Notes under the pieces: generated by a model
What the model was told of the DNA's origin: nothing
Databases searched by the model: none
Seen by the model: the letters and a program-made list of their open reading frames with translations, nothing else
Made by a program: the position numbers and the translations under genes
Shown: positions 1-64,000 of the stretch, piece by piece
Layout of the letters: each line of letters starts with the position of its first letter
Numbering within the stretch: position 1 is the first letter of the stretch
Assembly: GCF_036226765.1 (NCBI RefSeq)
Contig: NZ_CP109017.1
Span: 1,364,001 to 1,428,000, forward strand
Length of the DNA stretch: 64,000 nucleotides
Direction: 5' to 3'
Origin: Streptomyces sp. NBC_00670
Lineage (GTDB): Bacteria > Actinomycetota > Actinomycetes > Streptomycetales > Streptomycetaceae

Positions 1-202
1 TCTCGTCGTGGTCGGGGTCCGGCAGGCCGAGCCCGCGGGCCGAGCGGGTCAGCCGGTCCAGGTGCCGGGTCAGGGCGAACGGCCGGCCGTCTTCCGCCTT
101 CACCGTCTCGAAGATGCCGTCGCCGACGGTCAGTCCGTGGTCGAGGACGGAGACGCGGGCGGAGTCGATGTCCTGCAGCCCGCCGTCCAGCCAGATCTTC
201 AC
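1..202 (-). CDS. pabC: Aminodeoxychorismate lyase / class IV aminotransferase, N-terminal fragment
   Basis: Only the first 67 codons are in the window; the gene runs off the left edge. The visible protein starts VKIWLDGGLQDI and contains VLDHGLTVGDGIFETVK, the typical N-terminal block of fold-type IV PLP enzymes (aminodeoxychorismate lyase and branched-chain aminotransferase). The GTG start overlaps the TGA of the upstream pabB-like gene as GTGA, so the two are probably translationally coupled. That neighbour makes 4-amino-4-deoxychorismate lyase (releasing p-aminobenzoate and pyruvate for folate) the best call. A D-amino-acid or branched-chain aminotransferase cannot be excluded because the catalytic lysine lies outside the window. 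Confidence 0.75.
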   Translation of the reverse strand, partial: MKIWLDGGLQDIDSARVSVLDHGLTVGDGIFETVKAEDGRPFALTRHLDRLTRSARGLGLPDPDHDE

Positions 203-1284
203 GCGGTTCCTCCACGCTCGTCGTCGTACGTGCGCGACGCGTCGTCCGTACCCGACCCGTCGTAGTCGTGCGTGCCCGACGCTATCGCCAGCAGCCGGGA
301 CGCCTTGAGTTCGGTCTCGCGCCACTCCCGCTCCGGGTCCGAGCCCCAGGTGATGCCGGCGCCGGTGCCGAAGCGCAGGACCCCGGCCGCGCGGTCGGCC
401 CAGAAGGTGCGGATCCCGACCGCCAGTTCGCCGGTCCCCCGGTCGGCGTCGACCCAGCCGATGCCGCCGCAGTAGGGGCCGCGGGGCGCGGTCTCCAGCG
501 CGTCGATGATCCGCAGGGCGCTGGGCTTGGGGGCGCCGGTGACGGAGCCGGGCGGGAACGCGGCGGCGAGCAGCCCGGGCCAGCCGGTTCCCGCGCGCAG
601 TTCGCCGCGGACCGTGGAGACCAGGTGCACCAGGCCCGGATGCTTCTCGACGGCGCACAGGTCGGGGACGGTCACACTGCCGGGGACACACACGCGTCCG
701 AGATCGTTGCGGACGAGGTCCACGATCATCACGTTCTCGGCGTGGTCCTTGTCGAGGAGGTCGGCCTCGGTGCGCCCGGTGCCCTTGATGGGGCCGGACT
801 CGACGACGTTCCCGGTGCGGCGCAGGAAGAGTTCGGGTGAGGCGGTGGCGATCTCCACGCCGTGCCCGGGCAGACGCATCGTTCCCGCGTACGGCGCGGG
901 GTTGCCGGCGGCCAGCAGGGCGGTCAGCGCGTCGACGTCGGCGTCGGGCGCCAGCGGGGCGGACAGCACACGGCAGAGGTTGGCCTGGTAGACCTCGCCG
1001 GCCGCGATGTGGTCGCGGATCCGCCGTACGCCCGCGGTGTACGCGGCACGGTCGAGGGAGGACGTCCAGGCACCGGGGGCCGGGCCGCGCCAGGCGCCCG
1101 GCACGGGGGCGGGCACCGGAGCGGGCCGTACATCACGGAAGCGGGCGCAGACCGTACGGCCCTCGAAATCGGCGCACACGGCCCAGAAACCGGCGGAGTC
1201 GAGGGCGGCCGGATCGGCGGTGACGTCGAGGAGCCCGGTGGCGAGGAGGCCGCCGAAGCGGGCGAGAGGGGGCAGGTCCAGCAC
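199..1284 (-). CDS. pabB: Aminodeoxychorismate synthase component I (chorismate-binding enzyme)
   Basis: About 361 residues. The chorismate-binding fold is clear: PIKGTGRTEAD in the middle, then PPGSVTGAPKPSALRIID and GGIGWVDADRGTGEL, ending with GAGITWGSDPEREWRETELKA. These are standard blocks of the anthranilate synthase I / PabB / isochorismate synthase family. The PPGSVTGAPK block with its lysine favours aminodeoxychorismate synthase, and the overlapping pabC fragment supports folate p-aminobenzoate synthesis. No glutamine amidotransferase domain is present, so a separate PabA must supply ammonia. The open frame extends upstream to 1404, but I prefer the GTG at 1284 (MLDLPPLARFGG) because TAGACT sits 7 bases before it, as in leaderless actinobacterial genes. 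Confidence 0.85.
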   Translation of the reverse strand: MLDLPPLARFGGLLATGLLDVTADPAALDSAGFWAVCADFEGRTVCARFRDVRPAPVPAPVPGAWRGPAPGAWTSSLDRAAYTAGVRRIRDHIAAGEVYQANLCRVLSAPLAPDADVDALTALLAAGNPAPYAGTMRLPGHGVEIATASPELFLRRTGNVVESGPIKGTGRTEADLLDKDHAENVMIVDLVRNDLGRVCVPGSVTVPDLCAVEKHPGLVHLVSTVRGELRAGTGWPGLLAAAFPPGSVTGAPKPSALRIIDALETAPRGPYCGGIGWVDADRGTGELAVGIRTFWADRAAGVLRFGTGAGITWGSDPEREWRETELKASRLLAIASGTHDYDGSGTDDASRTYDDERGGTA

Positions 1285-1291
1285 GGTGGCG

Positions 1292-1297
1292 AGTCTA
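1292..1297 (-). promoter_or_regulatory. Possible -10 box of a leaderless pabB transcript
   Basis: On the minus strand TAGACT ends 7 bases before the proposed GTG start of pabB, matching the TANNNT consensus and the spacing of leaderless actinobacterial promoters. No convincing -35 hexamer is visible 16-18 bases upstream, so this rests on the -10 box alone. Confidence 0.35.
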
Positions 1298-1369
1298 GGC
1301 GGGCGCGCCGCGCGTGCTCCCGCCGTGCCCCTGAGCAGGTGCGGGGCAGCACGCTGCGCAAACGCGTTT

Positions 1370-1397
1370 TTGTGCTGGCCCCGGAATCCGCTAGAGT
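1370..1397 (+). promoter_or_regulatory. Promoter of the tRNA cluster
   Basis: TTGTGC (1370-1375) and TAGAGT (1392-1397) are separated by 16 bases, a good match to a housekeeping sigma-70 type promoter. It ends 41 bases before the first tRNA gene, the right place to drive the five-gene array. The closest -35 hexamer would be TTGACA, so the -35 is imperfect. Confidence 0.6.
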
Positions 1398-1438
1398 TCA
1401 ACACGTCGCCGGGCCGCGCGAGCGGGCCGGAAGGACAG

Positions 1439-1511
1439 GCGGACGTAGCTCAGTTGGTAGAGCGCAACCTTGCCAAGGTTGAGGTCGCGAGTTCGAGCCT
1501 CGTCGTCCGCT
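1439..1511 (+). tRNA. tRNA-Gly (GCC)
   Basis: A 73-base cloverleaf. The acceptor GCGGACG pairs with CGTCCGC, the D stem is GCTC/GAGC, the anticodon stem CAACC/GGTTG encloses TTGCCAA (anticodon GCC), and the T arm is GCGAG-TTCGAGC-CTCGT. CCA is not encoded. First gene of a five-tRNA array. The spacer to the next tRNA holds a short GCGGG...CCCGC hairpin that could help processing. Confidence 0.97.
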
Positions 1512-1549
1512 CGAAGGAAGCGGGTAGCCCTTCGGGGTCGCCCGCTCCT

Positions 1550-1620
1550 GGTGGAGTGGCCGAGAGGCGAGGCAACGGCCTGCAAAGCCGTCTACACGGG
1601 TTCAAATCCCGTCTCCACCT
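1550..1620 (+). tRNA. tRNA-Cys (GCA)
   Basis: A 71-base cloverleaf. The acceptor GGTGGAG pairs with CTCCACC. The anticodon stem ACGGC/GCCGT encloses CTGCAAA with anticodon GCA, and the T arm is ACGGG-TTCAAAT-CCCGT. Four bases separate it from the following tRNA-Val, so they must share a transcript. Confidence 0.97.
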
Positions 1621-1624
1621 CCAA

Positions 1625-1696
1625 GGACGATTAGCTCAGCGGGAGAGCGCTTCCCTGACACGGAAGAGGTCACTGGTTCAATCCCAGTATCGTCCA
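1625..1696 (+). tRNA. tRNA-Val (GAC), copy 1
   Basis: A 72-base cloverleaf. The acceptor GGACGAT pairs with ATCGTCC, the anticodon stem CTTCC/GGAAG encloses CTGACAC (anticodon GAC), and the T arm is ACTGG-TTCAATC-CCAGT. Its sequence is the same as copy 3. Confidence 0.97.
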
Positions 1697-1732
1697 CTGG
1701 ATCCACCGGCACCTTCGGCCGGATCCGTACCC

Positions 1733-1804
1733 GCGCGATTAGCTCAGCGGGAGAGCGCTTCCCTGACACGGAAGAGGTCACTGGTTCAATCCCAGTATCG
1801 CGCA
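1733..1804 (+). tRNA. tRNA-Val (GAC), copy 2 with altered acceptor stem
   Basis: A 72-base cloverleaf identical to copies 1 and 3 from the D arm to the T arm. The acceptor differs: GCGCGAT pairs with ATCGCGC, so positions 2 and 4 are changed on both sides and pairing is kept. The body carries the same GAC anticodon. The compensatory changes indicate a functional tRNA rather than a decayed copy. Confidence 0.96.
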
Positions 1805-1854
1805 CGCAGTATCTGTGATCACGGCTCGCGGAGTCCGTACGGTCACGGTCCCGA

Positions 1855-1926
1855 GGACGATTAGCTCAGCGGGAGAGCGCTTCCCTGACACGGAAGAGGT
1901 CACTGGTTCAATCCCAGTATCGTCCA
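1855..1926 (+). tRNA. tRNA-Val (GAC), copy 3
   Basis: A 72-base cloverleaf with the same sequence as copy 1 (acceptor GGACGAT/ATCGTCC, anticodon GAC). It is the last gene of the array; a strong hairpin follows within 10 bases. Confidence 0.97.
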
Positions 1927-1934
1927 CACAGCCC

Positions 1935-1963
1935 GAAGCCCCCGGTCCCCGACCGGGGGCTTC
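1935..1963 (+). terminator. Hairpin terminator of the tRNA cluster
   Basis: GAAGCCCCCGGT (1935-1946) pairs perfectly with ACCGGGGGCTTC (1952-1963) around a 5-base loop. It lacks a long U tract, which is common for Streptomyces terminators. It separates the tRNA array from the convergent zinc-ribbon gene. Confidence 0.8.
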
Positions 1964-1974
1964 GTCGTGCCCGC

Positions 1975-2253
1975 TCAGCTGGAGAACAGCATGTGGCCGA
2001 AGCTCTTGTGACGGTGGTGGTGGCCGCCGTAGTGACCGCCGCCGTGCGGCGCGCCCCAGGCGGGGGCGGCGGGGTAGGCCTGCGGCGCGGCCGGGGGCGG
2101 CGGGGCGGGCTGCGCCCACTGGGACTCCAGACGCGTCAGCGACTCCAGCTCGCCATAGTCCAGGAAGATCCCCCGGCAGCCGCTGCACTGCTCGATCTGG
2201 ATGCCGTTGCGGTTGTACGTGTGCATCGGCGCATGGCACTTCGGACACTGCAT
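1975..2253 (-). CDS. Small TFIIB-type zinc-ribbon protein
   Basis: A 92-residue protein. The first 45 residues form a zinc ribbon with two CxxC knuckles, MQCPKCHAPM and QCSGCRGIFLDYGELE; this is the zf-TFIIB family found widely in bacteria. The second half is low-complexity Pro/Ala then a His-rich tail (GGGHYGGHHHRHKSFGHMLF) that could bind metal. No enzymatic domain is present. GAGGAG lies 11 bases before the ATG. The biological role of the family is unknown; binding of zinc is a safe inference from the cysteines. Confidence 0.85.
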   Translation of the reverse strand: MQCPKCHAPMHTYNRNGIQIEQCSGCRGIFLDYGELESLTRLESQWAQPAPPPPAAPQAYPAAPAWGAPHGGGHYGGHHHRHKSFGHMLFSS

Positions 2254-2368
2254 GGTCGGCTCAACTCCTCGCCGGTCGGTGGTGCTTCGCCAGGTAGAGA
2301 CACTGCCCGGCGGACGACGGTTGCAGCCTACGTGCCTTGATCCGGGAGGGGACCGGCCGGTACCGGCC

Positions 2369-3310
2369 CTATCGGACGGATCCGGCCGCGTCCTGCGGTT
2401 CCATGCGGGCGCAGGCGTCCACGACCGCCTGTTCGACCTCGTCCAGGGGGCGGTCCGCGGCGAGCGCCTTGACGACGGTGAGCGCGGCGGTCTGCACGGT
2501 CAGGGCGCGGGCGGCGACCTCCAGGGCGGGCCAGGGGTCGCCCTCGGCGGGAACGGCGGGGCCGCCGGCCCGTCGGTAGGCGGTGAGGAACCGGGTCCAC
2601 TCGTCGGGGGGCAGCAGGCCGCAGGCGTACCAGGCGGCGGGGCGGGCGAGGTCCCAGGCGGGGACGCCGGTGCCGAGGTCGTCGACGTCTATCAGACGCC
2701 AGGCGCCGGTTCCGGTCTCCGCGGGGTGGCGGACGAGTTGGCCGAGGTGGAGGTCGCCGTGGCAGACGGTGGTGGACGGGGGCATGGGGGCCTCGGCGCG
2801 GGCCCAGGGCGGGAGGGTGGACCAGGCGCGTTCCACGGGGGTGCGGGCCGGGTGGGGGGCGGCGGCGCGCAGGCGGGTCATGGCGTGGGCGGCCTTGGCG
2901 GGGCCGCGCATGGGGGGCAGCGGGGTCGAGGTGGGGGCGGGGCTGTTGTGCAGGTGGGCGAGGAGGGTGGCGGCGGCTTCCCAGGGGGCGTCGTCGGGGG
3001 TTTCGGGGTCCACGGGGGTGCCGTAGGGCCAGAAGGTGACGAGGCGGTCGTGGAGCGTGACGGGGTCGGGGCGGAGGGGGGCGAGGAGGACGCGGGGGAG
3101 GGCGGTGGCGGTGGCGAGGCGGAGGGTGAGGGCGGTGGGGTCGGTGCCGGGGGCGTGGGCCTTGGCGACGGTGCCGGCGTGGCGGACGACGGTGGCGTCG
3201 GGGCGGTCGGTGAGGGGGTGGGGGGTGCAGGTGCAGGGGGCGTCGGGCTCGCGCGGCCGCGGGTGCGCTGCCGCGCGGGCGGCGGTGAGGAGGGCGGGGA
3301 GGACGGTCAT
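2369..3310 (-). CDS. APH-family phosphotransferase (kinase-like)
   Basis: 313 residues. The C-terminal half holds the signature of the aminoglycoside/choline kinase superfamily: VCHGDLHLGQL around residue 182 (catalytic Asp in HGDLH) and RLIDVDDLGTGVPAWDLARP (metal-binding Asp). The substrate cannot be told from sequence; such stand-alone proteins in Streptomyces may act on small metabolites rather than antibiotics. GAGG lies 5 bases before the ATG. It is followed by the zinc-ribbon gene on the same strand after about 115 bases. Confidence 0.8.
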   Translation of the reverse strand: MTVLPALLTAARAAAHPRPREPDAPCTCTPHPLTDRPDATVVRHAGTVAKAHAPGTDPTALTLRLATATALPRVLLAPLRPDPVTLHDRLVTFWPYGTPVDPETPDDAPWEAAATLLAHLHNSPAPTSTPLPPMRGPAKAAHAMTRLRAAAPHPARTPVERAWSTLPPWARAEAPMPPSTTVCHGDLHLGQLVRHPAETGTGAWRLIDVDDLGTGVPAWDLARPAAWYACGLLPPDEWTRFLTAYRRAGGPAVPAEGDPWPALEVAARALTVQTAALTVVKALAADRPLDEVEQAVVDACARMEPQDAAGSVR

Positions 3311-3439
3311 GTGGGCCTCGGGGGTGCGGGGCGGGTGCGGGTGCGGGTGCGGGGTGAGCGTACGGGATTTGTCCGGGCCGGGGGTTTCTGCGGCGCCCGG
3401 AAGCCTTGGGTGCCGCTGCGCCCACCCGTGCCGCCCTTA

Positions 3440-3507
3440 GCGGCACGATTGCCCGCAGCTAGGTGCGGCACGATTGCCCGCAGTCAAGGCGGCGAGGTTG
3501 CCCGCAG
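3440..3507. repeat. Three tandem copies of a 19-bp intergenic motif
   Basis: On the minus strand the motif reads CTGCGGGCAATCGTGCCGC. Two exact copies lie at 3440-3458 and 3465-3483, and a third diverged copy (CTGCGGGCAACCTCGCCGC) at about 3489-3507. Spacing is irregular (6 bases each). They sit between the upstream edge of the phosphotransferase gene and a terminator, in a gene-free stretch from 3311 to 3644. They look like regulatory sites or a small interspersed repeat; I cannot decide which. Confidence 0.7.
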
Positions 3508-3522
3508 CCAGGGGGAAAAGAC

Positions 3523-3556
3523 AACGCCCGCGCAGCTCCCCAGCTGCGCGGGCGTT
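3523..3556 (-). terminator. Strong intrinsic terminator
   Basis: AACGCCCGCGCAGCT (3523-3537) pairs perfectly over 15 bp with AGCTGCGCGGGCGTT (3542-3556), loop CCCC, with a T run on both strands (TTTTTT on plus; TTGTCTTTT on minus). It lies 88 bases past the stop of the small membrane-protein gene and probably ends that transcript; it may work in both directions. Confidence 0.85.
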
Positions 3557-3644
3557 TTTTGCCGTCCGCCGCACCCCCGTCCCCACGGGGTTTCTCTGGC
3601 CGGATGTCCCCGCCCGGACCGCTCTTCCGGGCCTGGGGCGCCGC

Positions 3645-3854
3645 TCAGCGCCCCAGCATCACGCCCACGGACGACGCTTGTGTGGCCACTGTCTCCCAGC
3701 CGTCGAAGACGAGCAGGAGCAGGACCGCCAGGGGAAGGGCCATCGCCGTCGCCACCAGCGGGTGGCGGCGGCCCGTACGGCCGGTGCGGAACGTGGTGCC
3801 GTACACCTTGCGTCCTCGCGTGCGGACCACTGTCCGCGGTGCCGTGTGGGCCAT
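3645..3854 (-). CDS. Small single-pass membrane protein
   Basis: 69 residues from the ATG at 3854, which is preceded by AGGAGAGGGACC, a good ribosome site; the longer open frame to 3938 has no such site. The N-terminal third is basic (RTVVRTRGRKVYGTTFRTGRTGRR) and is followed by one hydrophobic segment, VATAMALPLAVLLLLVF, giving a membrane anchor with the basic side in the cytoplasm. The C-terminal DGWETVATQASSVGVMLGR would be outside. I do not recognise the family. It is alone between a terminator and a long gap. Confidence 0.7.
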   Translation of the reverse strand: MAHTAPRTVVRTRGRKVYGTTFRTGRTGRRHPLVATAMALPLAVLLLLVFDGWETVATQASSVGVMLGR

Positions 3855-4487
3855 GGTCCCTCTCCTGACCGAATGGGTTTGGCAGCGGCGGGTGTCTGAC
3901 CTCGGGGGACGAGTGCTGCACCCGCCGCTTGACGACAAATCTAGGCGGGCGGCGCGTCCTGGACGTCATGCCCTCGTACCGATTGCCGGGCCTCCCGGAG
4001 GATGAGCGGCACCCCGGGGTGTACTCCCCTGGGTGGAGACGGGGGTACGGGTCTCAGGGTGTTCCCGGAAGGGGTGTCCGATATGTCCGGCTCGGGGCGG
4101 TGCCGTGGTCGTCCGGTCCGTCGTGAGGGGGACGCCGGGGTGCCGACGGGTGACATCCCTCACTTCGGGGCGGTGCGTGGGGGCTCGCCGTCCGTCCGCG
4201 GTCGCTTCCGGTGGTGTCCCGGCAGGCCGTTCCGCGCGGTCCGGGCCGTGCCCCACGGCCCCGTCCGGGCCGCTCGCGCGAGGGTCCGTCGCGTGCTCAA
4301 GGGACCGCTCCGTGCCGGGCGTTGGGATCATGAACGGTGCGCGGGCCCGCCGTCCGTGTCCGTGCTGACCGTCCTTCAAGTGTCGTACCCGGTACTGACA
4401 ATCGACAGGAACGAGAGGGCGCGGCCTCTGCGCGCACCCGGCCCCCGATACGTAAGCTGTGCTCGTCAAACGGAGCGGGCAGCGGGG
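3855..4487. other. 633-base intergenic region before the kinase gene
   Basis: Divergent promoter space for the small membrane protein (minus) and the kinase (plus). TAGATT on the minus strand near 3940 is a possible -10 for the former. An open frame continues upstream of the kinase start to 4002, but its translation is Arg/Gly-rich without recognisable domains or codon-supported homology, so I regard it as non-coding. I see no RNA gene or repeat here. Confidence 0.5.
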
Positions 4488-5978
4488 ATGGACATGGCGA
4501 TGATGCGCCTGAGGCGTGAGGACCCGCGTGTCGTCGGCTCGTTCAGGCTGCACCGGCGGCTCGGCGCGGGCGGCATGGGTGTGGTCTACCTGGGTTCCGA
4601 CCGGCGCGGCCAGCGGGTCGCGCTGAAGGTGATCCGGCCCGACCTCGCGGAGGACCAGGAGTTCCGGTCGCGCTTCGCGCGCGAGGTCTCGGCGGCGCGG
4701 CGGATCCGGGGCGGCTGTACGGCACGACTGGTGGCGGCGGACCTGGAGGCGGACCGGCCGTGGTTCGCCACGCAGTACGTGCCGGGTCCCTCGCTGCACG
4801 ACAAGGTGGCCGACGAGGGCGCGCTGCCGGCCGCCGACGTGGCCGCCGTGGGTGCCGCGCTGTCCGAGGGGCTGGTGGCGGTGCACGAGGCCGGGGTCGT
4901 CCACCGCGATCTGAAGCCCTCGAACATCCTGCTGTCCCCCAAGGGCCCCCGGATCATCGACTTCGGCATCGCGTGGGCCACGGGTGCCTCGACGCTCACG
5001 CACGTCGGCACGGCGGTCGGCTCGCCCGGCTTCCTCGCGCCCGAGCAGGTGCGCGGCGCCGCGGTCACGCCGGCCACGGACGTGTTCTCGCTCGGTGCCA
5101 CGCTCGCCTACGCGGCGACCGGCGACTCGCCCTTCGGGCACGGCAGTTCCGAGGTGATGCTGTACCGCGTGGTGCACGAGGAGGCGCACTTGCGCGGGGT
5201 GCCGGACGCACTGGCCCCGCTGGTGCGGGCCTGTCTCGCCAAGGACCCGGAGGAGCGGCCGAGCACGCTGCAACTGTCGCTGCGGCTGAAGGAGATCGCC
5301 GCCCGGGAGGCGCAGGGTCTGACGGACGCCCGGCCGCCGGCCCAGCGCGGCTCCCCCGATCTGCCGGACCGTCCCTCGGGGCGGCTCGCGGAGCTGTACG
5401 CGGAGCAGCGCACCCAGCGGCGCCCGCAGGACGACTCGCCCGCCACTCCCCCGCCCCGGTCCGGCGGCTCGCGGGCCGCCGGTGACCCGCGGCCCACCGG
5501 CGGTTCTCGGCCGGGCGGCGACGTACGGCCGGGCGGTGGCGCCCGGCCCGCCGGGGGCGCGCGGCCGAACGGTGGTTCCCGGGCGAACGGCGGTTCCCGC
5601 TCCGGTCCGCGGCAGCAGCCGCCCGCGCAGCGGGGCAGCACCCGTTCGGGTTCCGGTTCCGGCGCGGGCCGCCGTCCCGCGTCCCGCAAGGGCGGTCGGC
5701 CCGCGCCGCGTACGAACGGCACCGGGCGGCGGCCCGCCAATCCCCGGTTGCTGCGTCAGCGGATCTTCGTGTTCGTCGTGGTGACGCTGCTCGTCGCGCT
5801 CGGCATCGCCGCGGCGCAGGGCTGCCAGGGCCCGGCCAACGGTCTGCGCGACGACGACCGGGGGCGGACGGACGTACGGCAGACGCAACCTCACCAGCAG
5901 TCGGACCACCCTTCGTACGAACGGTCGGACGACACCGGGACCGGGCAGGGCGACGGGGCCGGGGGCCGGGCCGCCTGA
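4488..5978 (+). CDS. Membrane-anchored Ser/Thr protein kinase
   Basis: 496 residues from the ATG at 4488 (MDMAMMRLRRED). The kinase domain covers about residues 18-275: glycine loop GAGGMG (26-31), ATP lysine K47, helix-C glutamate E66, HRDLKPSN with catalytic D141, and DFG at 158-160, then GSPGFLAPEQ. All catalytic residues are present, so it should be active (PknB-like Hanks kinase). Residues 280-420 are a disordered linker with GGSR/GGAR repeats. One hydrophobic segment (IFVFVVVTLLVALGIAA, about 425-445) is followed by a short polar tail, so the kinase domain is cytoplasmic; there are no PASTA repeats. Its substrate is unknown. Confidence 0.92.
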   Translation: MDMAMMRLRREDPRVVGSFRLHRRLGAGGMGVVYLGSDRRGQRVALKVIRPDLAEDQEFRSRFAREVSAARRIRGGCTARLVAADLEADRPWFATQYVPGPSLHDKVADEGALPAADVAAVGAALSEGLVAVHEAGVVHRDLKPSNILLSPKGPRIIDFGIAWATGASTLTHVGTAVGSPGFLAPEQVRGAAVTPATDVFSLGATLAYAATGDSPFGHGSSEVMLYRVVHEEAHLRGVPDALAPLVRACLAKDPEERPSTLQLSLRLKEIAAREAQGLTDARPPAQRGSPDLPDRPSGRLAELYAEQRTQRRPQDDSPATPPPRSGGSRAAGDPRPTGGSRPGGDVRPGGGARPAGGARPNGGSRANGGSRSGPRQQPPAQRGSTRSGSGSGAGRRPASRKGGRPAPRTNGTGRRPANPRLLRQRIFVFVVVTLLVALGIAAAQGCQGPANGLRDDDRGRTDVRQTQPHQQSDHPSYERSDDTGTGQGDGAGGRAA

Positions 5979-5997
5979 GTGCGGTGGACGGCCGGGC

Positions 5998-6816
5998 TCA
6001 GTCCCGCGGGCGGCCCGCCGTCACCGCGTAGAAGGCGACCGCGGCGGCGGCGCCCACGTTGAGCGAGTCGACGCCGTGGGACATGGGGATGCGGACCCGT
6101 TCGTCCGCGGCGGCCAGTGCCCGCCGGGACAGTCCGTCGCCCTCCGCGCCGAGCATCAGTGCGACCCGCTCCCGCCGGTGCGGGGCGGCTTCGTCGAGGC
6201 TCGTGGCCGCGGCGTCGGGGGTGAGGGCGAGCAGGTCGAACCCGGCCTCGCGCACCGCCGCCAGGCTGCCCGGCCACTGGTCGAGGCGGGCGTAGGGCAC
6301 CGAGAAGACGGCGCCCATGGAGACCTTGACGCTGCGGCGGTAGAGCGGGTCGGCGCAGTCCGGGGAGAGCAGGACGGCGTCCATGCCGAGGGCGGCGGCC
6401 GAGCGGAAGATGGCGCCGATGTTGGTGTGGTCGTTGACCGCCTCCATCACCGCGACCCGGCGTGCGGTGCCCAGGAGTTCGCCCGCGGTGGGCAGGGGCT
6501 TGCGCCGCATGGAGGCGAGCGCGCCGCGGTGCACGTGGTAGCCGGTGACGCGTTCGGCGAGCTCGGGGCTCACCACGTAGACCGGGACGGTGAGCGTGTC
6601 GAGGACGTCGCGCATCGGCTCGACCCACTTGGCGGACAGCAGCATCGACCGCATCGCGTAACCGGCCTCGCCGGCCCGTCTGATGACCTTCTCGCCCTCG
6701 GCGATGAACAGGCCCTCGGCGGGTTCGCGCCGGCGGCGCAGTTCCACGTCGGTCAGGTCCGTGTAGTCGTGCAGGCGCGGGTCGTCGGGGTCCTCGACGT
6801 TCAGGATCTCTGCCAC
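5998..6816 (-). CDS. TrmH/SpoU-family RNA 2'-O-methyltransferase
   Basis: 272 residues. An N-terminal substrate-binding part (residues 30-100) precedes the SPOUT methyltransferase domain. The three family motifs are visible: motif 1 NDHTNIGAIFRSAAALG, motif 2 LMLGAEGDGLS, and motif 3 IPMSHGVDSLNVGAAAAVAF. It probably transfers methyl from S-adenosylmethionine to a ribose in rRNA or tRNA; the exact nucleotide is not predictable. It starts 4 bases after the stop of cobA and is likely co-transcribed with it, although no functional link to cobalamin is evident. It converges on the kinase gene. Confidence 0.88.
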   Translation of the reverse strand: MAEILNVEDPDDPRLHDYTDLTDVELRRRREPAEGLFIAEGEKVIRRAGEAGYAMRSMLLSAKWVEPMRDVLDTLTVPVYVVSPELAERVTGYHVHRGALASMRRKPLPTAGELLGTARRVAVMEAVNDHTNIGAIFRSAAALGMDAVLLSPDCADPLYRRSVKVSMGAVFSVPYARLDQWPGSLAAVREAGFDLLALTPDAAATSLDEAAPHRRERVALMLGAEGDGLSRRALAAADERVRIPMSHGVDSLNVGAAAAVAFYAVTAGRPRD

Positions 6817-6820
6817 GGGT

Positions 6821-8053
6821 CTACTCGCCCCTCTCCGGGCCCACGTGCACGACGGGGCCGATCACGATGACCGCGGGCGGCTTGACGTCCTCGGTCCGTA
6901 CCGTCTCGGCGACGGTGGCCAGCGTGGCGTCGACCCGGCGCTGGGCGGTCGTCGTGCCCTCCTGGATCAGGGCCACCGGGGTGTCGGGGGCCTTGCCGTG
7001 GGCGACGAGGGTCTCGGCGATGCGGCCGATCTTGTCGACGCCCATGAGAATGACGAGCGTGCCGGTGAGCCGGGCGAGGGCCGGCCAGTCGACCAGGGAG
7101 CGGCCGTCGTCGGGGGCGACATGGCCGCTGACGACGGTGAACTCGTGGGCGACGCCTCGGTGGGTGACGGGGACTCCGGCCGCGCCCGGCACCGAGATGG
7201 AGCTGGAGATGCCGGGGACGACGGTGCAGGCGATGCCCGCCTCGGCGAGCGCCCGCACCTCCTCCATGCCCCGGCCGAAGACGTAGGGGTCGCCGCCCTT
7301 GAGCCGGACGACCGACTTGCCCTGCTTCGCGTGCTCGATCAGCGCGTTGTTGATGGCCTCCTGGGCCATGTAACGGCCGTAGGGGATCTTCGCCGCGTCG
7401 ATCACCTCGACGTGCGGCGGGAGTTCGGCGAGCAGGTCGCGGGGGCCGAGGCGGTCGGCGATGACGACGTCGGCCTCGGCGAGCAGGCGGCGGCCGCGCA
7501 CGGTGATCAGGTCGGGGTCGCCGGGCCCGCCGCCGACCAGGGCGACGCCGGGGGTGCGGGTGCGGTGGTGCGGGGCGACGAGGGTGCCGTCGCGCAGCCC
7601 CTCGACGACCGCGTCGCGGACGGCGGCGGTGTGCCGGGGGTCGCGGCCGCGGGCGCTGGTGGTGAGCACGGCGACGGTGACGCCCTCGCTGTGTCCGGTG
7701 GCCGGGGTCCAGGCGGTGGCGGCGTCGGCGTCGTCCGCGCGCACGCACCACACGCGGTGGCGTTCGGCCTCGGCGGAGGCGGCGGTGTTGGCCGCGTGGT
7801 CGCCGGTGGCGATCAGCGCGTACCAGGCGTCGGCGAGGTCGCCGTCCTCGTAGGGGCGGCGGGTCCAGGTGATCTCGCCGGTGTCGGCCATCGCCTCGAC
7901 GGAGGGGGTGGCGGAGGGCGAGATCAGGTGAATGTCGGCGCCGGCCGCGATCAGCGCGGGCAGGCGGCGCTGGGCGACCTGGCCACCGCCGAGGACGACG
8001 ACACGGCGGCCGGCGAGACGCAGGCCCACGGGGTAGGCGGGGTGTTCGGCCAT
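6821..8053 (-). CDS. cobA: Fused precorrin-2 dehydrogenase / uroporphyrinogen-III C-methyltransferase
   Basis: 410 residues. Residues 1-150 are a CysG-N/Met8-like NAD-binding domain (VVLGGGQVAQRRL near 20) that oxidises precorrin-2. From about 167 comes uroporphyrinogen-III methyltransferase with VGGGPGDPDLITVRG, RLKGGDPYVFGRG and VPGISSSISVPG. The fusion therefore makes precorrin-2 and sirohydrochlorin, the branch point to siroheme and cobalamin. A ferrochelatase part as in full CysG is not obvious, so it is a two-function version. The neighbouring cobT and cobL genes place it in cobalamin synthesis. A TAAAAT box lies about 100 bases upstream. Confidence 0.92.
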   Translation of the reverse strand: MAEHPAYPVGLRLAGRRVVVLGGGQVAQRRLPALIAAGADIHLISPSATPSVEAMADTGEITWTRRPYEDGDLADAWYALIATGDHAANTAASAEAERHRVWCVRADDADAATAWTPATGHSEGVTVAVLTTSARGRDPRHTAAVRDAVVEGLRDGTLVAPHHRTRTPGVALVGGGPGDPDLITVRGRRLLAEADVVIADRLGPRDLLAELPPHVEVIDAAKIPYGRYMAQEAINNALIEHAKQGKSVVRLKGGDPYVFGRGMEEVRALAEAGIACTVVPGISSSISVPGAAGVPVTHRGVAHEFTVVSGHVAPDDGRSLVDWPALARLTGTLVILMGVDKIGRIAETLVAHGKAPDTPVALIQEGTTTAQRRVDATLATVAETVRTEDVKPPAVIVIGPVVHVGPERGE

Positions 8054-8149
8054 GGCGGTGCGGCTCCTCGTACGGCGGGGAGGGGAATGCCGGGCGCACG
8101 CATACGGGCGCCGGGCGCACGCTGCGACGTCGAAGCGGGCTGACGTGCG

Positions 8150-8155
8150 ATTTTA
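8150..8155 (-). promoter_or_regulatory. Possible -10 box for cobA
   Basis: TAAAAT on the minus strand is a striking AT island in GC-rich DNA, about 97 bases before the cobA ATG and within the 259-base cobT-cobA gap. No clear -35 is seen. It suggests that cobA is transcribed separately from cobT. Confidence 0.4.
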
Positions 8156-8312
8156 TGCGGCGAGCGGCGGGGCGGGTGGACCGGGTCGGAGTGCGGTACG
8201 TCTCGCCGCCCCGGCCGACCCGCCTCAGCCGCCCGACCGGGCCGACCCGGCCGGGCCCCACGGGCCGGACCGGGCCGGGTCTCCCGCGGCGGTCCGGGGA
8301 GCGCTGCGGTGG

Positions 8313-11300
8313 CTACTTCTCCGTCACGCCCGCGGAGTCGAACGTCGCGACCTCGTGCATCGCCCGGGCCGCGCTCTGGACCAACGGCAGGGCCAGGAGG
8401 GCGCCGGTGCCTTCGCCGAGGCGGAGGTCGAGGTCGACCAGCGGGCGCAGGCCCAGCTTGTTGAGGGCGGCGACGTGGCCCGGCTCGGCGCTGCGGTGGC
8501 CCGCGATGCACGCGGCGAGGACCTCGGGGGCGATCGCGCGGGCCACCAGGGCGGCGGCACCGGCGCTGACGCCGTCCAGGATCACCGGCGTCCGCAGCGA
8601 GGCGCCGCCGAGCAGCAGACCGACCATGGCCGCGTGCTCCAGGCCGCCGAACGCGGCGAGGACGCCGATCGGGTCGGCCGGGTCCGGCTGGTGCAGCTCG
8701 ATGGCCCGCCGTACGACCTCGGTCTTGCGGGCCAGCATCTCGTCGTTGATGCCCGTGCCCCGGCCGGTGACCTCGGCCGGGTCCGCGCCGGTGAAGACGG
8801 AGATCAGGGCCGCCGACGCCGTGGTGTTGGCGATGCCCATCTCGCCGGTGAGCAGCGCCTTGTTGCCGGCCGCCACCAGGTCGCGGGCGGTCTCGATGCC
8901 GATCTCGATGGCCTGCTTGACCTCCTCGCGGGTGAGCGCGGGACCGGCCGTCATGTCGGCGGTGCCGGGGCGCACCTTGCGCGGCAGCAGCCCCGGGGTG
9001 GCCGGGAGGTCGGAGGCGACGCCCACGTCGATCACGCAGACCTCGGCGCCGACCTGCGTGGCGAAGGCGTTGCAGACCGCTCCCCCGCCGAGGAAGTTGG
9101 CCACCATCTGGCCGGTGACCTCCTGCGGCCAGTGGGTGACGCCCTGGGCGTGCACGCCGTGGTCGCCCGCGAAGATCGCCACCGCGGCGGGCTCCGGGAT
9201 CGGCGGCGGGCACTTGCGGGACAGCCCGGAGAGCTGCGCGGAGATGATCTCCAGCATGCCGAGCGCGCCCGACGGCTTCGTCATCCGCTTCTGCCGCTCC
9301 CAGGCCTCGCCGAGCGCCTTGGCGTCCAGCGGGCGGATCCCGGCCATCGTCTCGGCGAGCAGGTCGTGCGGCTCCTCGCCGGGCAGGGCGCGGCGGCCGT
9401 ACGTCTCCTCGTGCACCACCCAGGAGAGCGGGCGGCGCTTGGACCAGCCGGCCTGGAGCAGCTCGGGCTCGGGCGGGAACTCGTCGACGTAGCCGACGCA
9501 CAGGTACGCCACGACCTCCAGATGCTCGGGCAGGCCGAGGGCGCGGACCATCTCGCGCTCGTCGAAGAAGCTGACCCAGCCGACGCCGAGCCCCTCGGCG
9601 CGGGCGGCGAGCCAGAGGTTCTCGACGGCGAGCGCGGAGGAGTACGGGGCCATCTGCGGCTGGGTGTGCCGGCCCAGGGTGTGCCGGCCGCCGCGCGTGG
9701 GGTCGGCGGTGACGACGATGTTGACCGGGGTGTCGAGGATGGCCTCGATCTTCAGTTCCTTGAACTGCTTGGCCCGGCCCTTGGGCAGCGACTTGGCGTA
9801 GGCGTCGCGCTGGCGCTCGGCCAGTTCGTGCATCGCGCGCCGGGTGTCGGCGGAGCGGATGACGACGAAGTCCCACGGCTGGGAGTGGCCCACGGAAGGG
9901 GCGGTGTGGGCCGCCTCCAGGACGCGGAGCAGCACCTCGTGCGGGATGGGGTCGGAGCGGAAGCCGTTGCGGATGTCGCGGCGCTCGCGCATCACGCGCA
10001 GCACGGCCTCGCGCTCGGCCTCGTCGTAGCCGGGGGCGGCGGGGCCGACGGGCTGCGGCGGCTCCGACACGGGCTGCTCCTGCGCGGCGGGGGCGGCGTG
10101 CGGGTCCTGCGGGTGCGGGGCGGCGACGGCGTCCGGGTGCGCGGGGGGCTGCTGGGCGTCGGCCGCGTCGCCCTCGCGGGGTGCCGGGACGGTGACGGGC
10201 GCCGCCGGGGCGCCGGCCGCCTGGGGGTCCCGCGGAGCTTCCGGGCCGGGTGCCTGCGGGACGTCCGGTCCGGGCGGTACGGGTACGGCGCCGGTGGCCG
10301 GGGGTTCGGGCGTGGTGTCCGCGACCGGAGCCGCGGACTCCTGCGCGGGGACCGGGTCGAGGTGCGGGCTGACGGGTGCGGGGTCGTCCGCCGGGACGAA
10401 CTGGCCGAGCGGCTGACCGCCGACGTGGCCGACCGCCGGGGCCGGCGGCTCGGCCGCCTCGTCGGTGTGCGGGGCGAGCGGCCGGTCGTCACCGGGGACG
10501 CCGACGGGGGCCGCCGGGTCCGGGACGGCCGCCTCGGCGGGCGGCTCCACGGGGGCGACGGGCGCCGACCGGTCGACGGCGGCGAGCGGGGTGGCCTGCG
10601 CGGCCGGGTCGGGCGCGCCCATGGCGTCGGCCGGCTCCGCCGGGGCGGCGCCCGGCGTGCCGCCGGCGGGGGCGGGCTCGGCCGCCGGGGCCGGGTCCAC
10701 CGCCTCGGGCCGCGGGGCGTCGGCCGTCGTGGCCTCGGAGGGGGCGGCCTCCGGGACGGCCGGGCTCACGTCCTCCACGACCGCCTCGGCCGACTGCTCG
10801 TCCACGGCTTCGGCGCCCTCGGGGGTGCCGGCCACGTCGCCGGGCCCGGCGAACCGCGCGGCCGGGTCCACCGGCGCGGGGACAGCGAGGGTGGTCTGCG
10901 GTACCTCGGGCGCGGCGACGGCGGGCATGCCCGGCTGCGTCTCGTGCGGCCGGCCGGCGACGTCCGAGACCGGCTCCGGGGCCACCGGAGCGGCGTCGGC
11001 CCCGTGTCCGTCCGGTACGACGGACGCGACGGCGACCGGCGGCTCGGCGGCCTCGGCACCCGGCACCGGCTGCGCGGCCTCGGGCGCACCCGGCGCCGCG
11101 ACGGCCTCCTCGTACTGCTCGGCCGGTACGACGGGGTCCGCGCCCTGCGGCGGGACGGCGCCGTCGGCCACCGGGAGCGCGGTGCCGTCCGGAGGCGTCG
11201 TCCCCTGCGCCGTCGGAACGCCGGGAACCGGCGGGGCGGCGTCGGGAACCTGGGGGACCTGCGGGACCGCCGGGGTCTCCTGGACCGGAACCTCGGCGAG

Positions 11301-12230
11301 CGGAACCTCGGCGGCCGGAACCGAGGGCTCCGGCGTCTCGGGGGCGGGAACGGCAACAGGGCCCTGCGGCTCCTCGGCCGGACCACCCGGCACGGCCGCC
11401 GCACCCTCGGGCGCCCCGACCGGAACCTCGGGCGCCTCTCCGACGGGCTCCCCGACCGGCTGACCGACCGGCTGACCGACGGGCTGCCCGATCGGCTCTC
11501 CGCTCGGCTGACCGACGGGCTGCCCGGCCACCGCCTCCGCCGCCTGCGGCAGGCCGTCGTCGACGCCCGGCTGCGGGAACTGGCCGTTCACCGCGTACCC
11601 GGCCTCCGCCTCCGGGTTCTCCGGGACGGCCGCGTACCCGGCCGCTTCCGGCTCCGCCACCGCGGTGCCGAGGCCGGTCGCCGCGTCCTGCGGCGCGGCC
11701 GCTTCCGCGGGCACCGCGCCCGGGCCGGCCTGTGGGGCGGCGCCCCACGGGGCCGCGCCCTGCGGGGCGGCCTCCTGCTGCGGGGTGGTGTCGAGGTACT
11801 CGGGGCCGATCGTGGCCGGGCCCGTGGGCCGCATGGGCGCGTCGGCGGGGCCGCGGTCGGCGAGCGAGCGGACCGGGCTCGCGGAGGGGACGGGGGTCGG
11901 CGGGCCGAGGTGCAGCGGGCGGCGGGCCGGCGCGGGGTGCGCGGCGGGCGCCGACGGCGTACGCACGGCGCTCAGGTCGACGGCGCCGCTGTCCCGGCCG
12001 CCCGCCTCGTGCGCCCCCGGCTCGTGGTAGGCCGGGGCCGGGGCGGGCGGGGCCATCTCGTTGCCCCACGCGCCCTGCTGGCCGGGCATCAGCAGCTGGT
12101 CCTCGTCCTCAACGGCGGTGTCGGAGGGTTCGAGGTAGGTGTACGCGGCCGGCGCGGTGACGCCCGGCTGCTGCACCATGCCTGCGTTCTCCGGCAGTCC
12201 CTCGCCCGGGACCTGGCCGGTGTCGGTCAT
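8313..12230 (-). CDS. cobT: CobT fused to a BluB-like nitroreductase with long disordered N-terminus
   Basis: 1305 residues. Residues 1 to about 730 are Pro/Ala/Glu/Val-rich, without predicted fold, and include GQPVGQP repeats. About 733-945 is a nitroreductase fold with RDIRNGF, APSVGHSQPWDFVVI and GVGWVSFFD, resembling BluB, which cleaves FMNH2 to 5,6-dimethylbenzimidazole (DMB). About 955-1305 is nicotinate-nucleotide:DMB phosphoribosyltransferase with GDHGVHAQGV, GEMGIANTTASAA and the closing catalytic-glutamate region LGEGTGALLALPLVQ. One chain could thus make DMB and convert it to alpha-ribazole phosphate for the lower ligand of cobalamin. AGGGG precedes the ATG. CobT alone is usually about 350 residues. 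Confidence 0.93.
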   Translation of the reverse strand: MTDTGQVPGEGLPENAGMVQQPGVTAPAAYTYLEPSDTAVEDEDQLLMPGQQGAWGNEMAPPAPAPAYHEPGAHEAGGRDSGAVDLSAVRTPSAPAAHPAPARRPLHLGPPTPVPSASPVRSLADRGPADAPMRPTGPATIGPEYLDTTPQQEAAPQGAAPWGAAPQAGPGAVPAEAAAPQDAATGLGTAVAEPEAAGYAAVPENPEAEAGYAVNGQFPQPGVDDGLPQAAEAVAGQPVGQPSGEPIGQPVGQPVGQPVGEPVGEAPEVPVGAPEGAAAVPGGPAEEPQGPVAVPAPETPEPSVPAAEVPLAEVPVQETPAVPQVPQVPDAAPPVPGVPTAQGTTPPDGTALPVADGAVPPQGADPVVPAEQYEEAVAAPGAPEAAQPVPGAEAAEPPVAVASVVPDGHGADAAPVAPEPVSDVAGRPHETQPGMPAVAAPEVPQTTLAVPAPVDPAARFAGPGDVAGTPEGAEAVDEQSAEAVVEDVSPAVPEAAPSEATTADAPRPEAVDPAPAAEPAPAGGTPGAAPAEPADAMGAPDPAAQATPLAAVDRSAPVAPVEPPAEAAVPDPAAPVGVPGDDRPLAPHTDEAAEPPAPAVGHVGGQPLGQFVPADDPAPVSPHLDPVPAQESAAPVADTTPEPPATGAVPVPPGPDVPQAPGPEAPRDPQAAGAPAAPVTVPAPREGDAADAQQPPAHPDAVAAPHPQDPHAAPAAQEQPVSEPPQPVGPAAPGYDEAEREAVLRVMRERRDIRNGFRSDPIPHEVLLRVLEAAHTAPSVGHSQPWDFVVIRSADTRRAMHELAERQRDAYAKSLPKGRAKQFKELKIEAILDTPVNIVVTADPTRGGRHTLGRHTQPQMAPYSSALAVENLWLAARAEGLGVGWVSFFDEREMVRALGLPEHLEVVAYLCVGYVDEFPPEPELLQAGWSKRRPLSWVVHEETYGRRALPGEEPHDLLAETMAGIRPLDAKALGEAWERQKRMTKPSGALGMLEIISAQLSGLSRKCPPPIPEPAAVAIFAGDHGVHAQGVTHWPQEVTGQMVANFLGGGAVCNAFATQVGAEVCVIDVGVASDLPATPGLLPRKVRPGTADMTAGPALTREEVKQAIEIGIETARDLVAAGNKALLTGEMGIANTTASAALISVFTGADPAEVTGRGTGINDEMLARKTEVVRRAIELHQPDPADPIGVLAAFGGLEHAAMVGLLLGGASLRTPVILDGVSAGAAALVARAIAPEVLAACIAGHRSAEPGHVAALNKLGLRPLVDLDLRLGEGTGALLALPLVQSAARAMHEVATFDSAGVTEK

Positions 12231-12624
12231 GCGTACCCCTCGCCCATCGGTTCGTGCTCCTCAACCCACTGGCCCGGAACGGCGCACCGACCGCCCCGTG
12301 TGAAGAACGAGCGTGCGCGCCCAGCGGCACGAACGACTCGCCATCAAGTCGACAAAGCCATGCACTGGCATTGTCTCGGTCGTCCTGCCGTTGCGACAGC
12401 GTGATCCGCGCGGGTCCGCTGTGGACTGCGCCACGTTGCGCGTCCTCCGGTCCTGCCGTACCACACACTCCTCAAAAGAGGTGTGCTTTCCGGACATTGG
12501 CTGATGAAGGGCCTGATCACCCGGATGCGGTACAACGGTCGGCCAGCCTACCGCGCCGGTACGACAACCGGATCACGGGGCGCGTTCGACCGGTCGCACC
12601 CTCCGCGTGCGCTCCCGTGGCCGC
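12231..12624. other. Gene-free region between cobL and cobT
   Basis: 394 bases, presumably carrying the cobT promoter on the minus strand and the 3' end of cobL. An imperfect hairpin CACACTCCTC-AAAA-GAGGTGTG lies at about 12464-12485. I looked for cobalamin riboswitch elements (B12 box) on both strands and did not see them. No other feature is supported. Confidence 0.4.
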
Positions 12625-13842
12625 TCAGCGGGTGTTTTCGCGCCGGACGAGCTCTCCGGAAAGGAGGAAGGCGACGCTCCGTTCCTTCTCCGTCCAGGCC
12701 CGGGTGTCGAGTTCGACGGACTGCAGCAGCGCGCACTCCACGTCGTACCCGTGTTCGGTGAGATCGCGGCCGATGAGTTCGGCGGCGTCCCGGGTGGCGG
12801 CGTGGGTGACGATGCGCTGCGGACGGCGGTCGGCGACGGCCGAGACGACCGCCGCTCCTCCGCCGCCGACCCGGACGACGTCGGGTTCGGGCAGGTTCTC
12901 CAGGACGTGCGGGGCGGTGCCGAGCACGATCTGCGGCTGGACGCCGAGGCGGCGGGCGGCGGCCTCGGTGCGGGCGCAGGCGCCGGGGTCCTCGTCGACG
13001 GCGAGGACGGCGGCGCCGGAGCGGGCGGCCTCGACGGCGAAGGCGCCGCTGCCGCAGCCGATGTCCCAGACGAGGTCGCCCACGCGGGGGCCGAGCCGGG
13101 CTAGTTGGGCGGCGCGCAGCGGTTCGGTCTCGCCCTCGCCGAGGGTGCCCTCGTAGGCCTCCGCGGGCAGGGTCCAGCCGCGCGGTCCGGCGGCCGGGGC
13201 GCGGCCGGCCAGCCAGCCGCCGTCCTCGGCGGCGGCGACGGGCCCGCCGATGACGATGACGACGTTGGGGTCGCGCCAGGTGTGGTCGGCGGCCTTGTCG
13301 GAGGTGACGACGGTGACCTGTTCGCGGGTGGTGCCCAGTTCCTCGCAGATGACGAAGGTGCGGTGCACGCCCTCCAGGAGCAGGCCGAGTTCGGCGGGTC
13401 CGGCGCCGGGCGAGGTGAGGACCGCCACCTTGGTGTGGGCGCGGCACACGTTGACCGCGCGGCGCAGGGTGCGCCGGTGGGCGACGACCACCTGGGCGTC
13501 GTCCCAGGGCATCCCGGCGCGGGCGAAGGCGGCGGCCACAGCGGAGACGGCGGGGACGACCTCGACCTCGAGGCCGAACTCGGGGGCGCGCAGGGTGCGT
13601 ACGACGCCGAAGAAGCCGGGGTCGCCGTCGGCGAGGACGACGGCGGTACCGCGGTGTCCCGCGATGCGCCGGGCGGCGAGCGCGATGCTGCCGAGGCGGA
13701 TCCGTTCGGCCGCGGCGGGCACTTCGGGGAGCGCGAGGTGGTGGGCGGCACCGGCGACGAGCGTGGCGGCGCCGAGGGCGGAGCGCGCCGCGTCGGTCAG
13801 CGGCGAGCCGTCCCAGCCGATCACCGTGACCCGGTCGGCCAT
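12625..13842 (-). CDS. cobL: Precorrin-6Y C5,15-methyltransferase (CbiE-CbiT fusion)
   Basis: 405 residues. Residues 1-205 are a CbiE-type tetrapyrrole methyltransferase (VTVIGWDGSPLTDAAR, LADGDPGFFGVV, EVVPAVSAVAAAFARAG). Residues 230-400 are a CbiT-type class I methyltransferase with VWDIGCGSGAFAVEAAR as the S-adenosylmethionine loop. Together these methylate C5 and C15 of the corrin ring and decarboxylate C12 in precorrin-6Y. The fused form is that of the aerobic pathway CobL. GGAGAA precedes the ATG. It stands upstream of cobT on the same strand, with the 394-base gap suggesting separate promoters. Confidence 0.93.
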   Translation of the reverse strand: MADRVTVIGWDGSPLTDAARSALGAATLVAGAAHHLALPEVPAAAERIRLGSIALAARRIAGHRGTAVVLADGDPGFFGVVRTLRAPEFGLEVEVVPAVSAVAAAFARAGMPWDDAQVVVAHRRTLRRAVNVCRAHTKVAVLTSPGAGPAELGLLLEGVHRTFVICEELGTTREQVTVVTSDKAADHTWRDPNVVIVIGGPVAAAEDGGWLAGRAPAAGPRGWTLPAEAYEGTLGEGETEPLRAAQLARLGPRVGDLVWDIGCGSGAFAVEAARSGAAVLAVDEDPGACARTEAAARRLGVQPQIVLGTAPHVLENLPEPDVVRVGGGGAAVVSAVADRRPQRIVTHAATRDAAELIGRDLTEHGYDVECALLQSVELDTRAWTEKERSVAFLLSGELVRRENTR

Positions 13843-13989
13843 CGTCGTGATTCTCCAGGGTGTTTACGCAGGTGGGGGGCGGACCCACGGGCGGGACGCC
13901 GTCGGGGCCGCGCGGGACCATGTGAGACTACCGTGTGCGCGCGAGGCGTTCGCCCGGCGTGGCGGGGGGTGTCACCGCCGCCGCGGGAC

Positions 13990-14628
13990 TCAGTTCCAGT
14001 CGGAGAACGAGGTGAACCCGGTGCTGTCGGCGAGTTGGCCGGCGCCGCCCTCCAGGTCCTCCGGCAGCAGGCTCCACACGATGAAGTCGGTGCGCACGTC
14101 GGTCCAGGTGCCGTCCTCCGTACGCGCGTGGGCTATGCAGGCGTTGCGCAGCACGCCCTCGCTGATGCAGCCGATCTTCTGCGCGACCTGCTGCGAGGCG
14201 GTGTTGTCGGCGGCGGTGCGCAGTTCGATGCGTTCGAACTTCTGCTCGCGGAAGAGCCAGCGGGCGGTGGCGAGCGCGGCCTCGGAGGCGTAGCCCTCGC
14301 CGCGCGCCCAGGGGGCGACGATGTACGACAGCTCCGTGGACCGCACATGCCAGTTGGTGCGGGTGAGCTGGATGATGCCGACCAGGCGCTGGGTGAGGAA
14401 CTCGGTGACCGCCAGGTCGAGGCCGCGGCCCGCGGCGCGTTCGGCGGGCGCGTACTCGTCGATCCAGGTCCGGGCGCCCGCCTCGGTGAAGGGCTGGGGC
14501 ACATCGGTCCAGGCGGCGATCTGCTCGTCGTTCATCATCTCGGACAGGGCGGTGACGTCGTCCTCGTCGAGGGCCCGCAGGACCAACCGCTCCGTGCTGA
14601 TGGAGATGTTGGGGAAGGTGCTCGTCAT
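13990..14628 (-). CDS. RimJ/RimL-type GNAT N-acetyltransferase
   Basis: 212 residues. The GNAT fold runs from about 10 to 180: ISTERLVLRALDEDD at the start, LTRTNWHVRSTELSYIVAP in the middle, then the acetyl-CoA loop ARGEGYASEAALA and NTASQQVAQKIGC, the usual helix-capping Asn of the family. This subfamily often acetylates N-termini of ribosomal proteins or small amines; the real substrate is unknown. It stands alone between cobL and metQ. Confidence 0.85.
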   Translation of the reverse strand: MTSTFPNISISTERLVLRALDEDDVTALSEMMNDEQIAAWTDVPQPFTEAGARTWIDEYAPAERAAGRGLDLAVTEFLTQRLVGIIQLTRTNWHVRSTELSYIVAPWARGEGYASEAALATARWLFREQKFERIELRTAADNTASQQVAQKIGCISEGVLRNACIAHARTEDGTWTDVRTDFIVWSLLPEDLEGGAGQLADSTGFTSFSDWN

Positions 14629-14723
14629 GCGCCACTCCGTAACCTGTGGACCGTCAAACCTGATCAGCCGTCATCCGACCTGCTGAACTGCCCAGCATGC
14701 AGCATGAACCCACCGCACCGCAC

Positions 14724-14763
14724 CACGGGGTCCGCTCCGGGCGGTGAGGGAGCGGACCCCGTG
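14724..14763 (-). terminator. Terminator of the met importer genes
   Basis: CACGGGGTCCGCTCC (14724-14738) pairs perfectly over 15 bp with GGAGCGGACCCCGTG (14749-14763), 10-base loop, 33 bases past the metQ stop. Confidence 0.8.
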
Positions 14764-14796
14764 CGTGGCGGCGGCCGGCGAAACGGGCGGCGGGGA

Positions 14797-15636
14797 TCAG
14801 AAGGCGGGGACGACGGCGCCGTCGTACTTGTCCTCGATGTACTTCTTCACCTCGGGCGAGGTGAGCAGCGTGGCGAGCTTCTTCACCCGCGGGTCGTCCT
14901 CGTCGCCCTTCTTCACGGCGAGGAAGTTGGCGTACGGGTTGCCCTTCGCGGACTCGGCGGCGAGGGCGTCCTCGGCCGGGCTGAGGTCGGCCTCCAGGGC
15001 GTAATTGCCGTTGATCACCGCGGCGTCGACGTCACCGAGGGAGCGCGGCAGCTGCGCGGCCTCCAGCTCCTTGAACTTCAGTCCCTTGGGGTTGGACGTG
15101 ACGTCCTTGGGGGTGGCGTCGTAGCCCGCGCCCGACTTCAGCTTCAGCACGCCGTTGGCCTCGAGCAGCTTGAGCGCGCGGGCCTCGTTCGTGGTGTCGT
15201 TGGGCAGGGCGACGGTGGCGCCCTTCGTCAGGTCGTCGAGCTTCTTGAGGCTCTTGGAGTAGACGCCGAGCGGCTCCAGGTGCACGGTGCCGCCGGGGAC
15301 CGGGACGATGTCGGTGCCGTTCTTCTTGTTGAAGTCGTCCAGGTACGGCTTGTGCTGGAAGTAGTTGGCGTCGACCTCGCCCTGCTGGACGGCCGTGTTC
15401 GGGGTGACGTAGTCGGTGAACTCCTTCACCTCCAGCTTGAGGCCGGCCTTCTTCGCCAGGTGGTCCTTGACGTAGGTGAGGATCTCGCCCTGCGGGGTGG
15501 GGGTCGCGGCGACGGTGAGGGTGGCGTCGGCGTCGGCCTTGCCGGAGTCGTCGGAGTCCGAGCCGCAGGCGCCGAGCCCGAGGGTGAGGGCGGTGACGGC
15601 CAGCGCGGCGGTGGTGATCTTTGCGGTGTTACGCAC
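14797..15636 (-). CDS. metQ: Methionine ABC transporter substrate-binding lipoprotein
   Basis: 279 residues from the GTG at 15636, preceded by AAGGAAAGG at 8 bases. Signal peptide with lipobox LGAC; Cys24 would be lipidated after cleavage by signal peptidase II. The mature part is a NlpA/MetQ fold: TVAATPTPQGEIL, VDANYFQHKPYLDDF and VALPNDTTNEARALKLLE are family blocks that bind D/L-methionine. It is downstream of metI (82-base gap) and metN, the usual complete MetNIQ set. A longer frame to 15660 exists but lacks a ribosome site. Confidence 0.93.
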   Translation of the reverse strand: MRNTAKITTAALAVTALTLGLGACGSDSDDSGKADADATLTVAATPTPQGEILTYVKDHLAKKAGLKLEVKEFTDYVTPNTAVQQGEVDANYFQHKPYLDDFNKKNGTDIVPVPGGTVHLEPLGVYSKSLKKLDDLTKGATVALPNDTTNEARALKLLEANGVLKLKSGAGYDATPKDVTSNPKGLKFKELEAAQLPRSLGDVDAAVINGNYALEADLSPAEDALAAESAKGNPYANFLAVKKGDEDDPRVKKLATLLTSPEVKKYIEDKYDGAVVPAF

Positions 15637-15718
15637 GAAAAGTGCCTTTCCTTGCGGCAATGGTGAAGCGTCCCCGTGTCGGGTGGACGGGGAGTTCTGT
15701 GGGGTGGGTGGGCCGGTG

Positions 15719-16462
15719 TCAGCCCTTGTCGACCGCGTCCGCGGTGGCCGGGACCGGGCGGGGGCCGCCCAGCGGCCGGAACAGGAGCAGCCGTCCGGAT
15801 CTGGCGCCCCGGCGGTGCAGTGAGCGCGCGGCGAAGTCGCCGGCGAACTGCAGCACGGAGATCACGACGGCCAGGATGGCGACGGTGATCCACATGATGC
15901 CGGTCTCGAAGCGCTGGTAGCCGTAGCGGATGGCGATGTCGCCGAGGCCGCCGGCGCCGACCGTGCCCGCCATCGCCGAGTAGCCGATGAGGGCGATGAT
16001 CGTGGTGGTGGCGCCGGAGATGAGCGACGGGAGCGCCTCGGGCACGAGGACGCTGCGGACGGTCTTCCAGGTGCTGCCGCCCATCGACTGCACGGCCTCG
16101 ACGAGTCCGCCGTCCACCTCGCGGACCGACATCTCCACCAGGCGCGCGTAGAACGGGATGGCGCCGATGGCGAGCGGCACGATCGCGGCCTCGCGGCCGA
16201 TGGTGGTGCCGGTGACCCAGCGGGTGAAGGTCATCAGCGCGACCATGAGGATGATGAACGGCATCGAGCGGGCGACGTTCACGACCTGGCCGATGACCTT
16301 GTTGGCGACGACGTTGCGCAGCAGTCCGCCGCGGTCGGTGAGGACCAGCAGCACGCCGAGCGGCAGTCCGACGACGACCGCGATCACCGTGGACCAGCCG
16401 ACCATGTAGAGCGTGTCCCAACAGGCCTGGGACAGCAGCGGCCGCATCTCCGACCAGGTCAC
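15719..16462 (-). CDS. metI: Methionine ABC transporter permease
   Basis: 247 residues from a GTG that overlaps the metN stop as GTGA. Five hydrophobic segments are visible (LYMVGWSTVIAVVVGLPLGVLL, IGQVVNVARSMPFIILMVALM, TTTIIALIGYSAMAGTVGAGG and others). The EAA loop EAVQSMGGSTWKTVRSVLVPEALP, which docks the ATPase, is intact. It is the membrane channel of the MetNIQ importer. An ATG 4 codons further in (MRPLL) is an alternative start. Confidence 0.92.
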   Translation of the reverse strand: MTWSEMRPLLSQACWDTLYMVGWSTVIAVVVGLPLGVLLVLTDRGGLLRNVVANKVIGQVVNVARSMPFIILMVALMTFTRWVTGTTIGREAAIVPLAIGAIPFYARLVEMSVREVDGGLVEAVQSMGGSTWKTVRSVLVPEALPSLISGATTTIIALIGYSAMAGTVGAGGLGDIAIRYGYQRFETGIMWITVAILAVVISVLQFAGDFAARSLHRRGARSGRLLLFRPLGGPRPVPATADAVDKG

Positions 16463-17559
16463 TTGGCACCTTCCTTCACCAGCGGGGTGGTCCGGCCGGC
16501 CGTGGGGGCGGGGTCGGTGACGCCGACGACGTCGACGCCGAGGCCCTGTTCGCGCAGGAAGCCGACCGGGACGACGTTGTCCTCGTAGCGGCCGGGCAGT
16601 TCGATGCGCATCCGGCCGACCTGGCGGCCGGCGACGGTGTCCATCGCGGCGCCCAGGATCGATATGTCGATGTTGTAGGTGCGCGCGAGCTGCGAGATGA
16701 CGGGCTGGGTGGCGGCGTCGCCGTGGAAGGTGACGTCGACGACGGTCCGGTCCGCGCCGGTGGCCCGGCCGCCGACCGGGAACAGCGCCTCGGCCAGCCG
16801 GGAGCCGGGGGTGGCGAGCAGCTCGCTCACCGTGCCGGACTCGACGATCCGGCCCTTCTCCATGAGGGCGGCGGAGTCGCAGATCGACTTCACGACGTCC
16901 ATCTCGTGCGTGATGAGCAGGACGGTGAGGCCGAGCTGCTGGTTGAGGTCGCGCAGCAGCTGGAGGATGGAGCGGGTGGTCTCCGGGTCCAGGGCGCTGG
17001 TCGCCTCGTCGGAGAGCAGCACCTTGGGGTCGCCGGCCAGGGCGCGGGCGATGCCGACGCGTTGCTTCTGGCCGCCGGAGAGCTGGGCGGGGTACGCCTT
17101 CGCCTTGTCGGTCAGGCCGACGAGGTCGAGCAGCTCCAGGGCCCTGCGGGAACGTTCCTTCCCCGAGACGCCGAGGATCTCCAGGGGCAGTTCGACGTTG
17201 GCCTGGACGGTGCGCGAGGACAGCAGGTTGAAGTGCTGGAAGACCATGCCGATGCGGCTGCGGGCGCGGCGCAGTTCGCGGCCGGCGCGGGCGCCGCGGC
17301 CGGCGAGTGCGGTGAGGTCCTTGCCGTCGACGGTGACCGTGCCGGCGGTGGGGCGCTCCAGCAGGTTGACGCAGCGGATGAGGGAGGACTTGCCGGCGCC
17401 GGACTGACCGATGACGCCGTAGACCTCGCCCTCGCGGACGTGGAGGTCCACGTGGTCGAGGGCGACGATGCCGTGGGGGGCGGCTTGGGTGCCGGCTCGG
17501 CCGCCGACCCGGGTTCCGTGTGGGTGGTAGATCTTCGTGAGGCCCGATGTGGTGATCAC
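16459..17559 (-). CDS. metN: Methionine ABC transporter ATP-binding protein
   Basis: 366 residues from the GTG at 17559 (VITTSGLTKIY). ATPase domain: Walker A GQSGAGKSS, signature LSGGQKQRVG, Walker B VLLSDEATSALDPE, and H-loop ITHEMD. After residue 270 comes the NIL/C2 domain (TVVDVTFHGDAATQPVISQLA), which binds methionine and inhibits transport when cytoplasmic methionine is high. First structural gene of the metNIQ set; a short leader-peptide gene lies about 195 bases upstream on the same strand. Confidence 0.93.
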   Translation of the reverse strand: MITTSGLTKIYHPHGTRVGGRAGTQAAPHGIVALDHVDLHVREGEVYGVIGQSGAGKSSLIRCVNLLERPTAGTVTVDGKDLTALAGRGARAGRELRRARSRIGMVFQHFNLLSSRTVQANVELPLEILGVSGKERSRRALELLDLVGLTDKAKAYPAQLSGGQKQRVGIARALAGDPKVLLSDEATSALDPETTRSILQLLRDLNQQLGLTVLLITHEMDVVKSICDSAALMEKGRIVESGTVSELLATPGSRLAEALFPVGGRATGADRTVVDVTFHGDAATQPVISQLARTYNIDISILGAAMDTVAGRQVGRMRIELPGRYEDNVVPVGFLREQGLGVDVVGVTDPAPTAGRTTPLVKEGAK

Positions 17560-17753
17560 GTGGGTTTCCGTCGCTGTCGGGGGCGTGGGTGTGCCCGGGC
17601 ACGCGGTGAGTGACGCTTGTGTGCGGGTGCACACGTGTGCGGCGCGTGGTGCACGCGTGGGTGCGGGGGCGCCGGGCACGGCGTACGGGGGCTGCCGGGG
17701 GTGCCGGCGGGCTCGCTTCGGGGCGCGAGCGGGGGGGGTGGTGCGGGGGCCCT

Positions 17754-17858
17754 CTAGAAGGCGCGCATTCGGTCTGCGCGGCCGGAACAGCACATACAAC
17801 GAGCACCGGGCGTGGTCGTCGCCTCGGTCGCAGGGGTGCGGTCGCTCGTGGTGCTCAT
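17754..17858 (-). CDS. Candidate leader peptide of metNIQ
   Basis: 34 codons: MSTTSDRTPATEATTTPG, then ARCMCCSGRADRMRAF and TAG. The Cys-Met-Cys-Cys cluster and a second Met near the end are very unusual in a random frame, and the gene lies upstream of a methionine importer on the same strand. No Shine-Dalgarno is present; TTTACT stands 7 bases before the ATG, suggesting a leaderless message. Downstream, before metN, the transcript contains a CGCTCGCGCCCC-GAAG-CGAG hairpin and others. I infer a ribosome-stalling or attenuation leader that senses Cys/Met supply; this is not proven. Confidence 0.5.
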   Translation of the reverse strand: MSTTSDRTPATEATTTPGARCMCCSGRADRMRAF

Positions 17859-18001
17859 GGGGCAAGTAAAGCAGACGTATGGGTGTGGGTGGGCGCGGGT
17901 GTCCGGATCGTGGACGGGGGTGGTGGGGGGGGTGAGGGACGGTGGGGGGTGGTGGGGGTTTGCTGTGGCCAACGCCACGGTGGGGGTGGGTCTTTTTCGG
18001 G

Positions 18002-18068
18002 GCGCGGCTGCTCGCGCCCACCGCGGCGGAGCCGCGCAGAAGACACAGCCCCGCGCCCCTGCGGGCAG
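18002..18068 (-). repeat. Interspersed hairpin repeat, copy A
   Basis: Read on the minus strand it begins CAGGGGCGCGGGGCTGTGTC, continues with TCTGCGCGGCTCCGCCGCGG and ends GGGCGCGAGCAGC. The same string, with few changes, lies at 62162-62213 on the plus strand. The core is a perfect hairpin CGCGGC-GGA-GCCGCG (18022-18036). It lies in the 562-base gene gap between metN and the membrane-protein pair, which otherwise holds the leader peptide. Confidence 0.75.
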
Positions 18069-18121
18069 GACAGGCGAACCCGGCGCACGGGGGGTCGTCA
18101 GGGGCGTAATAAAGTCGCCGC

Positions 18122-18481
18122 ATGCTTGATGTCCTGACGTTGGTGACCGGGGTTGCCGCGCTGTTGCTCGGTGGGTGGTGCGGGTGGTCCGCCTCGCGGG
18201 ATCAGCCGACGAAGGACTGGCACTTCATCGGCATGGCCGTCGTCTCCGTGCTCGCGCTCGTGCAGCTTGTCGTCGGGGTCGTGCAGCTCTCCCGGGGGGA
18301 GAAGCCCGAGCAGGGAACCACGATCTTCGTCGCCTATCTGCTGGGCGCGCTCGCGTGCGTTCCCGTGGCAGGCTTCATGTCGCTGGCGGAACGCACCCGC
18401 TGGGGTTCGGTGACCGTCGCGGCCGGCGGTGTGGTCCTCGCCGTCCTCGAAGTGCGGCTCTATGACATCTGGGGAGGCTGA
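18122..18481 (+). CDS. Integral membrane protein, unknown function
   Basis: 119 residues, mostly hydrophobic, with four likely membrane segments: VLTLVTGVAALLLGGWCGW, FIGMAVVSVLALVQLVVGVVQL, IFVAYLLGALACVPVAGFM and VTVAAGGVVLAVLEVRLY. Short charged loops only. I do not recognise the family. The next gene starts one base after its stop with GAGG as ribosome site, so the two are one operon and may form a complex. Confidence 0.75.
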   Translation: MLDVLTLVTGVAALLLGGWCGWSASRDQPTKDWHFIGMAVVSVLALVQLVVGVVQLSRGEKPEQGTTIFVAYLLGALACVPVAGFMSLAERTRWGSVTVAAGGVVLAVLEVRLYDIWGG

Positions 18482-18482
18482 G

Positions 18483-18917
18483 ATGGCGGCGACGGAGGAG
18501 CAGGACACCGCGCGTGGCCGGCTCATCAGTGGGCCCGGCATGCTGCTGGTGTGGCTGTACGGCGTGATGGTCGTCGGCGCGGTGTCGCGCTCGGTGGTGC
18601 AGATCTCCACCGATTTCGACCGCGCGCCGCTCGCCTACTCGCTGTCCGCGGTCGCGGGCGTGGTGTACGGCTTCATCACGTACTCGCTGGTCCGCGGCGG
18701 GGAGGGCGCCCGCCGCGCCGCGCTGGCGTGCTGCGTGGCGGAGCTGGTGGGCGTGCTGACGGTGGGCACCTGGACGCTCGTCGAGCCGTCCGCGTTCCCG
18801 GACGCGACGGTGTGGTCGGACTTCGGGATGGGCTACCTCTTCATTCCGGTGCTGCTCCCGCTGTCCGCCATCCGCTGGCTGCGCAAGGGGAGCGCGGCCG
18901 GCCCCGTTTCCGCGTAA
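18483..18917 (+). CDS. Integral membrane protein, unknown function
   Basis: 144 residues with four likely membrane segments (GMLLVWLYGVMVVGAVSRSVV, AYSLSAVAGVVYGFITYSLV, LACCVAELVGVLTVGTWTLV, FGMGYLFIPVLLPLSAI). The region PSAFPDATVWSDFGMGYLFIPVLLP is common in a Streptomyces-specific membrane protein family that I know only as hypothetical. It is tightly coupled to the preceding membrane gene and converges on a GNAT gene. Confidence 0.75.
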   Translation: MAATEEQDTARGRLISGPGMLLVWLYGVMVVGAVSRSVVQISTDFDRAPLAYSLSAVAGVVYGFITYSLVRGGEGARRAALACCVAELVGVLTVGTWTLVEPSAFPDATVWSDFGMGYLFIPVLLPLSAIRWLRKGSAAGPVSA

Positions 18918-18940
18918 CCGCCGGCCGCGCTGCCGCTCCT

Positions 18941-19444
18941 CTAGGCCGTCGCCGCGTACGACGTCTCCGGGGCCGGCTTCTCCAGGACGATCATGCGGAC
19001 GCCGTCGGGGCCCTCGGCGGTGCCGACCGTCTCGTAGCCCACCTTGCGGTACAGCCGCAGGTTGTTCTCGCTGCGGTGGCCCGTGCTGAGCCGGAACCGC
19101 TTGGCGCCGCGCTCCTCGACCAGCGCGGCCTCGGCCGCGCGCAGCAGCCGGGCGCCGATGCCGTGGCCCTGCAAGCGGGGGTGGACGCACAGCTTGCCGA
19201 TGGCGGCGGCGCCGTCCTCGGTCACCGTGCCGTGCACCGAGCCCACGACCTCGTCGCCGAGGCGCGCCACGAAGACGCAGTCGGCGGCGACCTCCGCGCG
19301 CACCGAGTCCAGCGGCTGGACCAGCGGGTCGATGCGGTAGTTCCCGTACAGCGCGGCTTCGCTCTGGAAGCAGAGGTACTGCAGTCTGAAGATCTGCTCG
19401 ACATCCTGCTCGGTCGCCACCGAGATGGTCACGCTCATGCCCAT
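18941..19444 (-). CDS. GNAT-family N-acetyltransferase
   Basis: 167 residues from the ATG at 19444, which has GGGAGG 9 bases upstream. The GNAT core is clear: IGKLCVHPRLQGHGIGARLLRAAE is motif A with the acetyl-CoA pyrophosphate loop (QGHGIG), and GHRSENNLRLYRKVGYETVG is motif B. Substrate unknown. It is the only gene in its transcription unit that I can see; the sigma factor gene behind it is on the same strand but ends 45 bases upstream. Confidence 0.85.
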   Translation of the reverse strand: MGMSVTISVATEQDVEQIFRLQYLCFQSEAALYGNYRIDPLVQPLDSVRAEVAADCVFVARLGDEVVGSVHGTVTEDGAAAIGKLCVHPRLQGHGIGARLLRAAEAALVEERGAKRFRLSTGHRSENNLRLYRKVGYETVGTAEGPDGVRMIVLEKPAPETSYAATA

Positions 19445-19489
19445 GTGCGCACGCCTCCCGCTCACCTGATCACCGGTCGTCCCCCACTC

Positions 19490-20005
19490 CTATCCCCGCC
19501 GTTCGCGGCCCGCAACCTCCGCCGCCAGCAATCGACGCAGACAAGCCAGACATCTGGAACGTTCCGGTCCGAGGCTGCCCTGTGAGATACCCAACTCCCC
19601 CGCGATCTCCCGGTAGGTCAGATCTCTCGGGGACAGCAGCGCGGCCATCAGTCCGGGGCAGCGGCCGGGCAGCCGGCGCACGGCGGCATGGAGCGCGCGG
19701 TGGCGGGCGGCGGTGAGCGCCTGCTGCTCGGGGCCGGGCCGGCGGTCGTCGGCGGGGTCGCCGCCGTGGGATGCGTAGGGCGTCTCGTGCCGGGCGGTAC
19801 GGCGGCTGCGGCGGGCCTCGGAGCGGACGGCCCGGCGCAGCCAGTCGGGCGGGTCGGCGGGCGGGGCGTCCGCGTCCAGCCGTTCCAGGAGGCGCAGCCA
19901 GACGGCCTGCTCCAGGTCGCCCGGTTCGGCGCCGGAGGCGTGGCCCTCCGCCGAGGCCTCCGCGGCCAGCAGCGGGCGCAGGGTGGTCAGCAAGTCGTGG
20001 GTCAT
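19490..20005 (-). CDS. RNA polymerase sigma-factor-like protein (ECF type)
   Basis: 171 residues from the ATG at 20005 (MTHDLLTTLRP). Residues 25-80 resemble sigma region 2 (EPGDLEQAVWLRLLERL ... WLRRAVRSEARRSRR) and 130-165 region 4 with the helix-turn-helix DLTYREIAGELGISQGSL. An in-frame GTG at 20059 exists, but a 12-bp GC hairpin (20020-20050) would lie inside the coding sequence, so I prefer the later ATG. No anti-sigma partner gene is adjacent. Cys residues RCLACLRRLL are near the C-terminus. Confidence 0.75.
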   Translation of the reverse strand: MTHDLLTTLRPLLAAEASAEGHASGAEPGDLEQAVWLRLLERLDADAPPADPPDWLRRAVRSEARRSRRTARHETPYASHGGDPADDRRPGPEQQALTAARHRALHAAVRRLPGRCPGLMAALLSPRDLTYREIAGELGISQGSLGPERSRCLACLRRLLAAEVAGRERRG

Positions 20006-20019
20006 GTGCGGCGTGACGC

Positions 20020-20050
20020 GGCCGCCCCGGCGCCGGTTGCCGGGGCGGCC
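20020..20050 (-). terminator. GC hairpin upstream of the sigma-factor gene
   Basis: GGCCGCCCCGGC (20020-20031) pairs perfectly with GCCGGGGCGGCC (20039-20050) around a 7-base loop. It has no U tract. It may end transcripts coming from glpQ or act as an attenuator for the sigma gene, whose start is 15 bases away. Confidence 0.55.
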
Positions 20051-20073
20051 GTACGTCACCCGATCGAGGGGTC

Positions 20074-20100
20074 GGGGAGTGACAGTCCGTCAGGCTCCCC
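20074..20100 (-). terminator. Terminator of glpQ
   Basis: GGGGAG-TGAC-AGTCC-GTCA-GG-CTCCCC forms a hairpin with one small bulge, 15 bases after the glpQ stop codon. Confidence 0.6.
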
Positions 20101-20115
20101 CTCCCCTTGCGGCTG

Positions 20116-21351
20116 CTAGTCGTTCCAGAAGTCCTCGCGGGCCAGGACGCCGGTGTCCGCGTTGTCGGTGAAGACGCCGTCGATGCCGGTGGCGAAGTAC
20201 GCCTTGAACGCGCCGAAGGCGTCGCCGTAGCCGTCGGCGTCGGTGCCCTTGCGGAACTCGGCGGGGAGGAAGGGATTCTCGTTGCGCATGGTGTACGGGT
20301 GCAGGACGAGACCCGCCCGGTGGGCGTCGGCGACGAGGGTGGTCGGGGTGGTGAGCCGGCCGGCGGAGTCCTTGGGGATGATCAGGTCGAGGGTGGGGCC
20401 GATGCCCTGGGCGTAGCCGGCGATCTCCTTGAGGCCCTTGGGGGTGATGAGGTCGTCCGTCGTGCGCGGGTCGCCGGTCTCGACGAAGTCCCAGGGGCGG
20501 GAGCCGGCGCCGGAGAGCAGTACGGCGAGCGGGTTGCCGACGAGCTTGTTCATCCGCTGGATGCTGGTGGGCTCGAAGGACTGGATGAGCACGGGCGAGT
20601 TCCGCCGGTGCTTGCCGTGCCGGCGCAGCAGCCGGGCGAGCCGCTCCTCGGTGCCGAGGCCCAGCTTGCGGAAGTAGGTGGGGTGCTTGATCTCGGGGTA
20701 GATCCAGACCTGCTTGCCGCGCTTGCGGGTCTGCTCGTCCTGCCACTTCAGGACCTCTTCGAAGGTGGGGATCTCGAAGCGCCCGTTGTAGAGAGTGTTG
20801 TGCGGGCGGTTGGCGGGGATCCGCTCACTCGCGCGCAGGGTCTTCAGCTCGGCGAGGGTGAAGTCCTCGGTGAACCAGCCGGTGGTGGAGACGCCGTCCA
20901 GCACCTTGGTGGTGCGGCGGCCGGCGAACTCGGGGTGGTCGGCGACATCGGTGGTGCCGCCGATCTCCGGTTCGTGCCGGCAGACGAGGTGGCCGTCCTT
21001 GGTGGGGACGAGGTCGCCGGCCTCGACGATGTCGGCGCCGAGGTCGAGCGCCAGTTCGTAGGAGCCGAAGGTGTGCTCCGGCCGGTAGCCGCTGGCCCCG
21101 CGGTGCCCGATGATCGTCGGCACGGGCAGGCCCTTCAGGCCGCCGCCGTGCGCGGACCCCTTGCCCCCGGTGGCCCGCTCGGCCTCCGCCGCGCGCGCCG
21201 TGCCGGAGAGTCCGAGGACCGCGCCGCCCGCGCCGAGCACCGCGGCGCCGAGGAGCGCCCGGCGCCCGGTCTCCCGCTGCCGCCCGTCCGGCCCGCCGCG
21301 CTCGCCCGGCTCCCGGGGATCCGCCGGCCGGCCCGCCTGTCGAGACTCCAT
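20116..21351 (-). CDS. glpQ: Tat-exported glycerophosphodiester phosphodiesterase
   Basis: 411 residues; AGAAGGAG lies 5 bases before the ATG. The N-terminus has a twin-arginine signal (GRRALLGAAVLGAGGAVLGLS, ending ARA). The GDPD domain starts at IIGHRGASGYRPEHT (catalytic His and Arg) and includes VPTKDGHLVCRHEPEI and FEIPTFEEVLKW, with WIYPEIKHPTYF for metal binding. It hydrolyses glycerophosphodiesters to glycerol-3-phosphate and alcohol outside the cell, releasing phosphate-containing nutrients. The usual E-x-D metal pair reads E-A-G-D here, one residue longer. Such genes are often PhoP-controlled; only a half-site GTTCACC is visible upstream. Confidence 0.92.
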   Translation of the reverse strand: MESRQAGRPADPREPGERGGPDGRQRETGRRALLGAAVLGAGGAVLGLSGTARAAEAERATGGKGSAHGGGLKGLPVPTIIGHRGASGYRPEHTFGSYELALDLGADIVEAGDLVPTKDGHLVCRHEPEIGGTTDVADHPEFAGRRTTKVLDGVSTTGWFTEDFTLAELKTLRASERIPANRPHNTLYNGRFEIPTFEEVLKWQDEQTRKRGKQVWIYPEIKHPTYFRKLGLGTEERLARLLRRHGKHRRNSPVLIQSFEPTSIQRMNKLVGNPLAVLLSGAGSRPWDFVETGDPRTTDDLITPKGLKEIAGYAQGIGPTLDLIIPKDSAGRLTTPTTLVADAHRAGLVLHPYTMRNENPFLPAEFRKGTDADGYGDAFGAFKAYFATGIDGVFTDNADTGVLAREDFWND

Positions 21352-21658
21352 GCGCACTCCTTCTGGCTGTGATGGCCTGCACCTGCCAAAGCGGGACGAT
21401 CGTAGGTGGCGGCGGGTGACGGTGGGGAGACGTACAGCCGAACACGCGGGTGGGGCCGCATGTCGAGCGGCGTACCTCACATCGGCACGGCGGGGGCGCG
21501 GGGCCGCGATCACGCGCTGTCGCAGGTGAACGTGCGTCAATAGGGTGTATCCGTGGTGAGAACCCGGGATGCGCGCGGCGGTGACTCGCGAGTATCGTCC
21601 TCACCTGCACAGACTTCATACTGGATCCCATGCCGTTTCCCCGACACCGGAGGGCCCG
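21352..21658. other. Divergent promoter region of glpQ and the acyltransferase
   Basis: 307 bases. On the minus strand ATTGACGCACGTTCACCTG (near 21530) joins a possible -35 (TTGACG) with one PhoP-type half-site GTTCACC; the second half-site expected 11 bases away is not obvious. On the plus strand CATACT near 21617 is a possible -10 for the acyltransferase. No other feature seen. Confidence 0.35.
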
Positions 21659-22330
21659 TTGTCCCGCTTCGCGCTCATCAAGGCAGTACTCGGGCCGATC
21701 ATGCGTCTGATGTTCCGCCTACGGGTGGAGGGCGCGGAGCGCATTCCGGCCGACGGCCCGGTCATCCTGGCCGGCAACCACCTCACCTTCATCGACTCGA
21801 TGATCCTTCCGCTGGTCTGCGACCGGCAGGTGTTCTTCATCGGCAAGGACGAGTACGTCACCGGCAAGAGCCTCAAGGGCCGTCTGATGGCCTGGTTCTT
21901 CACCGGCGTCGGCATGATCCCGGTCGACCGCGACGGCGGCCGGGGTGGCGTGGCCGCGCTGATGACCGGCCGCCGGGTGCTGGAGGAGGGCCGCGTCTTC
22001 GGCATCTACCCGGAGGGCACGCGCTCGCCCGACGGGCGGCTGTACCGGGGGCGTACGGGCATCGCCCGGCTCACCCTGATGACCGGGGCGCCGGTCGTGC
22101 CGTTCGCGATGATCGGCACGGACAAGCTCCAGCCGGGCGGCTCGGGCCTGCCCAAGCCGGGCAAGGTCACGGTCCGCTTCGGCGAGCCGATGGAGTTCTC
22201 CCGCTACGAGGGCATGGACCGCGACCGCTATGTGCTGCGCGCCGTGACCGACTCCGTGATGGCCGAGGTGATGGAACTGTCCGGCCAGGAGTACGTGGAC
22301 ATCTACGCGACGAAGGCGAAGGCGGCGTAA
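21659..22330 (+). CDS. 1-acyl-glycerol-3-phosphate acyltransferase family protein
   Basis: 223 residues from a TTG at 21659 with GGAGGG 6 bases upstream (MSRFALIKAVLGP); an ATG-free extension to 21569 lacks a ribosome site. PlsC motifs: NHLTFID with catalytic His41 and Asp46, GMIPVDRDGGRGG, and FGIYPEGTRSPDG, the acyl-acceptor site. It should add an acyl chain to lysophosphatidic acid or a related lysolipid at the membrane. It is convergent with the MFS transporter gene over a long hairpin. Confidence 0.9.
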   Translation: MSRFALIKAVLGPIMRLMFRLRVEGAERIPADGPVILAGNHLTFIDSMILPLVCDRQVFFIGKDEYVTGKSLKGRLMAWFFTGVGMIPVDRDGGRGGVAALMTGRRVLEEGRVFGIYPEGTRSPDGRLYRGRTGIARLTLMTGAPVVPFAMIGTDKLQPGGSGLPKPGKVTVRFGEPMEFSRYEGMDRDRYVLRAVTDSVMAEVMELSGQEYVDIYATKAKAA

Positions 22331-22358
22331 CGCCTTCGGGCCTCACGGTTCTCACGGT

Positions 22359-22399
22359 CCCGGACGGCGGGCCGCTCGACGAGCGGCCCGCCGTCCGGG
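22359..22399. terminator. Bidirectional terminator with 19-bp stem
   Basis: CCCGGACGGCGGGCCGCTC (22359-22377) pairs perfectly with GAGCGGCCCGCCGTCCGGG (22381-22399), 3-base loop. It separates convergent genes and is one of the most stable hairpins in the window. Confidence 0.85.
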
Positions 22400-22429
22400 T
22401 GCGGGAAGGCCGGGACCGCCGCCGTACGG

Positions 22430-23962
22430 CTACGAGTGGTCCGGCCCGTCCGGCAGTCGCTGGTCGCGCAGCAGGAACCAGGCGGCCGCGGCTGTCGCCA
22501 GGAGGACGGCCGCGCCGGCGCCCGACGCCAGGGCCAGGCCGTCGACGAAGGCGTCGCGGGCGGCGGTGAGCAGTGCCTCGGCCGAGGGGCCGGGGAGGCC
22601 GGCGGCGGTCTCGACCGCGCCGCCCAGGGACTCGTGGGCCGCCTCCGGGGTGCCGGCCGGGCCGGTGAAGCCGCGGTAGACGCCGGTCACGACGGTGCCG
22701 AGCAGTGCGATGCCGAGGGCGGCGCCGAGTTCGTACGCCGTCTCGGAGACGGCGGAGGCGGCGCCCGCCTGGTCCTTGGGCACGCTGGAGAGGATCACGT
22801 CGGCGGTGACGGTGAACGAGAGCCCGGCGCCGACGCCGACGACCAGCAGGGCGGTGCCGAGCAGCGGATAGCCGGTGCCCCGGTCGAGGACGGTCAGCGC
22901 GGCGAGCGCGAGACCGACGGCGGCGAGTCCGCCGGAGACGACGGCACGCACCGAGAAGCGCCGGGCGGCGTGACCCGCGACCAGACCGGCCGCCACCGCG
23001 CCGACGGCCGCGGGCAGTTCGGCCAGCCCCGCCTCGAACGGCCGCCTGCCCTGGACGAGTTGCAGGTACTGGGAGAGGAAGAACACCAGTCCGGACAGGC
23101 CGAGGACGGTCAGCAGGTCGGCCAGGACCGCGCCGCTGAACCCTCGGCTCCGGAACAGCCGCATGTCGAGCAGCGGGACCGGCAGGGTCAACTGCCTGCG
23201 GACGAAGCCGTACAGCGCGGCGGCGCCCAGCAGCCCCACGGCGAGCGTGGCCCACGCGAACCCGTGCGCGGCGGCCTCCTTGACGGCGTAGACGACGCCG
23301 ACCATGCCGGCCAGGGAGAGGACGACGCTGCGGAGGTCCCAGGGGCCGGGGTCGGGGTTGCGGGACTCGGGCAGCAGCCTGGCGCCGACGAGGACCAGGA
23401 CGGTCATCACGGGGAGGTTGATCAGGAAGACCGAGCCCCACCAGAAGTGCTCCAGCAGCAGGCCGCCGACGACCGGGCCGATCGCCGCGCCGGCCGAGGC
23501 CGCGGCACCCCAGATGCCGACGGCGAGGCTGCGTTCGCGCGGGTCGTGGAAGAGGTTGCGGATCAGGGCGAGGGTGGCGGGCATCAGGGTGGCGCCGGCG
23601 GCGCCGAGCAGGGCCCGGGCGGTGATCATCAGCTCGGGCGTGAACGCGTAGGCGTTCAGGACCGAGAGCGCGCCGAACGCCGTGGCGCCCGCGAGCAGCA
23701 GCCGCTTGCGGCCGATGCGGTCGCCGAGGCTGCCCATGGAGACGAGCAGTCCGGCGATGACGAAGGAGTAGACGTCGCCGATCCAGAGCAACTGGGTGCC
23801 GGAGGGGGCGAGGTCCTCACTGATGTAGGGGGTCGCGAGGCCGAGGACGGTCGCGTCGATGGCCACCAGCAGCACGGCGAGCACGAGGACGGCCAGCGCG
23901 GGCCAGCGGCCGGGGCGGCTCACCGCCTCGGTCGTGCGCGTCGGCCGCAGGGTGCGGGTCAT
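22430..23962 (-). CDS. MFS drug-type exporter (DHA2, 14 segments)
   Basis: 510 residues with 14 hydrophobic segments. The first carries LVLAVLLVAIDATVLGLATP, the DHA2-family motif with a membrane-embedded Asp; motif A is GSLGDRIGRKRLLLAG. This is the EmrB/QacA type that expels drugs or secondary metabolites by proton antiport. It starts 3 bases after the stop of the TetR gene and is its obvious target. The substrate is unknown. Confidence 0.9.
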   Translation of the reverse strand: MTRTLRPTRTTEAVSRPGRWPALAVLVLAVLLVAIDATVLGLATPYISEDLAPSGTQLLWIGDVYSFVIAGLLVSMGSLGDRIGRKRLLLAGATAFGALSVLNAYAFTPELMITARALLGAAGATLMPATLALIRNLFHDPRERSLAVGIWGAAASAGAAIGPVVGGLLLEHFWWGSVFLINLPVMTVLVLVGARLLPESRNPDPGPWDLRSVVLSLAGMVGVVYAVKEAAAHGFAWATLAVGLLGAAALYGFVRRQLTLPVPLLDMRLFRSRGFSGAVLADLLTVLGLSGLVFFLSQYLQLVQGRRPFEAGLAELPAAVGAVAAGLVAGHAARRFSVRAVVSGGLAAVGLALAALTVLDRGTGYPLLGTALLVVGVGAGLSFTVTADVILSSVPKDQAGAASAVSETAYELGAALGIALLGTVVTGVYRGFTGPAGTPEAAHESLGGAVETAAGLPGPSAEALLTAARDAFVDGLALASGAGAAVLLATAAAAWFLLRDQRLPDGPDHS

Positions 23963-23965
23963 GGG

Positions 23966-24511
23966 TCACTCTTTCCGGAGCGCGCCGCCGAGCAGCAGCT
24001 CGGCGATCATGTGGGTGAAGTCGTTGCGGGCCACGCGGCCCTCGGACACGGACCAGGCGCCGGAGGCGAGCAGGCCGTAGAGGGCTTCGGTGAGCCAGGC
24101 CGGGGTGAGGTCGATACGGAACTCGCCGCGTTCCTGCCCCCGGCGGAACAGGGCGGTGAGCCGGGCGTCCAGCCGTTCCCAGCCCTCGTTCTGCCGCTCG
24201 CCCTCGAACAGCTGGTTCTCGGTGTAGAGGAAGGCGAGCAGCGCGGCGGAGGGCTGGAGCTCGCGGACGAGCCGGCGCACCGCGTCGGCCGCCGGGCCCT
24301 CGTCCGGACGGGCGGCGTCCAGGGCGGCCTCGCACTCGGCGATGCCGAGGGATTCCAGGGCGCGGACGAGGGCGTCGCGTCCGGCGAAGTGCCGGTGCAG
24401 CGTGGCCCGGCTCAGCCCGGCCGCCTTCGCCACCTCGTCCATGGTCGCGGTGGATTTGCGGGTCAGCAGGGCCGCGGCACTGCGCAGGACCTGATCACGG
24501 TCGACAGCCAT
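23966..24511 (-). CDS. TetR-family transcriptional regulator
   Basis: 181 residues. The helix-turn-helix is at about 20-45: TMDEVAKAAGLSRATLHRHFAGRDAL. The rest is a helical ligand-binding domain. It forms an operon with the MFS exporter, and the promoter carries a perfect 7+7 inverted repeat TGAGACA-CCTT-TGTCTCA, plus another TGAGACA overlapping the start codon. This fits a repressor of its own operon that is released by the exporter's substrate. Confidence 0.9.
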   Translation of the reverse strand: MAVDRDQVLRSAAALLTRKSTATMDEVAKAAGLSRATLHRHFAGRDALVRALESLGIAECEAALDAARPDEGPAADAVRRLVRELQPSAALLAFLYTENQLFEGERQNEGWERLDARLTALFRRGQERGEFRIDLTPAWLTEALYGLLASGAWSVSEGRVARNDFTHMIAELLLGGALRKE

Positions 24512-24548
24512 GAGACAACGCTAACCCAGGTGAGACACCTTTGTCTCA
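24511..24548. promoter_or_regulatory. Operator of the TetR-MFS operon
   Basis: TGAGACA (24531-24537), spacer CCTT, TGTCTCA (24542-24548): a perfect 18-bp palindrome. A third TGAGACA half-site (24511-24517) covers the start codon region. On the minus strand TAGCGT lies 6 bases before the ATG, a possible -10 of a leaderless message between the half-sites. Confidence 0.75.
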
Positions 24549-24599
24549 TGCAGGGCATGTGTGACTCACCTCTTGCGGTGGTCACGCGATGCCGGGCGC

Positions 24600-25571
24600 T
24601 CAGTGCCAGGGCAGCTGGCTTCGGTGGGCCCAGTACGTCCGCGCGGGCTCGGCCAGCGCTTCCAGGCGGGCCTGCTGGTCGTCGTCGAGGTCGACGGCCG
24701 CCGCGTGCAGGTTGGAGGCGAGCTGGTCGGCCGTCGCGGCGCCGGAGAGGACGACGCCGGCCCAGGGGCGGCGCAGGGCGTACGCCAGGGCCACGGCGTC
24801 GCAGCCCGCGCCCGTCTCCTCGGCGACGGCCCGGAGTGCGGCGGGGGCGTTCGGGTCCGCGAGGCGGCCGTTGGCCATGCCCTCCTTGACGATCACCGTC
24901 AGCCCGGCGTCGTGGGCCTCGGCGAGGGCCGGGCCGGCCGAGGTCTCCAGGATGTTGTACGTCGACTGGACGGTACGGAAGAGCGGGGCCCCGTCGACCG
25001 TCACGGCGAGCGCGGCACGGATCGCGTCGGCCTGGGCGGGGCCGCTGGTGGAGAAGCCGATCGTGACGCCGCGCGCGGCGGCCTCGGCGAGCCGGGTGTG
25101 CAGTTCCCGGTCGGTGAGGGCGGGGCTGTCCGGCGTCACGGAGTGGATCTGGTAGAGGTCGAGCCGGTCGCCGAGCAGGGCGTCGGTCTCGGCGCGCTGT
25201 CGCTCGTAGGTGGCCGTGCCGTGGTCCTTGACCTCGTGCCGCTCCGCGTCGGTGGTCCAGTCGGCGGTGTAGGTGTAGCCCCACTTGCTGCCGATGACGA
25301 CGTCGGTGACGTTCGGGCGGGCCCGCAGCCAGTCGGCGAGGAACTCCTCGGAGCGGCCGTAGGAGCGGGCGGCGTCGAGGTAGCGCACGCCCTGCGCGTA
25401 GGCGGCGTCGAGGAGTTCGTGGGTGCGGGCGCGCAGGGCGTCGACGGTGCGGTCGGCCGGGAGGTCGCGGTCGCGGCCGAGGGTGATGTAGCCGGGGCGG
25501 CCGACGGCGGCGAGGCCGAATCCCAGGTGGCAGGTGGGGGTGGTGGCTGCGGCCAGCCGGGAGAAGGGCAT
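24600..25571 (-). CDS. Aldo/keto reductase
   Basis: 323 residues. The catalytic tetrad can be placed: Asp66 and Tyr71 in YLDAARSYGRSEE, Lys96 in VIGSKWGY and His143 in LYQIHS. The NADPH-binding C-terminal part has GVVLSGAATADQLASN. It should reduce an aldehyde or ketone in the cytoplasm with NADPH; the substrate cannot be predicted. It stands between the TetR operon and argH on the same strand, probably as an independent gene. Confidence 0.88.
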   Translation of the reverse strand: MPFSRLAAATTPTCHLGFGLAAVGRPGYITLGRDRDLPADRTVDALRARTHELLDAAYAQGVRYLDAARSYGRSEEFLADWLRARPNVTDVVIGSKWGYTYTADWTTDAERHEVKDHGTATYERQRAETDALLGDRLDLYQIHSVTPDSPALTDRELHTRLAEAAARGVTIGFSTSGPAQADAIRAALAVTVDGAPLFRTVQSTYNILETSAGPALAEAHDAGLTVIVKEGMANGRLADPNAPAALRAVAEETGAGCDAVALAYALRRPWAGVVLSGAATADQLASNLHAAAVDLDDDQQARLEALAEPARTYWAHRSQLPWH

Positions 25572-25649
25572 CGCGGGTTCCGTTTCGTCGGCTCCGTCCG
25601 GTCGCCGACCAACGTAACCCGCGAGGCCCTGGCCTCCCTCGCCGACCTG

Positions 25650-28888
<3,239 letters not shown>

Positions 28889-28892
28889 AGGC

Positions 28893-29603
28893 ATGCGCCT
28901 CGGTGTCGTCGCCGCCTTGTCCGTCTCCGCCTGTCTGCTGCTTGTCGGTGCCGCGCCCGGCGCCGGGGCGCGGCGGGCGCCGCTGCCCGACCGGATGGCG
29001 GACACCGGCGGCGGCACCCAGCTGATCACCGCGGTGGCCCCGGCCGCCGGCGCCACCACCGGCACGCTCACCTGGTGGGACCGGCGCGACGGCCGCTGGA
29101 CGCGGACGGGCTCCGCCCCCGCCCGCTTCGGCGCGCGCGGCCTCGTCGAGGGCACCGCGCGCCGGCAGGGCACGAGCACCACGCCGACCGGGCTGTACGA
29201 CCTGCCGTACGCCTTCGGGATCCGGGCCGCGCCGCGCGCCACCGCGCTGCCGTACCGCAGGGTGCACCGGGACTCCTGGTGGTGCGAGGACACCGCCTCT
29301 GCGGCCTACAACCGGTGGACCGAGCCCCGCCCCGCCGACTGCCGGGCCGGTGCGGCCGAGCATCTGGCCGCGTACGACCCGCAGTACCGGTACGCGCTGG
29401 TCGTGGGCTTCAACTACCACCGTCCGGTGCGGGGGCGCGGGGCCGGGATCTTCCTGCACGTCAACGGGCGCGGGGCGACGGCCGGGTGCGTGTCCGTGCC
29501 CGAGGGGGCGATGCGGCGGCTGCTGGCGTGGGCGGACCCGGCGCGGGAACCGCACATCGCCCTCGGCACGACAGGTGGGGGCACGGCCGTGACCCGGTAC
29601 TGA
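28893..29603 (+). CDS. Secreted L,D-transpeptidase-like (YkuD) protein
   Basis: 236 residues with an N-terminal signal peptide (VVAALSVSACLLLVGAAPGAGA). The C-terminal IFLHVNGRGATAGCVSVPEGAM has the catalytic His and Cys pattern HxN...GC-(V/I)-S of YkuD L,D-transpeptidases. TPTGLYDLPYAFGI and WWCEDTASAAYNRW are typical for the secreted ErfK/YbiS-like group in Streptomyces. It should act on peptidoglycan or simply be a related hydrolase; the remote architecture makes real transpeptidation uncertain. It converges on the histidine kinase gene. Confidence 0.82.
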   Translation: MRLGVVAALSVSACLLLVGAAPGAGARRAPLPDRMADTGGGTQLITAVAPAAGATTGTLTWWDRRDGRWTRTGSAPARFGARGLVEGTARRQGTSTTPTGLYDLPYAFGIRAAPRATALPYRRVHRDSWWCEDTASAAYNRWTEPRPADCRAGAAEHLAAYDPQYRYALVVGFNYHRPVRGRGAGIFLHVNGRGATAGCVSVPEGAMRRLLAWADPAREPHIALGTTGGGTAVTRY

Positions 29604-29612
29604 CCCCCTTCG

Positions 29613-31082
29613 TCAGGACACCGGCAGCCGGACCGTGAACGTCGTCGCCCCCGGGCGGCTCGCCAGCGTCACCCCACCGCCGTGCGCCTCCACCACCGCC
29701 GCCACGATGGCGAGGCCCAGCCCCGCGCCGCCGCCCGCGGCGTCCGTACGGCGGCGCTCCGCGCGGGTGAAGCGTTCGAAGACGCCCGGCGCCACGTCCT
29801 CGGGCACACCCGGGCCGTCGTCGTGGACCGCGAGGACGGCCGTCGCCCCGTCGGACTCCAGCGACACCGTGACCTCCGTGCCCGCCGGCGTGTGCACCCG
29901 CGCGTTGGCCAGCAGGTTGGCCAGCACCTGGTGGAGCCGGTGGCCGTCGCCCGTCACCGTCACCGGTTCCTCGGGCAGTTCCATCGTCCAGCGGTGGCCG
30001 GGCCCCGCGGCCCGCGCGTCGGTGACCGAGTCCAGGACGAGCCGGGTCAGGTCGACCGCCGTCCGCTCCAGGCCCCGGCCCGCGTCCAGCCGGGCCAGCA
30101 GCAGCATCTCGTCGACCATCTCGCCCATCCGCGCCGACTCGGCGGCGATCCGCTCCAGGGCCCGGGTCACCTTCTCCGGCACCGGGTCCGGGTGCAGCAG
30201 CGCCAGCTCGGCGTGGCCGCGCACCGAGGCGACCGGGGTGCGCAGCTCGTGGCTGGCGTCGGCGGCGAACCGGCGCAGCCGCTCCTCGCTCGCGTGCCGC
30301 TTGGTCAGCGCGTCCTCGACATGGCCCAGCATCCGGTCGAAGGCGGTGGCGACCCGGCCCACCTCGCTGTGCGTGTCCGTTCCGCGGACGCGCGGCGGCA
30401 GCGCGACCTCGCCGCCGGCCAGCGGGAGTTCGCTGACCCGGGTGGCGGTGGCGGCGACCCGGTCGAGCGGCCGCAGCGACCAGCGCACCCACAGCGCGCC
30501 CGCCACGCCGGTCAGCGCGAGGGCGGCACCGAAGACGAGCCCGGCGACCAGTTCGAGCCGGTGCACGGTGGCCTCGACGGGCTCCAGTGGCAGCCCGGTG
30601 ACCAGCACGTCACCGTCCTTGCCCGCGGCCGCCGTCACCCGGTAGTCGTCCAGCGCCGACAGCTCGACGGTGTGGCCCCGGCCGTCGACCGGCACGGTGG
30701 CCAGGGCGCGCTCGTCATGGGCGGTGAGCGCGACGGACCGGGCGCCGGGGTCGCTGCCGGAGCGGACGACGGCGGCCTGGGTGACGTCCGCGCCGACCAG
30801 CCGGGCGCCGAAGGTCCCGGCGGGCTGGCGGCGGGTGTCGCCGTGCTCGTCCCCGTCGTGGTCGTCCGCGACCGACGGCCCGCCGTGCTCCAGGCTGGCC
30901 GGGAACCGTACGCCCGCCTCCTGGAGCTGCTCGTCCAGCCGCCCGGTGAGGAACCCGTCCAGCTCGACGACCGCGGCCACGCCGACCGCCGCGCAGCTCA
31001 CGGCGAGCAGCACGACGAGGCCGGCGGTCAGTCGCGCCCGCAGGGTGCGGAACCGGGGCAGCACCCGCCCGAACCCCGTCAT
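29613..31082 (-). CDS. Sensor histidine kinase
   Basis: 489 residues. Two membrane segments (LTAGLVVLLAVSCAAVGVAAVV near 18-39 and LVAGLVFGAALALTGVAGALWV near 178-200) flank an extracytoplasmic sensor of about 140 residues that is rich in Asp/His (VADDHDGDEHGDT). HAMP follows, then the H-box SHELRTPV with His278, N-box VLANLLANARVHT, G1 DDGPGVP and G2 GAGLGLAIV. The ATG overlaps the stop of the response-regulator gene (TGATG). The His/Asp-rich sensor patch could bind a metal; the regulated genes are redox proteins. Confidence 0.93.
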   Translation of the reverse strand: MTGFGRVLPRFRTLRARLTAGLVVLLAVSCAAVGVAAVVELDGFLTGRLDEQLQEAGVRFPASLEHGGPSVADDHDGDEHGDTRRQPAGTFGARLVGADVTQAAVVRSGSDPGARSVALTAHDERALATVPVDGRGHTVELSALDDYRVTAAAGKDGDVLVTGLPLEPVEATVHRLELVAGLVFGAALALTGVAGALWVRWSLRPLDRVAATATRVSELPLAGGEVALPPRVRGTDTHSEVGRVATAFDRMLGHVEDALTKRHASEERLRRFAADASHELRTPVASVRGHAELALLHPDPVPEKVTRALERIAAESARMGEMVDEMLLLARLDAGRGLERTAVDLTRLVLDSVTDARAAGPGHRWTMELPEEPVTVTGDGHRLHQVLANLLANARVHTPAGTEVTVSLESDGATAVLAVHDDGPGVPEDVAPGVFERFTRAERRRTDAAGGGAGLGLAIVAAVVEAHGGGVTLASRPGATTFTVRLPVS

Positions 31083-31837
31083 CAGGGGCCCGCCGTCGCC
31101 GGCTTGAGGACGTAGCCGGAGCCCCGCACCGTGTGGATCATCGGGGCGCGGCCCGCGTCGACCTTCTTGCGCAGATAGGAGATGTACAGCTCGACGACGT
31201 GCGCCTGGCCGCCGAAGTCGTAGGACCACACGCGGTCCAGGATCTGCGCCTTGCTGAGCACCCGGCGCGGGTTGCGCATCAGGAAGCGGAGCAGTTCGAA
31301 CTCGGTCGGCGACAGTTCGACGAGCGTCCCGGCCCGGGTGACCTCGCGGGCCTCCTCGTCCATCACCAGGTCGCCGACGGTGAGCCGGGGGCCGTCCGCG
31401 ACCTGGCGGGCCATGCCCGCGCGGCGCAGCAGTCCGCGCAGCCGGGCGACGACCTCCTCCAGGCTGAACGGTTTCGTCACGTAGTCGTCGCCGCCCGCCG
31501 TGATCCCCGCGATGCGGTCCTCGACGGCGTCCCGGGCGGTCAGGAAGAGCACGCACACGTCCGGCCGCACGGTGCGCAGCGCACGCAGCACGGCGAAGCC
31601 GTCGGTGTCGGGGAGCATCACGTCCAGGACGACGGCGTCCGGCAGCAGCCCGCGGGCGGCGGCGAGCGCCCCGGCGCCGTCGCCCGCGGAGCGCACCTGC
31701 CAGCCCTCGTAGCGCAGGGCGCCGGAGAGCACCTCGGCGAGGTCGGGGTCGTCGTCGACGACGAGCACCCTCAGCGGGGTGCCGTCGGGCCGGGCGAGCG
31801 CGGGGCGGCCGGTGCCGCGGGAGCGGGGCGTGTTCAT
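31082..31837 (-). CDS. OmpR/PhoB-family response regulator
   Basis: 251 residues. Receiver domain with acidic pocket DDD (28-30), phosphorylation site Asp72 (VVLDVMLP), Thr100 and Lys122. The winged-helix output domain occupies 150-250 (LSPTEFELLRFLMRNPRRVLSK, VVELYISYLRKKVD, IHTVRGSGYVLK). GGAGGGG lies immediately upstream of the ATG. Coupled with the histidine kinase and divergent from the reductase operon; two pairs of 11-bp-spaced direct repeats in the promoter are probable binding sites. Confidence 0.94.
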   Translation of the reverse strand: MNTPRSRGTGRPALARPDGTPLRVLVVDDDPDLAEVLSGALRYEGWQVRSAGDGAGALAAARGLLPDAVVLDVMLPDTDGFAVLRALRTVRPDVCVLFLTARDAVEDRIAGITAGGDDYVTKPFSLEEVVARLRGLLRRAGMARQVADGPRLTVGDLVMDEEAREVTRAGTLVELSPTEFELLRFLMRNPRRVLSKAQILDRVWSYDFGGQAHVVELYISYLRKKVDAGRAPMIHTVRGSGYVLKPATAGP

Positions 31838-31884
31838 CTCCCCTCCAGGATGCGGCCTGCGCGGGGCGGGCCGCCCGTGAGCGG

Positions 31885-31904
31885 CCTCTGAGTTTCCTCT
31901 GAGT
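31885..31904. promoter_or_regulatory. Direct-repeat pair, probable response-regulator site 1
   Basis: CCTCTGAGT occurs at 31885-31893 and again at 31896-31904, an exact 11-bp period typical of OmpR-family sites. It lies 48 bases upstream of the response-regulator ATG. Confidence 0.65.
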
Positions 31905-31993
31905 ACGCGCCGACTCCGTCCCGCCCGGCCTGCCGGAGTTCTCCCTCGCCCACGAGGCAGGACGGGGGTTCGGCCGCCGTCGTCGGGGCCCCG

Positions 31994-32012
31994 GCTCAGA
32001 GCCCGCTCAGAG
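31994..32012. promoter_or_regulatory. Direct-repeat pair, probable response-regulator site 2
   Basis: GCTCAGAG at 31994-32001 and 32005-32012, also with an 11-bp period. CTCAGAG is the reverse complement of the CTCTGAG core in site 1, so the pair points towards the reductase gene that starts at 32061. Confidence 0.65.
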
Positions 32013-32060
32013 GTTGCCGGGTGACGCTGGGCGCCGGCCGACGACGGAGAGGACACGCAC

Positions 32061-33422
32061 ATGACGACGGTCTACGGGCCCCCGGCGGCCACCGCCCGGC
32101 CGCCCGCCGCTCCCCGGCGCTCCCCCGCCGGTGCCGTCCTGGCCCTGCTGTGGGCCGGGGCCGCCGCGGTGCTCGCCCTGTGGTGGTACGGCACCGGCGC
32201 GGTGGCGGGCACCGCCGGGTGGCTGACCGGGGCGGGGCGGATCGCCGGGCTGCTGTGCGGGTACGCCTGCGCGGTGCTGGTCGGGCTGATGGCCCGCGTC
32301 CCGCTCCTGGAGGAGCGCGTCGGCTCGGACCGGGTGGCGCGCTGGCACGCCCGGGCCGGCCGGTACACGGTCTGCCTGCTGCTCGCGCACCTCGTGCTGA
32401 TCGTCGCCGGGTACGCCGCGCAGTTCCACGCCTCACTCGTCGACGAGGCACTCTCGGTCGTCCTCGACTACCCGGAGATGATCAAGGCGAGCCTGGGCAC
32501 GGCCGTCCTGCTCGCGGTCGGGATCGTCTCGGCGCGTGCGGTGCGCCGCAGGGTCTCGCACGAGTTCTGGTACTACGTCCACCTGGGGACGTACGCGGCG
32601 GTCTTCCTCACCTTCTGGCACCAGCTCGCCCTGGGCGCCGACTTCGTCGGGAACGCCGCCGCGCGCACCGCCTGGTACGCGCTCTATCTGGGCGTGGCGG
32701 CGCTGGTGCTGTGGTTCCGGGTCCTGGTGCCGGTCCGGCTCAATCTGCGGCACCGGCTGCGGGTGGAGTCCGTGCACCGGGAGGCGCCGGACGTGTACTC
32801 CGTCGTCGTACGGGGCCGGCGGCTGGAGCGGCTGGGGGCGCGCCCGGGGCAGTTCTTCCGGTGGCGGTTCCTGGCCCCGGGGCTGCGCTGGACCTCCTCG
32901 CCGTACTCCCTGTCCGCGCCGCCGCGCCCGGACCGGATGCGCGTCACGGTCAAGGCGCTCGGCGGCCACAGCGCGGCCGTGGCGCTGCTGCGGCCCGGCA
33001 CCCGGGTGTGGGCCGAGGGCCCGTACGGCTCGCTGACCGCCGACCGCGGCGGGGGCCGCGGGACGCTGCTGCTCGCGGGCGGCGTCGGGATCACCCCGCT
33101 GCGGGCGCTGTTCGAGACGCTGCCCGGCGACGTCACCCTCCTCTACCGGGCCCGTACCGCCGAGGACCTGGCGCTCGGCGGCGAGCTGGAGACCGTCGCG
33201 CGATGGCGCGGGCCGGGGGCGCGGGTGCTGTACGCGCTCAACGGCCCGCGCGGCGAGCGGCCGGACCTGGGCGCCGAGTCGCTGCGCCGGGCGGTGCCCG
33301 ATCTGGCCGAGCGGGACGTGTACCTGTGCGGCCCCCGGAGTTTCGCCGAGGACCTGTACCTGTCACTGCGGGCGGCCGGGGTCCCGGACCGCCGTATCCA
33401 CCACGAATCGTTCGAACTGTGA
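32061..33422 (+). CDS. Ferric-reductase-like haem/flavin membrane oxidoreductase, paralogue 1
   Basis: 453 residues. The N-terminal 220 residues are six membrane segments with four His arranged as two haem-b pairs: His96/His110 (RWHARAGRYTVCLLLAH) and His174/His187 (YYVHLGTYAAVFLTFWH). The C-terminal half is ferredoxin-NADP-reductase-like: FAD site PGQFFRWRF and SPYSLSAPP, NAD site GGVGITPL and YLCGPRSF, C-terminal HHESFEL. It would carry electrons from NAD(P)H through FAD and two haems across the membrane. The gene next to it encodes an exported FMN protein, a plausible acceptor. First gene of the operon controlled by the divergent two-component system. Confidence 0.9.
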   Translation: MTTVYGPPAATARPPAAPRRSPAGAVLALLWAGAAAVLALWWYGTGAVAGTAGWLTGAGRIAGLLCGYACAVLVGLMARVPLLEERVGSDRVARWHARAGRYTVCLLLAHLVLIVAGYAAQFHASLVDEALSVVLDYPEMIKASLGTAVLLAVGIVSARAVRRRVSHEFWYYVHLGTYAAVFLTFWHQLALGADFVGNAAARTAWYALYLGVAALVLWFRVLVPVRLNLRHRLRVESVHREAPDVYSVVVRGRRLERLGARPGQFFRWRFLAPGLRWTSSPYSLSAPPRPDRMRVTVKALGGHSAAVALLRPGTRVWAEGPYGSLTADRGGGRGTLLLAGGVGITPLRALFETLPGDVTLLYRARTAEDLALGGELETVARWRGPGARVLYALNGPRGERPDLGAESLRRAVPDLAERDVYLCGPRSFAEDLYLSLRAAGVPDRRIHHESFEL

Positions 33423-33432
33423 GGACGCCGAC

Positions 33433-33915
33433 GTGCACGCGTTGAGGAAGGACCGGCCGCTGCGCCGGATCGTACTGGCGAGCGCCGCCACCGTTTCCGG
33501 CATGGTGCTGCTGCTCGCGCTGAAGCCGCAGGGGGCGCAGAGCGGGGCCGACGCGACCGCGCCCGCCCCGTCGGCCTCATCGGCCTCATCGGCCCGGCCG
33601 GCCCCGTCGGCCTCCTCGGCGAGCGGCAACGGCAGCGGCCGCCGGGCCGTCACGGGCAGCGAGGTGCAGACGCGCTGGGGCCCCGTCCAGGTGAAGGTCA
33701 CGGTCTCCGGCGGCAGGGTCACCGACGTGGCCGCCGTCGAGTACCCGACCGAGAACCCGCGCGACCAGCAGATCAACTCCTACGCCCTGCCCCAACTGCG
33801 CACCGAGGCGCTGGCCGCGCAGAGCGCGGACATCGACACGGTCTCCGGCGCCACCTACACCAGCGAGGGCTACAAGCAGTCCCTCCAATCCGCGCTGGAC
33901 GCCGCCGGGCTGTGA
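33433..33915 (+). CDS. Exported FMN-binding domain protein 1
   Basis: 160 residues. N-terminal membrane anchor or signal (RRIVLASAATVSGMVLLLALK), a Ser/Ala/Pro-rich linker of about 40 residues, then an FMN_bind domain. The motif SADIDTVSGATYTSEGY contains the D-x-x-S-G-A-T flavinylation site, with Thr141 the expected residue for covalent FMN attached by ApbE. It begins 10 bases after the reductase stop. It probably receives electrons on the outer face of the membrane. Confidence 0.9.
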   Translation: MHALRKDRPLRRIVLASAATVSGMVLLLALKPQGAQSGADATAPAPSASSASSARPAPSASSASGNGSGRRAVTGSEVQTRWGPVQVKVTVSGGRVTDVAAVEYPTENPRDQQINSYALPQLRTEALAAQSADIDTVSGATYTSEGYKQSLQSALDAAGL

Positions 33916-34043
33916 ACCGCGGAGGCGCGCCGCGCGGAAGCCCGGCTGTGAACCCCCGCGACCGTTGAACACCCGGCACGTGCCGCCCGTACTCCAGGCC
34001 AAGCGGGCCCCGGGCCCGACCACGCAGGACCACGGAGGAGACC

Positions 34044-35423
34044 GTGTCCACGATCGCCGGTGGCCGCGCCGCGCGGCGCCAGACGATGCGCCGCATCCGC
34101 CCACGCCGCTCCCCCGCCGTCCCGCTGCTGCTCGCCGTCTGGGCGGGCGCGGCCGCGGTGCTGTGGCTGTGGTGGACGAACACGCCGTCCCTGGCCGACA
34201 CCAACGCCAAGATCCTCAACGCGGGCCGGATCACCGGACTGCTCGCCGGCTACCTCATGGCCCTGGTGGTGCTCCAGATGGCCCGGGTGCCCGCGCTGGA
34301 ACGCCGGGTGGGCTCGGACCGGGTGGCCCGCTGGCACGCGATGAGCGGCCGCTACACCATCAGCCTCGTCGTCGCCCACGTCGTCCTGACGATGTACGGG
34401 TATGCCTTGCAGGCCGGGAAGGGGTTCGGCGACATCGTCCAGCAGACGGTCGACTCCGTCGGACAGCTGCCCGACCTGGGCAAGGCGGTGATCGGCACCG
34501 GGCTGCTGGTGCTGATCGCGCTGCTGTCCATGGGACCGGTGCGCCGCCGCATCCCGTACGACTTCTGGTACCACGTCCATCTGCTCACCTACGCGGTGGT
34601 GTTCCTGACCTTCTGGCACCAGCTCTCCACCGGCAACGACTTCGTCGTGCAGCCCACCGCCAAGACGTTCTGGTACGCGCTGTACGGCTCGGTGACCGCG
34701 CTGGTGGTGTGGTACCGCATCCTCACCCCGCTGCGGCTGAACCTGCGGCACCGGATGCGGGTCGAGGCGGTGATCGAGGAGACGCCCGGGGTGGTGTCGG
34801 TGCTGATCACCGGGCGCCGGCTGCACCGGATCGGCGCCGAGCCGGGGCAGTTCTTCCGCTGGCGGTTCCTGGCGCCGGGGATGCGGTTCAGCTCGCACCC
34901 GTACTCGCTCTCGGCGGCGCCCCGCCCGAACATGCTGCGCATCACCGTCAAGGCCATCGGCGACCACAGCTCCGCGCTGCGCGGGCTGCGCCCCGGCACC
35001 CGGGTGTGGGCCGAGGGCCCGTACGGGGCGATGACCGCGCAGCGGCGCAGCCGGGGCAAGGTGCTCCTGGTGGCGGGCGGGGTCGGCATCACGCCGATGC
35101 GGGCGCTGTTCGAGACGCTGCCCGGCGCCGCCGGTGATCTGACGCTGCTGTACCGGGCCAACACCACGCAGGACCTGGCGCTGTGGGACGAGCTGGCGCA
35201 GATCGCCCGGGAGCGCGGGGCGCGGCTGATGTACGCGGTCAACAGCCCCGAGGGGGAGCGGCCGGACATCTCCGCCGACACCCTGCGCCGCAAACTGCCG
35301 GACATCGACCGGCACGACGTCTTCATGTGCGGGCCGCCCGGCTTCGCACAGCAGGTCTACGAAGCACTGCGCGGCGCAGGCGTCCCCGCCCGCCGCATCC
35401 ATCACGAGTCGTTCGAGATGTAG
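34044..35423 (+). CDS. Ferric-reductase-like haem/flavin membrane oxidoreductase, paralogue 2
   Basis: 459 residues from a GTG with GGAGGAG 3 bases upstream. Same architecture as paralogue 1, with about two thirds similar residues by eye: haem pairs His98/His112 and His179/His192, FAD site PGQFFRWRF and HPYSLSAAP, NAD site GGVGITPM and FMCGPPGF, C-terminal HHESFEM. Differences lie mainly in the loop near 123-150. It has its own FMN-protein partner just downstream, so the pair of genes was duplicated as a unit. Confidence 0.9.
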   Translation: MSTIAGGRAARRQTMRRIRPRRSPAVPLLLAVWAGAAAVLWLWWTNTPSLADTNAKILNAGRITGLLAGYLMALVVLQMARVPALERRVGSDRVARWHAMSGRYTISLVVAHVVLTMYGYALQAGKGFGDIVQQTVDSVGQLPDLGKAVIGTGLLVLIALLSMGPVRRRIPYDFWYHVHLLTYAVVFLTFWHQLSTGNDFVVQPTAKTFWYALYGSVTALVVWYRILTPLRLNLRHRMRVEAVIEETPGVVSVLITGRRLHRIGAEPGQFFRWRFLAPGMRFSSHPYSLSAAPRPNMLRITVKAIGDHSSALRGLRPGTRVWAEGPYGAMTAQRRSRGKVLLVAGGVGITPMRALFETLPGAAGDLTLLYRANTTQDLALWDELAQIARERGARLMYAVNSPEGERPDISADTLRRKLPDIDRHDVFMCGPPGFAQQVYEALRGAGVPARRIHHESFEM

Positions 35424-35451
35424 CGACGGGACGCACGGGAGTTCGGTAGCG

Positions 35452-35910
35452 ATGAAGAAGAGCCACCCCATACGCCGGATCGTGCTGGCCTCGGCCGCCA
35501 CGGTGTCCGGGATCGTGCTGCTGCTGTCGCTGAAGCCGTCGTCCGGCCCGGCCGGCGCGGTCGCCGACGGCCCGGCGCCGCAGCGGACGGCGGCGGCCCA
35601 GGAGTCGCCGCAGGGCGGCACCGGGAAGCAGGCGGGCGCGACGACGGTCATGGGCGACGCCGCCCAGACCCAGTACGGCACGGTCCAGGTGCGTCTCACC
35701 CTCGCCGACGGGAAAATCACCAAGGCGGAGGCGGTGCGGGCGCCGAGCGGCGGCCACAGCACGGAGGTCACCAACGACGCGGTGCCCAAGCTCAACCAGG
35801 AGGCCGTCAGCGCACAGAGCGCCGACATCGACGCGGTGTCGGGGGCGACGTACACCAGTGGCGGCTATCTGAAGTCCCTCCAGTCCGCGATCGACAAGGC
35901 CGGTGGCTGA
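35452..35910 (+). CDS. Exported FMN-binding domain protein 2
   Basis: 152 residues. N-terminal anchor RRIVLASAATVSGIVLLLSLK is almost the same as in protein 1; the linker differs. The FMN_bind domain has SADIDAVSGATYTSGGY with Thr133 as the predicted flavinylated residue. It follows paralogue 2 after 28 bases and overlaps apbE by 8 bases, consistent with the transferase being made together with its substrates. Confidence 0.9.
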   Translation: MKKSHPIRRIVLASAATVSGIVLLLSLKPSSGPAGAVADGPAPQRTAAAQESPQGGTGKQAGATTVMGDAAQTQYGTVQVRLTLADGKITKAEAVRAPSGGHSTEVTNDAVPKLNQEAVSAQSADIDAVSGATYTSGGYLKSLQSAIDKAGG

Positions 35911-36763
35911 CCGGGTGGGCGAGGAACGAGTAGGCGAGGAACGAGTGGGCGAGGACGGGGTGAGTGACGACCGGGTGGGCGAGCCCGCGGACGCGCCGTC
36001 CGTGGTGCGTCACGCCGAGGAGGTGATGGGGACCGTCTTCTCCTTCGACGTGCGCGGTGGTGATCCGGACGCCGTGCGGCGGGCGCTGACCGAGGCGGTC
36101 GCCGGACTCCACCGGGTGGACGAGGTCTTCAGCACCTACCGCGAGCACAGCCAGATCTCCCGGCTCGCCCGGGGGGAGCTGGCCGTGGAGGAGTGCGATC
36201 CGGAGGTCGCCGAGGTGCTGGCGCTGGGTGCCGAGGCCGAGCGCCGCAGCGAGGGCTGGTTCAGCGTGCGCTACGAGGGCCGGCTCGACCCGACCGGGAT
36301 CGTCAAGGGCTGGGCCTGTGAGCGGGCCGCCCGTGCGCTGGCGGCGGCCGGGGCGACGGGGGTCAGCGTCAACGGCGGTGGCGACGTGCAGTTGTACGGC
36401 GTGCCCGGGCCGCAGCGGCCCTGGCGGGTCGGGATCTCCGATCCGTTGCGGCCGGGTGGGCTCGCGGCGGTGGTGTCGGCGGCGGGGGTGGAGCGGTTGG
36501 CGGTCGCCACGTCGGGGACGGCGGAGCGGGGGGCACACATCGTGGATCCGCGGACGAAGCGTTCCGCGGTGACCGACCTTGTGGCGGTCACCGTGGTGGG
36601 GCCGGCGCTCACGTGGGTGGACGCGTGGGCGACGGCGGCGTTCGCGATGGGGTCGCGGGAGGCGTTGGTGTGGTTGGAGTCCCTCCCGGACGCGGAGGCG
36701 CTGCTGATCACGGCGGGGAACGAGGTGCGGGCGACGAGCGGGTTGGCTTCTCGGCTGGGGTGA
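35903..36763 (+). CDS. apbE: FAD:protein FMN transferase
   Basis: 286 residues from the GTG at 35903; an alternative GTG at 35960 skips the odd N-terminal repeat. Family motifs: EEVMGTVFSFDV near the start, PTGIVKGWACERAARAL, VNGGGDVQLYG, GAHIVDPRTKRS and DAWATAAFAMG with the Mg ligands Asp and Thr. ApbE splits FAD and links FMN to Thr in FMN_bind proteins; two such substrates are encoded just upstream. No clear signal peptide is seen, so the site of action is uncertain. The first codons contain a 15-bp tandem repeat giving V-G-E-E-R. Confidence 0.92.
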   Translation: MADRVGEERVGEERVGEDGVSDDRVGEPADAPSVVRHAEEVMGTVFSFDVRGGDPDAVRRALTEAVAGLHRVDEVFSTYREHSQISRLARGELAVEECDPEVAEVLALGAEAERRSEGWFSVRYEGRLDPTGIVKGWACERAARALAAAGATGVSVNGGGDVQLYGVPGPQRPWRVGISDPLRPGGLAAVVSAAGVERLAVATSGTAERGAHIVDPRTKRSAVTDLVAVTVVGPALTWVDAWATAAFAMGSREALVWLESLPDAEALLITAGNEVRATSGLASRLG

Positions 36764-36794
36764 CTTCCCGGACGGGGCGGGTGGGGGTTCGCGC

Positions 36795-36893
36795 GGGCTT
36801 TTCTCGCCCCCGCCGCCCCTTCCCAATCCCGTCCCCCGGGGGCTGCGCCCCCGGACCCCCCTGAAAGATTGCGCAGTTCCCCGCGCCCCTTGA
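36795..36893 (-). repeat. Interspersed hairpin repeat, copy B
   Basis: On the minus strand: AAGGGGCGCGGGGAACTGCGC, a spacer, GGGTCCGGGGGCGCAGCCCCCGG as a hairpin (36836-36854), then GGGACGGGATTGGGAAGGGG and CGGCGGGGGCGAGAAAA. The same order of blocks is found at 62229-62346. It fills the gap between convergent apbE and argR and may work as their common terminator. Confidence 0.75.
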
Positions 36894-36897
36894 AAGC

Positions 36898-37461
36898 TCA
36901 GTGGCCGTTCTGGGCCAATCGCAGCAAGTGGTCCGCCAGGTTCTGGCCCCCGGAGGGATCCCTGCTGATGAGCAGCAGCGTGTCGTCGCCCGCGATCGTG
37001 CCCAGGATGTCGTGCAGTTCCGCCTGGTCGATCGCCGAGGCCAGGAACTGGGCCGCGCCCGGCGGGGTGCGCAGGACCACCAGGTTCGCGGACGCCTCCG
37101 CGGAGATCAGCAGCTCCGCGGAGAGCCGCCGCATCCGCTCCTCCTTCGCCGACTCGCCCAGCGGAGCGCGCGGCGTGCGGAAGCCGCCCTCGCTCGGCAC
37201 CGCGTAGATGAGGTCGCCGTCGTTGTTGCGGATCTTCACCGCGTTGAGCTCGTCGAGGTCCCGGGAGAGCGTCGCCTGGGTGACGCTCAGCCCGTCGTCG
37301 GCCAGCAGCTTGGCGAGCTGGCTCTGCGACCGCACCGGCTGCCGGTTGAGGATGTCCACGATCCGGCGGTGGCGCGCGGTGCGCGTCTGCGGCACCGCGG
37401 GCCCGCCCGCCTGGTCCTGGTCCGTCTCGTGGTCCCGGTCCTGGTGCTGCGGCTGACTCAT
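36898..37461 (-). CDS. argR: Arginine repressor
   Basis: 187 residues; an acidic, poorly conserved 25-residue N-terminus, then the winged helix ([28 protein letters not shown], recognition helix [14 protein letters not shown]) and the C-terminal hexamer/arginine domain with [12 protein letters not shown]. In the presence of arginine it should bind the ARG boxes before argC and argH. It is the last gene of the argCJBDR operon, 7 bases after argD, so it is itself repressed with its targets. Confidence 0.96.
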
Positions 37462-37468
37462 CGTCGTC

Positions 37469-38692
37469 TCACTCCGGATCTCCGTCCCCGTGGGCCTGCG
37501 CCAGGACGCCGGGGAGCGCCCGGAGGAACGCCTCCACCTCGTCGTCGCCGAGGTTCAGCGGCGGCATCAGCCGTACGACATCGGGGGCGGGCGCGTTCAC
37601 CAGGAGGCCGGCGTCCTGAGCCGCCTGCTGCGCCTTCTGGGCGAGCGGCTCGGTGAGCACGATACCCAGCAGCAGTCCGGCGCCCCGGACATGGTCGATC
37701 AACGGGTGGCCGAGCCCCTCGATGCCCTGGCGCAGCTTCTCGCTCTGCCGCTTGACGTTGTCGAGCAGCCCCTCGTCGGCGATCGTGTCGAGGACGGCGA
37801 GCCCCGCGGCGCAGGCGACCGGGTTGCCGCCGAAGGTGGAGCCGTGGTGGCCCGGCCGGAGCAGTTCGGCGGCCCGGCCGAAGGCGACGGTGGCGCCGAG
37901 CGGCAGTCCGCCGCCGAGCCCCTTGGCGAGGGTGACGACGTCGGGCAGGACGCCCTCGTGGGCCTGGTACTCGAACCAGTGGCCCGTGCGGCCGACGCCG
38001 GTCTGCACCTCGTCCAGGACCAGCAGCGAGCCGGTGGCGGCGGTGATCGCCCGGGCCGCCTTGAGATAGCCGGGGGGCGGGACGACGACGCCGTTCTCGC
38101 CCTGGATGGGTTCGATGACGACGAGGGCGGTCTCCTCGGTCACCGCGGCGGCCAGTGCCTGCGCGTCGCCGTAGGGGACGTGGGTGACCTCGCCGGGCAG
38201 CGGCAGGAACGGGTCGCGCTTGCCGGGCTGGCCGGTCAGCGCGAGGGCGCCCATGGTGCGGCCGTGGAAGCCGCCGTCGGTGGCGACCATGTGCGGCCGC
38301 CCGGTCAGCCGGCCGATCTTGAAGGCGCCCTCGTTGGCCTCGGCGCCGGAGTTGCAGAAGTAGACCTTGCCGTCCCGGCCGAAGCGCTGGAGCAGCCGTT
38401 CGGCGAGCGCGACCGGCGGTTCGGCGACGAACAGGTTGGAGACGTGGCCGAGGGAGGCGATCTGCCGGCTGACGGCCTCGACGATCGCCGGGTGGGCGTG
38501 GCCGAGGGCGTTGACCGCGATGCCGCCGACGAAGTCGAGGTACTCCGTGCCGTCGGCGTCCCACAGCCTGGCGCCCGCGCCGCGCACCAGGGGCAGCCGG
38601 GGGGTGCCGTAGTTGTTCATCAGGGCGCCCTGCCAGCGGGCGGTCAGCTGCTGGTTGCCCGTGTCCTGCTTGTCCGTGTCCCGGTTGCTCAC
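37469..38692 (-). CDS. argD: Acetylornithine aminotransferase
   Basis: 407 residues, fold-type I class III PLP enzyme. Blocks: [55 protein letters not shown] and [14 protein letters not shown] with the PLP lysine. It converts N-acetylglutamate semialdehyde to N-acetylornithine. The GTG start overlaps the argB stop as GTGA. Length is normal for the family. Confidence 0.96.
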
Positions 38693-39590
38693 GACTCCCC
38701 CTGTCCGTCCGGCACGACCATCGTGCCGATGCCCTCGTCGGTGAAGATCTCCAGCAGGATCGAGTGCGGGACCCGGCCGTCGATGACGCGGGCGGTGGTG
38801 ACGCCGCCCCGTACGGCGTGCAGACAGCCCTCCATCTTGGGCACCATGCCCGAGGAGAGCTCCGGCAGCAGTTTCTCCAGCTGGCTCGCGGTGAGCCGGC
38901 TGATCACCTCGTCGCTGTTCGGCCAGTCCTCGTAGAGGCCCTCGACGTCGGTGAGGACCATCAGGGTCTCGGCGCCCAGCGCCGCAGCGAGTGCCGCAGC
39001 CGCCGTATCAGCATTGACGTTGTAGACATGGTGGTCGTCCTGACTGCGCGCGATCGAGGAGACGACCGGGATGCGGCCGTCGGCGAGCAGTGCCTCGATG
39101 GCGCCGGTGTCGATCTCGGTGATCTCGCCGACCCGTCCGATGTCGACCGGCTCGCCGTCGATCTCGGGGGTGTGCTTGGTGGCGGTGAGGGTGTGCGCGT
39201 CCTCGCCGGTGAGGCCGACGGCGAGCGGGCCGTGCCGGTTGAGCAGCCCGACCAGTTCGCGCTGCACCTGCCCGGCGAGCACCATCCGTACGACGTCCAT
39301 GGCGTCCTCGGTGGTGACGCGCAGCCCGGCCTTGAACTCGCTGACGATGCCGTGCCGGTCGAGGGCGGCGCTGATCTGCGGGCCGCCGCCGTGCACGACG
39401 ACCGGCTTGAGCCCGGCGTGCCGCAGGAAGACGACGTCCTGGGCGAAGGCCGCCTTCAGGTCCTCGTCCACCATGGCGTTGCCGCCGAACTTGATGACGA
39501 CCGTCTTGCCGTGGTGGCGGGTGAGCCAGGGCAGCGCCTCGATGAGGATCCGGGCCTTGGGGAGCGCGGTGTGCTTCCGCGTCTGGTTGC

Positions 39591-39594
<4 letters not shown>
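38689..39594 (-). CDS. argB: Acetylglutamate kinase
   Basis: 301 residues from the ATG at 39594, which overlaps the argJ stop (ATGA). Amino-acid-kinase fold: [44 protein letters not shown] and a K-containing GMVPKMEGC. It phosphorylates N-acetylglutamate with ATP. The N-terminal helix [17 protein letters not shown] is typical of arginine-sensitive hexameric forms, so feedback inhibition by arginine is likely. Confidence 0.96.
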
Positions 39595-41820
<2,226 letters not shown>

Positions 41821-41828
41821 TCACGGGC

Positions 41829-42272
41829 TCAGGCCCCTCGCTGTGCGGGCAGACCCTCCCCCTTCGGCTGCATGATCATGCGGGAGACCACGAAGGTGAC
41901 CGGAATCGCCGCGGCGGAGGCGAGGAGCGGGGCGAAGCGGCTGCCGGAATGCAGGACGTCGACGATCACGTAGAGACCCACGGTGGTGACGGTGAAATTC
42001 GTGGCGTTGGTCAGCGGGAAAAGCAGGAATTTGCGCCAGGTCGGCTTGATCCGATAGGTGAACCACGCATTGAGGAAAAAGGAACCGGTCATGCTGATCA
42101 GGGATCCCAGCACATGGGCGGCGAGATAGGGAAGCCGGGGCAGCAGCAGCAGATAGGAACCGTAATACGTGCCGGTGTTCACGACGCCGACGAGGGAGAA
42201 GACGAGGATCTGCCGCGCCATCGGACGGACGGGTGGCGCGGCGGCGGTCTCGGTCGTGCCGGTCGTGGACAT
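41829..42272 (-). CDS. GtrA-family membrane protein
   Basis: 147 residues with four membrane segments: ILVFSLVGVVNTGTYYGSYLLLL, YLAAHVLGSLISMTGSFFLNAWF, FTVTTVGLYVIVDVL and LLASAAAIPVTFVVSRM. The RQILVFSLVGVVNTG opening is the GtrA signature; FFLNAWFTYR is the second. Members help to move polyprenyl-phosphate-linked sugars across the membrane. The ATG overlaps the stop of the GT2 gene (TGATG). Forms a set with that GT2 and the YfhO protein. Confidence 0.9.
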   Translation of the reverse strand: MSTTGTTETAAAPPVRPMARQILVFSLVGVVNTGTYYGSYLLLLPRLPYLAAHVLGSLISMTGSFFLNAWFTYRIKPTWRKFLLFPLTNATNFTVTTVGLYVIVDVLHSGSRFAPLLASAAAIPVTFVVSRMIMQPKGEGLPAQRGA

Positions 42273-43372
42273 CAGCGGACGAGGTGCTTCCGTGTGGTTC
42301 CCGCACCGGTCCTCGCCTCGGTCTTCGCGCCGGTCCCCGCCTCGGTCTTCGCACCCGTCTCCGTGCCGCTCCCCGTCTCGCTCCCCGGGTGCGCCACGCC
42401 CTCCGCGCGCTGCCCGGCCTCCGTGCCCGGCCCGGTCTCCGCACCTCGCACATTGCTCGCCTTCACCAGGAAGTGCGGGCGGCCCTTGACCTCGTAGTAG
42501 ATCCGGCCGGTGTACTCCCCCACCACGCCCAGCATCACCATCTGTACCCCGGCCAGCGCCGTGACCACGGTGATCGTCGTGACGTAGCCGGGGGTGCGCA
42601 CCCCGTTGACGAGTGCCGCGCCGACGATCCACGCGGTGTAGAGCGCGGCGCACAGCAGCAGCCCCATGCCGAGGTGGAGGGCGGTGCGCAGGGGCCGGTT
42701 GTTGAACGACAGCAGCCCGTCGAGGCCGTAGTTGAGCAGGGACTTCAGCGTCCAGGAGCTGCGGCCGTGGGTGCGCACCTCGTTCTCGTAGGCGAGCGTG
42801 GTGCCGGGGAAGCCGACCCAGGCGAACAGGCCCTTGGAGAAGCGGTTGTACTCGCTCATGGACAGCACGGCGTCCACCACGCGCCTCGACAGCAGCCGGA
42901 AGTCGCCGACGCCGTCGACGAGTTCGACGTCGACGAGCCGGTTGACGATCCGGTAGTACAGGCGGGCGGTGAGGGTCCGGGTGAACCGGTCGCCGCCGCG
43001 GTCGCGGCGGGCCATCACCTGGTCGTAGCCCTGTGCGTGCAGTTCGACCAGGCGGGGGATCAGCCGCGGCGGGTGCTGCAGATCGGAGTCCATGACGACG
43101 ACGCAGTCCCCCGAGGCGTGACGCAGTCCGGCGAGCAGGGCGGCCTCCTTGCCGAAGTTACGGCTCAACGAGACGTACCGTACCCGCGGATCGCGGTCGG
43201 CGAGGGAGCGCAGCAAGGTCAGGGTGCGGTCGCGGCTGCCGTCGTCGACGTACACGAACTCGGTGTCGTGGCCGAGCGGCAGCAGGTCGTCGACGACCTT
43301 GCCGACTTCCTCGTGGAAGCGTTCGATGACGTCTTCCTCGTTGTGGCAGGGGGCGACGATCGAGATGAGCAT
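42272..43372 (-). CDS. Polyprenyl-phosphate glycosyltransferase (GT2, GtrB-like)
   Basis: 366 residues. GT-A fold with SIVAPCHNEEDVIERF, EFVYVDDGSRDRTL, SRNFGKEAALLAGL and VVMDSDLQHPP (DxD region). Two C-terminal membrane segments (LGMGLLLCAALYTAWIVGAALV, ITVVTALAGVQMVMLGVVGEYTG) and the RIYYEVKGRPHFLV ending are those of CsbB/GtrB-type enzymes that make C55-P-sugar. The last 45 residues are a low-complexity T-E-A-G-T-G-A-K tail, not part of the family. It lies between YfhO and GtrA. Confidence 0.92.
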   Translation of the reverse strand: MLISIVAPCHNEEDVIERFHEEVGKVVDDLLPLGHDTEFVYVDDGSRDRTLTLLRSLADRDPRVRYVSLSRNFGKEAALLAGLRHASGDCVVVMDSDLQHPPRLIPRLVELHAQGYDQVMARRDRGGDRFTRTLTARLYYRIVNRLVDVELVDGVGDFRLLSRRVVDAVLSMSEYNRFSKGLFAWVGFPGTTLAYENEVRTHGRSSWTLKSLLNYGLDGLLSFNNRPLRTALHLGMGLLLCAALYTAWIVGAALVNGVRTPGYVTTITVVTALAGVQMVMLGVVGEYTGRIYYEVKGRPHFLVKASNVRGAETGPGTEAGQRAEGVAHPGSETGSGTETGAKTEAGTGAKTEARTGAGTTRKHLVR

Positions 43373-43395
43373 GGTGGGGTTCTCCCGTGGCGCGG

Positions 43396-46008
43396 TCAGC
43401 GAGCGTGGGTCACGCGCTCGCGCGGTGGTGCGGCCGTCGGCGGGGCCCAGGGCCCCGGGGTCCGGCGGCGGCGGACGGCGGCGAGGACGGCGAGCGCCGC
43501 CGTGACGAGCAGCGCGACACCTCCGATCGCGGAGCCCAGCCGCAGGCCGGGCGGGTGGAAGGTGCAGGTGAACGTGGTGGCGGAGCCGTCGAGGGGGACG
43601 GCGATCAGCCCGTGGTAGGTGGCGGCGGGCCGTTCCGCGCCGTCCCCGGCGGCGCAGCGCCAGCCGGCGATACGGGGTGCGGCGAGGACGGCGGTGCCCG
43701 TGCTGCCGGCCGGGAGCCGGGCGTGGACGGTGGCGCCGGAGACGCTGACCTCGGTGGCGCCGGTCTCCGTGAGCCGGTCGACGGCGGCGCGCAGCCGGGC
43801 GGTGTCGAGGCAGCCGACGGCGCCGGAAGGGACGGTGGTGCCAGCCCGGTTCGGGGTCAGCGCGATGCGCAGCCGGCCGGAGTCGGGGACGGTGCCGAGG
43901 GGTTGCATGGCCGCGAGCCGGCTGCCGGCGGCGTTGGAGCGGAACCGGGCGGCGGCGGCAGGGGTGCCCGTGAGCCGTGCGGTGCCCGAGAAGCGCGGGG
44001 CCCACAGGAACGCCTCGTCGCCCGCCCGGCACCGCGCGGTGACGGCGGCCGGGCCGCCCGCGTCGGTGCGGACGGTGGCGCGGGGCACGGTGTAGACGCG
44101 GCTGCCGAGCAGCAGTTCCTGGTTGCGGTAGGGCGAGGTGCCGAACCCGGCGGCGGAGCCCTTGTCCGGCCGCACGGTGACCAGGGGCGGCACCTGGCTG
44201 CGGGAGACGGTCACCGGGCTGTCGTCCCGCGGGTTCCAGCGCTGGTGCTGGTCCGGCGGGGAGTGCACGCGGGCGCCGACGGAGAACACGGCGTCGGTGA
44301 CCGGGTTGTCCAGGCTCTGCAGGCTGCGGCCGAGCGAGGTGGAGCCGCCGCCGAGCGCGGTGAGCGTCCGGCTGAGCACGTCGGCGGTGAGGCTGCTGTA
44401 GTACTGCGCGCCCTGGCCGCCGACCATCAGCGGGTCGTTGGCCACGGTCTGCTCCCGGCCGGGGTCGGTGCGGTAGCGGGGCCAGCCGTCGGCTCCGTCG
44501 ACCGCCTGGGCCTGCTCTTCCTGGCGGGTGCCCCAGGGCGCGTAGTCGTCCATGTGGTTGAGGCGCAGCCGGGTGGCCACGGCGTCGGTCGCCCCGGCCT
44601 CGCCGAGCTGTGTGGCGGTGAGCAGCACCACGGCGAGACCGGCGAGGACGGTACGGCGGCGGCCCGTACCGGGCGTTGCTCCGGCGCCCCGCTCCCCGGC
44701 GGCGTGCCAAGTGAGCAGGGCGAGGCCGCCCAGGGTGCCCGCAGCGGCGAGGAGCAGCACCGGCGGGCCGTACGAGGTGTCCTCCAGGCCGCTGCGGCTC
44801 GCCAGGGCGGCGAGCACGGCGAACAGCAGGCTCCCCGCACCCAGGGCGCGCCATCCGGGCGGCCCGTAGGCGAGCGCGTGCCAGGCGGCGCACACCAGCA
44901 GCGCGCAGAGCACGAACGCCTGCCGGTACGGACTGCCGTTGGGCGTGGTGAAGGCGTGCCAGGCCAGATGCGTCGGCGTCCACTGCATCGACAGCGCGAC
45001 GGCGACGACCAGCACCGTCCATCCGGCGCGCTCGCGCACCGGTACCGCCCGGTGGAAGGGCAGGGCGAGGGCGAGTACGAGGGCCGTGATGCCCACGTAG
45101 ACGCCCGGGCTGGAGTAGGAGTACGTGGTCGGCAGCAGGCGGGCGAGCAGGTCCGTGCCGTCCACCGGGTGGAAGGTGCCGGCGCGGCCCGGGTAGGCGT
45201 GGCGCGTGCCGGCGTAGACGACCACGACCAGCGGTGCGGCCAGGCCCGCCCCGAGTGCGGTGGTGAGCGCGGCCCGGCCCGCCGCCGCGAACGCGCGCCG
45301 GCGCGGCGGTCCGCTGAGCCAGAGCCGCAGCAGGAGGACGAGGCCGGCGCCGAGGGTGGCCATGTAGGCGGTGTAGAAGTTGGCGGTCCAGGCGAGCGCC
45401 ACGATCAGCACGCCCGCCACCCGGTGCCGCCCCTCCCGCGCCCACTCCCCCACCAGGCACAGCAGCGGCAGGGCGAGGAGGCCGTCGAGCCACATCGGGT
45501 TGTACGAGGCGTAGGACAGGGTCCAGCCGCACAGGGCGTACGAGGCGCCGAGCAGCCCGGCGGCCCACCAGGGGCCGGGGCGCAGGCGCGGCAGCAGCCA
45601 GGCCATGGCGGCGCCGGCGCACGCGGCCTTCAGGAGGGTGAGGACGTACACCGCGAGGTCGATCTCGTCGCGCGGGAAGAGCGCCACCAGCGGGGCGAAC
45701 GGGCTGCTGAGGTAGGTGCCGAGGTCGGGCAGGAAGCTGGACCCGTATCCGGACTGCCAGTTGACGAGCAGTCCGCCGTCGGCACGGCCGTGCAGCAGGT
45801 CCCACAGGTGCGCGTGGAAGGGCACGTACTGGTTGCCCAGGTCGTTGACGTCACGGGTACGGGAACCGAAGGGGAAGCTGCGGGCCAGGACGTCGCCGCC
45901 GCAGAGCGCGGTGGTGGTGAGCACCGCGGCGAGCAGCGCGGCGGCCCGCCCGTCGCGCGGGACGCGCGCCCACGCCGCCGTGGTACTCGGCCGGATCGAC
46001 CCGTTCAT
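43396..46008 (-). CDS. YfhO-family membrane glycosyltransferase
   Basis: About 870 residues. The N-terminal half has about a dozen membrane segments with motifs typical of GT-C proteins: VNDLGNQYVPFHAHLWDLLHG near the first loop, WQSGYGSSFLPDLGTYLSSP, and NPMWLDGLLALPLL. The C-terminal 400 residues form a soluble extracytoplasmic region followed by a last membrane helix. In Firmicutes YfhO uses C55-P-sugar made by CsbB/GtrB to decorate teichoic acid; here the substrate is unknown. GGGGAG precedes the ATG at 46008; another ATG lies at 46026. The stop is 23 bases before the GT2 start. Confidence 0.88.
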   Translation of the reverse strand: MNGSIRPSTTAAWARVPRDGRAAALLAAVLTTTALCGGDVLARSFPFGSRTRDVNDLGNQYVPFHAHLWDLLHGRADGGLLVNWQSGYGSSFLPDLGTYLSSPFAPLVALFPRDEIDLAVYVLTLLKAACAGAAMAWLLPRLRPGPWWAAGLLGASYALCGWTLSYASYNPMWLDGLLALPLLCLVGEWAREGRHRVAGVLIVALAWTANFYTAYMATLGAGLVLLLRLWLSGPPRRRAFAAAGRAALTTALGAGLAAPLVVVVYAGTRHAYPGRAGTFHPVDGTDLLARLLPTTYSYSSPGVYVGITALVLALALPFHRAVPVRERAGWTVLVVAVALSMQWTPTHLAWHAFTTPNGSPYRQAFVLCALLVCAAWHALAYGPPGWRALGAGSLLFAVLAALASRSGLEDTSYGPPVLLLAAAGTLGGLALLTWHAAGERGAGATPGTGRRRTVLAGLAVVLLTATQLGEAGATDAVATRLRLNHMDDYAPWGTRQEEQAQAVDGADGWPRYRTDPGREQTVANDPLMVGGQGAQYYSSLTADVLSRTLTALGGGSTSLGRSLQSLDNPVTDAVFSVGARVHSPPDQHQRWNPRDDSPVTVSRSQVPPLVTVRPDKGSAAGFGTSPYRNQELLLGSRVYTVPRATVRTDAGGPAAVTARCRAGDEAFLWAPRFSGTARLTGTPAAAARFRSNAAGSRLAAMQPLGTVPDSGRLRIALTPNRAGTTVPSGAVGCLDTARLRAAVDRLTETGATEVSVSGATVHARLPAGSTGTAVLAAPRIAGWRCAAGDGAERPAATYHGLIAVPLDGSATTFTCTFHPPGLRLGSAIGGVALLVTAALAVLAAVRRRRTPGPWAPPTAAPPRERVTHAR

Positions 46009-46288
46009 TCTCGACAGACTCCCCATTGTTGATTCGCCCGTTAAGACGGGCAGACTTTCCGCATGGTTGTACTCGGCAGTGGAATTTCCGCGACGGATTC
46101 GCGGGGATTCGGAATGCGGAGAAGTACGGGGGAGTTCTTTTCAACGGAATTCTTGCCGAGGGGGAAACAAAAGCCGACGCGTATGCGAAGCGGGGGTTAA
46201 TTCACGGTCCCGTCCCGCGGGCGGCAGGATGGGGGGCGGGCACGCCGACGGGGCGTGCGGCGGACCGGGGTGCGACGGAGGGCGTGAC

Positions 46289-46738
46289 GTGAGGGGCGAG
46301 TTCTGGCCGGTGCCGGACGTACTGGCGTATCTGGCCGGGGAGTGGCGGGTCGAGCGGTCGGCGCGGGACCTGTCCGGCGGCGAGGAGGGCCGGTTCACCG
46401 GGACGACGGGGTTCGGGCCGCTCGACGGCGGCGGGCTGCTGCACGAGGAGGCCGGGACGTTCGTCTGGCAGGGCGTGGCCCGGCCGGCGACGCGGACGCT
46501 GCGGTTCCTGCCGGGCAGCGGCGGGGCGGGCACGGCGGACGTGCGGTTCGCGGACGGGCGCCCCTTTCACGACCTGGACCTGAGCACCGGGCGGTACGTC
46601 GCCGACCACCCCTGCGCGGCCGACTTCTACCGGGGCGAGTTCACCGTGCGGGACCGGGACCACTGGCGGACGGTGTGGCGGGTGGGCGGCCCGGCGAAGG
46701 ACCTGGTGCTGACGACCGACTACGCCCGGGTGGGCTGA
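46289..46738 (+). CDS. DUF6314-type small beta-barrel protein
   Basis: 149 residues from a GTG with GGAGG 7 bases upstream. The sequence YLAGEWRVERSARDLSGGEEGRFTGTTGF, then LHEEAGTFVWQG and YRGEFTVRDRDHWRTVWRVGGPAKDLVLTTDY, is a family of lipocalin-like single-domain proteins in actinobacteria that I recognise only as uncharacterised. There is no signal peptide or membrane segment. Divergent from the YfhO gene across 280 bases. Confidence 0.75.
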   Translation: MRGEFWPVPDVLAYLAGEWRVERSARDLSGGEEGRFTGTTGFGPLDGGGLLHEEAGTFVWQGVARPATRTLRFLPGSGGAGTADVRFADGRPFHDLDLSTGRYVADHPCAADFYRGEFTVRDRDHWRTVWRVGGPAKDLVLTTDYARVG

Positions 46739-46813
46739 GGGCGGACGGCCGGGCCCCCACGCGGGCGGGCCGGGACTACGCGCGGGCGGGCCGAGGACGG
46801 AGGCGGGCCGGGG

Positions 46814-47407
46814 TCAGGCCCGGAGCGGCTGGGTCGCGACGCCGTCGAAGCGGAGGTTCCAGTAGCCGGCGCGGCCGGTCAGGGTGGTCGTCGACAGCGG
46901 ATGGACGTCGAGGTTCCAGTACGTGGCCGGGGGCGCCTTCAGCGCGTAGACCAGGGCCGCGCGGACGACCGAGGGCTCGGCGACGGCGACGATGCGGCAG
47001 CCCTCCTCGGCGGGCCGGGTGTCCAGCCAGCCGCCGACCCGGGAGATGAACGACAGCAGGGACTCGCCGCCGTGCGGGGCGGCGCGCGGGTCGGCGAGCC
47101 AGGCGTCCACCGACTGCGGCTCGCGGGCCATGGCCTCGCCGAGGGTGAGTCCGCGCCAGCGGCCCATGTCGCAGTCGCGCAGGGCGAGTTGCACCAGAGG
47201 GGCGTAGCCCAGGGCGTCGCCGGTGGCACGGCTGCGCGGGGTCGGCGAGCAGTAGCGCAGTTCGGCGGCGGCGAGCGGGAGCAACTGCCCGGCCACGTGC
47301 AGCACTTGGTCCCAGGCCGCCTGGTCGAGCGGTCGGTCGTCCTCGAAACGTTCGGCGAGCAGCGAGGCGTTGCGTGCGGCGGCGACGAACGTGACCCGAA
47401 CGTGCAT
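46814..47407 (-). CDS. Histidine-phosphatase-like protein lacking the RHG catalytic motif
   Basis: 197 residues. The fold of the phosphoglycerate-mutase/histidine-phosphatase superfamily is recognisable from LRYCSPTPRSRATGDALG, LGEAMAREPQSVDAWL, PHGGESLLSFISRVGGWL and VAEPSVVRAALVYAL. The usual N-terminal R-H-G/A is replaced: VRVTFVAAARNASLLAERF has Asn where the phospho-accepting His should be. The second catalytic His, expected in the (S/T)HG position, reads AEPS. It is therefore probably not a phosphatase and may bind rather than hydrolyse a ligand. I recall similar proteins close to cobalt/cobalamin genes in Streptomyces, but nothing here shows such a link. Confidence 0.75.
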   Translation of the reverse strand: MHVRVTFVAAARNASLLAERFEDDRPLDQAAWDQVLHVAGQLLPLAAAELRYCSPTPRSRATGDALGYAPLVQLALRDCDMGRWRGLTLGEAMAREPQSVDAWLADPRAAPHGGESLLSFISRVGGWLDTRPAEEGCRIVAVAEPSVVRAALVYALKAPPATYWNLDVHPLSTTTLTGRAGYWNLRFDGVATQPLRA

Positions 47408-47480
47408 GCCGTGATGGTGGGCCGCGCAAGTACGCAGGTCAAGGGCCGTTACGCGCCAGTTACCGAGGGTATGCGCCTCC

Positions 47481-48932
47481 TCACCCGAAAAGGGAGGCGG
47501 TGAAGACGTCGGCACAGGCCGCCCGCAGCCGCCGTACGCCCTCGGTGATCTCGGCGGTGCCCGCGACCGCCGCGAAGCTGAGCCGCAGATGGGCGGCGGG
47601 GGGTTCCGCGCTGAAGTAGGGGCGGCCGGGGGTGAGCGCGACGCCGGTGCGCAGGGCGGCGGCGACCAGCGCGGACTCGTCGGCGCCGTCGGGCAGCCGC
47701 AGCCAGAGGTGGTAGCCGCCGGACGGCACATGGGGCAGGGCGAGTGCGGGCAGGTCACGGCGGAGCGCGGCGGTCATCGCCTCCCGGCGGATGCGCAACT
47801 CGGCGGAGACCGCCCGCAGATGGCGCGGCCAGGCGGGCGCCCCGACCAGTTCGAGGGCGGCCTCCTGCAGCGGGCGTGGCACGAAGAACGTCTCGACGAC
47901 GTGGATGGCCCGCAGCCGCTCCAGGACGGGACCCCGGGCGGCCAGCGCGCTCACCCGGAAGCTGGGCGAGGTCACCTTGGTCAGCGAGCCGACGTGCACC
48001 ACCACGCCGTCCGGGTCCTCGGCGGCGAGCGGCGGCGGCAGCGGCCCCGCGTCCTCGTGCACCAGCCGCCGTACGAAGTCGTCCTCGACGACGAACGCCC
48101 CGGCGGCGCGCGCGAGCCGCAACACCTCGGCCCGGCGCTCCGGCGCCAGTACCGCGCCGGTCGGGTTCTGGAACAGCGGCTGGCAGACGAGGACCCGGGC
48201 GCCGCTCGCCCGGAAGGCGTCGGCGAGCAGGGCGGGCTTGACGCCGTCGGCGTCGACCGGCACGGGGACCGGGCGCAGCCCGGCGGCGCGGGCGATCGCC
48301 AGCATGCCTGGGTAGGTGGGCGACTCCACCAGGACCGGGGCGCCGGGCGGGGCGAGCGCGCGCAGCGCGGTGGTGAGCGCGGACTGGCCGCCGGCGGTGA
48401 CCAGCACGTCGGCGGCGGTGACCGGGCCGCCGATGCCGCGCGCGAACCATTCACGCAGCTCCGGCAGCCCCTCCATGGGCGGCCGGCCCCAGGCGCCCGG
48501 GCGGCGGCCGGCCCGGGCGAGCGCGGCTCCCATCGCCCGCTCCGGCTGGAGCGAGGGGTGCAGATAGCCGCCGTTGAACTCGATCACCCCGGCGGGCGGG
48601 GCGGCGAGCGAGACGAGCACGCCGGAGGCGTCGACGCCGCGGGGCACGTGCTCGGTGGCCGGATCGGCGCTGAGCGCGACCTCCTGCCAGGCGGTGTCGC
48701 CGGACGGGGCGGGCGCCGTGCGGGGGTCCGCGCGGAACGCGCCGGAGCCGGGGCGGGTGACGACCAGGCCCTCGGCGGCGAGCTGCGCCAGCGCGCGGGA
48801 GACGGTCACCGGGCTGACCCGGAACCGCTCGACGAGGGCCCTGCTGGACGGCAGCTTCTCTCCTGTGGAGTAGCGCTTCACCTCCGCGCGGAGGGTTCCG
48901 GCCAGGTTGGCGACGCTGTTACGCTCGTGCAT
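47481..48932 (-). CDS. MocR-type regulator (GntR helix-turn-helix + aminotransferase fold)
   Basis: 483 residues. Residues 10-70 are a GntR winged helix (YSTGEKLPSSRALVERFRVSPVTVSRALAQLAAEGLVVTRPGSGAF). From about 110 a fold-type I aminotransferase domain: TAGGQSALTTALRAL, VESPTYPGMLAIARAAG, CQPLFQNPTGAVLAPERR and SLTKVTSPSFR with the PLP lysine. MocR proteins use PLP as an effector ligand. The neighbour is a divergent DMT exporter whose start codon overlaps with this one, the natural target. A -10-like TACTCT lies 8 bases before the ATG. Confidence 0.92.
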   Translation of the reverse strand: MHERNSVANLAGTLRAEVKRYSTGEKLPSSRALVERFRVSPVTVSRALAQLAAEGLVVTRPGSGAFRADPRTAPAPSGDTAWQEVALSADPATEHVPRGVDASGVLVSLAAPPAGVIEFNGGYLHPSLQPERAMGAALARAGRRPGAWGRPPMEGLPELREWFARGIGGPVTAADVLVTAGGQSALTTALRALAPPGAPVLVESPTYPGMLAIARAAGLRPVPVPVDADGVKPALLADAFRASGARVLVCQPLFQNPTGAVLAPERRAEVLRLARAAGAFVVEDDFVRRLVHEDAGPLPPPLAAEDPDGVVVHVGSLTKVTSPSFRVSALAARGPVLERLRAIHVVETFFVPRPLQEAALELVGAPAWPRHLRAVSAELRIRREAMTAALRRDLPALALPHVPSGGYHLWLRLPDGADESALVAAALRTGVALTPGRPYFSAEPPAAHLRLSFAAVAGTAEITEGVRRLRAACADVFTASLFG

Positions 48933-49935
48933 GAGAGCCGAGAGTAGCGCTATTCAAGGTCGTGCGATAGCGGTTGATGAGGCGGGGCCGGGTCCCGGGG
49001 TGGTGCCGGGTGCTGGGGCGGGGCCGCGTTCCGGTGCCGGGTCCGGGACGAATTCCGGGAGCGGTCCCCGGGGCCCCCGGGGTTCCCGGACGGGCGCCGT
49101 CCAGGCCGGGCTCGGCGTCGTCGCCTTCTCCCTCACGTTTCCCGCCACGGCCTGGGGGCTGGAGTCGTTCGGCCCCTGGTCGCTCGTGGCCGTGCGCAGC
49201 GTGCTGGCGGCGGTGCTCGCGGGCGGATGCCTGCTGGCACTGCGGGTACCGGTGCCGCCGCGCCGGCACTGGAGCGGGATCGCGGTGGTGGCCTGCGGGG
49301 TCGTCGTCGGGTTCCCGCTGCTCACCACGTTGGCGCTGCGGACCTCGACGACCGCGCACGCGGCCGTGGTGGTCGGGCTGCTGCCGCTGACCACCGCGCT
49401 GTTCTCGGCGCTGCGGGTGGGGTCCCGGCCGTCACGGTCCTTCTGGGTCGCCGCGTGCGCGGGGGCGGCTGCGGTGATCGCGTTCACGGTGGGGCAGAGC
49501 GGGGGCGCGCTGACGGGGGCGGACGCGTATCTGTTCGGGGCGCTGGTGGTGTGTGCGGCCGGGTACACCGAGGGCGGCCGGCTGGCCCGGGAGATGCCGG
49601 GGTGGCAGGTGATCGGGTGGGCGCTGGTGCTCTGTCTGCCGGTGTCCCTGCCGGGGGCCTGGGTGGCGCTGGCGTACGAACCGGTGGTGTGGGACCGGCA
49701 CGGGGTGGCGGGGGTGCTGTGGGTCGCGGTGGGGTCGCAGTTCCTGGGGCTGGTGGTCTGGTACCGGGGGATGGCGGCGGTCGGCATCCCCCGGGCGAGT
49801 CAGTTGCAGCTGGCGCAGCCGTTGCTGACGCTGGTGTGGTCGGTGCTGCTGGGTGAGCGGCTGACGTGGGCCGCGCCGGTGACGGCGGTGGCGGTGCTGG
49901 TCTGCATCGCGGTCACGCAACGGGCACGGGCCTGA
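48931..49935 (+). CDS. EamA/DMT-superfamily exporter
   Basis: About 334 residues, ten hydrophobic segments from GVVAFSLTFPATAWGLESF to VTAVAVLVCIAVTQRA. The two EamA halves are visible (SLTFPATAWG; QLQLAQPLLTLVWSVLLGERL). Likely exporter of an amino acid or a small metabolite. The ATG at 48931 overlaps the ATG of the divergent MocR gene inside a GCATGA palindrome, so a real start downstream (for instance the GTG at 49000) is equally possible; the intervening Gly/Pro-rich N-terminus looks untypical for a membrane protein. Confidence 0.82.
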   Translation: MRAESSAIQGRAIAVDEAGPGPGVVPGAGAGPRSGAGSGTNSGSGPRGPRGSRTGAVQAGLGVVAFSLTFPATAWGLESFGPWSLVAVRSVLAAVLAGGCLLALRVPVPPRRHWSGIAVVACGVVVGFPLLTTLALRTSTTAHAAVVVGLLPLTTALFSALRVGSRPSRSFWVAACAGAAAVIAFTVGQSGGALTGADAYLFGALVVCAAGYTEGGRLAREMPGWQVIGWALVLCLPVSLPGAWVALAYEPVVWDRHGVAGVLWVAVGSQFLGLVVWYRGMAAVGIPRASQLQLAQPLLTLVWSVLLGERLTWAAPVTAVAVLVCIAVTQRARA

Positions 49936-50004
49936 CCTCGGTTGCCCCGCCGCGCCGGTGTACGCCCGGCGCCGCTGTCCCCGCCCTCTCGGCGAGCGGG
50001 GCGG

Positions 50005-50781
50005 TCAGCCGAACCGCCGTCGGGTGGCCGCGTCGGCCGGCAGGAAGGTCTCCATGTGCAGGCCCTCCAGGGCGGCGTCGGTGGGAGTGGTGAGCCGGGC
50101 CGAGGTGCTGAAGAAACGCGAGGGTGCGCCCTCGTCCGTGGTGAGTTCCAGGGTGAGGACGGGGCTGCCGGGCGGAGCGGTCCGGCGGGTACCGGCGAGG
50201 TGGTGCCCGGCCTCGTCGGCGAGGGCGAGGTGACGCGGGTCGTGGGTGCGTTCGGCGCGGTGGGCGAGCTGGTGGTACAGGTGCGAGGCCCACTCGGCGA
50301 AGTTGCCGATCCGCGGCGCCAGACCGCCGGGGTGCAGACACAGCCGGACCACGTTGACCGGGGGTTCGAGCAGCTCCGGTGCGCAGCCCGCGAGGAGCGT
50401 GTCGACGCCGGCGTTGGAGTCGACGACGTCCCAGTAGTCGTCCAGCAGCAGCGCCGGGTAGGGCAGATGCGCGTCGAGCAGCCCCCGCAGCCCCTCCATG
50501 ACCGGGGCGAGCGAGGCGTCGTCCAGGCCGCGGTCCCGGTACTGGGGCGCGTACCCGCCCGCCAGCAGGAGCCGGTTCCGCTCGCGCAGCGGGACGTCGA
50601 GGTGGTCCGCGAGGTGAAGGATCATCTCCGGTGTCGGATGCGCGCGACCGGTCTCCACACGGCTGAGGTGCCGGGTGGAGACCGAGGAGCGGTTCGACAG
50701 CTCCTGCTGGCTGAAGCGGCGGCGTTCCCGCCAACTGCGCAGCAGCGGGCCGACCTCGCGGGTGTCCGTGGCCGTGGTCAT
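50005..50781 (-). CDS. XRE-family regulator with MmyB-like ligand domain
   Basis: 258 residues. Residues 10-70 are an XRE helix-turn-helix (LLRSWRERRRFSQQELSNRSSVSTRHLSRVETGRAHP). The rest, LPYPALLLDDYWDVVDSNAG and LAPRIGNFAEWASHLYHQL, is the MmyB-like sensor domain that binds fatty acids or similar ligands in related proteins. It is divergent from a SnoaL-like gene over a palindrome at 50808-50839. TAGGCT lies 6 bases before the ATG, which suggests a leaderless message. Confidence 0.9.
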   Translation of the reverse strand: MTTATDTREVGPLLRSWRERRRFSQQELSNRSSVSTRHLSRVETGRAHPTPEMILHLADHLDVPLRERNRLLLAGGYAPQYRDRGLDDASLAPVMEGLRGLLDAHLPYPALLLDDYWDVVDSNAGVDTLLAGCAPELLEPPVNVVRLCLHPGGLAPRIGNFAEWASHLYHQLAHRAERTHDPRHLALADEAGHHLAGTRRTAPPGSPVLTLELTTDEGAPSRFFSTSARLTTPTDAALEGLHMETFLPADAATRRRFG

Positions 50782-50807
50782 ACCGGCAGCCTAGAGCGGC
50801 CGGGCGT

Positions 50808-50839
50808 GTCCGCCATGACCTCACAGGTCATGGTCGGAC
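50808..50839. promoter_or_regulatory. Palindromic operator between the XRE and SnoaL-like genes
   Basis: CCATGACCT (50813-50821), CAC, AGGTCATGG (50825-50833) is a perfect 9-bp inverted repeat; the outer GTCCG/CGGAC (50808-50812, 50835-50839) extends the symmetry with one extra T. It lies 27 bases from the XRE start and 60 from the SnoaL-like start. Confidence 0.8.
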
Positions 50840-50898
50840 GCACGCCGCGCCTCCACTCTTGGTCACGTCAACGCACCGACCGATCCGGAGGATTGACC

Positions 50899-51261
50899 AT
50901 GGACACCAAGAGCGTCGTCGAGGCGTACCTGGCCACCTGGAACGCCGAGGGCGAGCAGCGGGCGAAACTCCTCGCCGGGCACTGGGCACCCGACGTGACG
51001 TACACCGACCCGCTGGCCGAGGTGACCGGCCATGCCGGGCTCGCCGCCCTGATCGACGGGGTGCACGGACAGTTCCCCGGCTTCGTGTTCACGTCCGTCG
51101 GCGAGCCCGACGCCCACCACGGCCAGCTGCGGTTCCGCTGGGGGCTGGGGCCCGAGGGCGCCGAGCCGGTGGTGATCGGCTTCGACGTCCTGGTCCTGGA
51201 TGGCGGGGGCCGCATCCGCGACGTCCGCGGCTTCCTCGACAAGGTGCCCGCCGGCGCCTGA
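50899..51261 (+). CDS. SnoaL-like / NTF2-fold protein
   Basis: 120 residues with GGAGG 7 bases before the ATG. VVEAYLATWNAEGEQRAKLLAGHWAPDVTYTDPLAEVTGHAGLAALI is the typical opening of the NTF2-like superfamily (SnoaL, ketosteroid isomerase, limonene-epoxide hydrolase). Such proteins are polyketide cyclases, isomerases or ligand-binding proteins; the actual activity cannot be told. It is divergent from an XRE regulator with a shared operator, so its expression is probably inducible. Confidence 0.85.
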   Translation: MDTKSVVEAYLATWNAEGEQRAKLLAGHWAPDVTYTDPLAEVTGHAGLAALIDGVHGQFPGFVFTSVGEPDAHHGQLRFRWGLGPEGAEPVVIGFDVLVLDGGGRIRDVRGFLDKVPAGA

Positions 51262-51286
51262 GCCCGGGGCACCGAGGGGGGCCACC

Positions 51287-51328
51287 GGGGCGGCGCCCGG
51301 TCCCCCTCAGTGCACCGGGCGCCGCCCC
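51287..51328. terminator. Terminator between SnoaL-like and GHL10 genes
   Basis: GGGGCGGCGCCCGGT (51287-51301) pairs perfectly over 15 bp with ACCGGGCGCCGCCCC (51314-51328). The right arm covers the last codons of the convergent gene on the minus strand, so coding sequence and hairpin overlap. Confidence 0.75.
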
Positions 51329-52560
51329 GGGCGCGCCACCCGGTCGTAGTGGTCCTCGACCACTTCCGTCATCGCGCCGATCGGGTCCGCGCCGACCTCC
51401 TTGGCGGAGAAGAACACGTGGCCCGTCACCTGGGGGTACTCCGCCGCGAACGTGAGGTGGCGGGAGAGTTCGGCCGGGTCCTGCCAGGCCTCCGGCTGGG
51501 CGGGGTCGCCCGCCTTGTACAGGGCCTCGCCGATGTACAGCTCCACGCCCGTGCCCTTGGCCACCGCCGACCACCACGGCACCAGTTCCGCGTAGTCGGC
51601 CGCCGGGAAGCCGATGTTCCAGTAGACCTGCGGGCAGAGGTAGTCGATCCACCCCTCGCGCACCCATTTCCGCGTGTCCGCGTACAGGTCGTCGTACGTC
51701 TGCACACCCGCCCGCGTGGCCGAGCCGCGCGGATCCGTGGCGTCGTTGCGCCAGACGCCGAAGGGGCTGATGCCGAAGCGCGCGGCGGGCCGCACCTTGC
51801 GGATGCGGGCGGCGGTCTCGAGGATCAGCTTGTCGATGTTGTCGCGGCGCCAGGCGGCCCGGTCGGGGAAGCCGTCGCCGTGCGCCGCGTACGCCGTGTC
51901 GTCGTCGAAGGTCTGGCCGGCCACCGGGTACGGGTAGAAGTAGTCGTCGAAGTGGACGCCGTCGACCCGGTAGCGGCGCACCGCGTCGAGCATGGCGTCC
52001 TGGACGAAGGCCCGGACCTCGGGCAGCCCGGGGTTGTAGTAGAGCTTGCCGCCGTAGGGCACGACCCAGTCGGGGTGGCGGCGGGCGGGGTGGCTCGCCA
52101 CCAGCCGGCTCGGGTCGGTGTGGTTGGCGACGCGGTACGGGTTGCACCAGGCGTGCAGTTCGAGCCCGCGGGCGTGGGCCTCCTGCACGGCCGTGCCCAG
52201 CGGGTCCCAGCCGGGGTCCTGGCCCTGCGTGCCGGTCAGATACTCCGACCAGGGTTCGTACGGCGAGGGCCACAGCGCGTCGGCGGTGGGGCGGATCTGG
52301 AAGAAGACGGCGTTCAGTTTCCGCTCGGCGGCGATGTCCAGGTGCGTCAGGAGTTCGGCCCGCTGCTGGGCCGCGGTCAGTCCGGGCCGGGTGGGGTAGT
52401 CGCGGTTGGAAACGGTCGCGAGCCACATGCCGCGCATCCGATTGGTCCCGCCGCGCCTGCCCCGGCCGTCGCCGGCCCGGTCGATGGCCGCCGCGTCGCC
52501 CGCGACCACCAGTGACGTCAGCGCGGCCATGGCGAACGCCCGCCGTGACAACCGTCCCAT
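51307..52560 (-). CDS. Secreted glycosyl-hydrolase-like 10 protein (DUF187)
   Basis: 417 residues with a Tat-like or Sec signal (RLSRRAFAMAALTSLVVAGDAAA). The mature part follows the DUF187/GHL10 family: RGMWLATVSNRDYP, FQIRPTADALWPS, LHAWCNPYRV, DGVHFDDYFYPYP with two acidic residues, and YLCPQVYWNIGF. It is a TIM barrel and probably cleaves a polysaccharide or peptidoglycan sugar chain outside the cell. GGAGTG precedes the ATG at 4 bases. Length is in the normal range. Confidence 0.9.
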   Translation of the reverse strand: MGRLSRRAFAMAALTSLVVAGDAAAIDRAGDGRGRRGGTNRMRGMWLATVSNRDYPTRPGLTAAQQRAELLTHLDIAAERKLNAVFFQIRPTADALWPSPYEPWSEYLTGTQGQDPGWDPLGTAVQEAHARGLELHAWCNPYRVANHTDPSRLVASHPARRHPDWVVPYGGKLYYNPGLPEVRAFVQDAMLDAVRRYRVDGVHFDDYFYPYPVAGQTFDDDTAYAAHGDGFPDRAAWRRDNIDKLILETAARIRKVRPAARFGISPFGVWRNDATDPRGSATRAGVQTYDDLYADTRKWVREGWIDYLCPQVYWNIGFPAADYAELVPWWSAVAKGTGVELYIGEALYKAGDPAQPEAWQDPAELSRHLTFAAEYPQVTGHVFFSAKEVGADPIGAMTEVVEDHYDRVARPGRRPVH

Positions 52561-52745
52561 CGCACACTCCACACTCCGCGGACCCGCCCGGTCGCGGGTC
52601 GCCCGGCGCACCAGCATGCCCGACCCGGGCGATCGATCATCAGTACTTCGGGGTAACGTGCACGATCGGAGCAGGCGACGGACCACGGACGCCGCACCGG
52701 GGGCTCGCGGGCCGCAGCGCAACGAAGAGGAACAAAGGGGACGAT

Positions 52746-53606
52746 GTGACCGACATCGAACGCGTCGGAGTGGTGGGCTGCGGCCAGATGGGTGCCGGTA
52801 TCGCGGAGGTGTGCGCCCGGGCAGGCCTGGAGGTGCGGGTCGCCGAGACCACCGGCGAGGCCCTGGAGATCGGCCGAACCCGGCTGTACAACTCGCTGAC
52901 CAAGGCGGCCGAGCGCGGCAAGATCAGTGCGGAGGAGCTGGAGTCGACGCAGGCGCGGCTGAGCTTCACCACCGATCTGGGCGAGTTCGCCGACCGCGAC
53001 CTGGTGATCGAGGCGGTCGTCGAGAACGAGCAGGTGAAGACGGAGATCTTCCAGGTGCTCGACCAGGTGGTGACCCGCCCCGACGCGATCCTCGCCTCCA
53101 ACACCTCCTCGATCCCGCTGGTGAAGCTGGCGGTCGCCACCTCGCGCCCCGACCATGTGATCGGCATCCACTTCTTCAACCCGGCCCCGGTGCAGAAGCT
53201 CGTCGAGCTGATCCCCGCGCTCACCACCTCCGAGGGCACGCTCGGCCGCGCCCAGCTCTTCGCCGAGAAGGTCCTCGGCAAGCACGCGATCCGGGCCCAG
53301 GACCGCTCCGGCTTCGTGGTGAACGCGCTGCTGATCCCGTATCTGCTCTCCGCGATCCGGATGTTCGAGTCGGGCATCGCCAGCCGTGAGGACATCGACA
53401 ACGGCATGGAGATGGGCTGCGCCCACCCGATGGGCCCGCTGAAACTGTCCGACCTGATCGGCCTGGACACGGTCGCCTCGGTGGCCGACAGCATGTACCA
53501 GGAGTACAAGGAGCCCCTGTACGCCGCTCCCCCGCTGCTCCAGCGCATGGTCGACGCGGGCCGCCTGGGCCGCAAGACCGGCTCGGGGTTCTACACGTAC
53601 GCCTGA
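52746..53606 (+). CDS. 3-hydroxybutyryl-CoA dehydrogenase family protein
   Basis: 286 residues from a GTG with AAAGGGG 5 bases upstream. NAD-binding VGVVGCGQMGAGIAEVCARAG, catalytic region NTSSIPLVKLA and GIHFFNPAPVQKLVEL (His of the His-Glu pair), C-terminal helical domain with DRSGFVVNALLIPYL and GCAHPMGPLKLSDLIGLD. It oxidises (S)-3-hydroxyacyl-CoA with NAD(P), in butyryl-CoA or fatty-acid metabolism. Independent gene; followed by a 16-bp hairpin. Confidence 0.93.
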   Translation: MTDIERVGVVGCGQMGAGIAEVCARAGLEVRVAETTGEALEIGRTRLYNSLTKAAERGKISAEELESTQARLSFTTDLGEFADRDLVIEAVVENEQVKTEIFQVLDQVVTRPDAILASNTSSIPLVKLAVATSRPDHVIGIHFFNPAPVQKLVELIPALTTSEGTLGRAQLFAEKVLGKHAIRAQDRSGFVVNALLIPYLLSAIRMFESGIASREDIDNGMEMGCAHPMGPLKLSDLIGLDTVASVADSMYQEYKEPLYAAPPLLQRMVDAGRLGRKTGSGFYTYA

Positions 53607-53615
53607 CCTCCCTTC

Positions 53616-53659
53616 CCACGGACCCGGCACTTCCTCCCCGGAGAGTGCCGGGTCCGTGG
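53616..53659 (+). terminator. Terminator of the hydroxyacyl-CoA dehydrogenase gene
   Basis: CCACGGACCCGGCACT (53616-53631) pairs perfectly over 16 bp with AGTGCCGGGTCCGTGG (53644-53659), 12-base loop, 9 bases after the stop. Confidence 0.85.
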
Positions 53660-53785
53660 CGTTCACACGGTGTGTGCGGGGCGGGTTCGCATATGCCAGT
53701 CGCACACTCTCCTCAGCGGTCGGACGGAGGAGTTCACTCCTCATGCACATGCAACGAACGGGTCGACCAGGAAAGGAGCGGACCC

Positions 53786-54043
53786 GTGACCGCCGACCCA
53801 GATCATCCGGTCATCCATCCCGACGTGGCGGAGCTGCGCCGCCGGCTGGACGTGGCGCACGCCCGCGTCGAGGGCGGACTGGCCCTGCTCACGCACCGGA
53901 CCGAGCAGACCGCCAAGGACGTCGACGAGCTGAGCACGCGGCTCGCCGCGCTGGAACACGCGCGCTGGCCACTGCCCTCGCTCGCCGTCCTGACCGCCCT
54001 GGGCGCGCTCGTCGTCGCGGTCTGGCAGGCGCTGGGCCACTGA
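53786..54043 (+). CDS. Small coiled-coil membrane protein
   Basis: 85 residues from a GTG with AGGAAAGGAG 7 bases upstream. Residues 15-60 (ELRRRLDVAHARVEGGLALL, then TEQTAKDVDELSTRLAALEHA) are heptad-like and probably coiled coil; SLAVLTALGALVVAVWQAL at the end is one membrane helix. It is tail-anchored, with the coiled coil in the cytoplasm. I know similar unnamed small proteins from Streptomyces. A GAGGAGTTCACTCCTC inverted repeat lies 40 bases upstream. Confidence 0.75.
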   Translation: MTADPDHPVIHPDVAELRRRLDVAHARVEGGLALLTHRTEQTAKDVDELSTRLAALEHARWPLPSLAVLTALGALVVAVWQALGH

Positions 54044-54058
54044 CCGGTGGCGATGTCC

Positions 54059-54604
54059 TCAGGGCCGCGTGTCCTGACCGAGCCGGAGGTGATGCAGGAG
54101 CAGTAACGCGGCCGCCATGTTGGCGGCCGGGACCTCGCCGCGGGCGACCAGGTCGGGGACGAGCTTGAGGGGCACCCACTCCCTGCGGTCGGACTCGAAG
54201 TCGTCCACGGGATGGCCCGTGTAGGCGCCCTCGTCCGTCCAGTAGACGTGGTGGCGGGCGTCGGTGAGCCCGTTGGACGGCTCGACGCTCATCAGGTGCC
54301 GCAGCGGTCCCGGCCGCCAGCCGGTCTCCTCCTCCAGTTCCCGGGCGGCGGCCGCGGCGATGTCCTCGCCGTCCTCGACGACCCCCGCCGCGAGCTCCCA
54401 CCCCCAGCTGTCGGTGATGAAACGGTGCCGCCACAGCAGCAGCACCTCGTTCGCCTCGTTGACCACCGTGGCCACGGCGACGGGCCGCAGCCGGATGAGG
54501 AAGTGGTCCAGGTGCCGGCCGTCCGGGAGGACGACGTCCGCCAGGTTGACGCGGAACCAGCGGTTTTCATACACAGTTTGTTCGTTCTCTTTCGTCCACT
54601 GCAC
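54059..54604 (-). CDS. NUDIX hydrolase
   Basis: 181 residues from a GTG with AAGGTGG 7 bases upstream. The Nudix box is complete: G-V-V-E-D-G-E at the start, followed after seven residues by ARELEEETGW, with the usual acidic Mg ligands. The N-terminal NRWFRVNLADVVLPDG and the order of strands fit ADP-ribose/ADP-sugar pyrophosphatases. It stands downstream of the NsdA-like regulator on the same strand, separated by 52 bases. Confidence 0.88.
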   Translation of the reverse strand: MQWTKENEQTVYENRWFRVNLADVVLPDGRHLDHFLIRLRPVAVATVVNEANEVLLLWRHRFITDSWGWELAAGVVEDGEDIAAAAARELEEETGWRPGPLRHLMSVEPSNGLTDARHHVYWTDEGAYTGHPVDDFESDRREWVPLKLVPDLVARGEVPAANMAAALLLLHHLRLGQDTRP

Positions 54605-54656
54605 GGTTCTGCCACCTTTCGTTCGAGTAGGTGGCAATATCGCAGCCGCAGTGGAA

Positions 54657-56015
54657 CTACAGCGGTACGCGCAGGGCGCCGTCGATGAGGGCGGCGGCCT
54701 CGGCCGTGCCCGCGCAGCCGCTGCGGACCAGATGCTCACGGACCGCGCGGAGCCGGTCGCGCAGCCGCTGGGACTCCATGCCGCGCGCGGCCTCCGTCAT
54801 CTCCACGGCCGTCGCGGCCGCCTTGTCGGCGTTGCCGCGGCGCAGCTCGATATGGCTCAGCATGGCCAGCCGGTGCACCCGGCCGCGGTCGTGCGCCGGG
54901 GTGCCGACCGCCGCGGCCGCGTGCCGCCCGGCCGCCGTGAGGTCGCCGAGGCTCAGCAGCGCCTCCGCCACCTGGACGTTGACCAGACCGGGCTGGACGT
55001 ACCCGGTCTCGTCCGGTTCCCGGCCGCGCCGGATGTGCTCGGCGGCCGCCTCGGCCCGCCGGATGCAGGACAGCGCGCCGCTGCCGTCGCCGAGGTGCGC
55101 GTACGCCTTGGCCTGCATCGCGTACAGGTCGGAGGCGAGCGCGGGGGTGATCGTCTTCCCCGCGGCGCGCAGCGCGGCCTCGGCGAAGGCGACGGCCTGC
55201 CGGTACTCCCGCAGGAACAGCGACTGGTTGACGAGCAGCGCGATCACGTACGCGCCCAGCCCCCGGTCCCCGCTCGCCTTCGCCAGCCGCAGCGCCTGGT
55301 GGAAGTAGCGCTGGGCCAGCCCGTGGGCGTCGGAGTCGTACGCGCAGATCCCGGCGATCGCCACCAGCCCGCCGGTGGCGCGGTGCAGTTGGCGCCCGGT
55401 GGCGTCGGTGTAGCCGCCGCGCAGCAACGGGGCCGCCTCCGCGTTGAGGAAGCCGACGATGCGGGCGCGGGTCGCGACACCGCCGGCCTTGCGGTACATC
55501 TGCTCGTAGTGGCCCCGGGCGGTGCGCAGCAGTTCGATGTCGGCGAGGCTGACGTGGTGCCGGCCGCCGCGCGAGACGTCGGTGTCCTCGGGCGGGTTCT
55601 CCCACTCCCACACCGGCATCACGGCGGGCGTGCCGGTGACGGCGGGGGCGCCCAGGACGTGCGGGCGCTGCTGCTCGTCGGAGCGCCACAGGGCGGTGGC
55701 CCGCTCGACGAAGCCGGAGAGGGTGGAGTGACCGGCCGGGTGCGGGGCGGCCTGGTCGCCGGGTCCGCCGGGGAGGCCGAGCCCGATGTCGTCCAGCGTC
55801 ACCGGGCGGTGCAGCCGGGCGGCGAGCACCTCGCAGATCAGGTCGGGGACCTGGCCGCGCGGGCGCTGCCCCTTCAACCACCGGGCGACGGCGGTGTGTT
55901 CGTACCGCAGGGCCAGGCCGCGGGCGCGGCCGGCCTGGTTGACGTGGGCGGCGAGGCCGGCGTGCGAGACGCCCGCCTCGTCGAGGATCGCGTCGAGCAG
56001 AGTGTTGGGCTGCAT
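54657..56015 (-). CDS. NsdA-like regulator with TPR-type repeats
   Basis: 452 residues. The N-terminal 65 residues (NTLLDAILDEAGVSHAGLAAHVN, then YEHTAVARWLKGQRPRGQVPDLICEVLAARL) resemble a helix-turn-helix. The rest is alpha-helical and repeat-like: YFHQALRLAKASGD, AFAEAALRAAGKTITPAL, QAKAYAHLGDGSGALSCIRRAEA and so on, TPR-like. This layout matches the Streptomyces NsdA family, which modulates antibiotic production and sporulation; I base this on memory of the architecture. GGGGG lies 6 bases before the ATG. Confidence 0.75.
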   Translation of the reverse strand: MQPNTLLDAILDEAGVSHAGLAAHVNQAGRARGLALRYEHTAVARWLKGQRPRGQVPDLICEVLAARLHRPVTLDDIGLGLPGGPGDQAAPHPAGHSTLSGFVERATALWRSDEQQRPHVLGAPAVTGTPAVMPVWEWENPPEDTDVSRGGRHHVSLADIELLRTARGHYEQMYRKAGGVATRARIVGFLNAEAAPLLRGGYTDATGRQLHRATGGLVAIAGICAYDSDAHGLAQRYFHQALRLAKASGDRGLGAYVIALLVNQSLFLREYRQAVAFAEAALRAAGKTITPALASDLYAMQAKAYAHLGDGSGALSCIRRAEAAAEHIRRGREPDETGYVQPGLVNVQVAEALLSLGDLTAAGRHAAAAVGTPAHDRGRVHRLAMLSHIELRRGNADKAAATAVEMTEAARGMESQRLRDRLRAVREHLVRSGCAGTAEAAALIDGALRVPL

Positions 56016-56196
56016 GGGTGCCCCCGGTCCCTCGGTGCGCACAGGGTAGTGCGGACCGGTTCACACGGGGTGTGAACGGAGTGCGCGCATCCGGGGCGTG
56101 CGTTCGCTGCCGCGGGGGGTGGGGGGCCGGTTGACTGGGGTGCCTCGCAAGAGGCGGCCGGGCCGCCGGCTCCCCCTCGCACCAGACGGCGGCCCG

Positions 56197-56232
56197 CCCC
56201 CGGCGTACCGGTTCGCACCGATACGCCGGGGG
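56197..56232 (-). terminator. Terminator of pheST
   Basis: CCCCCGGCGTA (56197-56207) pairs with TACGCCGGGGG (56222-56232), and inside it CGGT pairs with ACCG around TCGC. It lies 28 bases after the pheT stop. Confidence 0.8.
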
Positions 56233-56260
56233 CCTGCGCGCCCCTCAGGGGGGCGAGGCG

Positions 56261-58765
56261 TCAGCCCCGCAGTGCCGCGCCCGTCCGCTCGCCCGCGAGG
56301 GCGACCGCCGCGTCGCGCGCCGCCGACGCCTCGTCGACCGTGAGCGTCCGGTCCCCCGCGCGGAAGCGCAACGCGTACGCCAGCGACTTGCGCCCCTCCC
56401 CCAGCTGCTCCGCGTTCTCGTAGACGTCGAACAGCCGGACGGACTCGAGGAGTTCACCGGCACCCTCGCGCAGCGCGGCCTCGACGTCGGCCGCGGGGAC
56501 CGCCTTGTCGACGACGAGGGCGACATCCTGTGTCGCGACGGGGAACGTCGAGATGCGGGGCGCCCCGAGGACGCCCTCCCCCGCCCGCTCCAGCACGTCG
56601 AGCTCGACCTCCGCCGCGCACGTCCGCTCCGGCAGGTGCATCGCCTTGACGACCCGCGGGTGCAGCTCACCGGCGTGCCCGACGAGCGTCTCCGCGCCGT
56701 CGACCACCGCGTAGAGCCCCGCGCACCGCCCGGGGTGCCAGGGCGCGTGCTGCTCGGCACGGACCGTCAGCTCCACGCCGTACTCCCCGGCCACGACCCG
56801 CGCCGCCTGGAGCGCGTCGGCCCAGTCGGACGGGCGTCCCTTGCCCCACCAGCCGGCCTGCTCGCGGGCGCCCGCCAGGACGACCGCGGCCCGGCGCGGC
56901 TGGCGCGGCAGTGCCGCGTCGAGCGCGGCCAGGTCGGCCTCGGAGGGCCGGCGGTCGACGGGCAGCCGGGCCGGGATCCGCTCCTCGCCGGTGGGCCGGA
57001 AGACCAGGCCGGTCTCGAACAGCGCGAGGTCGTGGCTGCCGCGCCCGTCGTTGCGGCGCAGCGCGCCGAGCAGGCCCGGCAGCAGCGTCGTACGGAGCGC
57101 GGGCTCCTCGTCGGAGAGCGGGTTGACCAGCGTGACCAGCGTCCGGCGCGGGTCGTCGGCGTCCAGGCCGAGCTGGTCGAGGGCGGCCTGGCCGAGGAAC
57201 GGGTAGTTCAGCGCCTCGACGTAGCCGGCCCCGGCGAGCGCGCGGCCGACCCGTCGGTGCAGCCGCTGCCGCTCGGTCAGCCCGTGGCCGGGCAGCGGCC
57301 GGGGCAGCGTGGAGGGCAGGTTCTCGTAGCCCTCCAGGCGGATGACCTCCTCCGCCAGATCGTTGGGGTCGGTGAGGTCGGGCCGCCAGGACGGCACGGT
57401 GACGAGCAGTTCGTCCTGCCCGTACACGTCACACCCGATCTGCTGCAGCCTGCGGACGACGGTCTCGCGGCCGTACGTCACGCCCGCCACCTTGTCCGGG
57501 TGGTCGGCCGGGATGGTGATCGTGTGCGGCGCGGAGGGCGCGATGATCTCGGTGACGCCGGCCTCGGCGGTGCCGCCGGCGAGCAGCACCAGCAGGTCGA
57601 CGGTGCGCTGGGCGGCGGCGGAGGCCGCCTCCGGGTCGACGCCGCGCTCGAAGCGGCGGGAGGCCTCGGAGGACAGCTTGTGCCGGCGCGCGGTGCGCGC
57701 GACGGAGACGGCGTCGAAGTGCGCGGCCTCCACGACGACCTCGGTGGTGGTGCCCTCGGTGTCGTCGATCTCGCTGTTGGCGCCGCCCATGACACCGGCC
57801 AGGCCGATCGGACCGCGGTCGTCGGTGATGACCAGGTCGTCGGTGGACAGCTTCCGGGTGACGCCGTCGAGGGTGGTGAGCCGCTCGCCCTGCTCGGCCC
57901 GGCGCACGCCGATGGTGCCCTGGACGCGGGAGCGGTCGTAGGCGTGCAGCGGCTGGCCGAGCTCCAGCATCACGTAGTTGGTGATGTCGACGGCGAGGGA
58001 GATCGGGCGCATGCCCGCCTTCTGCAGCCGCCGGGTGAGCCAGATCGGGGAGCGCGCCTCGGGGTCGAGTCCGGTCACCGTGCGGGCGGTGAAGCGGTCG
58101 CAGCCGAACGGGTCGGCGACCTTGACCGGGTGGCCGAAGGCGTTCGGCGCGGGCACGTCGAGCAGCGCCGGGTCGAGCAGCGGGAGGCCGTAGGCGATGG
58201 CGGTCTCGCGGGCGACGCCGCGCATCGACAGGCAGTAGCCGCGGTCGGGGGTGACGGCGATGTCGAGGACCTCGTCGACGAGCTGGAGCAGCTCGATGGC
58301 GTCGGTGCCGACCTCGTACTCGGGCGGCAGCACGATGATGCCGTGCGTGCCGTCGTCGCCCATGCCCAGCTCGTCGGAGGAGCAGATCATGCCGTGGGAG
58401 GTCTTGCCGTAGGTCTTGCGCGCGGAGATCGCGAAGCCGCCGGGCAGCTCGGCGCCGGGCAGCACCACGACGACCTTGTCGCCGACGGCGAAGTTGCGGG
58501 CACCGCAGACGATCTCCTGCGGCTCGCCGGTGCCGTTGGCCTGCCCGACGTCGACCGTGCAGAAGCGGATCGGCTTCTTGAAGCCCTCCAGCTCCTCGAT
58601 GGTCAGCACCTGTCCGACGACGAGGGGGCCTTTGAGGCCGTCGCCGAGCTGTTCGACGGTCTCGACCTCGAGGCCGGCCGAAATGAGCCTGGCCTGCACG
58701 TCGCGGCCGGTCTCGGTGGCCGGCAGGTCGACGTACTCCCGCAGCCAGGAAAGCGGGACCCGCAT
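56261..58765 (-). CDS. pheT: Phenylalanyl-tRNA synthetase beta subunit
   Basis: 834 residues, normal length. It begins [13 protein letters not shown] and continues with the tRNA-binding OB domain ([29 protein letters not shown]), the B3/B4 editing region ([34 protein letters not shown]), the catalytic-core-like B6/B7 part ([34 protein letters not shown]) and the C-terminal anticodon-binding domain ([17 protein letters not shown]). It forms an alpha2beta2 enzyme with PheS and hydrolyses mischarged Tyr-tRNA. The ATG overlaps the pheS stop (TGATG). Confidence 0.97.
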
Positions 58766-59883
58766 CAGATCTCCATCCCGAACGGCCGGGTGAACCGGAC
58801 GTCACCCTCGACCATGTCTCGCATGTCTTCGACGTTGTGGCGGAACATCAGCATCCGCTCGATGCCGAACCCGAAGGCGAAGCCGCTGTACTTTTCCGGG
58901 TCGACGCCGCAGGCGGTGAGCACCCGGGGGTTGACCATGCCGCAGCCGCCGAGTTCGATCCAGCCCTCGGAGGAGCAGGTGCGGCAGGGCCGGTCGGGGT
59001 TGCCGACGGAGGCGCCCTTGCACACGTAGCAGAGCATGTCCATCTCGGCGCTCGGCTCGGTGAAGGGGAAGTAGTTCGGACGCAGCCGGGTCTTCATCTC
59101 CGGGCCGAACAGCGACTGGACCATGTGGTCGAGGGTGCCCTTGAGGTCGGCCATGGTGAGGCCCTCGTCGATGGCGAGCAGCTCGATCTGGTGGAAGACC
59201 GGGGTGTGCGTGGCGTCCAGCTCGTCGGTGCGGTAGACGCGGCCGGGGCAGACGACGTAGACCGGGGGCTCGCGGTCGAGCATGCTGCGGGCCTGCACCG
59301 GCGAGGTGTGGGTGCGCAGGACGACGCCGCTGTCCTCGCCCTTGCCGCCCTCGACGAAGAAGGTGTCCTGCATGGTGCGGGCGGGGTGGTTCGGCGCGAT
59401 GTTGAGGGCGTCGAAGTTGAACCACTCGGCCTCGGCCTCGGGGCCCTCGGCGATCTCGTAGCCCATGGAGACGAAGACGTCGGCGACGCGCTCCATCATC
59501 GTGGTCAGCGGATGCCGGGCACCGGCCGGGACGCGGTCGTACGGCAGCGTGACGTCGACGGCCTCCTCGACCAGCACGCGGGCGTCCCGCTCGGCCTCCA
59601 GTTCGGTCTGCCGGCCGGCCAGGGCCTTGTTCACCGCGCCGCGGGCCATGCCGACGCGCTTGCCGGCGTCCGCCTTGGCGTGCGGGGGCAGGGCGCCGAT
59701 CTCGCGGTTGGCGAGGGCCAGCGGGGAGGCGGGGCCGGTGTGGGCGACCTTGGCCTCGTGGAGCGCGTCGAGGGAGTCCGCGGCGGCGAAGGCGGCGAGC
59801 GCCTCGTCCCGCATGCGCTCGATCTGTTCCGGTTTCAACGCCTCGACCTCGACAGGGTCGTACGACTTATTGGGTGCCGACAT
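58765..59883 (-). CDS. pheS: Phenylalanyl-tRNA synthetase alpha subunit
   Basis: 372 residues. The coiled N-terminus ([28 protein letters not shown]) binds tRNA. Class II motif 2 and substrate site: [33 protein letters not shown], and motif 3 [25 protein letters not shown] four-cysteine insertion [19 protein letters not shown] looks like a zinc knuckle, present in actinobacterial PheS. GGAAGAG precedes the ATG. TAGACT on the minus strand near 59980 is a possible -10. I saw no T-box or Phe-rich leader. Confidence 0.97.
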
Positions 59884-60030
59884 CTCTTCCCGTGCTTCCG
59901 GTTGGCTGGCTGAAGGTCCCCGTCACCGATCCGAGCTGGGATCGTCACCGACTTCGGGACGCAAAGGTGCCAAAGGCCGAGTCTAACGGGGGTGAGGTGT
60001 GCGGATGCGCCCGTGGGTCGGGGCCCGCTC

Positions 60031-61218
60031 TCAGGTGAGGTAGGCCGGGAGCGCCACGGGCAGCGTAAATCGGAACCGCGCGCCGCCGCCGGGGGCGCGG
60101 CCGACCGTGATGACGCCGCCGTGGGCCTCGACGATGCCCTTGACGATGTACAGCCCGAGGCCCGTGCCGCCGCGCTTGCTGCCCCGCCAGAAGCGGGTGA
60201 AGACGCGGTTCATGGACTCCTCCGGGATGCCGGTGCCCTCGTCGCTCACGGTGACCGACGTGCCGGCCTCCTCCCCTTCGCGGGGGGACGCCGAGGGCGT
60301 GATCTCGATGGTGACGGTTCCCTCGCCGTGGCGCACGGCATTTTCCAGCAGGTTGCTGAGCACCTGGTCGATCTTGTCGGGGTCGGCCCACAGCGCGGGC
60401 AGCGGGTGTTCGAGCCGGAGCAGGAACCGGTCGGCGGGCTGTCCCGCGGCGACGTAGGCCTGGATGTGCCGGCCGACGGCGGCACCGATGTCGACGGGCT
60501 GACGGCGCACTTCGAGGCGCCCGGAGTCTATGCGGGAGATGTCGAGGAGTTCGGCGATGAGCCGGGTGACCCGGTCGGCGTCGGCGTCGACGGTCTCCAG
60601 CATCAGCCGTTTCTGGTCGTCGGTGAACCGCTCCCACTTGGCGAGCAGGGTCGCGGTGAACCCCTTGACGCTGGTCAGCGGGGAGCGCAGCTCGTGGGCG
60701 ACGGTGGCGATCAGTTCGGCGTGACTGCGCTCGGTGCGGCGGCGGGCCTCGGTGTCGCGCAGGCAGACGACGACCCGGCGGACGGGTCCGGTGGGCTCGG
60801 TGCGCACGTAGCGGGCGGAGACCAGGACCTCGCGGCCGCCGGGCAGCAGCAGGTTGCGCTCCGGCTGGCGGGTGCGGGTGGCGAGGCCGCCATAGGGGTC
60901 GGTCAGCTGCCACCAGCGGCGGCCCTCCAGGTCCTCCAGCGGCAGGGCCTCGGCGAGGGGGCGGCCGAGGACGTCGGCGGCACGGCGGGCGGTGACGCGC
61001 TCGGCGGCGGCGTTGAAGCGGACGACGCGGCCGCGCTCGTCGGCGACGACGAGTCCGTCGGGGAGGTCGTCGGGGTCGATACCGGCGTCGGCGCGGGACC
61101 CGGCCGGGTCCGCGTCGGGATCACCTGCGTGGCCGCCCCGGCCGTCCCGGCCACCCCGCAGGTCCCCGGACCCGGCTCCGGCCCCGGCCCCCGGTTCCCT
61201 GCTCGTGCCGACACTCAT
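60031..61218 (-). CDS. PAS-domain soluble histidine kinase (orphan)
   Basis: 395 residues, no membrane segment. After a Gly/Asp-rich 50-residue N-terminus comes a PAS domain (LPDGLVVADERGRVVRFNAAAERVT ... RDTEARRR, about 50-165). The kinase core has H-box AHELRSPLTSVKGFTA, N-box QVLSNLLENAVRHGEG, G1 SDEGTGIPEE and G2 GGTGLGLYIVKGIVEAHGG. All catalytic boxes are intact. No response regulator is adjacent, so the partner is elsewhere. It sits between pheS and a TrmH-type gene, an order that I recall as conserved in Streptomyces. Confidence 0.9.
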   Translation of the reverse strand: MSVGTSREPGAGAGAGSGDLRGGRDGRGGHAGDPDADPAGSRADAGIDPDDLPDGLVVADERGRVVRFNAAAERVTARRAADVLGRPLAEALPLEDLEGRRWWQLTDPYGGLATRTRQPERNLLLPGGREVLVSARYVRTEPTGPVRRVVVCLRDTEARRRTERSHAELIATVAHELRSPLTSVKGFTATLLAKWERFTDDQKRLMLETVDADADRVTRLIAELLDISRIDSGRLEVRRQPVDIGAAVGRHIQAYVAAGQPADRFLLRLEHPLPALWADPDKIDQVLSNLLENAVRHGEGTVTIEITPSASPREGEEAGTSVTVSDEGTGIPEESMNRVFTRFWRGSKRGGTGLGLYIVKGIVEAHGGVITVGRAPGGGARFRFTLPVALPAYLT

Positions 61219-61266
61219 CCCCGCACCCCACCTCTCTTCCGGCGTGGGCCCCGAACCCTGGTCACC

Positions 61267-62115
61267 CTACTGGCCGTCGGTGACGGACCGGCACCCTCCG
61301 GCGGCGCGCTGTGCACGCGCGGACGCGTAGAGACATACGGCCGCGGCGGTCGCCAGGTTCAGACTTTCGGCCCTTCCGTGGATCGGGACGCGTACGACGG
61401 CGTCCGCGAGGGCGCGGGTCTCCTCGGGCAGCCCCCAGGCCTCGTTGCCGAACACCCAGGCGGTGGGGGTGCCCATGGTGCCCTTGTCGAGCTCGTCGTC
61501 GAGGTCGTCGGCCCCGGCGCCGTCGGCGGCGAGGACGCGCACCCCGGCCTCCCGCAGCCCGCCCACGGCCCGCTCGACGGTGACGCCGACGGCGACCGGC
61601 AGATGGAACAGCGAGCCGACGGAGGCGCGCACGGCCTTGGGGTTGTACAGGTCGACGGAGGCGTCGGTGAGGACCACCGCGTCCGCGCCGGCGGCGTCCG
61701 CGCAGCGCAGTACGGTGCCGGCGTTGCCGGGGTCGCGGACGTGGGCGAGGACGGCGACGAGGCGGGGCCGGGCGGCGAGGATCTCCTCGAACGGCGTGTC
61801 GAGGAACCGGCACACCCCGACGAGGCCCTGCGGGGTGACGGTGGTGGAGATGTCGGCGATGACGTCGTCACCGGCGAGGTGCACGCGTGCGCCGGCGTCG
61901 CGGGATTCCCCCACGATGTCCGCGTACCGGTCGGCGGCGTCGGGTGTCACGAACAGCTCCACGAGGCCGGCCGCACCGTCCGGGCCCCGGTGCGCGGCCG
62001 CCTCCCGCACGGCCTGCGGCCCCTCCGCGAGGAACAGCCGCTCCTTCCCCCGGAAATTCCGCCGCCCGAGCCGCCGGGCGGCGCCGACACGGGGTGAACG
62101 GGGAGAGATGAGCAT
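61267..62115 (-). CDS. TrmH-family rRNA/tRNA 2'-O-methyltransferase
   Basis: 282 residues. N-terminal RRNFRGKERLFLAEGPQAVREA is the L30e-like substrate-binding domain (SpoU_sub_bind), then motif 1 HVRDPGNAGTVLRCADAAGADA, motif 2 WVFGNEAWGLPEE, motif 3 IPIHGRAESLNLATAAAVCLY (starting VPIHG). It should methylate a ribose in rRNA (23S type) from S-adenosylmethionine. It lies 330 bases downstream of rplT on the same strand and beside the orphan kinase. Confidence 0.9.
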   Translation of the reverse strand: MLISPRSPRVGAARRLGRRNFRGKERLFLAEGPQAVREAAAHRGPDGAAGLVELFVTPDAADRYADIVGESRDAGARVHLAGDDVIADISTTVTPQGLVGVCRFLDTPFEEILAARPRLVAVLAHVRDPGNAGTVLRCADAAGADAVVLTDASVDLYNPKAVRASVGSLFHLPVAVGVTVERAVGGLREAGVRVLAADGAGADDLDDELDKGTMGTPTAWVFGNEAWGLPEETRALADAVVRVPIHGRAESLNLATAAAVCLYASARAQRAAGGCRSVTDGQ

Positions 62116-62153
62116 GGACTACCTTCAGGCTCGTTGGACGGGCACCCCCACAT

Positions 62154-62346
62154 GCGGGCAGCAGGGGCGCGGGGCTGTGTGGTCTGCGCGGCTCCGCCGC
62201 GGCGAGCGCGAGCACTCACCGTGCCCCGTAAGGGGCGCGGGGAACTGCGCGAGAAGCCCCACCGGCGGTCAGCCGAGAACGCACCCCCGGGGTCCAAGGG
62301 GCGGAGCCCCTTGAAGGGATGGGAAGGGTAGGGGCGGCGGGGGCGA
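62154..62346 (+). repeat. Interspersed hairpin repeat, copy C (two modules)
   Basis: The first module (62162-62213) matches copy A at 18.0 kb and holds CGCGGC-TCC-GCCGCG (62187-62201). The second (62229-62346) matches copy B at 36.8 kb: AAGGGGCGCGGGGAACTGCGC, then GGGTCC with hairpin AAGGGGC-GGA-GCCCCTT (62296-62312), GGGATGGGAAGGGTAGGGGC and GGCGGGGGCGAAAAA. It fills most of the 331-base gap between the TrmH gene and rplT; the rest is the rplT terminator. Confidence 0.8.
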
Positions 62347-62382
62347 AAAACGCACTCGGCACCACCACCGCCCCGACGCAGT

Positions 62383-62416
62383 CGGACCCGCAGCCCGTTG
62401 AGGGCCTGCGGGTCCG
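62383..62416 (-). terminator. Terminator of the infC-rpmI-rplT operon
   Basis: CGGACCCGCAG (62383-62393) pairs perfectly with CTGCGGGTCCG (62406-62416); the loop can pair further through CCC/GGG. It lies about 30 bases after the rplT stop. Confidence 0.8.
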
Positions 62417-62446
62417 ATCCGGCGACGGCTCAGCGCCGCCGCAACG

Positions 62447-62830
62447 TCACGCGGCCTTCGGCGCGTTGACGTCCGACGGCAGCGCCTTCTGCGCAACCTC
62501 GACCAGCGCGGCGAACGCGTTCGCGTCGTTCACCGCGAGCTCCGCCAGGATCTTCCGGTCGACCTCGACGTTCGCGGCCTTCAGCCCCTGGATGAACCGG
62601 TTGTACGTCATCCCGTTGGCGCGGGCAGCGGCGTTGATCCGCTGGATCCACAGCTGCCGGAAGTCGCCCTTGCGCTTCTTGCGGTCGTTGTAGTTGTAGA
62701 CCAGCGAGTGGGTGACCTGCTCCTTGGCCTTGCGGTACAGGCGCGAACGCTGCCCGCGGTAGCCGGAGGCCTGCTCGAGGATCGCCCGGCGCTTCTTGTG
62801 GGCGTTGACTGCCCGCTTGACGCGTGCCAC
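62447..62830 (-). CDS. rplT: 50S ribosomal protein L20
   Basis: 127 residues from a GTG with AAGGAG 8 bases upstream. [37 protein letters not shown] and [30 protein letters not shown] blocks (here [18 protein letters not shown]) are those of L20. It binds 23S rRNA early in 50S assembly. The protein is a few residues longer at the C-terminus than in E. coli. It is the last gene of infC-rpmI-rplT. Confidence 0.97.
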
Positions 62831-62929
62831 TTGATTGACTCCTTGTAGCGGGGCCGCGGTCTGTCCTCACGCGGCCCGAAAACGACTGGGACCCGGTCTT
62901 GGCGTACGGCGCTCAGTGGCGCCCGTACG

Positions 62930-63124
62930 TCACTTGCCGAGAAGCTTCTTGATCTTCGCGGCGTCGCCCGGGGCCATCTCGGCGTTGCCGGTGAGGCGAC
63001 GCGTCACGCGGGACGACTTGTGCTCGAGCAGGTGGCGCTTGCCGGCGCGCTCACGGAGCACCTTGCCGGAGCCGGTGATCTTGAAGCGCTTGCTGGCACC
63101 GCTGTGCGACTTGTTCTTCGGCAT
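62930..63124 (-). CDS. rpmI: 50S ribosomal protein L35
   Basis: 64 residues: [20 protein letters not shown], then [20 protein letters not shown] and a C-terminal IKKLLGK. This is a complete L35. It stands 99 bases upstream of rplT and 110 bases downstream of infC, in the usual order. Confidence 0.97.
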
Positions 63125-63156
63125 AGCGCCGTTCTCTCCTCGTCGGTGGCGTTCCG

Positions 63157-63181
63157 GTGCCCGGTTCCGGGAACCGGGCAC
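63157..63181 (-). promoter_or_regulatory. Palindromic hairpin between infC and rpmI
   Basis: GTGCCCGGTTCC (63157-63168), one base G, GGAACCGGGCAC (63170-63181): a perfect 12-bp inverted repeat, with further GTTCC/GGAAC pairing outside. No U tract follows. Partial terminator, mRNA processing site or regulatory binding site within the operon. Confidence 0.6.
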
Positions 63182-63234
63182 GGTGGAACGTCGCTCTTGT
63201 ATCGGTTACGTCCTGGAGGCGCGCGCCCCCGGGA

Positions 63235-63903
63235 TCACGCCTCGGCCGGAGCCTCGGCAGGGACCTCGGCCCCGTCGTCGACATCGACGTCGTGGTCGGC
63301 GTCCGCGGCGTTCTGCGAGCGGCCGGGGTGGGCCTTCGCCTCCGCCTTGCGGGCTTCCTGCGCCTGGCGGGCCTCGGCCATCGCCTCGGTCTTCTTCTTG
63401 TGCGGACCGAGAACCATGATCATGTTCCGGCCGTCCTGCTTCGGGTTCGACTCCACGAAACCGAGGTCCTGGACATCCTCCGCGAGCCGCTGCAGCAGCC
63501 GGTAGCCGAGCTCCGGCCGGGACTGCTCGCGACCACGGAACATGATCGTGATCTTGACCTTGTCGCCCTGCTTGAGGAACCGGACGACGTGACCCTTCTT
63601 GGTGTCGTAGTCGTGCGGGTCGATCTTCGGCCGGAGCTTCATCTCCTTGATGACCGTGTGCGCCTGGTTCTTGCGCGCCTCACGGGCCTTCATGGCCGAC
63701 TCGTACTTGAACTTCCCGTAGTCCATGAGCTTGCACACGGGCGGACGGGCGTTCGCCGCGACCTCGACCAGGTCCAGGTCGTACTCCTGCGCAAGCTCCA
63801 GGGCCTTGGCAAGCGGGACAATCCCGACCTGCTCGCCGCTGGGACCGACAAGTCGCACCTCGGGAACGCGAATCCGGTCGTTGATGCGGGGCTCGGCGCT
63901 GAT
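63235..63903 (-). CDS. infC: Translation initiation factor IF-3
   Basis: 222 residues if translation starts at ATC (63903): [27 protein letters not shown] lies 4 bases before this codon; the frame upstream translates the ribosome site itself as R-G-G-S, so an earlier start would be odd. IF-3 blocks: [28 protein letters not shown] (N domain end), [23 protein letters not shown] and [17 protein letters not shown]. It has a C-terminal extension of about 45 residues rich in Ala/Glu/Asp, absent in E. coli but normal in actinobacteria. Rare start codons are well known for infC and allow autoregulation by IF-3. Confidence 0.93.
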
Positions 63904-64000
63904 GGATCCTCCTCGGTTAGCACCACACGGCGGTCTGGCGGACAGCCGTGTTTCGTCTGGGTGACATGGGGACCAACCATCGCGGCGCATCAAAAATGCC
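63904..64000 (-). promoter_or_regulatory. 5' leader of infC, cut by the window edge
   Basis: The minus-strand leader contains the ribosome site GAGGAGG and a hairpin in which ACACGGC (63925-63931) pairs with GCCGTGT (63945-63951), with GTC/GAC pairing inside the loop. The hairpin ends 15 bases before the ribosome site. Whether it regulates infC cannot be judged because the promoter is outside the window. Confidence 0.45.

Follow-up and report, generated by a model that had tools for sequence, protein, structure and literature searches.

A probable pair of transmembrane flavin electron-export modules with separate control signals in Streptomyces sp. NBC_00670

Introduction

MsrQ-like flavinylation systems are broadly distributed in Actinobacteria, and 1797 clusters of this type have been counted (Meheust et al. 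2021, PMC8238504). According to the available text of that survey, a membrane haem protein (PF01794) with a C-terminal PF00175 domain is clustered in them with an FMN_bind protein and apbE. SaFMN3 of Streptomyces azureus is a multi-flavinylated protein that has been crystallised with covalent FMN (8p2a; available part of PMC10339131). In Mycobacterium tuberculosis, the sigma factor SigL has a redox-sensitive anti-sigma factor, RslA (PMC2877774). Widespread as MsrQ-like flavin export is in Actinobacteria, we found no account in the literature of when it is used.

Here we describe a locus of this kind in Streptomyces sp. NBC_00670, which lies in a window of 64,000 nucleotides (the whole stretch of DNA analysed; contig NZ_CP109017.1, positions 1,364,001 to 1,428,000). 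We consider it probable that the locus is a pair of old paralogous transmembrane flavin electron-export modules, which have one flavin transferase in common and obey separate control signals: a kinase and regulator acting via repeats for module A, and a SigL-type ECF sigma factor for module B. The core machinery (haem reductase, FMN_bind protein, apbE) is already known. Two conserved, separable control signals open the way to direct promoter tests of when export is used. Two paralogous modules of which only one has the regulator, the repeat and the ECF-type promoter are not mentioned in the available text of PMC8238504.

Results and discussion

Gene content of the locus

All seven genes of the initial annotation are found as open reading frames, and their Pfam matches agree with the types given there (Table 1). 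Six of them lie inside the span 31082–36763 that it assigned to the module, while the kinase falls just outside the start of this span; the 8-base overlap between FMN2 and apbE is real. Both reductases carry PF01794 and PF00175, and PF08022 (FAD) is detected at E ≤ 0.001 only in copy 2. The PF01794 genes are clustered with FMN_bind and apbE genes, as in MsrQ-like systems. A receiver and a winged helix in the regulator, together with HisKA and HATPase domains in the kinase, identify a two-component system of the OmpR/PhoB type. The host genome (7.58 Mb) encodes a single ApbE, two FMN_bind proteins and two PF01794 proteins.

Table 1. Features of the locus, in positions of the window
Feature	Coordinates	Strand	Evidence
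Sensor histidine kinase, module A	29613..31082	-	Pfam HisKA, HATPase_c, HAMP
OmpR/PhoB-type response regulator, module A	31082..31837	-	PF00072 + PF00486 (Response_reg + Trans_reg_C)
Direct repeat CTCTGAG-N4-CTCTGAG, putative operator, regulator-proximal	31886..31903	+	
Second CTCTGAG-N4-CTCTGAG repeat, opposite strand, reductase1-proximal	31995..32012	-	
Reductase1 (copy 1), module A membrane haem/FAD/NAD(P)H reductase	32061..33422	+	PF01794 + PF00175; four His
FMN1 (module A), FMN_bind protein with membrane anchor and a single flavinylation site, Thr141	33433..33915	+	PF04205, motif, 8p2a match
Putative ECF-type promoter TGAAC-N17-CGTA, module B	33966..33991	+	Conservation across genomes
Reductase2 (copy 2), module B membrane haem/FAD/NAD(P)H reductase	34044..35423	+	PF01794, PF00175, PF08022
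FMN2 (module B), FMN_bind protein with membrane anchor and a single site, Thr133	35452..35910	+	PF04205, 8p2a match
apbE, flavin transferase without visible export signal	35903..36763	+	PF02424

Reductases, flavoproteins and the electron route

The four haem-ligand histidines reported for each reductase (96/110/174/187 in reductase1 and 98/112/179/192 in reductase2) are present. They are invariant in an alignment of eight module-A reductases and in a set of 46 aligned proteins whose identity to reductase2 goes down to 28%. They match the conserved haem ligands of MsrQ-like systems, and haem binding is predicted for both proteins. The D-x-x-S-G-A-T flavinylation site spans D135–T141 in FMN1 and D127–T133 in FMN2. 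Both proteins match 8p2a (E 4e-24 for FMN1 and 6.5e-34 for FMN2), and neither matches any of the phage families. FMN2 is a close homologue of SaFMN3: it has the same site and shares 64 of 88 residues with the crystallised domain, but SaFMN3 has three FMN domains and the host's FMN2 has one; with one FMN_bind domain each, neither FMN1 nor FMN2 is of the multi-flavinylated type. The initial annotation called these two proteins exported: a very hydrophobic N-terminal segment is seen in both sequences, whereas export itself is predicted.

The domains, the invariant haem ligands and the crystallised homologue suggest that each reductase would oxidise cytoplasmic NAD(P)H and pass the electrons via FAD and two haems to covalent FMN on a membrane-anchored protein at the outer face. 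This route, already proposed in the initial annotation, fits the published MsrQ-like model as well as the domains and motifs; export of electrons via membrane haem proteins and flavin proteins is the probable role of the cluster.

The best fold match in the PDB of the AlphaFold2 model of reductase2 (pLDDT 87) is the Streptococcus pneumoniae NADPH oxidase SpNOX (8qt6; TM 0.71/0.81), which has the same overall fold, in which an FAD/NADPH domain comes after haem-bearing helices. The reductases could accordingly be pictured as bacterial NADPH oxidases reducing extracellular oxygen with the FMN proteins as accessories, and dioxygen is usable by reduced SaFMN3 (available part of PMC10339131). However, identity to SpNOX in the structural alignment is 18%, and the tight linkage to FMN_bind and apbE, which sets these reductases apart from SpNOX, points to a flavoprotein as the direct acceptor. 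Oxygen reactivity is, moreover, common among free flavoproteins, and this counts against an oxidase, which we regard as quite improbable.

Module A and its repeat

Module A consists of the kinase, the regulator, reductase1 and FMN1, and is also found on its own elsewhere. A tree of reductases places copy 1 and copy 2 in separate clades, both supported. Of the 22 Streptomyces loci in which the modules are adjacent (fused loci), 21 have the regulator, and the remaining one is truncated by the end of its contig. The regulator is absent from all 32 other reductase2 loci whose upstream sequence is visible for roughly 3 kb or more. It stands beside copy 1 at 76 of 80 named loci; contig ends account for three of the four misses, and L177 has copy 1 without it. 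A free-standing module A can be without apbE in its vicinity, as in three genomes (G091, G107 and G110) in which module B and apbE are at the arg locus.

CTCTGAG-N4-CTCTGAG precedes reductase1 at all 21 evaluable fused loci with at most two mismatches (16 perfect) and at 76 of 76 loci (56 perfect; null 2/760), and occurs in none of 88 sequences upstream of reductase2. Most of these loci belong to a single genus and do not count as independent, and some genomes are common to the repeat set and the promoter set described below. The two repeats of the locus are the sole perfect matches in the host genome. The divergent kinase and regulator would switch module A through these repeats, so that it adds conditional capacity. 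Of 43 perfect repeats in the genus, 30 are at module-A promoters and 13 lie elsewhere, including one at a related regulator that has no reductase; two or more regulators may therefore recognise the repeat.

Module B and its promoter

Module B consists of reductase2, FMN2 and apbE and sits in the arg locus. It is adjacent to module A in 22 of the 56 Streptomyces genomes with reductase2; copy 1 is not beside it at 33 loci, and one more is cut too close to tell. TGAAC-N17-CGTA precedes module B in 55 of the 56 genomes and in 89 of 92 module-B upstream sequences, a set overlapping the 56 (null 0/1840), and is found in none of 107 module-A upstream sequences. The exceptions are three of the 92 upstream sequences and one fused locus (G003).

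The initial annotation treated the locus as a single self-contained module governed by one two-component system. In such a single operon, transcripts of module A would extend as far as apbE, and all five genes would be under the regulator. These five genes are indeed on the same strand, their adjacency is kept in 22 of 56 genomes, and no terminator-like site was found between FMN1 and reductase2, so that transcription of module A may continue into module B. Module B nonetheless keeps its own promoter sequence at 21 of 22 fused loci, occurs without copy 1 at 33 loci, and module A stands alone elsewhere, which makes a single operon improbable. There are two modules instead, and only copy 1 is accompanied by the regulator. 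Scattering of the genes in relatives had been named as grounds for giving up the original claim; the halves are separable there, but within each half linkage is tight. The only terminator-like site detected at the locus is inside apbE, at chance level, and no sigma-70-type promoter was found at the locus.

Over the 56 genomes, FMN2 has one domain in four, two in 33 and three in 19. A first, similarity-biased set, in which one-domain proteins never occurred without copy 1, had suggested that domain number is traded against module A. Counts of one, two and three domains are 2/16/16 where copy 1 is not beside module B and 2/17/3 at fused loci (p 0.011 by Fisher's test). Independent pairs on the tree, however, give no support, and we do not claim a trade-off.

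A SigL-type sigma factor and a shared promoter

The module-B promoter sequence also precedes a Rieske lipoprotein gene (27/30) and dupX (16/16), against 1/530 in the control for both. Its exact form stands before the gene of a SigL-type sigma factor in 19 of 30 cases (control 0/210); among the other 11, several have TGAAT or TGAGY variants. The best PDB match of this putative sigma factor is SigL (7.6e-35), and the product of the neighbouring gene, a putative anti-sigma factor, weakly matches 3hug_B (4.9e-5), from the structure of the SigL/RslA complex. The zinc motif HxxxCxxC is present in 30 of 30 putative anti-sigma factors. The likeness to SigL/RslA thus lies in the top PDB matches and the zinc motif; the proteins here are from Streptomyces, and their redox sensitivity is putative. 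Module B would be transcribed from TGAAC-N17-CGTA, most likely by the SigL-type ECF sigma factor held by its zinc-type anti-sigma factor, and would provide a standing or redox-responsive flow, plus the transferase. The shared promoter names the Rieske lipoprotein as the first candidate electron partner. It is not a dedicated partner, since its gene and promoter also occur in genomes without a reductase2 orthologue at 80% identity (G005, G006, G018 and G019 are examples).

The extracytoplasmic domain of the kinase has a conserved acidic stretch, and D78, D82 and R84 are invariant in 47 aligned sequences; in the AlphaFold2 model (pLDDT 79), residues 67–79 are poorly ordered. The top NCBIfam model of the kinase is a heavy-metal sensor, with a score far below the model cut-off. 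Both features would suit a metal-induced, assimilatory iron or copper reductase, as would the 153 MsrQ-like clusters with a VIT1 iron transporter (available text of PMC8238504). Against this, no metal transporter recurs beside 34 free-standing loci in a rough, GC-based gene call, and the promoter match of CopC in the host genome is found at only 4 of 30 loci, so CopC was rejected as a conserved regulon member. A metal reductase is therefore doubtful. The most frequent neighbour family, at 7 of the 34 loci, looks generic and was not retained as an acceptor.

ApbE and the site of flavinylation

ApbE matches PF02424 at 151.6 bits (cut-off 25.6), and its PDB matches are ApbE enzymes. Of 122 ApbE frames, 113 have the anchor motif and nine are unreadable; none of the 113 has a hydrophobic stretch (15 residues, mean hydropathy of at least 1.9) within 60 residues before the motif, the host value being −0.31. 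In this the locus differs from MsrQ-like systems as presented in the available text of PMC8238504, and the cytoplasmic-looking ApbE raises the question of where covalent FMN is attached. Tentatively, and with considerable doubt, ApbE could be cytoplasmic and the FMN proteins flavinylated inside before crossing, folded, via the twin-arginine route; a SigL/zinc-anti-sigma redox circuit would set the standing level through module B, with the outer Rieske lipoprotein as its electron partner, and a cation- or redox-sensing kinase would add module A on demand.

The FMN proteins have Arg-Arg in 192 of the 194 frames that could be read, with 89 distinct segments; the exceptions are RH (L088) and RK (L243). 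The pair might weakly suggest a twin-arginine signal. The preceding residue is usually hydrophobic and the segment itself very hydrophobic, so Arg-Arg may belong to an ordinary positive-inside anchor. Three of the 15 unreadable frames among the 209 (L094, L095 and L239) show Lys-Arg in another reading.

Two modules with separate distributions

The initial annotation treated the flavin cluster as a single module under one two-component system. It comprises instead two modules: module A, a divergent kinase and regulator followed by reductase1 (copy 1) and the flavin-binding protein FMN1, and module B, made up of reductase2 (copy 2), FMN2 and apbE, at the arg locus. The regulator tracks copy 1 across 56 loci. 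All seven genes claimed for the cluster are real and of the types assigned; the extent first given for the locus includes these genes except the kinase (29613–31082), which lies outside it. The cluster is placed between argR and a neighbour that, from its sequence, we take to be argH. In the window's genome the one apbE, both FMN_bind and both PF01794 matches all fall within this cluster, and the two reductases share ~60% identity. Their four proposed haem-ligand histidines proved invariant across 46 aligned reductases. The core of the cluster is the MsrQ-like system outlined in PMC8238504.

We sampled 150 Streptomyces genomes. Reductase2 is matched over its full length at ≥80% identity in 56 of them, the window's own among these, and all 56 loci were fetched; a partial match in genome G001 was left out. 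Reductase1–FMN1 adjoins reductase2 in 22/56 loci (fused loci) and was not seen in 34/56, one of which, in genome G130, is cut 237 bases upstream, too close to reveal copy 1 either way. All fused loci but one have the regulator (21/22); the exception, in genome G095, is truncated at a contig end, and another contig of the same genome (L096) has a kinase–regulator pair with the direct repeat described below. At the 34 loci without an adjoining copy 1 the regulator was found in none, with an upstream view of about 3 kb or more in 32 and of >5 kb in 13.

Reductase1, kinase and regulator also occur together away from the arg locus, either with no apbE nearby (L065, L071, L073) or with an apbE of their own (L074, L076, L078–L082, L084, L085, L243–L249). 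The three genomes of the former kind carry module B with apbE at the arg locus (L064, L070, L072). The divergent regulator is present at 76 of the best 80 named loci, and three of the misses are contig ends. In the fourth miss, S. mexicanus (L177), reductase1–FMN1 adjoins module B with no kinase or regulator within 6 kb upstream. No reductase2 was seen at L077, L194, L195 and L197, where apbE follows FMN1.

Features of the two putative control circuits (L, fetched locus; other positions are those of the window)
Feature	Position	Strand	Remark
CTCTGAG-N4-CTCTGAG repeat, putative operator	31886–31903	opposite to second copy	regulator–reductase1 gap
Second CTCTGAG-N4-CTCTGAG repeat, putative operator	31995–32012	opposite to first copy	regulator–reductase1 gap
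TGAAC-N17-CGTA of dupX gene, putative promoter	27227–27252		kept in 16/16 arg-locus orthologues
Probably exported dupX protein	27321–28169		no Pfam/NCBIfam family
Genes of a SigL-type ECF sigma factor and a putative anti-sigma factor with zinc motif	L268:42–1456 (−)		own putative promoter TGAAC-N17-CGTA

A direct repeat at module A

The two repeats between the regulator and reductase1 genes are the only perfect matches in the whole 7.58-Mb genome. OmpR-type regulators typically go with an 11-base direct repeat. The repeat was first spotted in the window, which is therefore not independent evidence for it. Within the 56-genome set it recurs with ≤2 mismatches in 21/21 evaluable fused loci (perfect in 16); in the named set it is found in 76/76 loci (perfect in 56), compared to 2/760 first-order Markov copies, and in a partly overlapping further set in 21/21. 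The 150 genomes contain 43 perfect repeats versus 2 for the reversed pattern: 30 at module-A promoters, one at a related regulator and 12 elsewhere. That related regulator–kinase pair (L116:1450–3016) has the same repeat in front and no reductase in view. None of 88 module-B upstream regions carries the repeat. Among the matches listed, no open-licence paper dealt with the module-A regulator, with its repeat or with any link between a SigL-type factor and the cluster.

A putative promoter pattern at module B

Alignment of the reductase2 upstream regions of fused and other loci yielded the pattern TGAAC-N17-CGTA. Counting the window's genome, it is present in 55/56 genomes (34/34 without an adjoining copy 1, 21/22 fused), invariably with a 17-base gap. 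A larger, overlapping set gave 89/92 module-B and 0/107 module-A upstream regions, with 0/1840 Markov copies. The window's genome has 38 matches versus 6 for the reversed pattern; genes right after them include those for a Rieske lipoprotein, three proteins of one probably exported family (dupX) and an ECF sigma factor, and further matches are intragenic. Conservation, again with the window's genome included, is 27/30 for the Rieske lipoprotein gene (L253:1501–2137), which has a twin-arginine-like start, 16/16 for the arg-locus dupX and 4/30 for CopC (antisense control for these three 1/530), and 19/30 for the sigma gene (control 0/210). The dupX protein of the window consists of two near-identical repeats (93/95 residues), and two paralogues (L263, L285) also carry the pattern. 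It also lies upstream of two further genes (L283, L284), which presumably encode secreted serine proteases. In the S. coelicolor sigma-E promoters described in PMC6767563, AAC and TC define the two elements, and the TC element is unlike the CGTA of module B.

The sigma protein is most similar to M. tuberculosis SigL among solved structures (7.6e-35; runner-up 2e-13) and scores 267.5 against NCBIfam PRK09645 (cut-off 202). The product of the following gene shows a weak match to 3hug_B (4.9e-5) and contains HxxxCxxC in 30/30 loci. Oxidation of RslA, the anti-sigma factor of SigL, is reported to cause loss of zinc and of sigma affinity (PMC2877774). Deletions of S. lividans SigL1 and SigL increased diamide tolerance (PMC6295645); either or neither may be the orthologue here.

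Site of FMN attachment

Flavinylation of the FMN2 type is established for SaFMN3 by biochemistry and a crystal structure (8p2a; PMC10339131). ApbE looks cytoplasmic, because the 60 residues before its anchor motif contain a hydrophobic stretch in 0/113 frames with a readable motif (122 taken). A cytoplasmic ApbE is known from Klebsiella (PMC12052999). Arg-Arg immediately precedes the membrane segment of the FMN proteins in 192/194 readable frames (15/209 were unreadable, some of these with Lys-Arg), which would fit flavinylation preceding twin-arginine export and also an ordinary membrane anchor. By the positive-inside rule, we infer that the FMN proteins face outward. Over the 56 loci, FMN2 has one, two or three FMN domains in 4, 33 and 19 genomes, respectively, counting one locus near a contig end (L427); the one-domain FMN2 of the window is a rare form.

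Ancestry and structure models

Copies 1 and 2 fall into separate clades when 70 reductases are placed in one tree (support 100/99 and 100/100), so on this phylogeny they are not a recent tandem duplication. On the tree of the 56 reductase2 proteins, the fused state requires at least four changes on supported branches and nine by parsimony. Searched against the phylum, the module-A reductase alignment matches 16/296 genomes at E≤1e-60. Nine non-Streptomyces loci were fetched (L230–L238); reductase, FMN_bind and apbE are together in 9/9, and a divergent regulator beside the reductase in 0/9. In a more distant Streptomyces reductase–FMN–apbE lineage, another two-component system lies divergently at L095 and L239, which suggests that such systems were recruited repeatedly; none is visible at L094, the third member of this lineage in the sample.

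The predicted structure of reductase2 (pLDDT 87.4) has SpNOX as its top match. In the kinase model (pLDDT 79.3, pTM 0.43), the sensor part combines one long helix with a small sheet, with poorly ordered residues 67–79 adjoining an acidic stretch. The motif D[GA]D[ENQ]..DTR, in which a short gap varies in length, is present in 85/102 kinases; the other 17 deviate and retain part of the acidic stretch.
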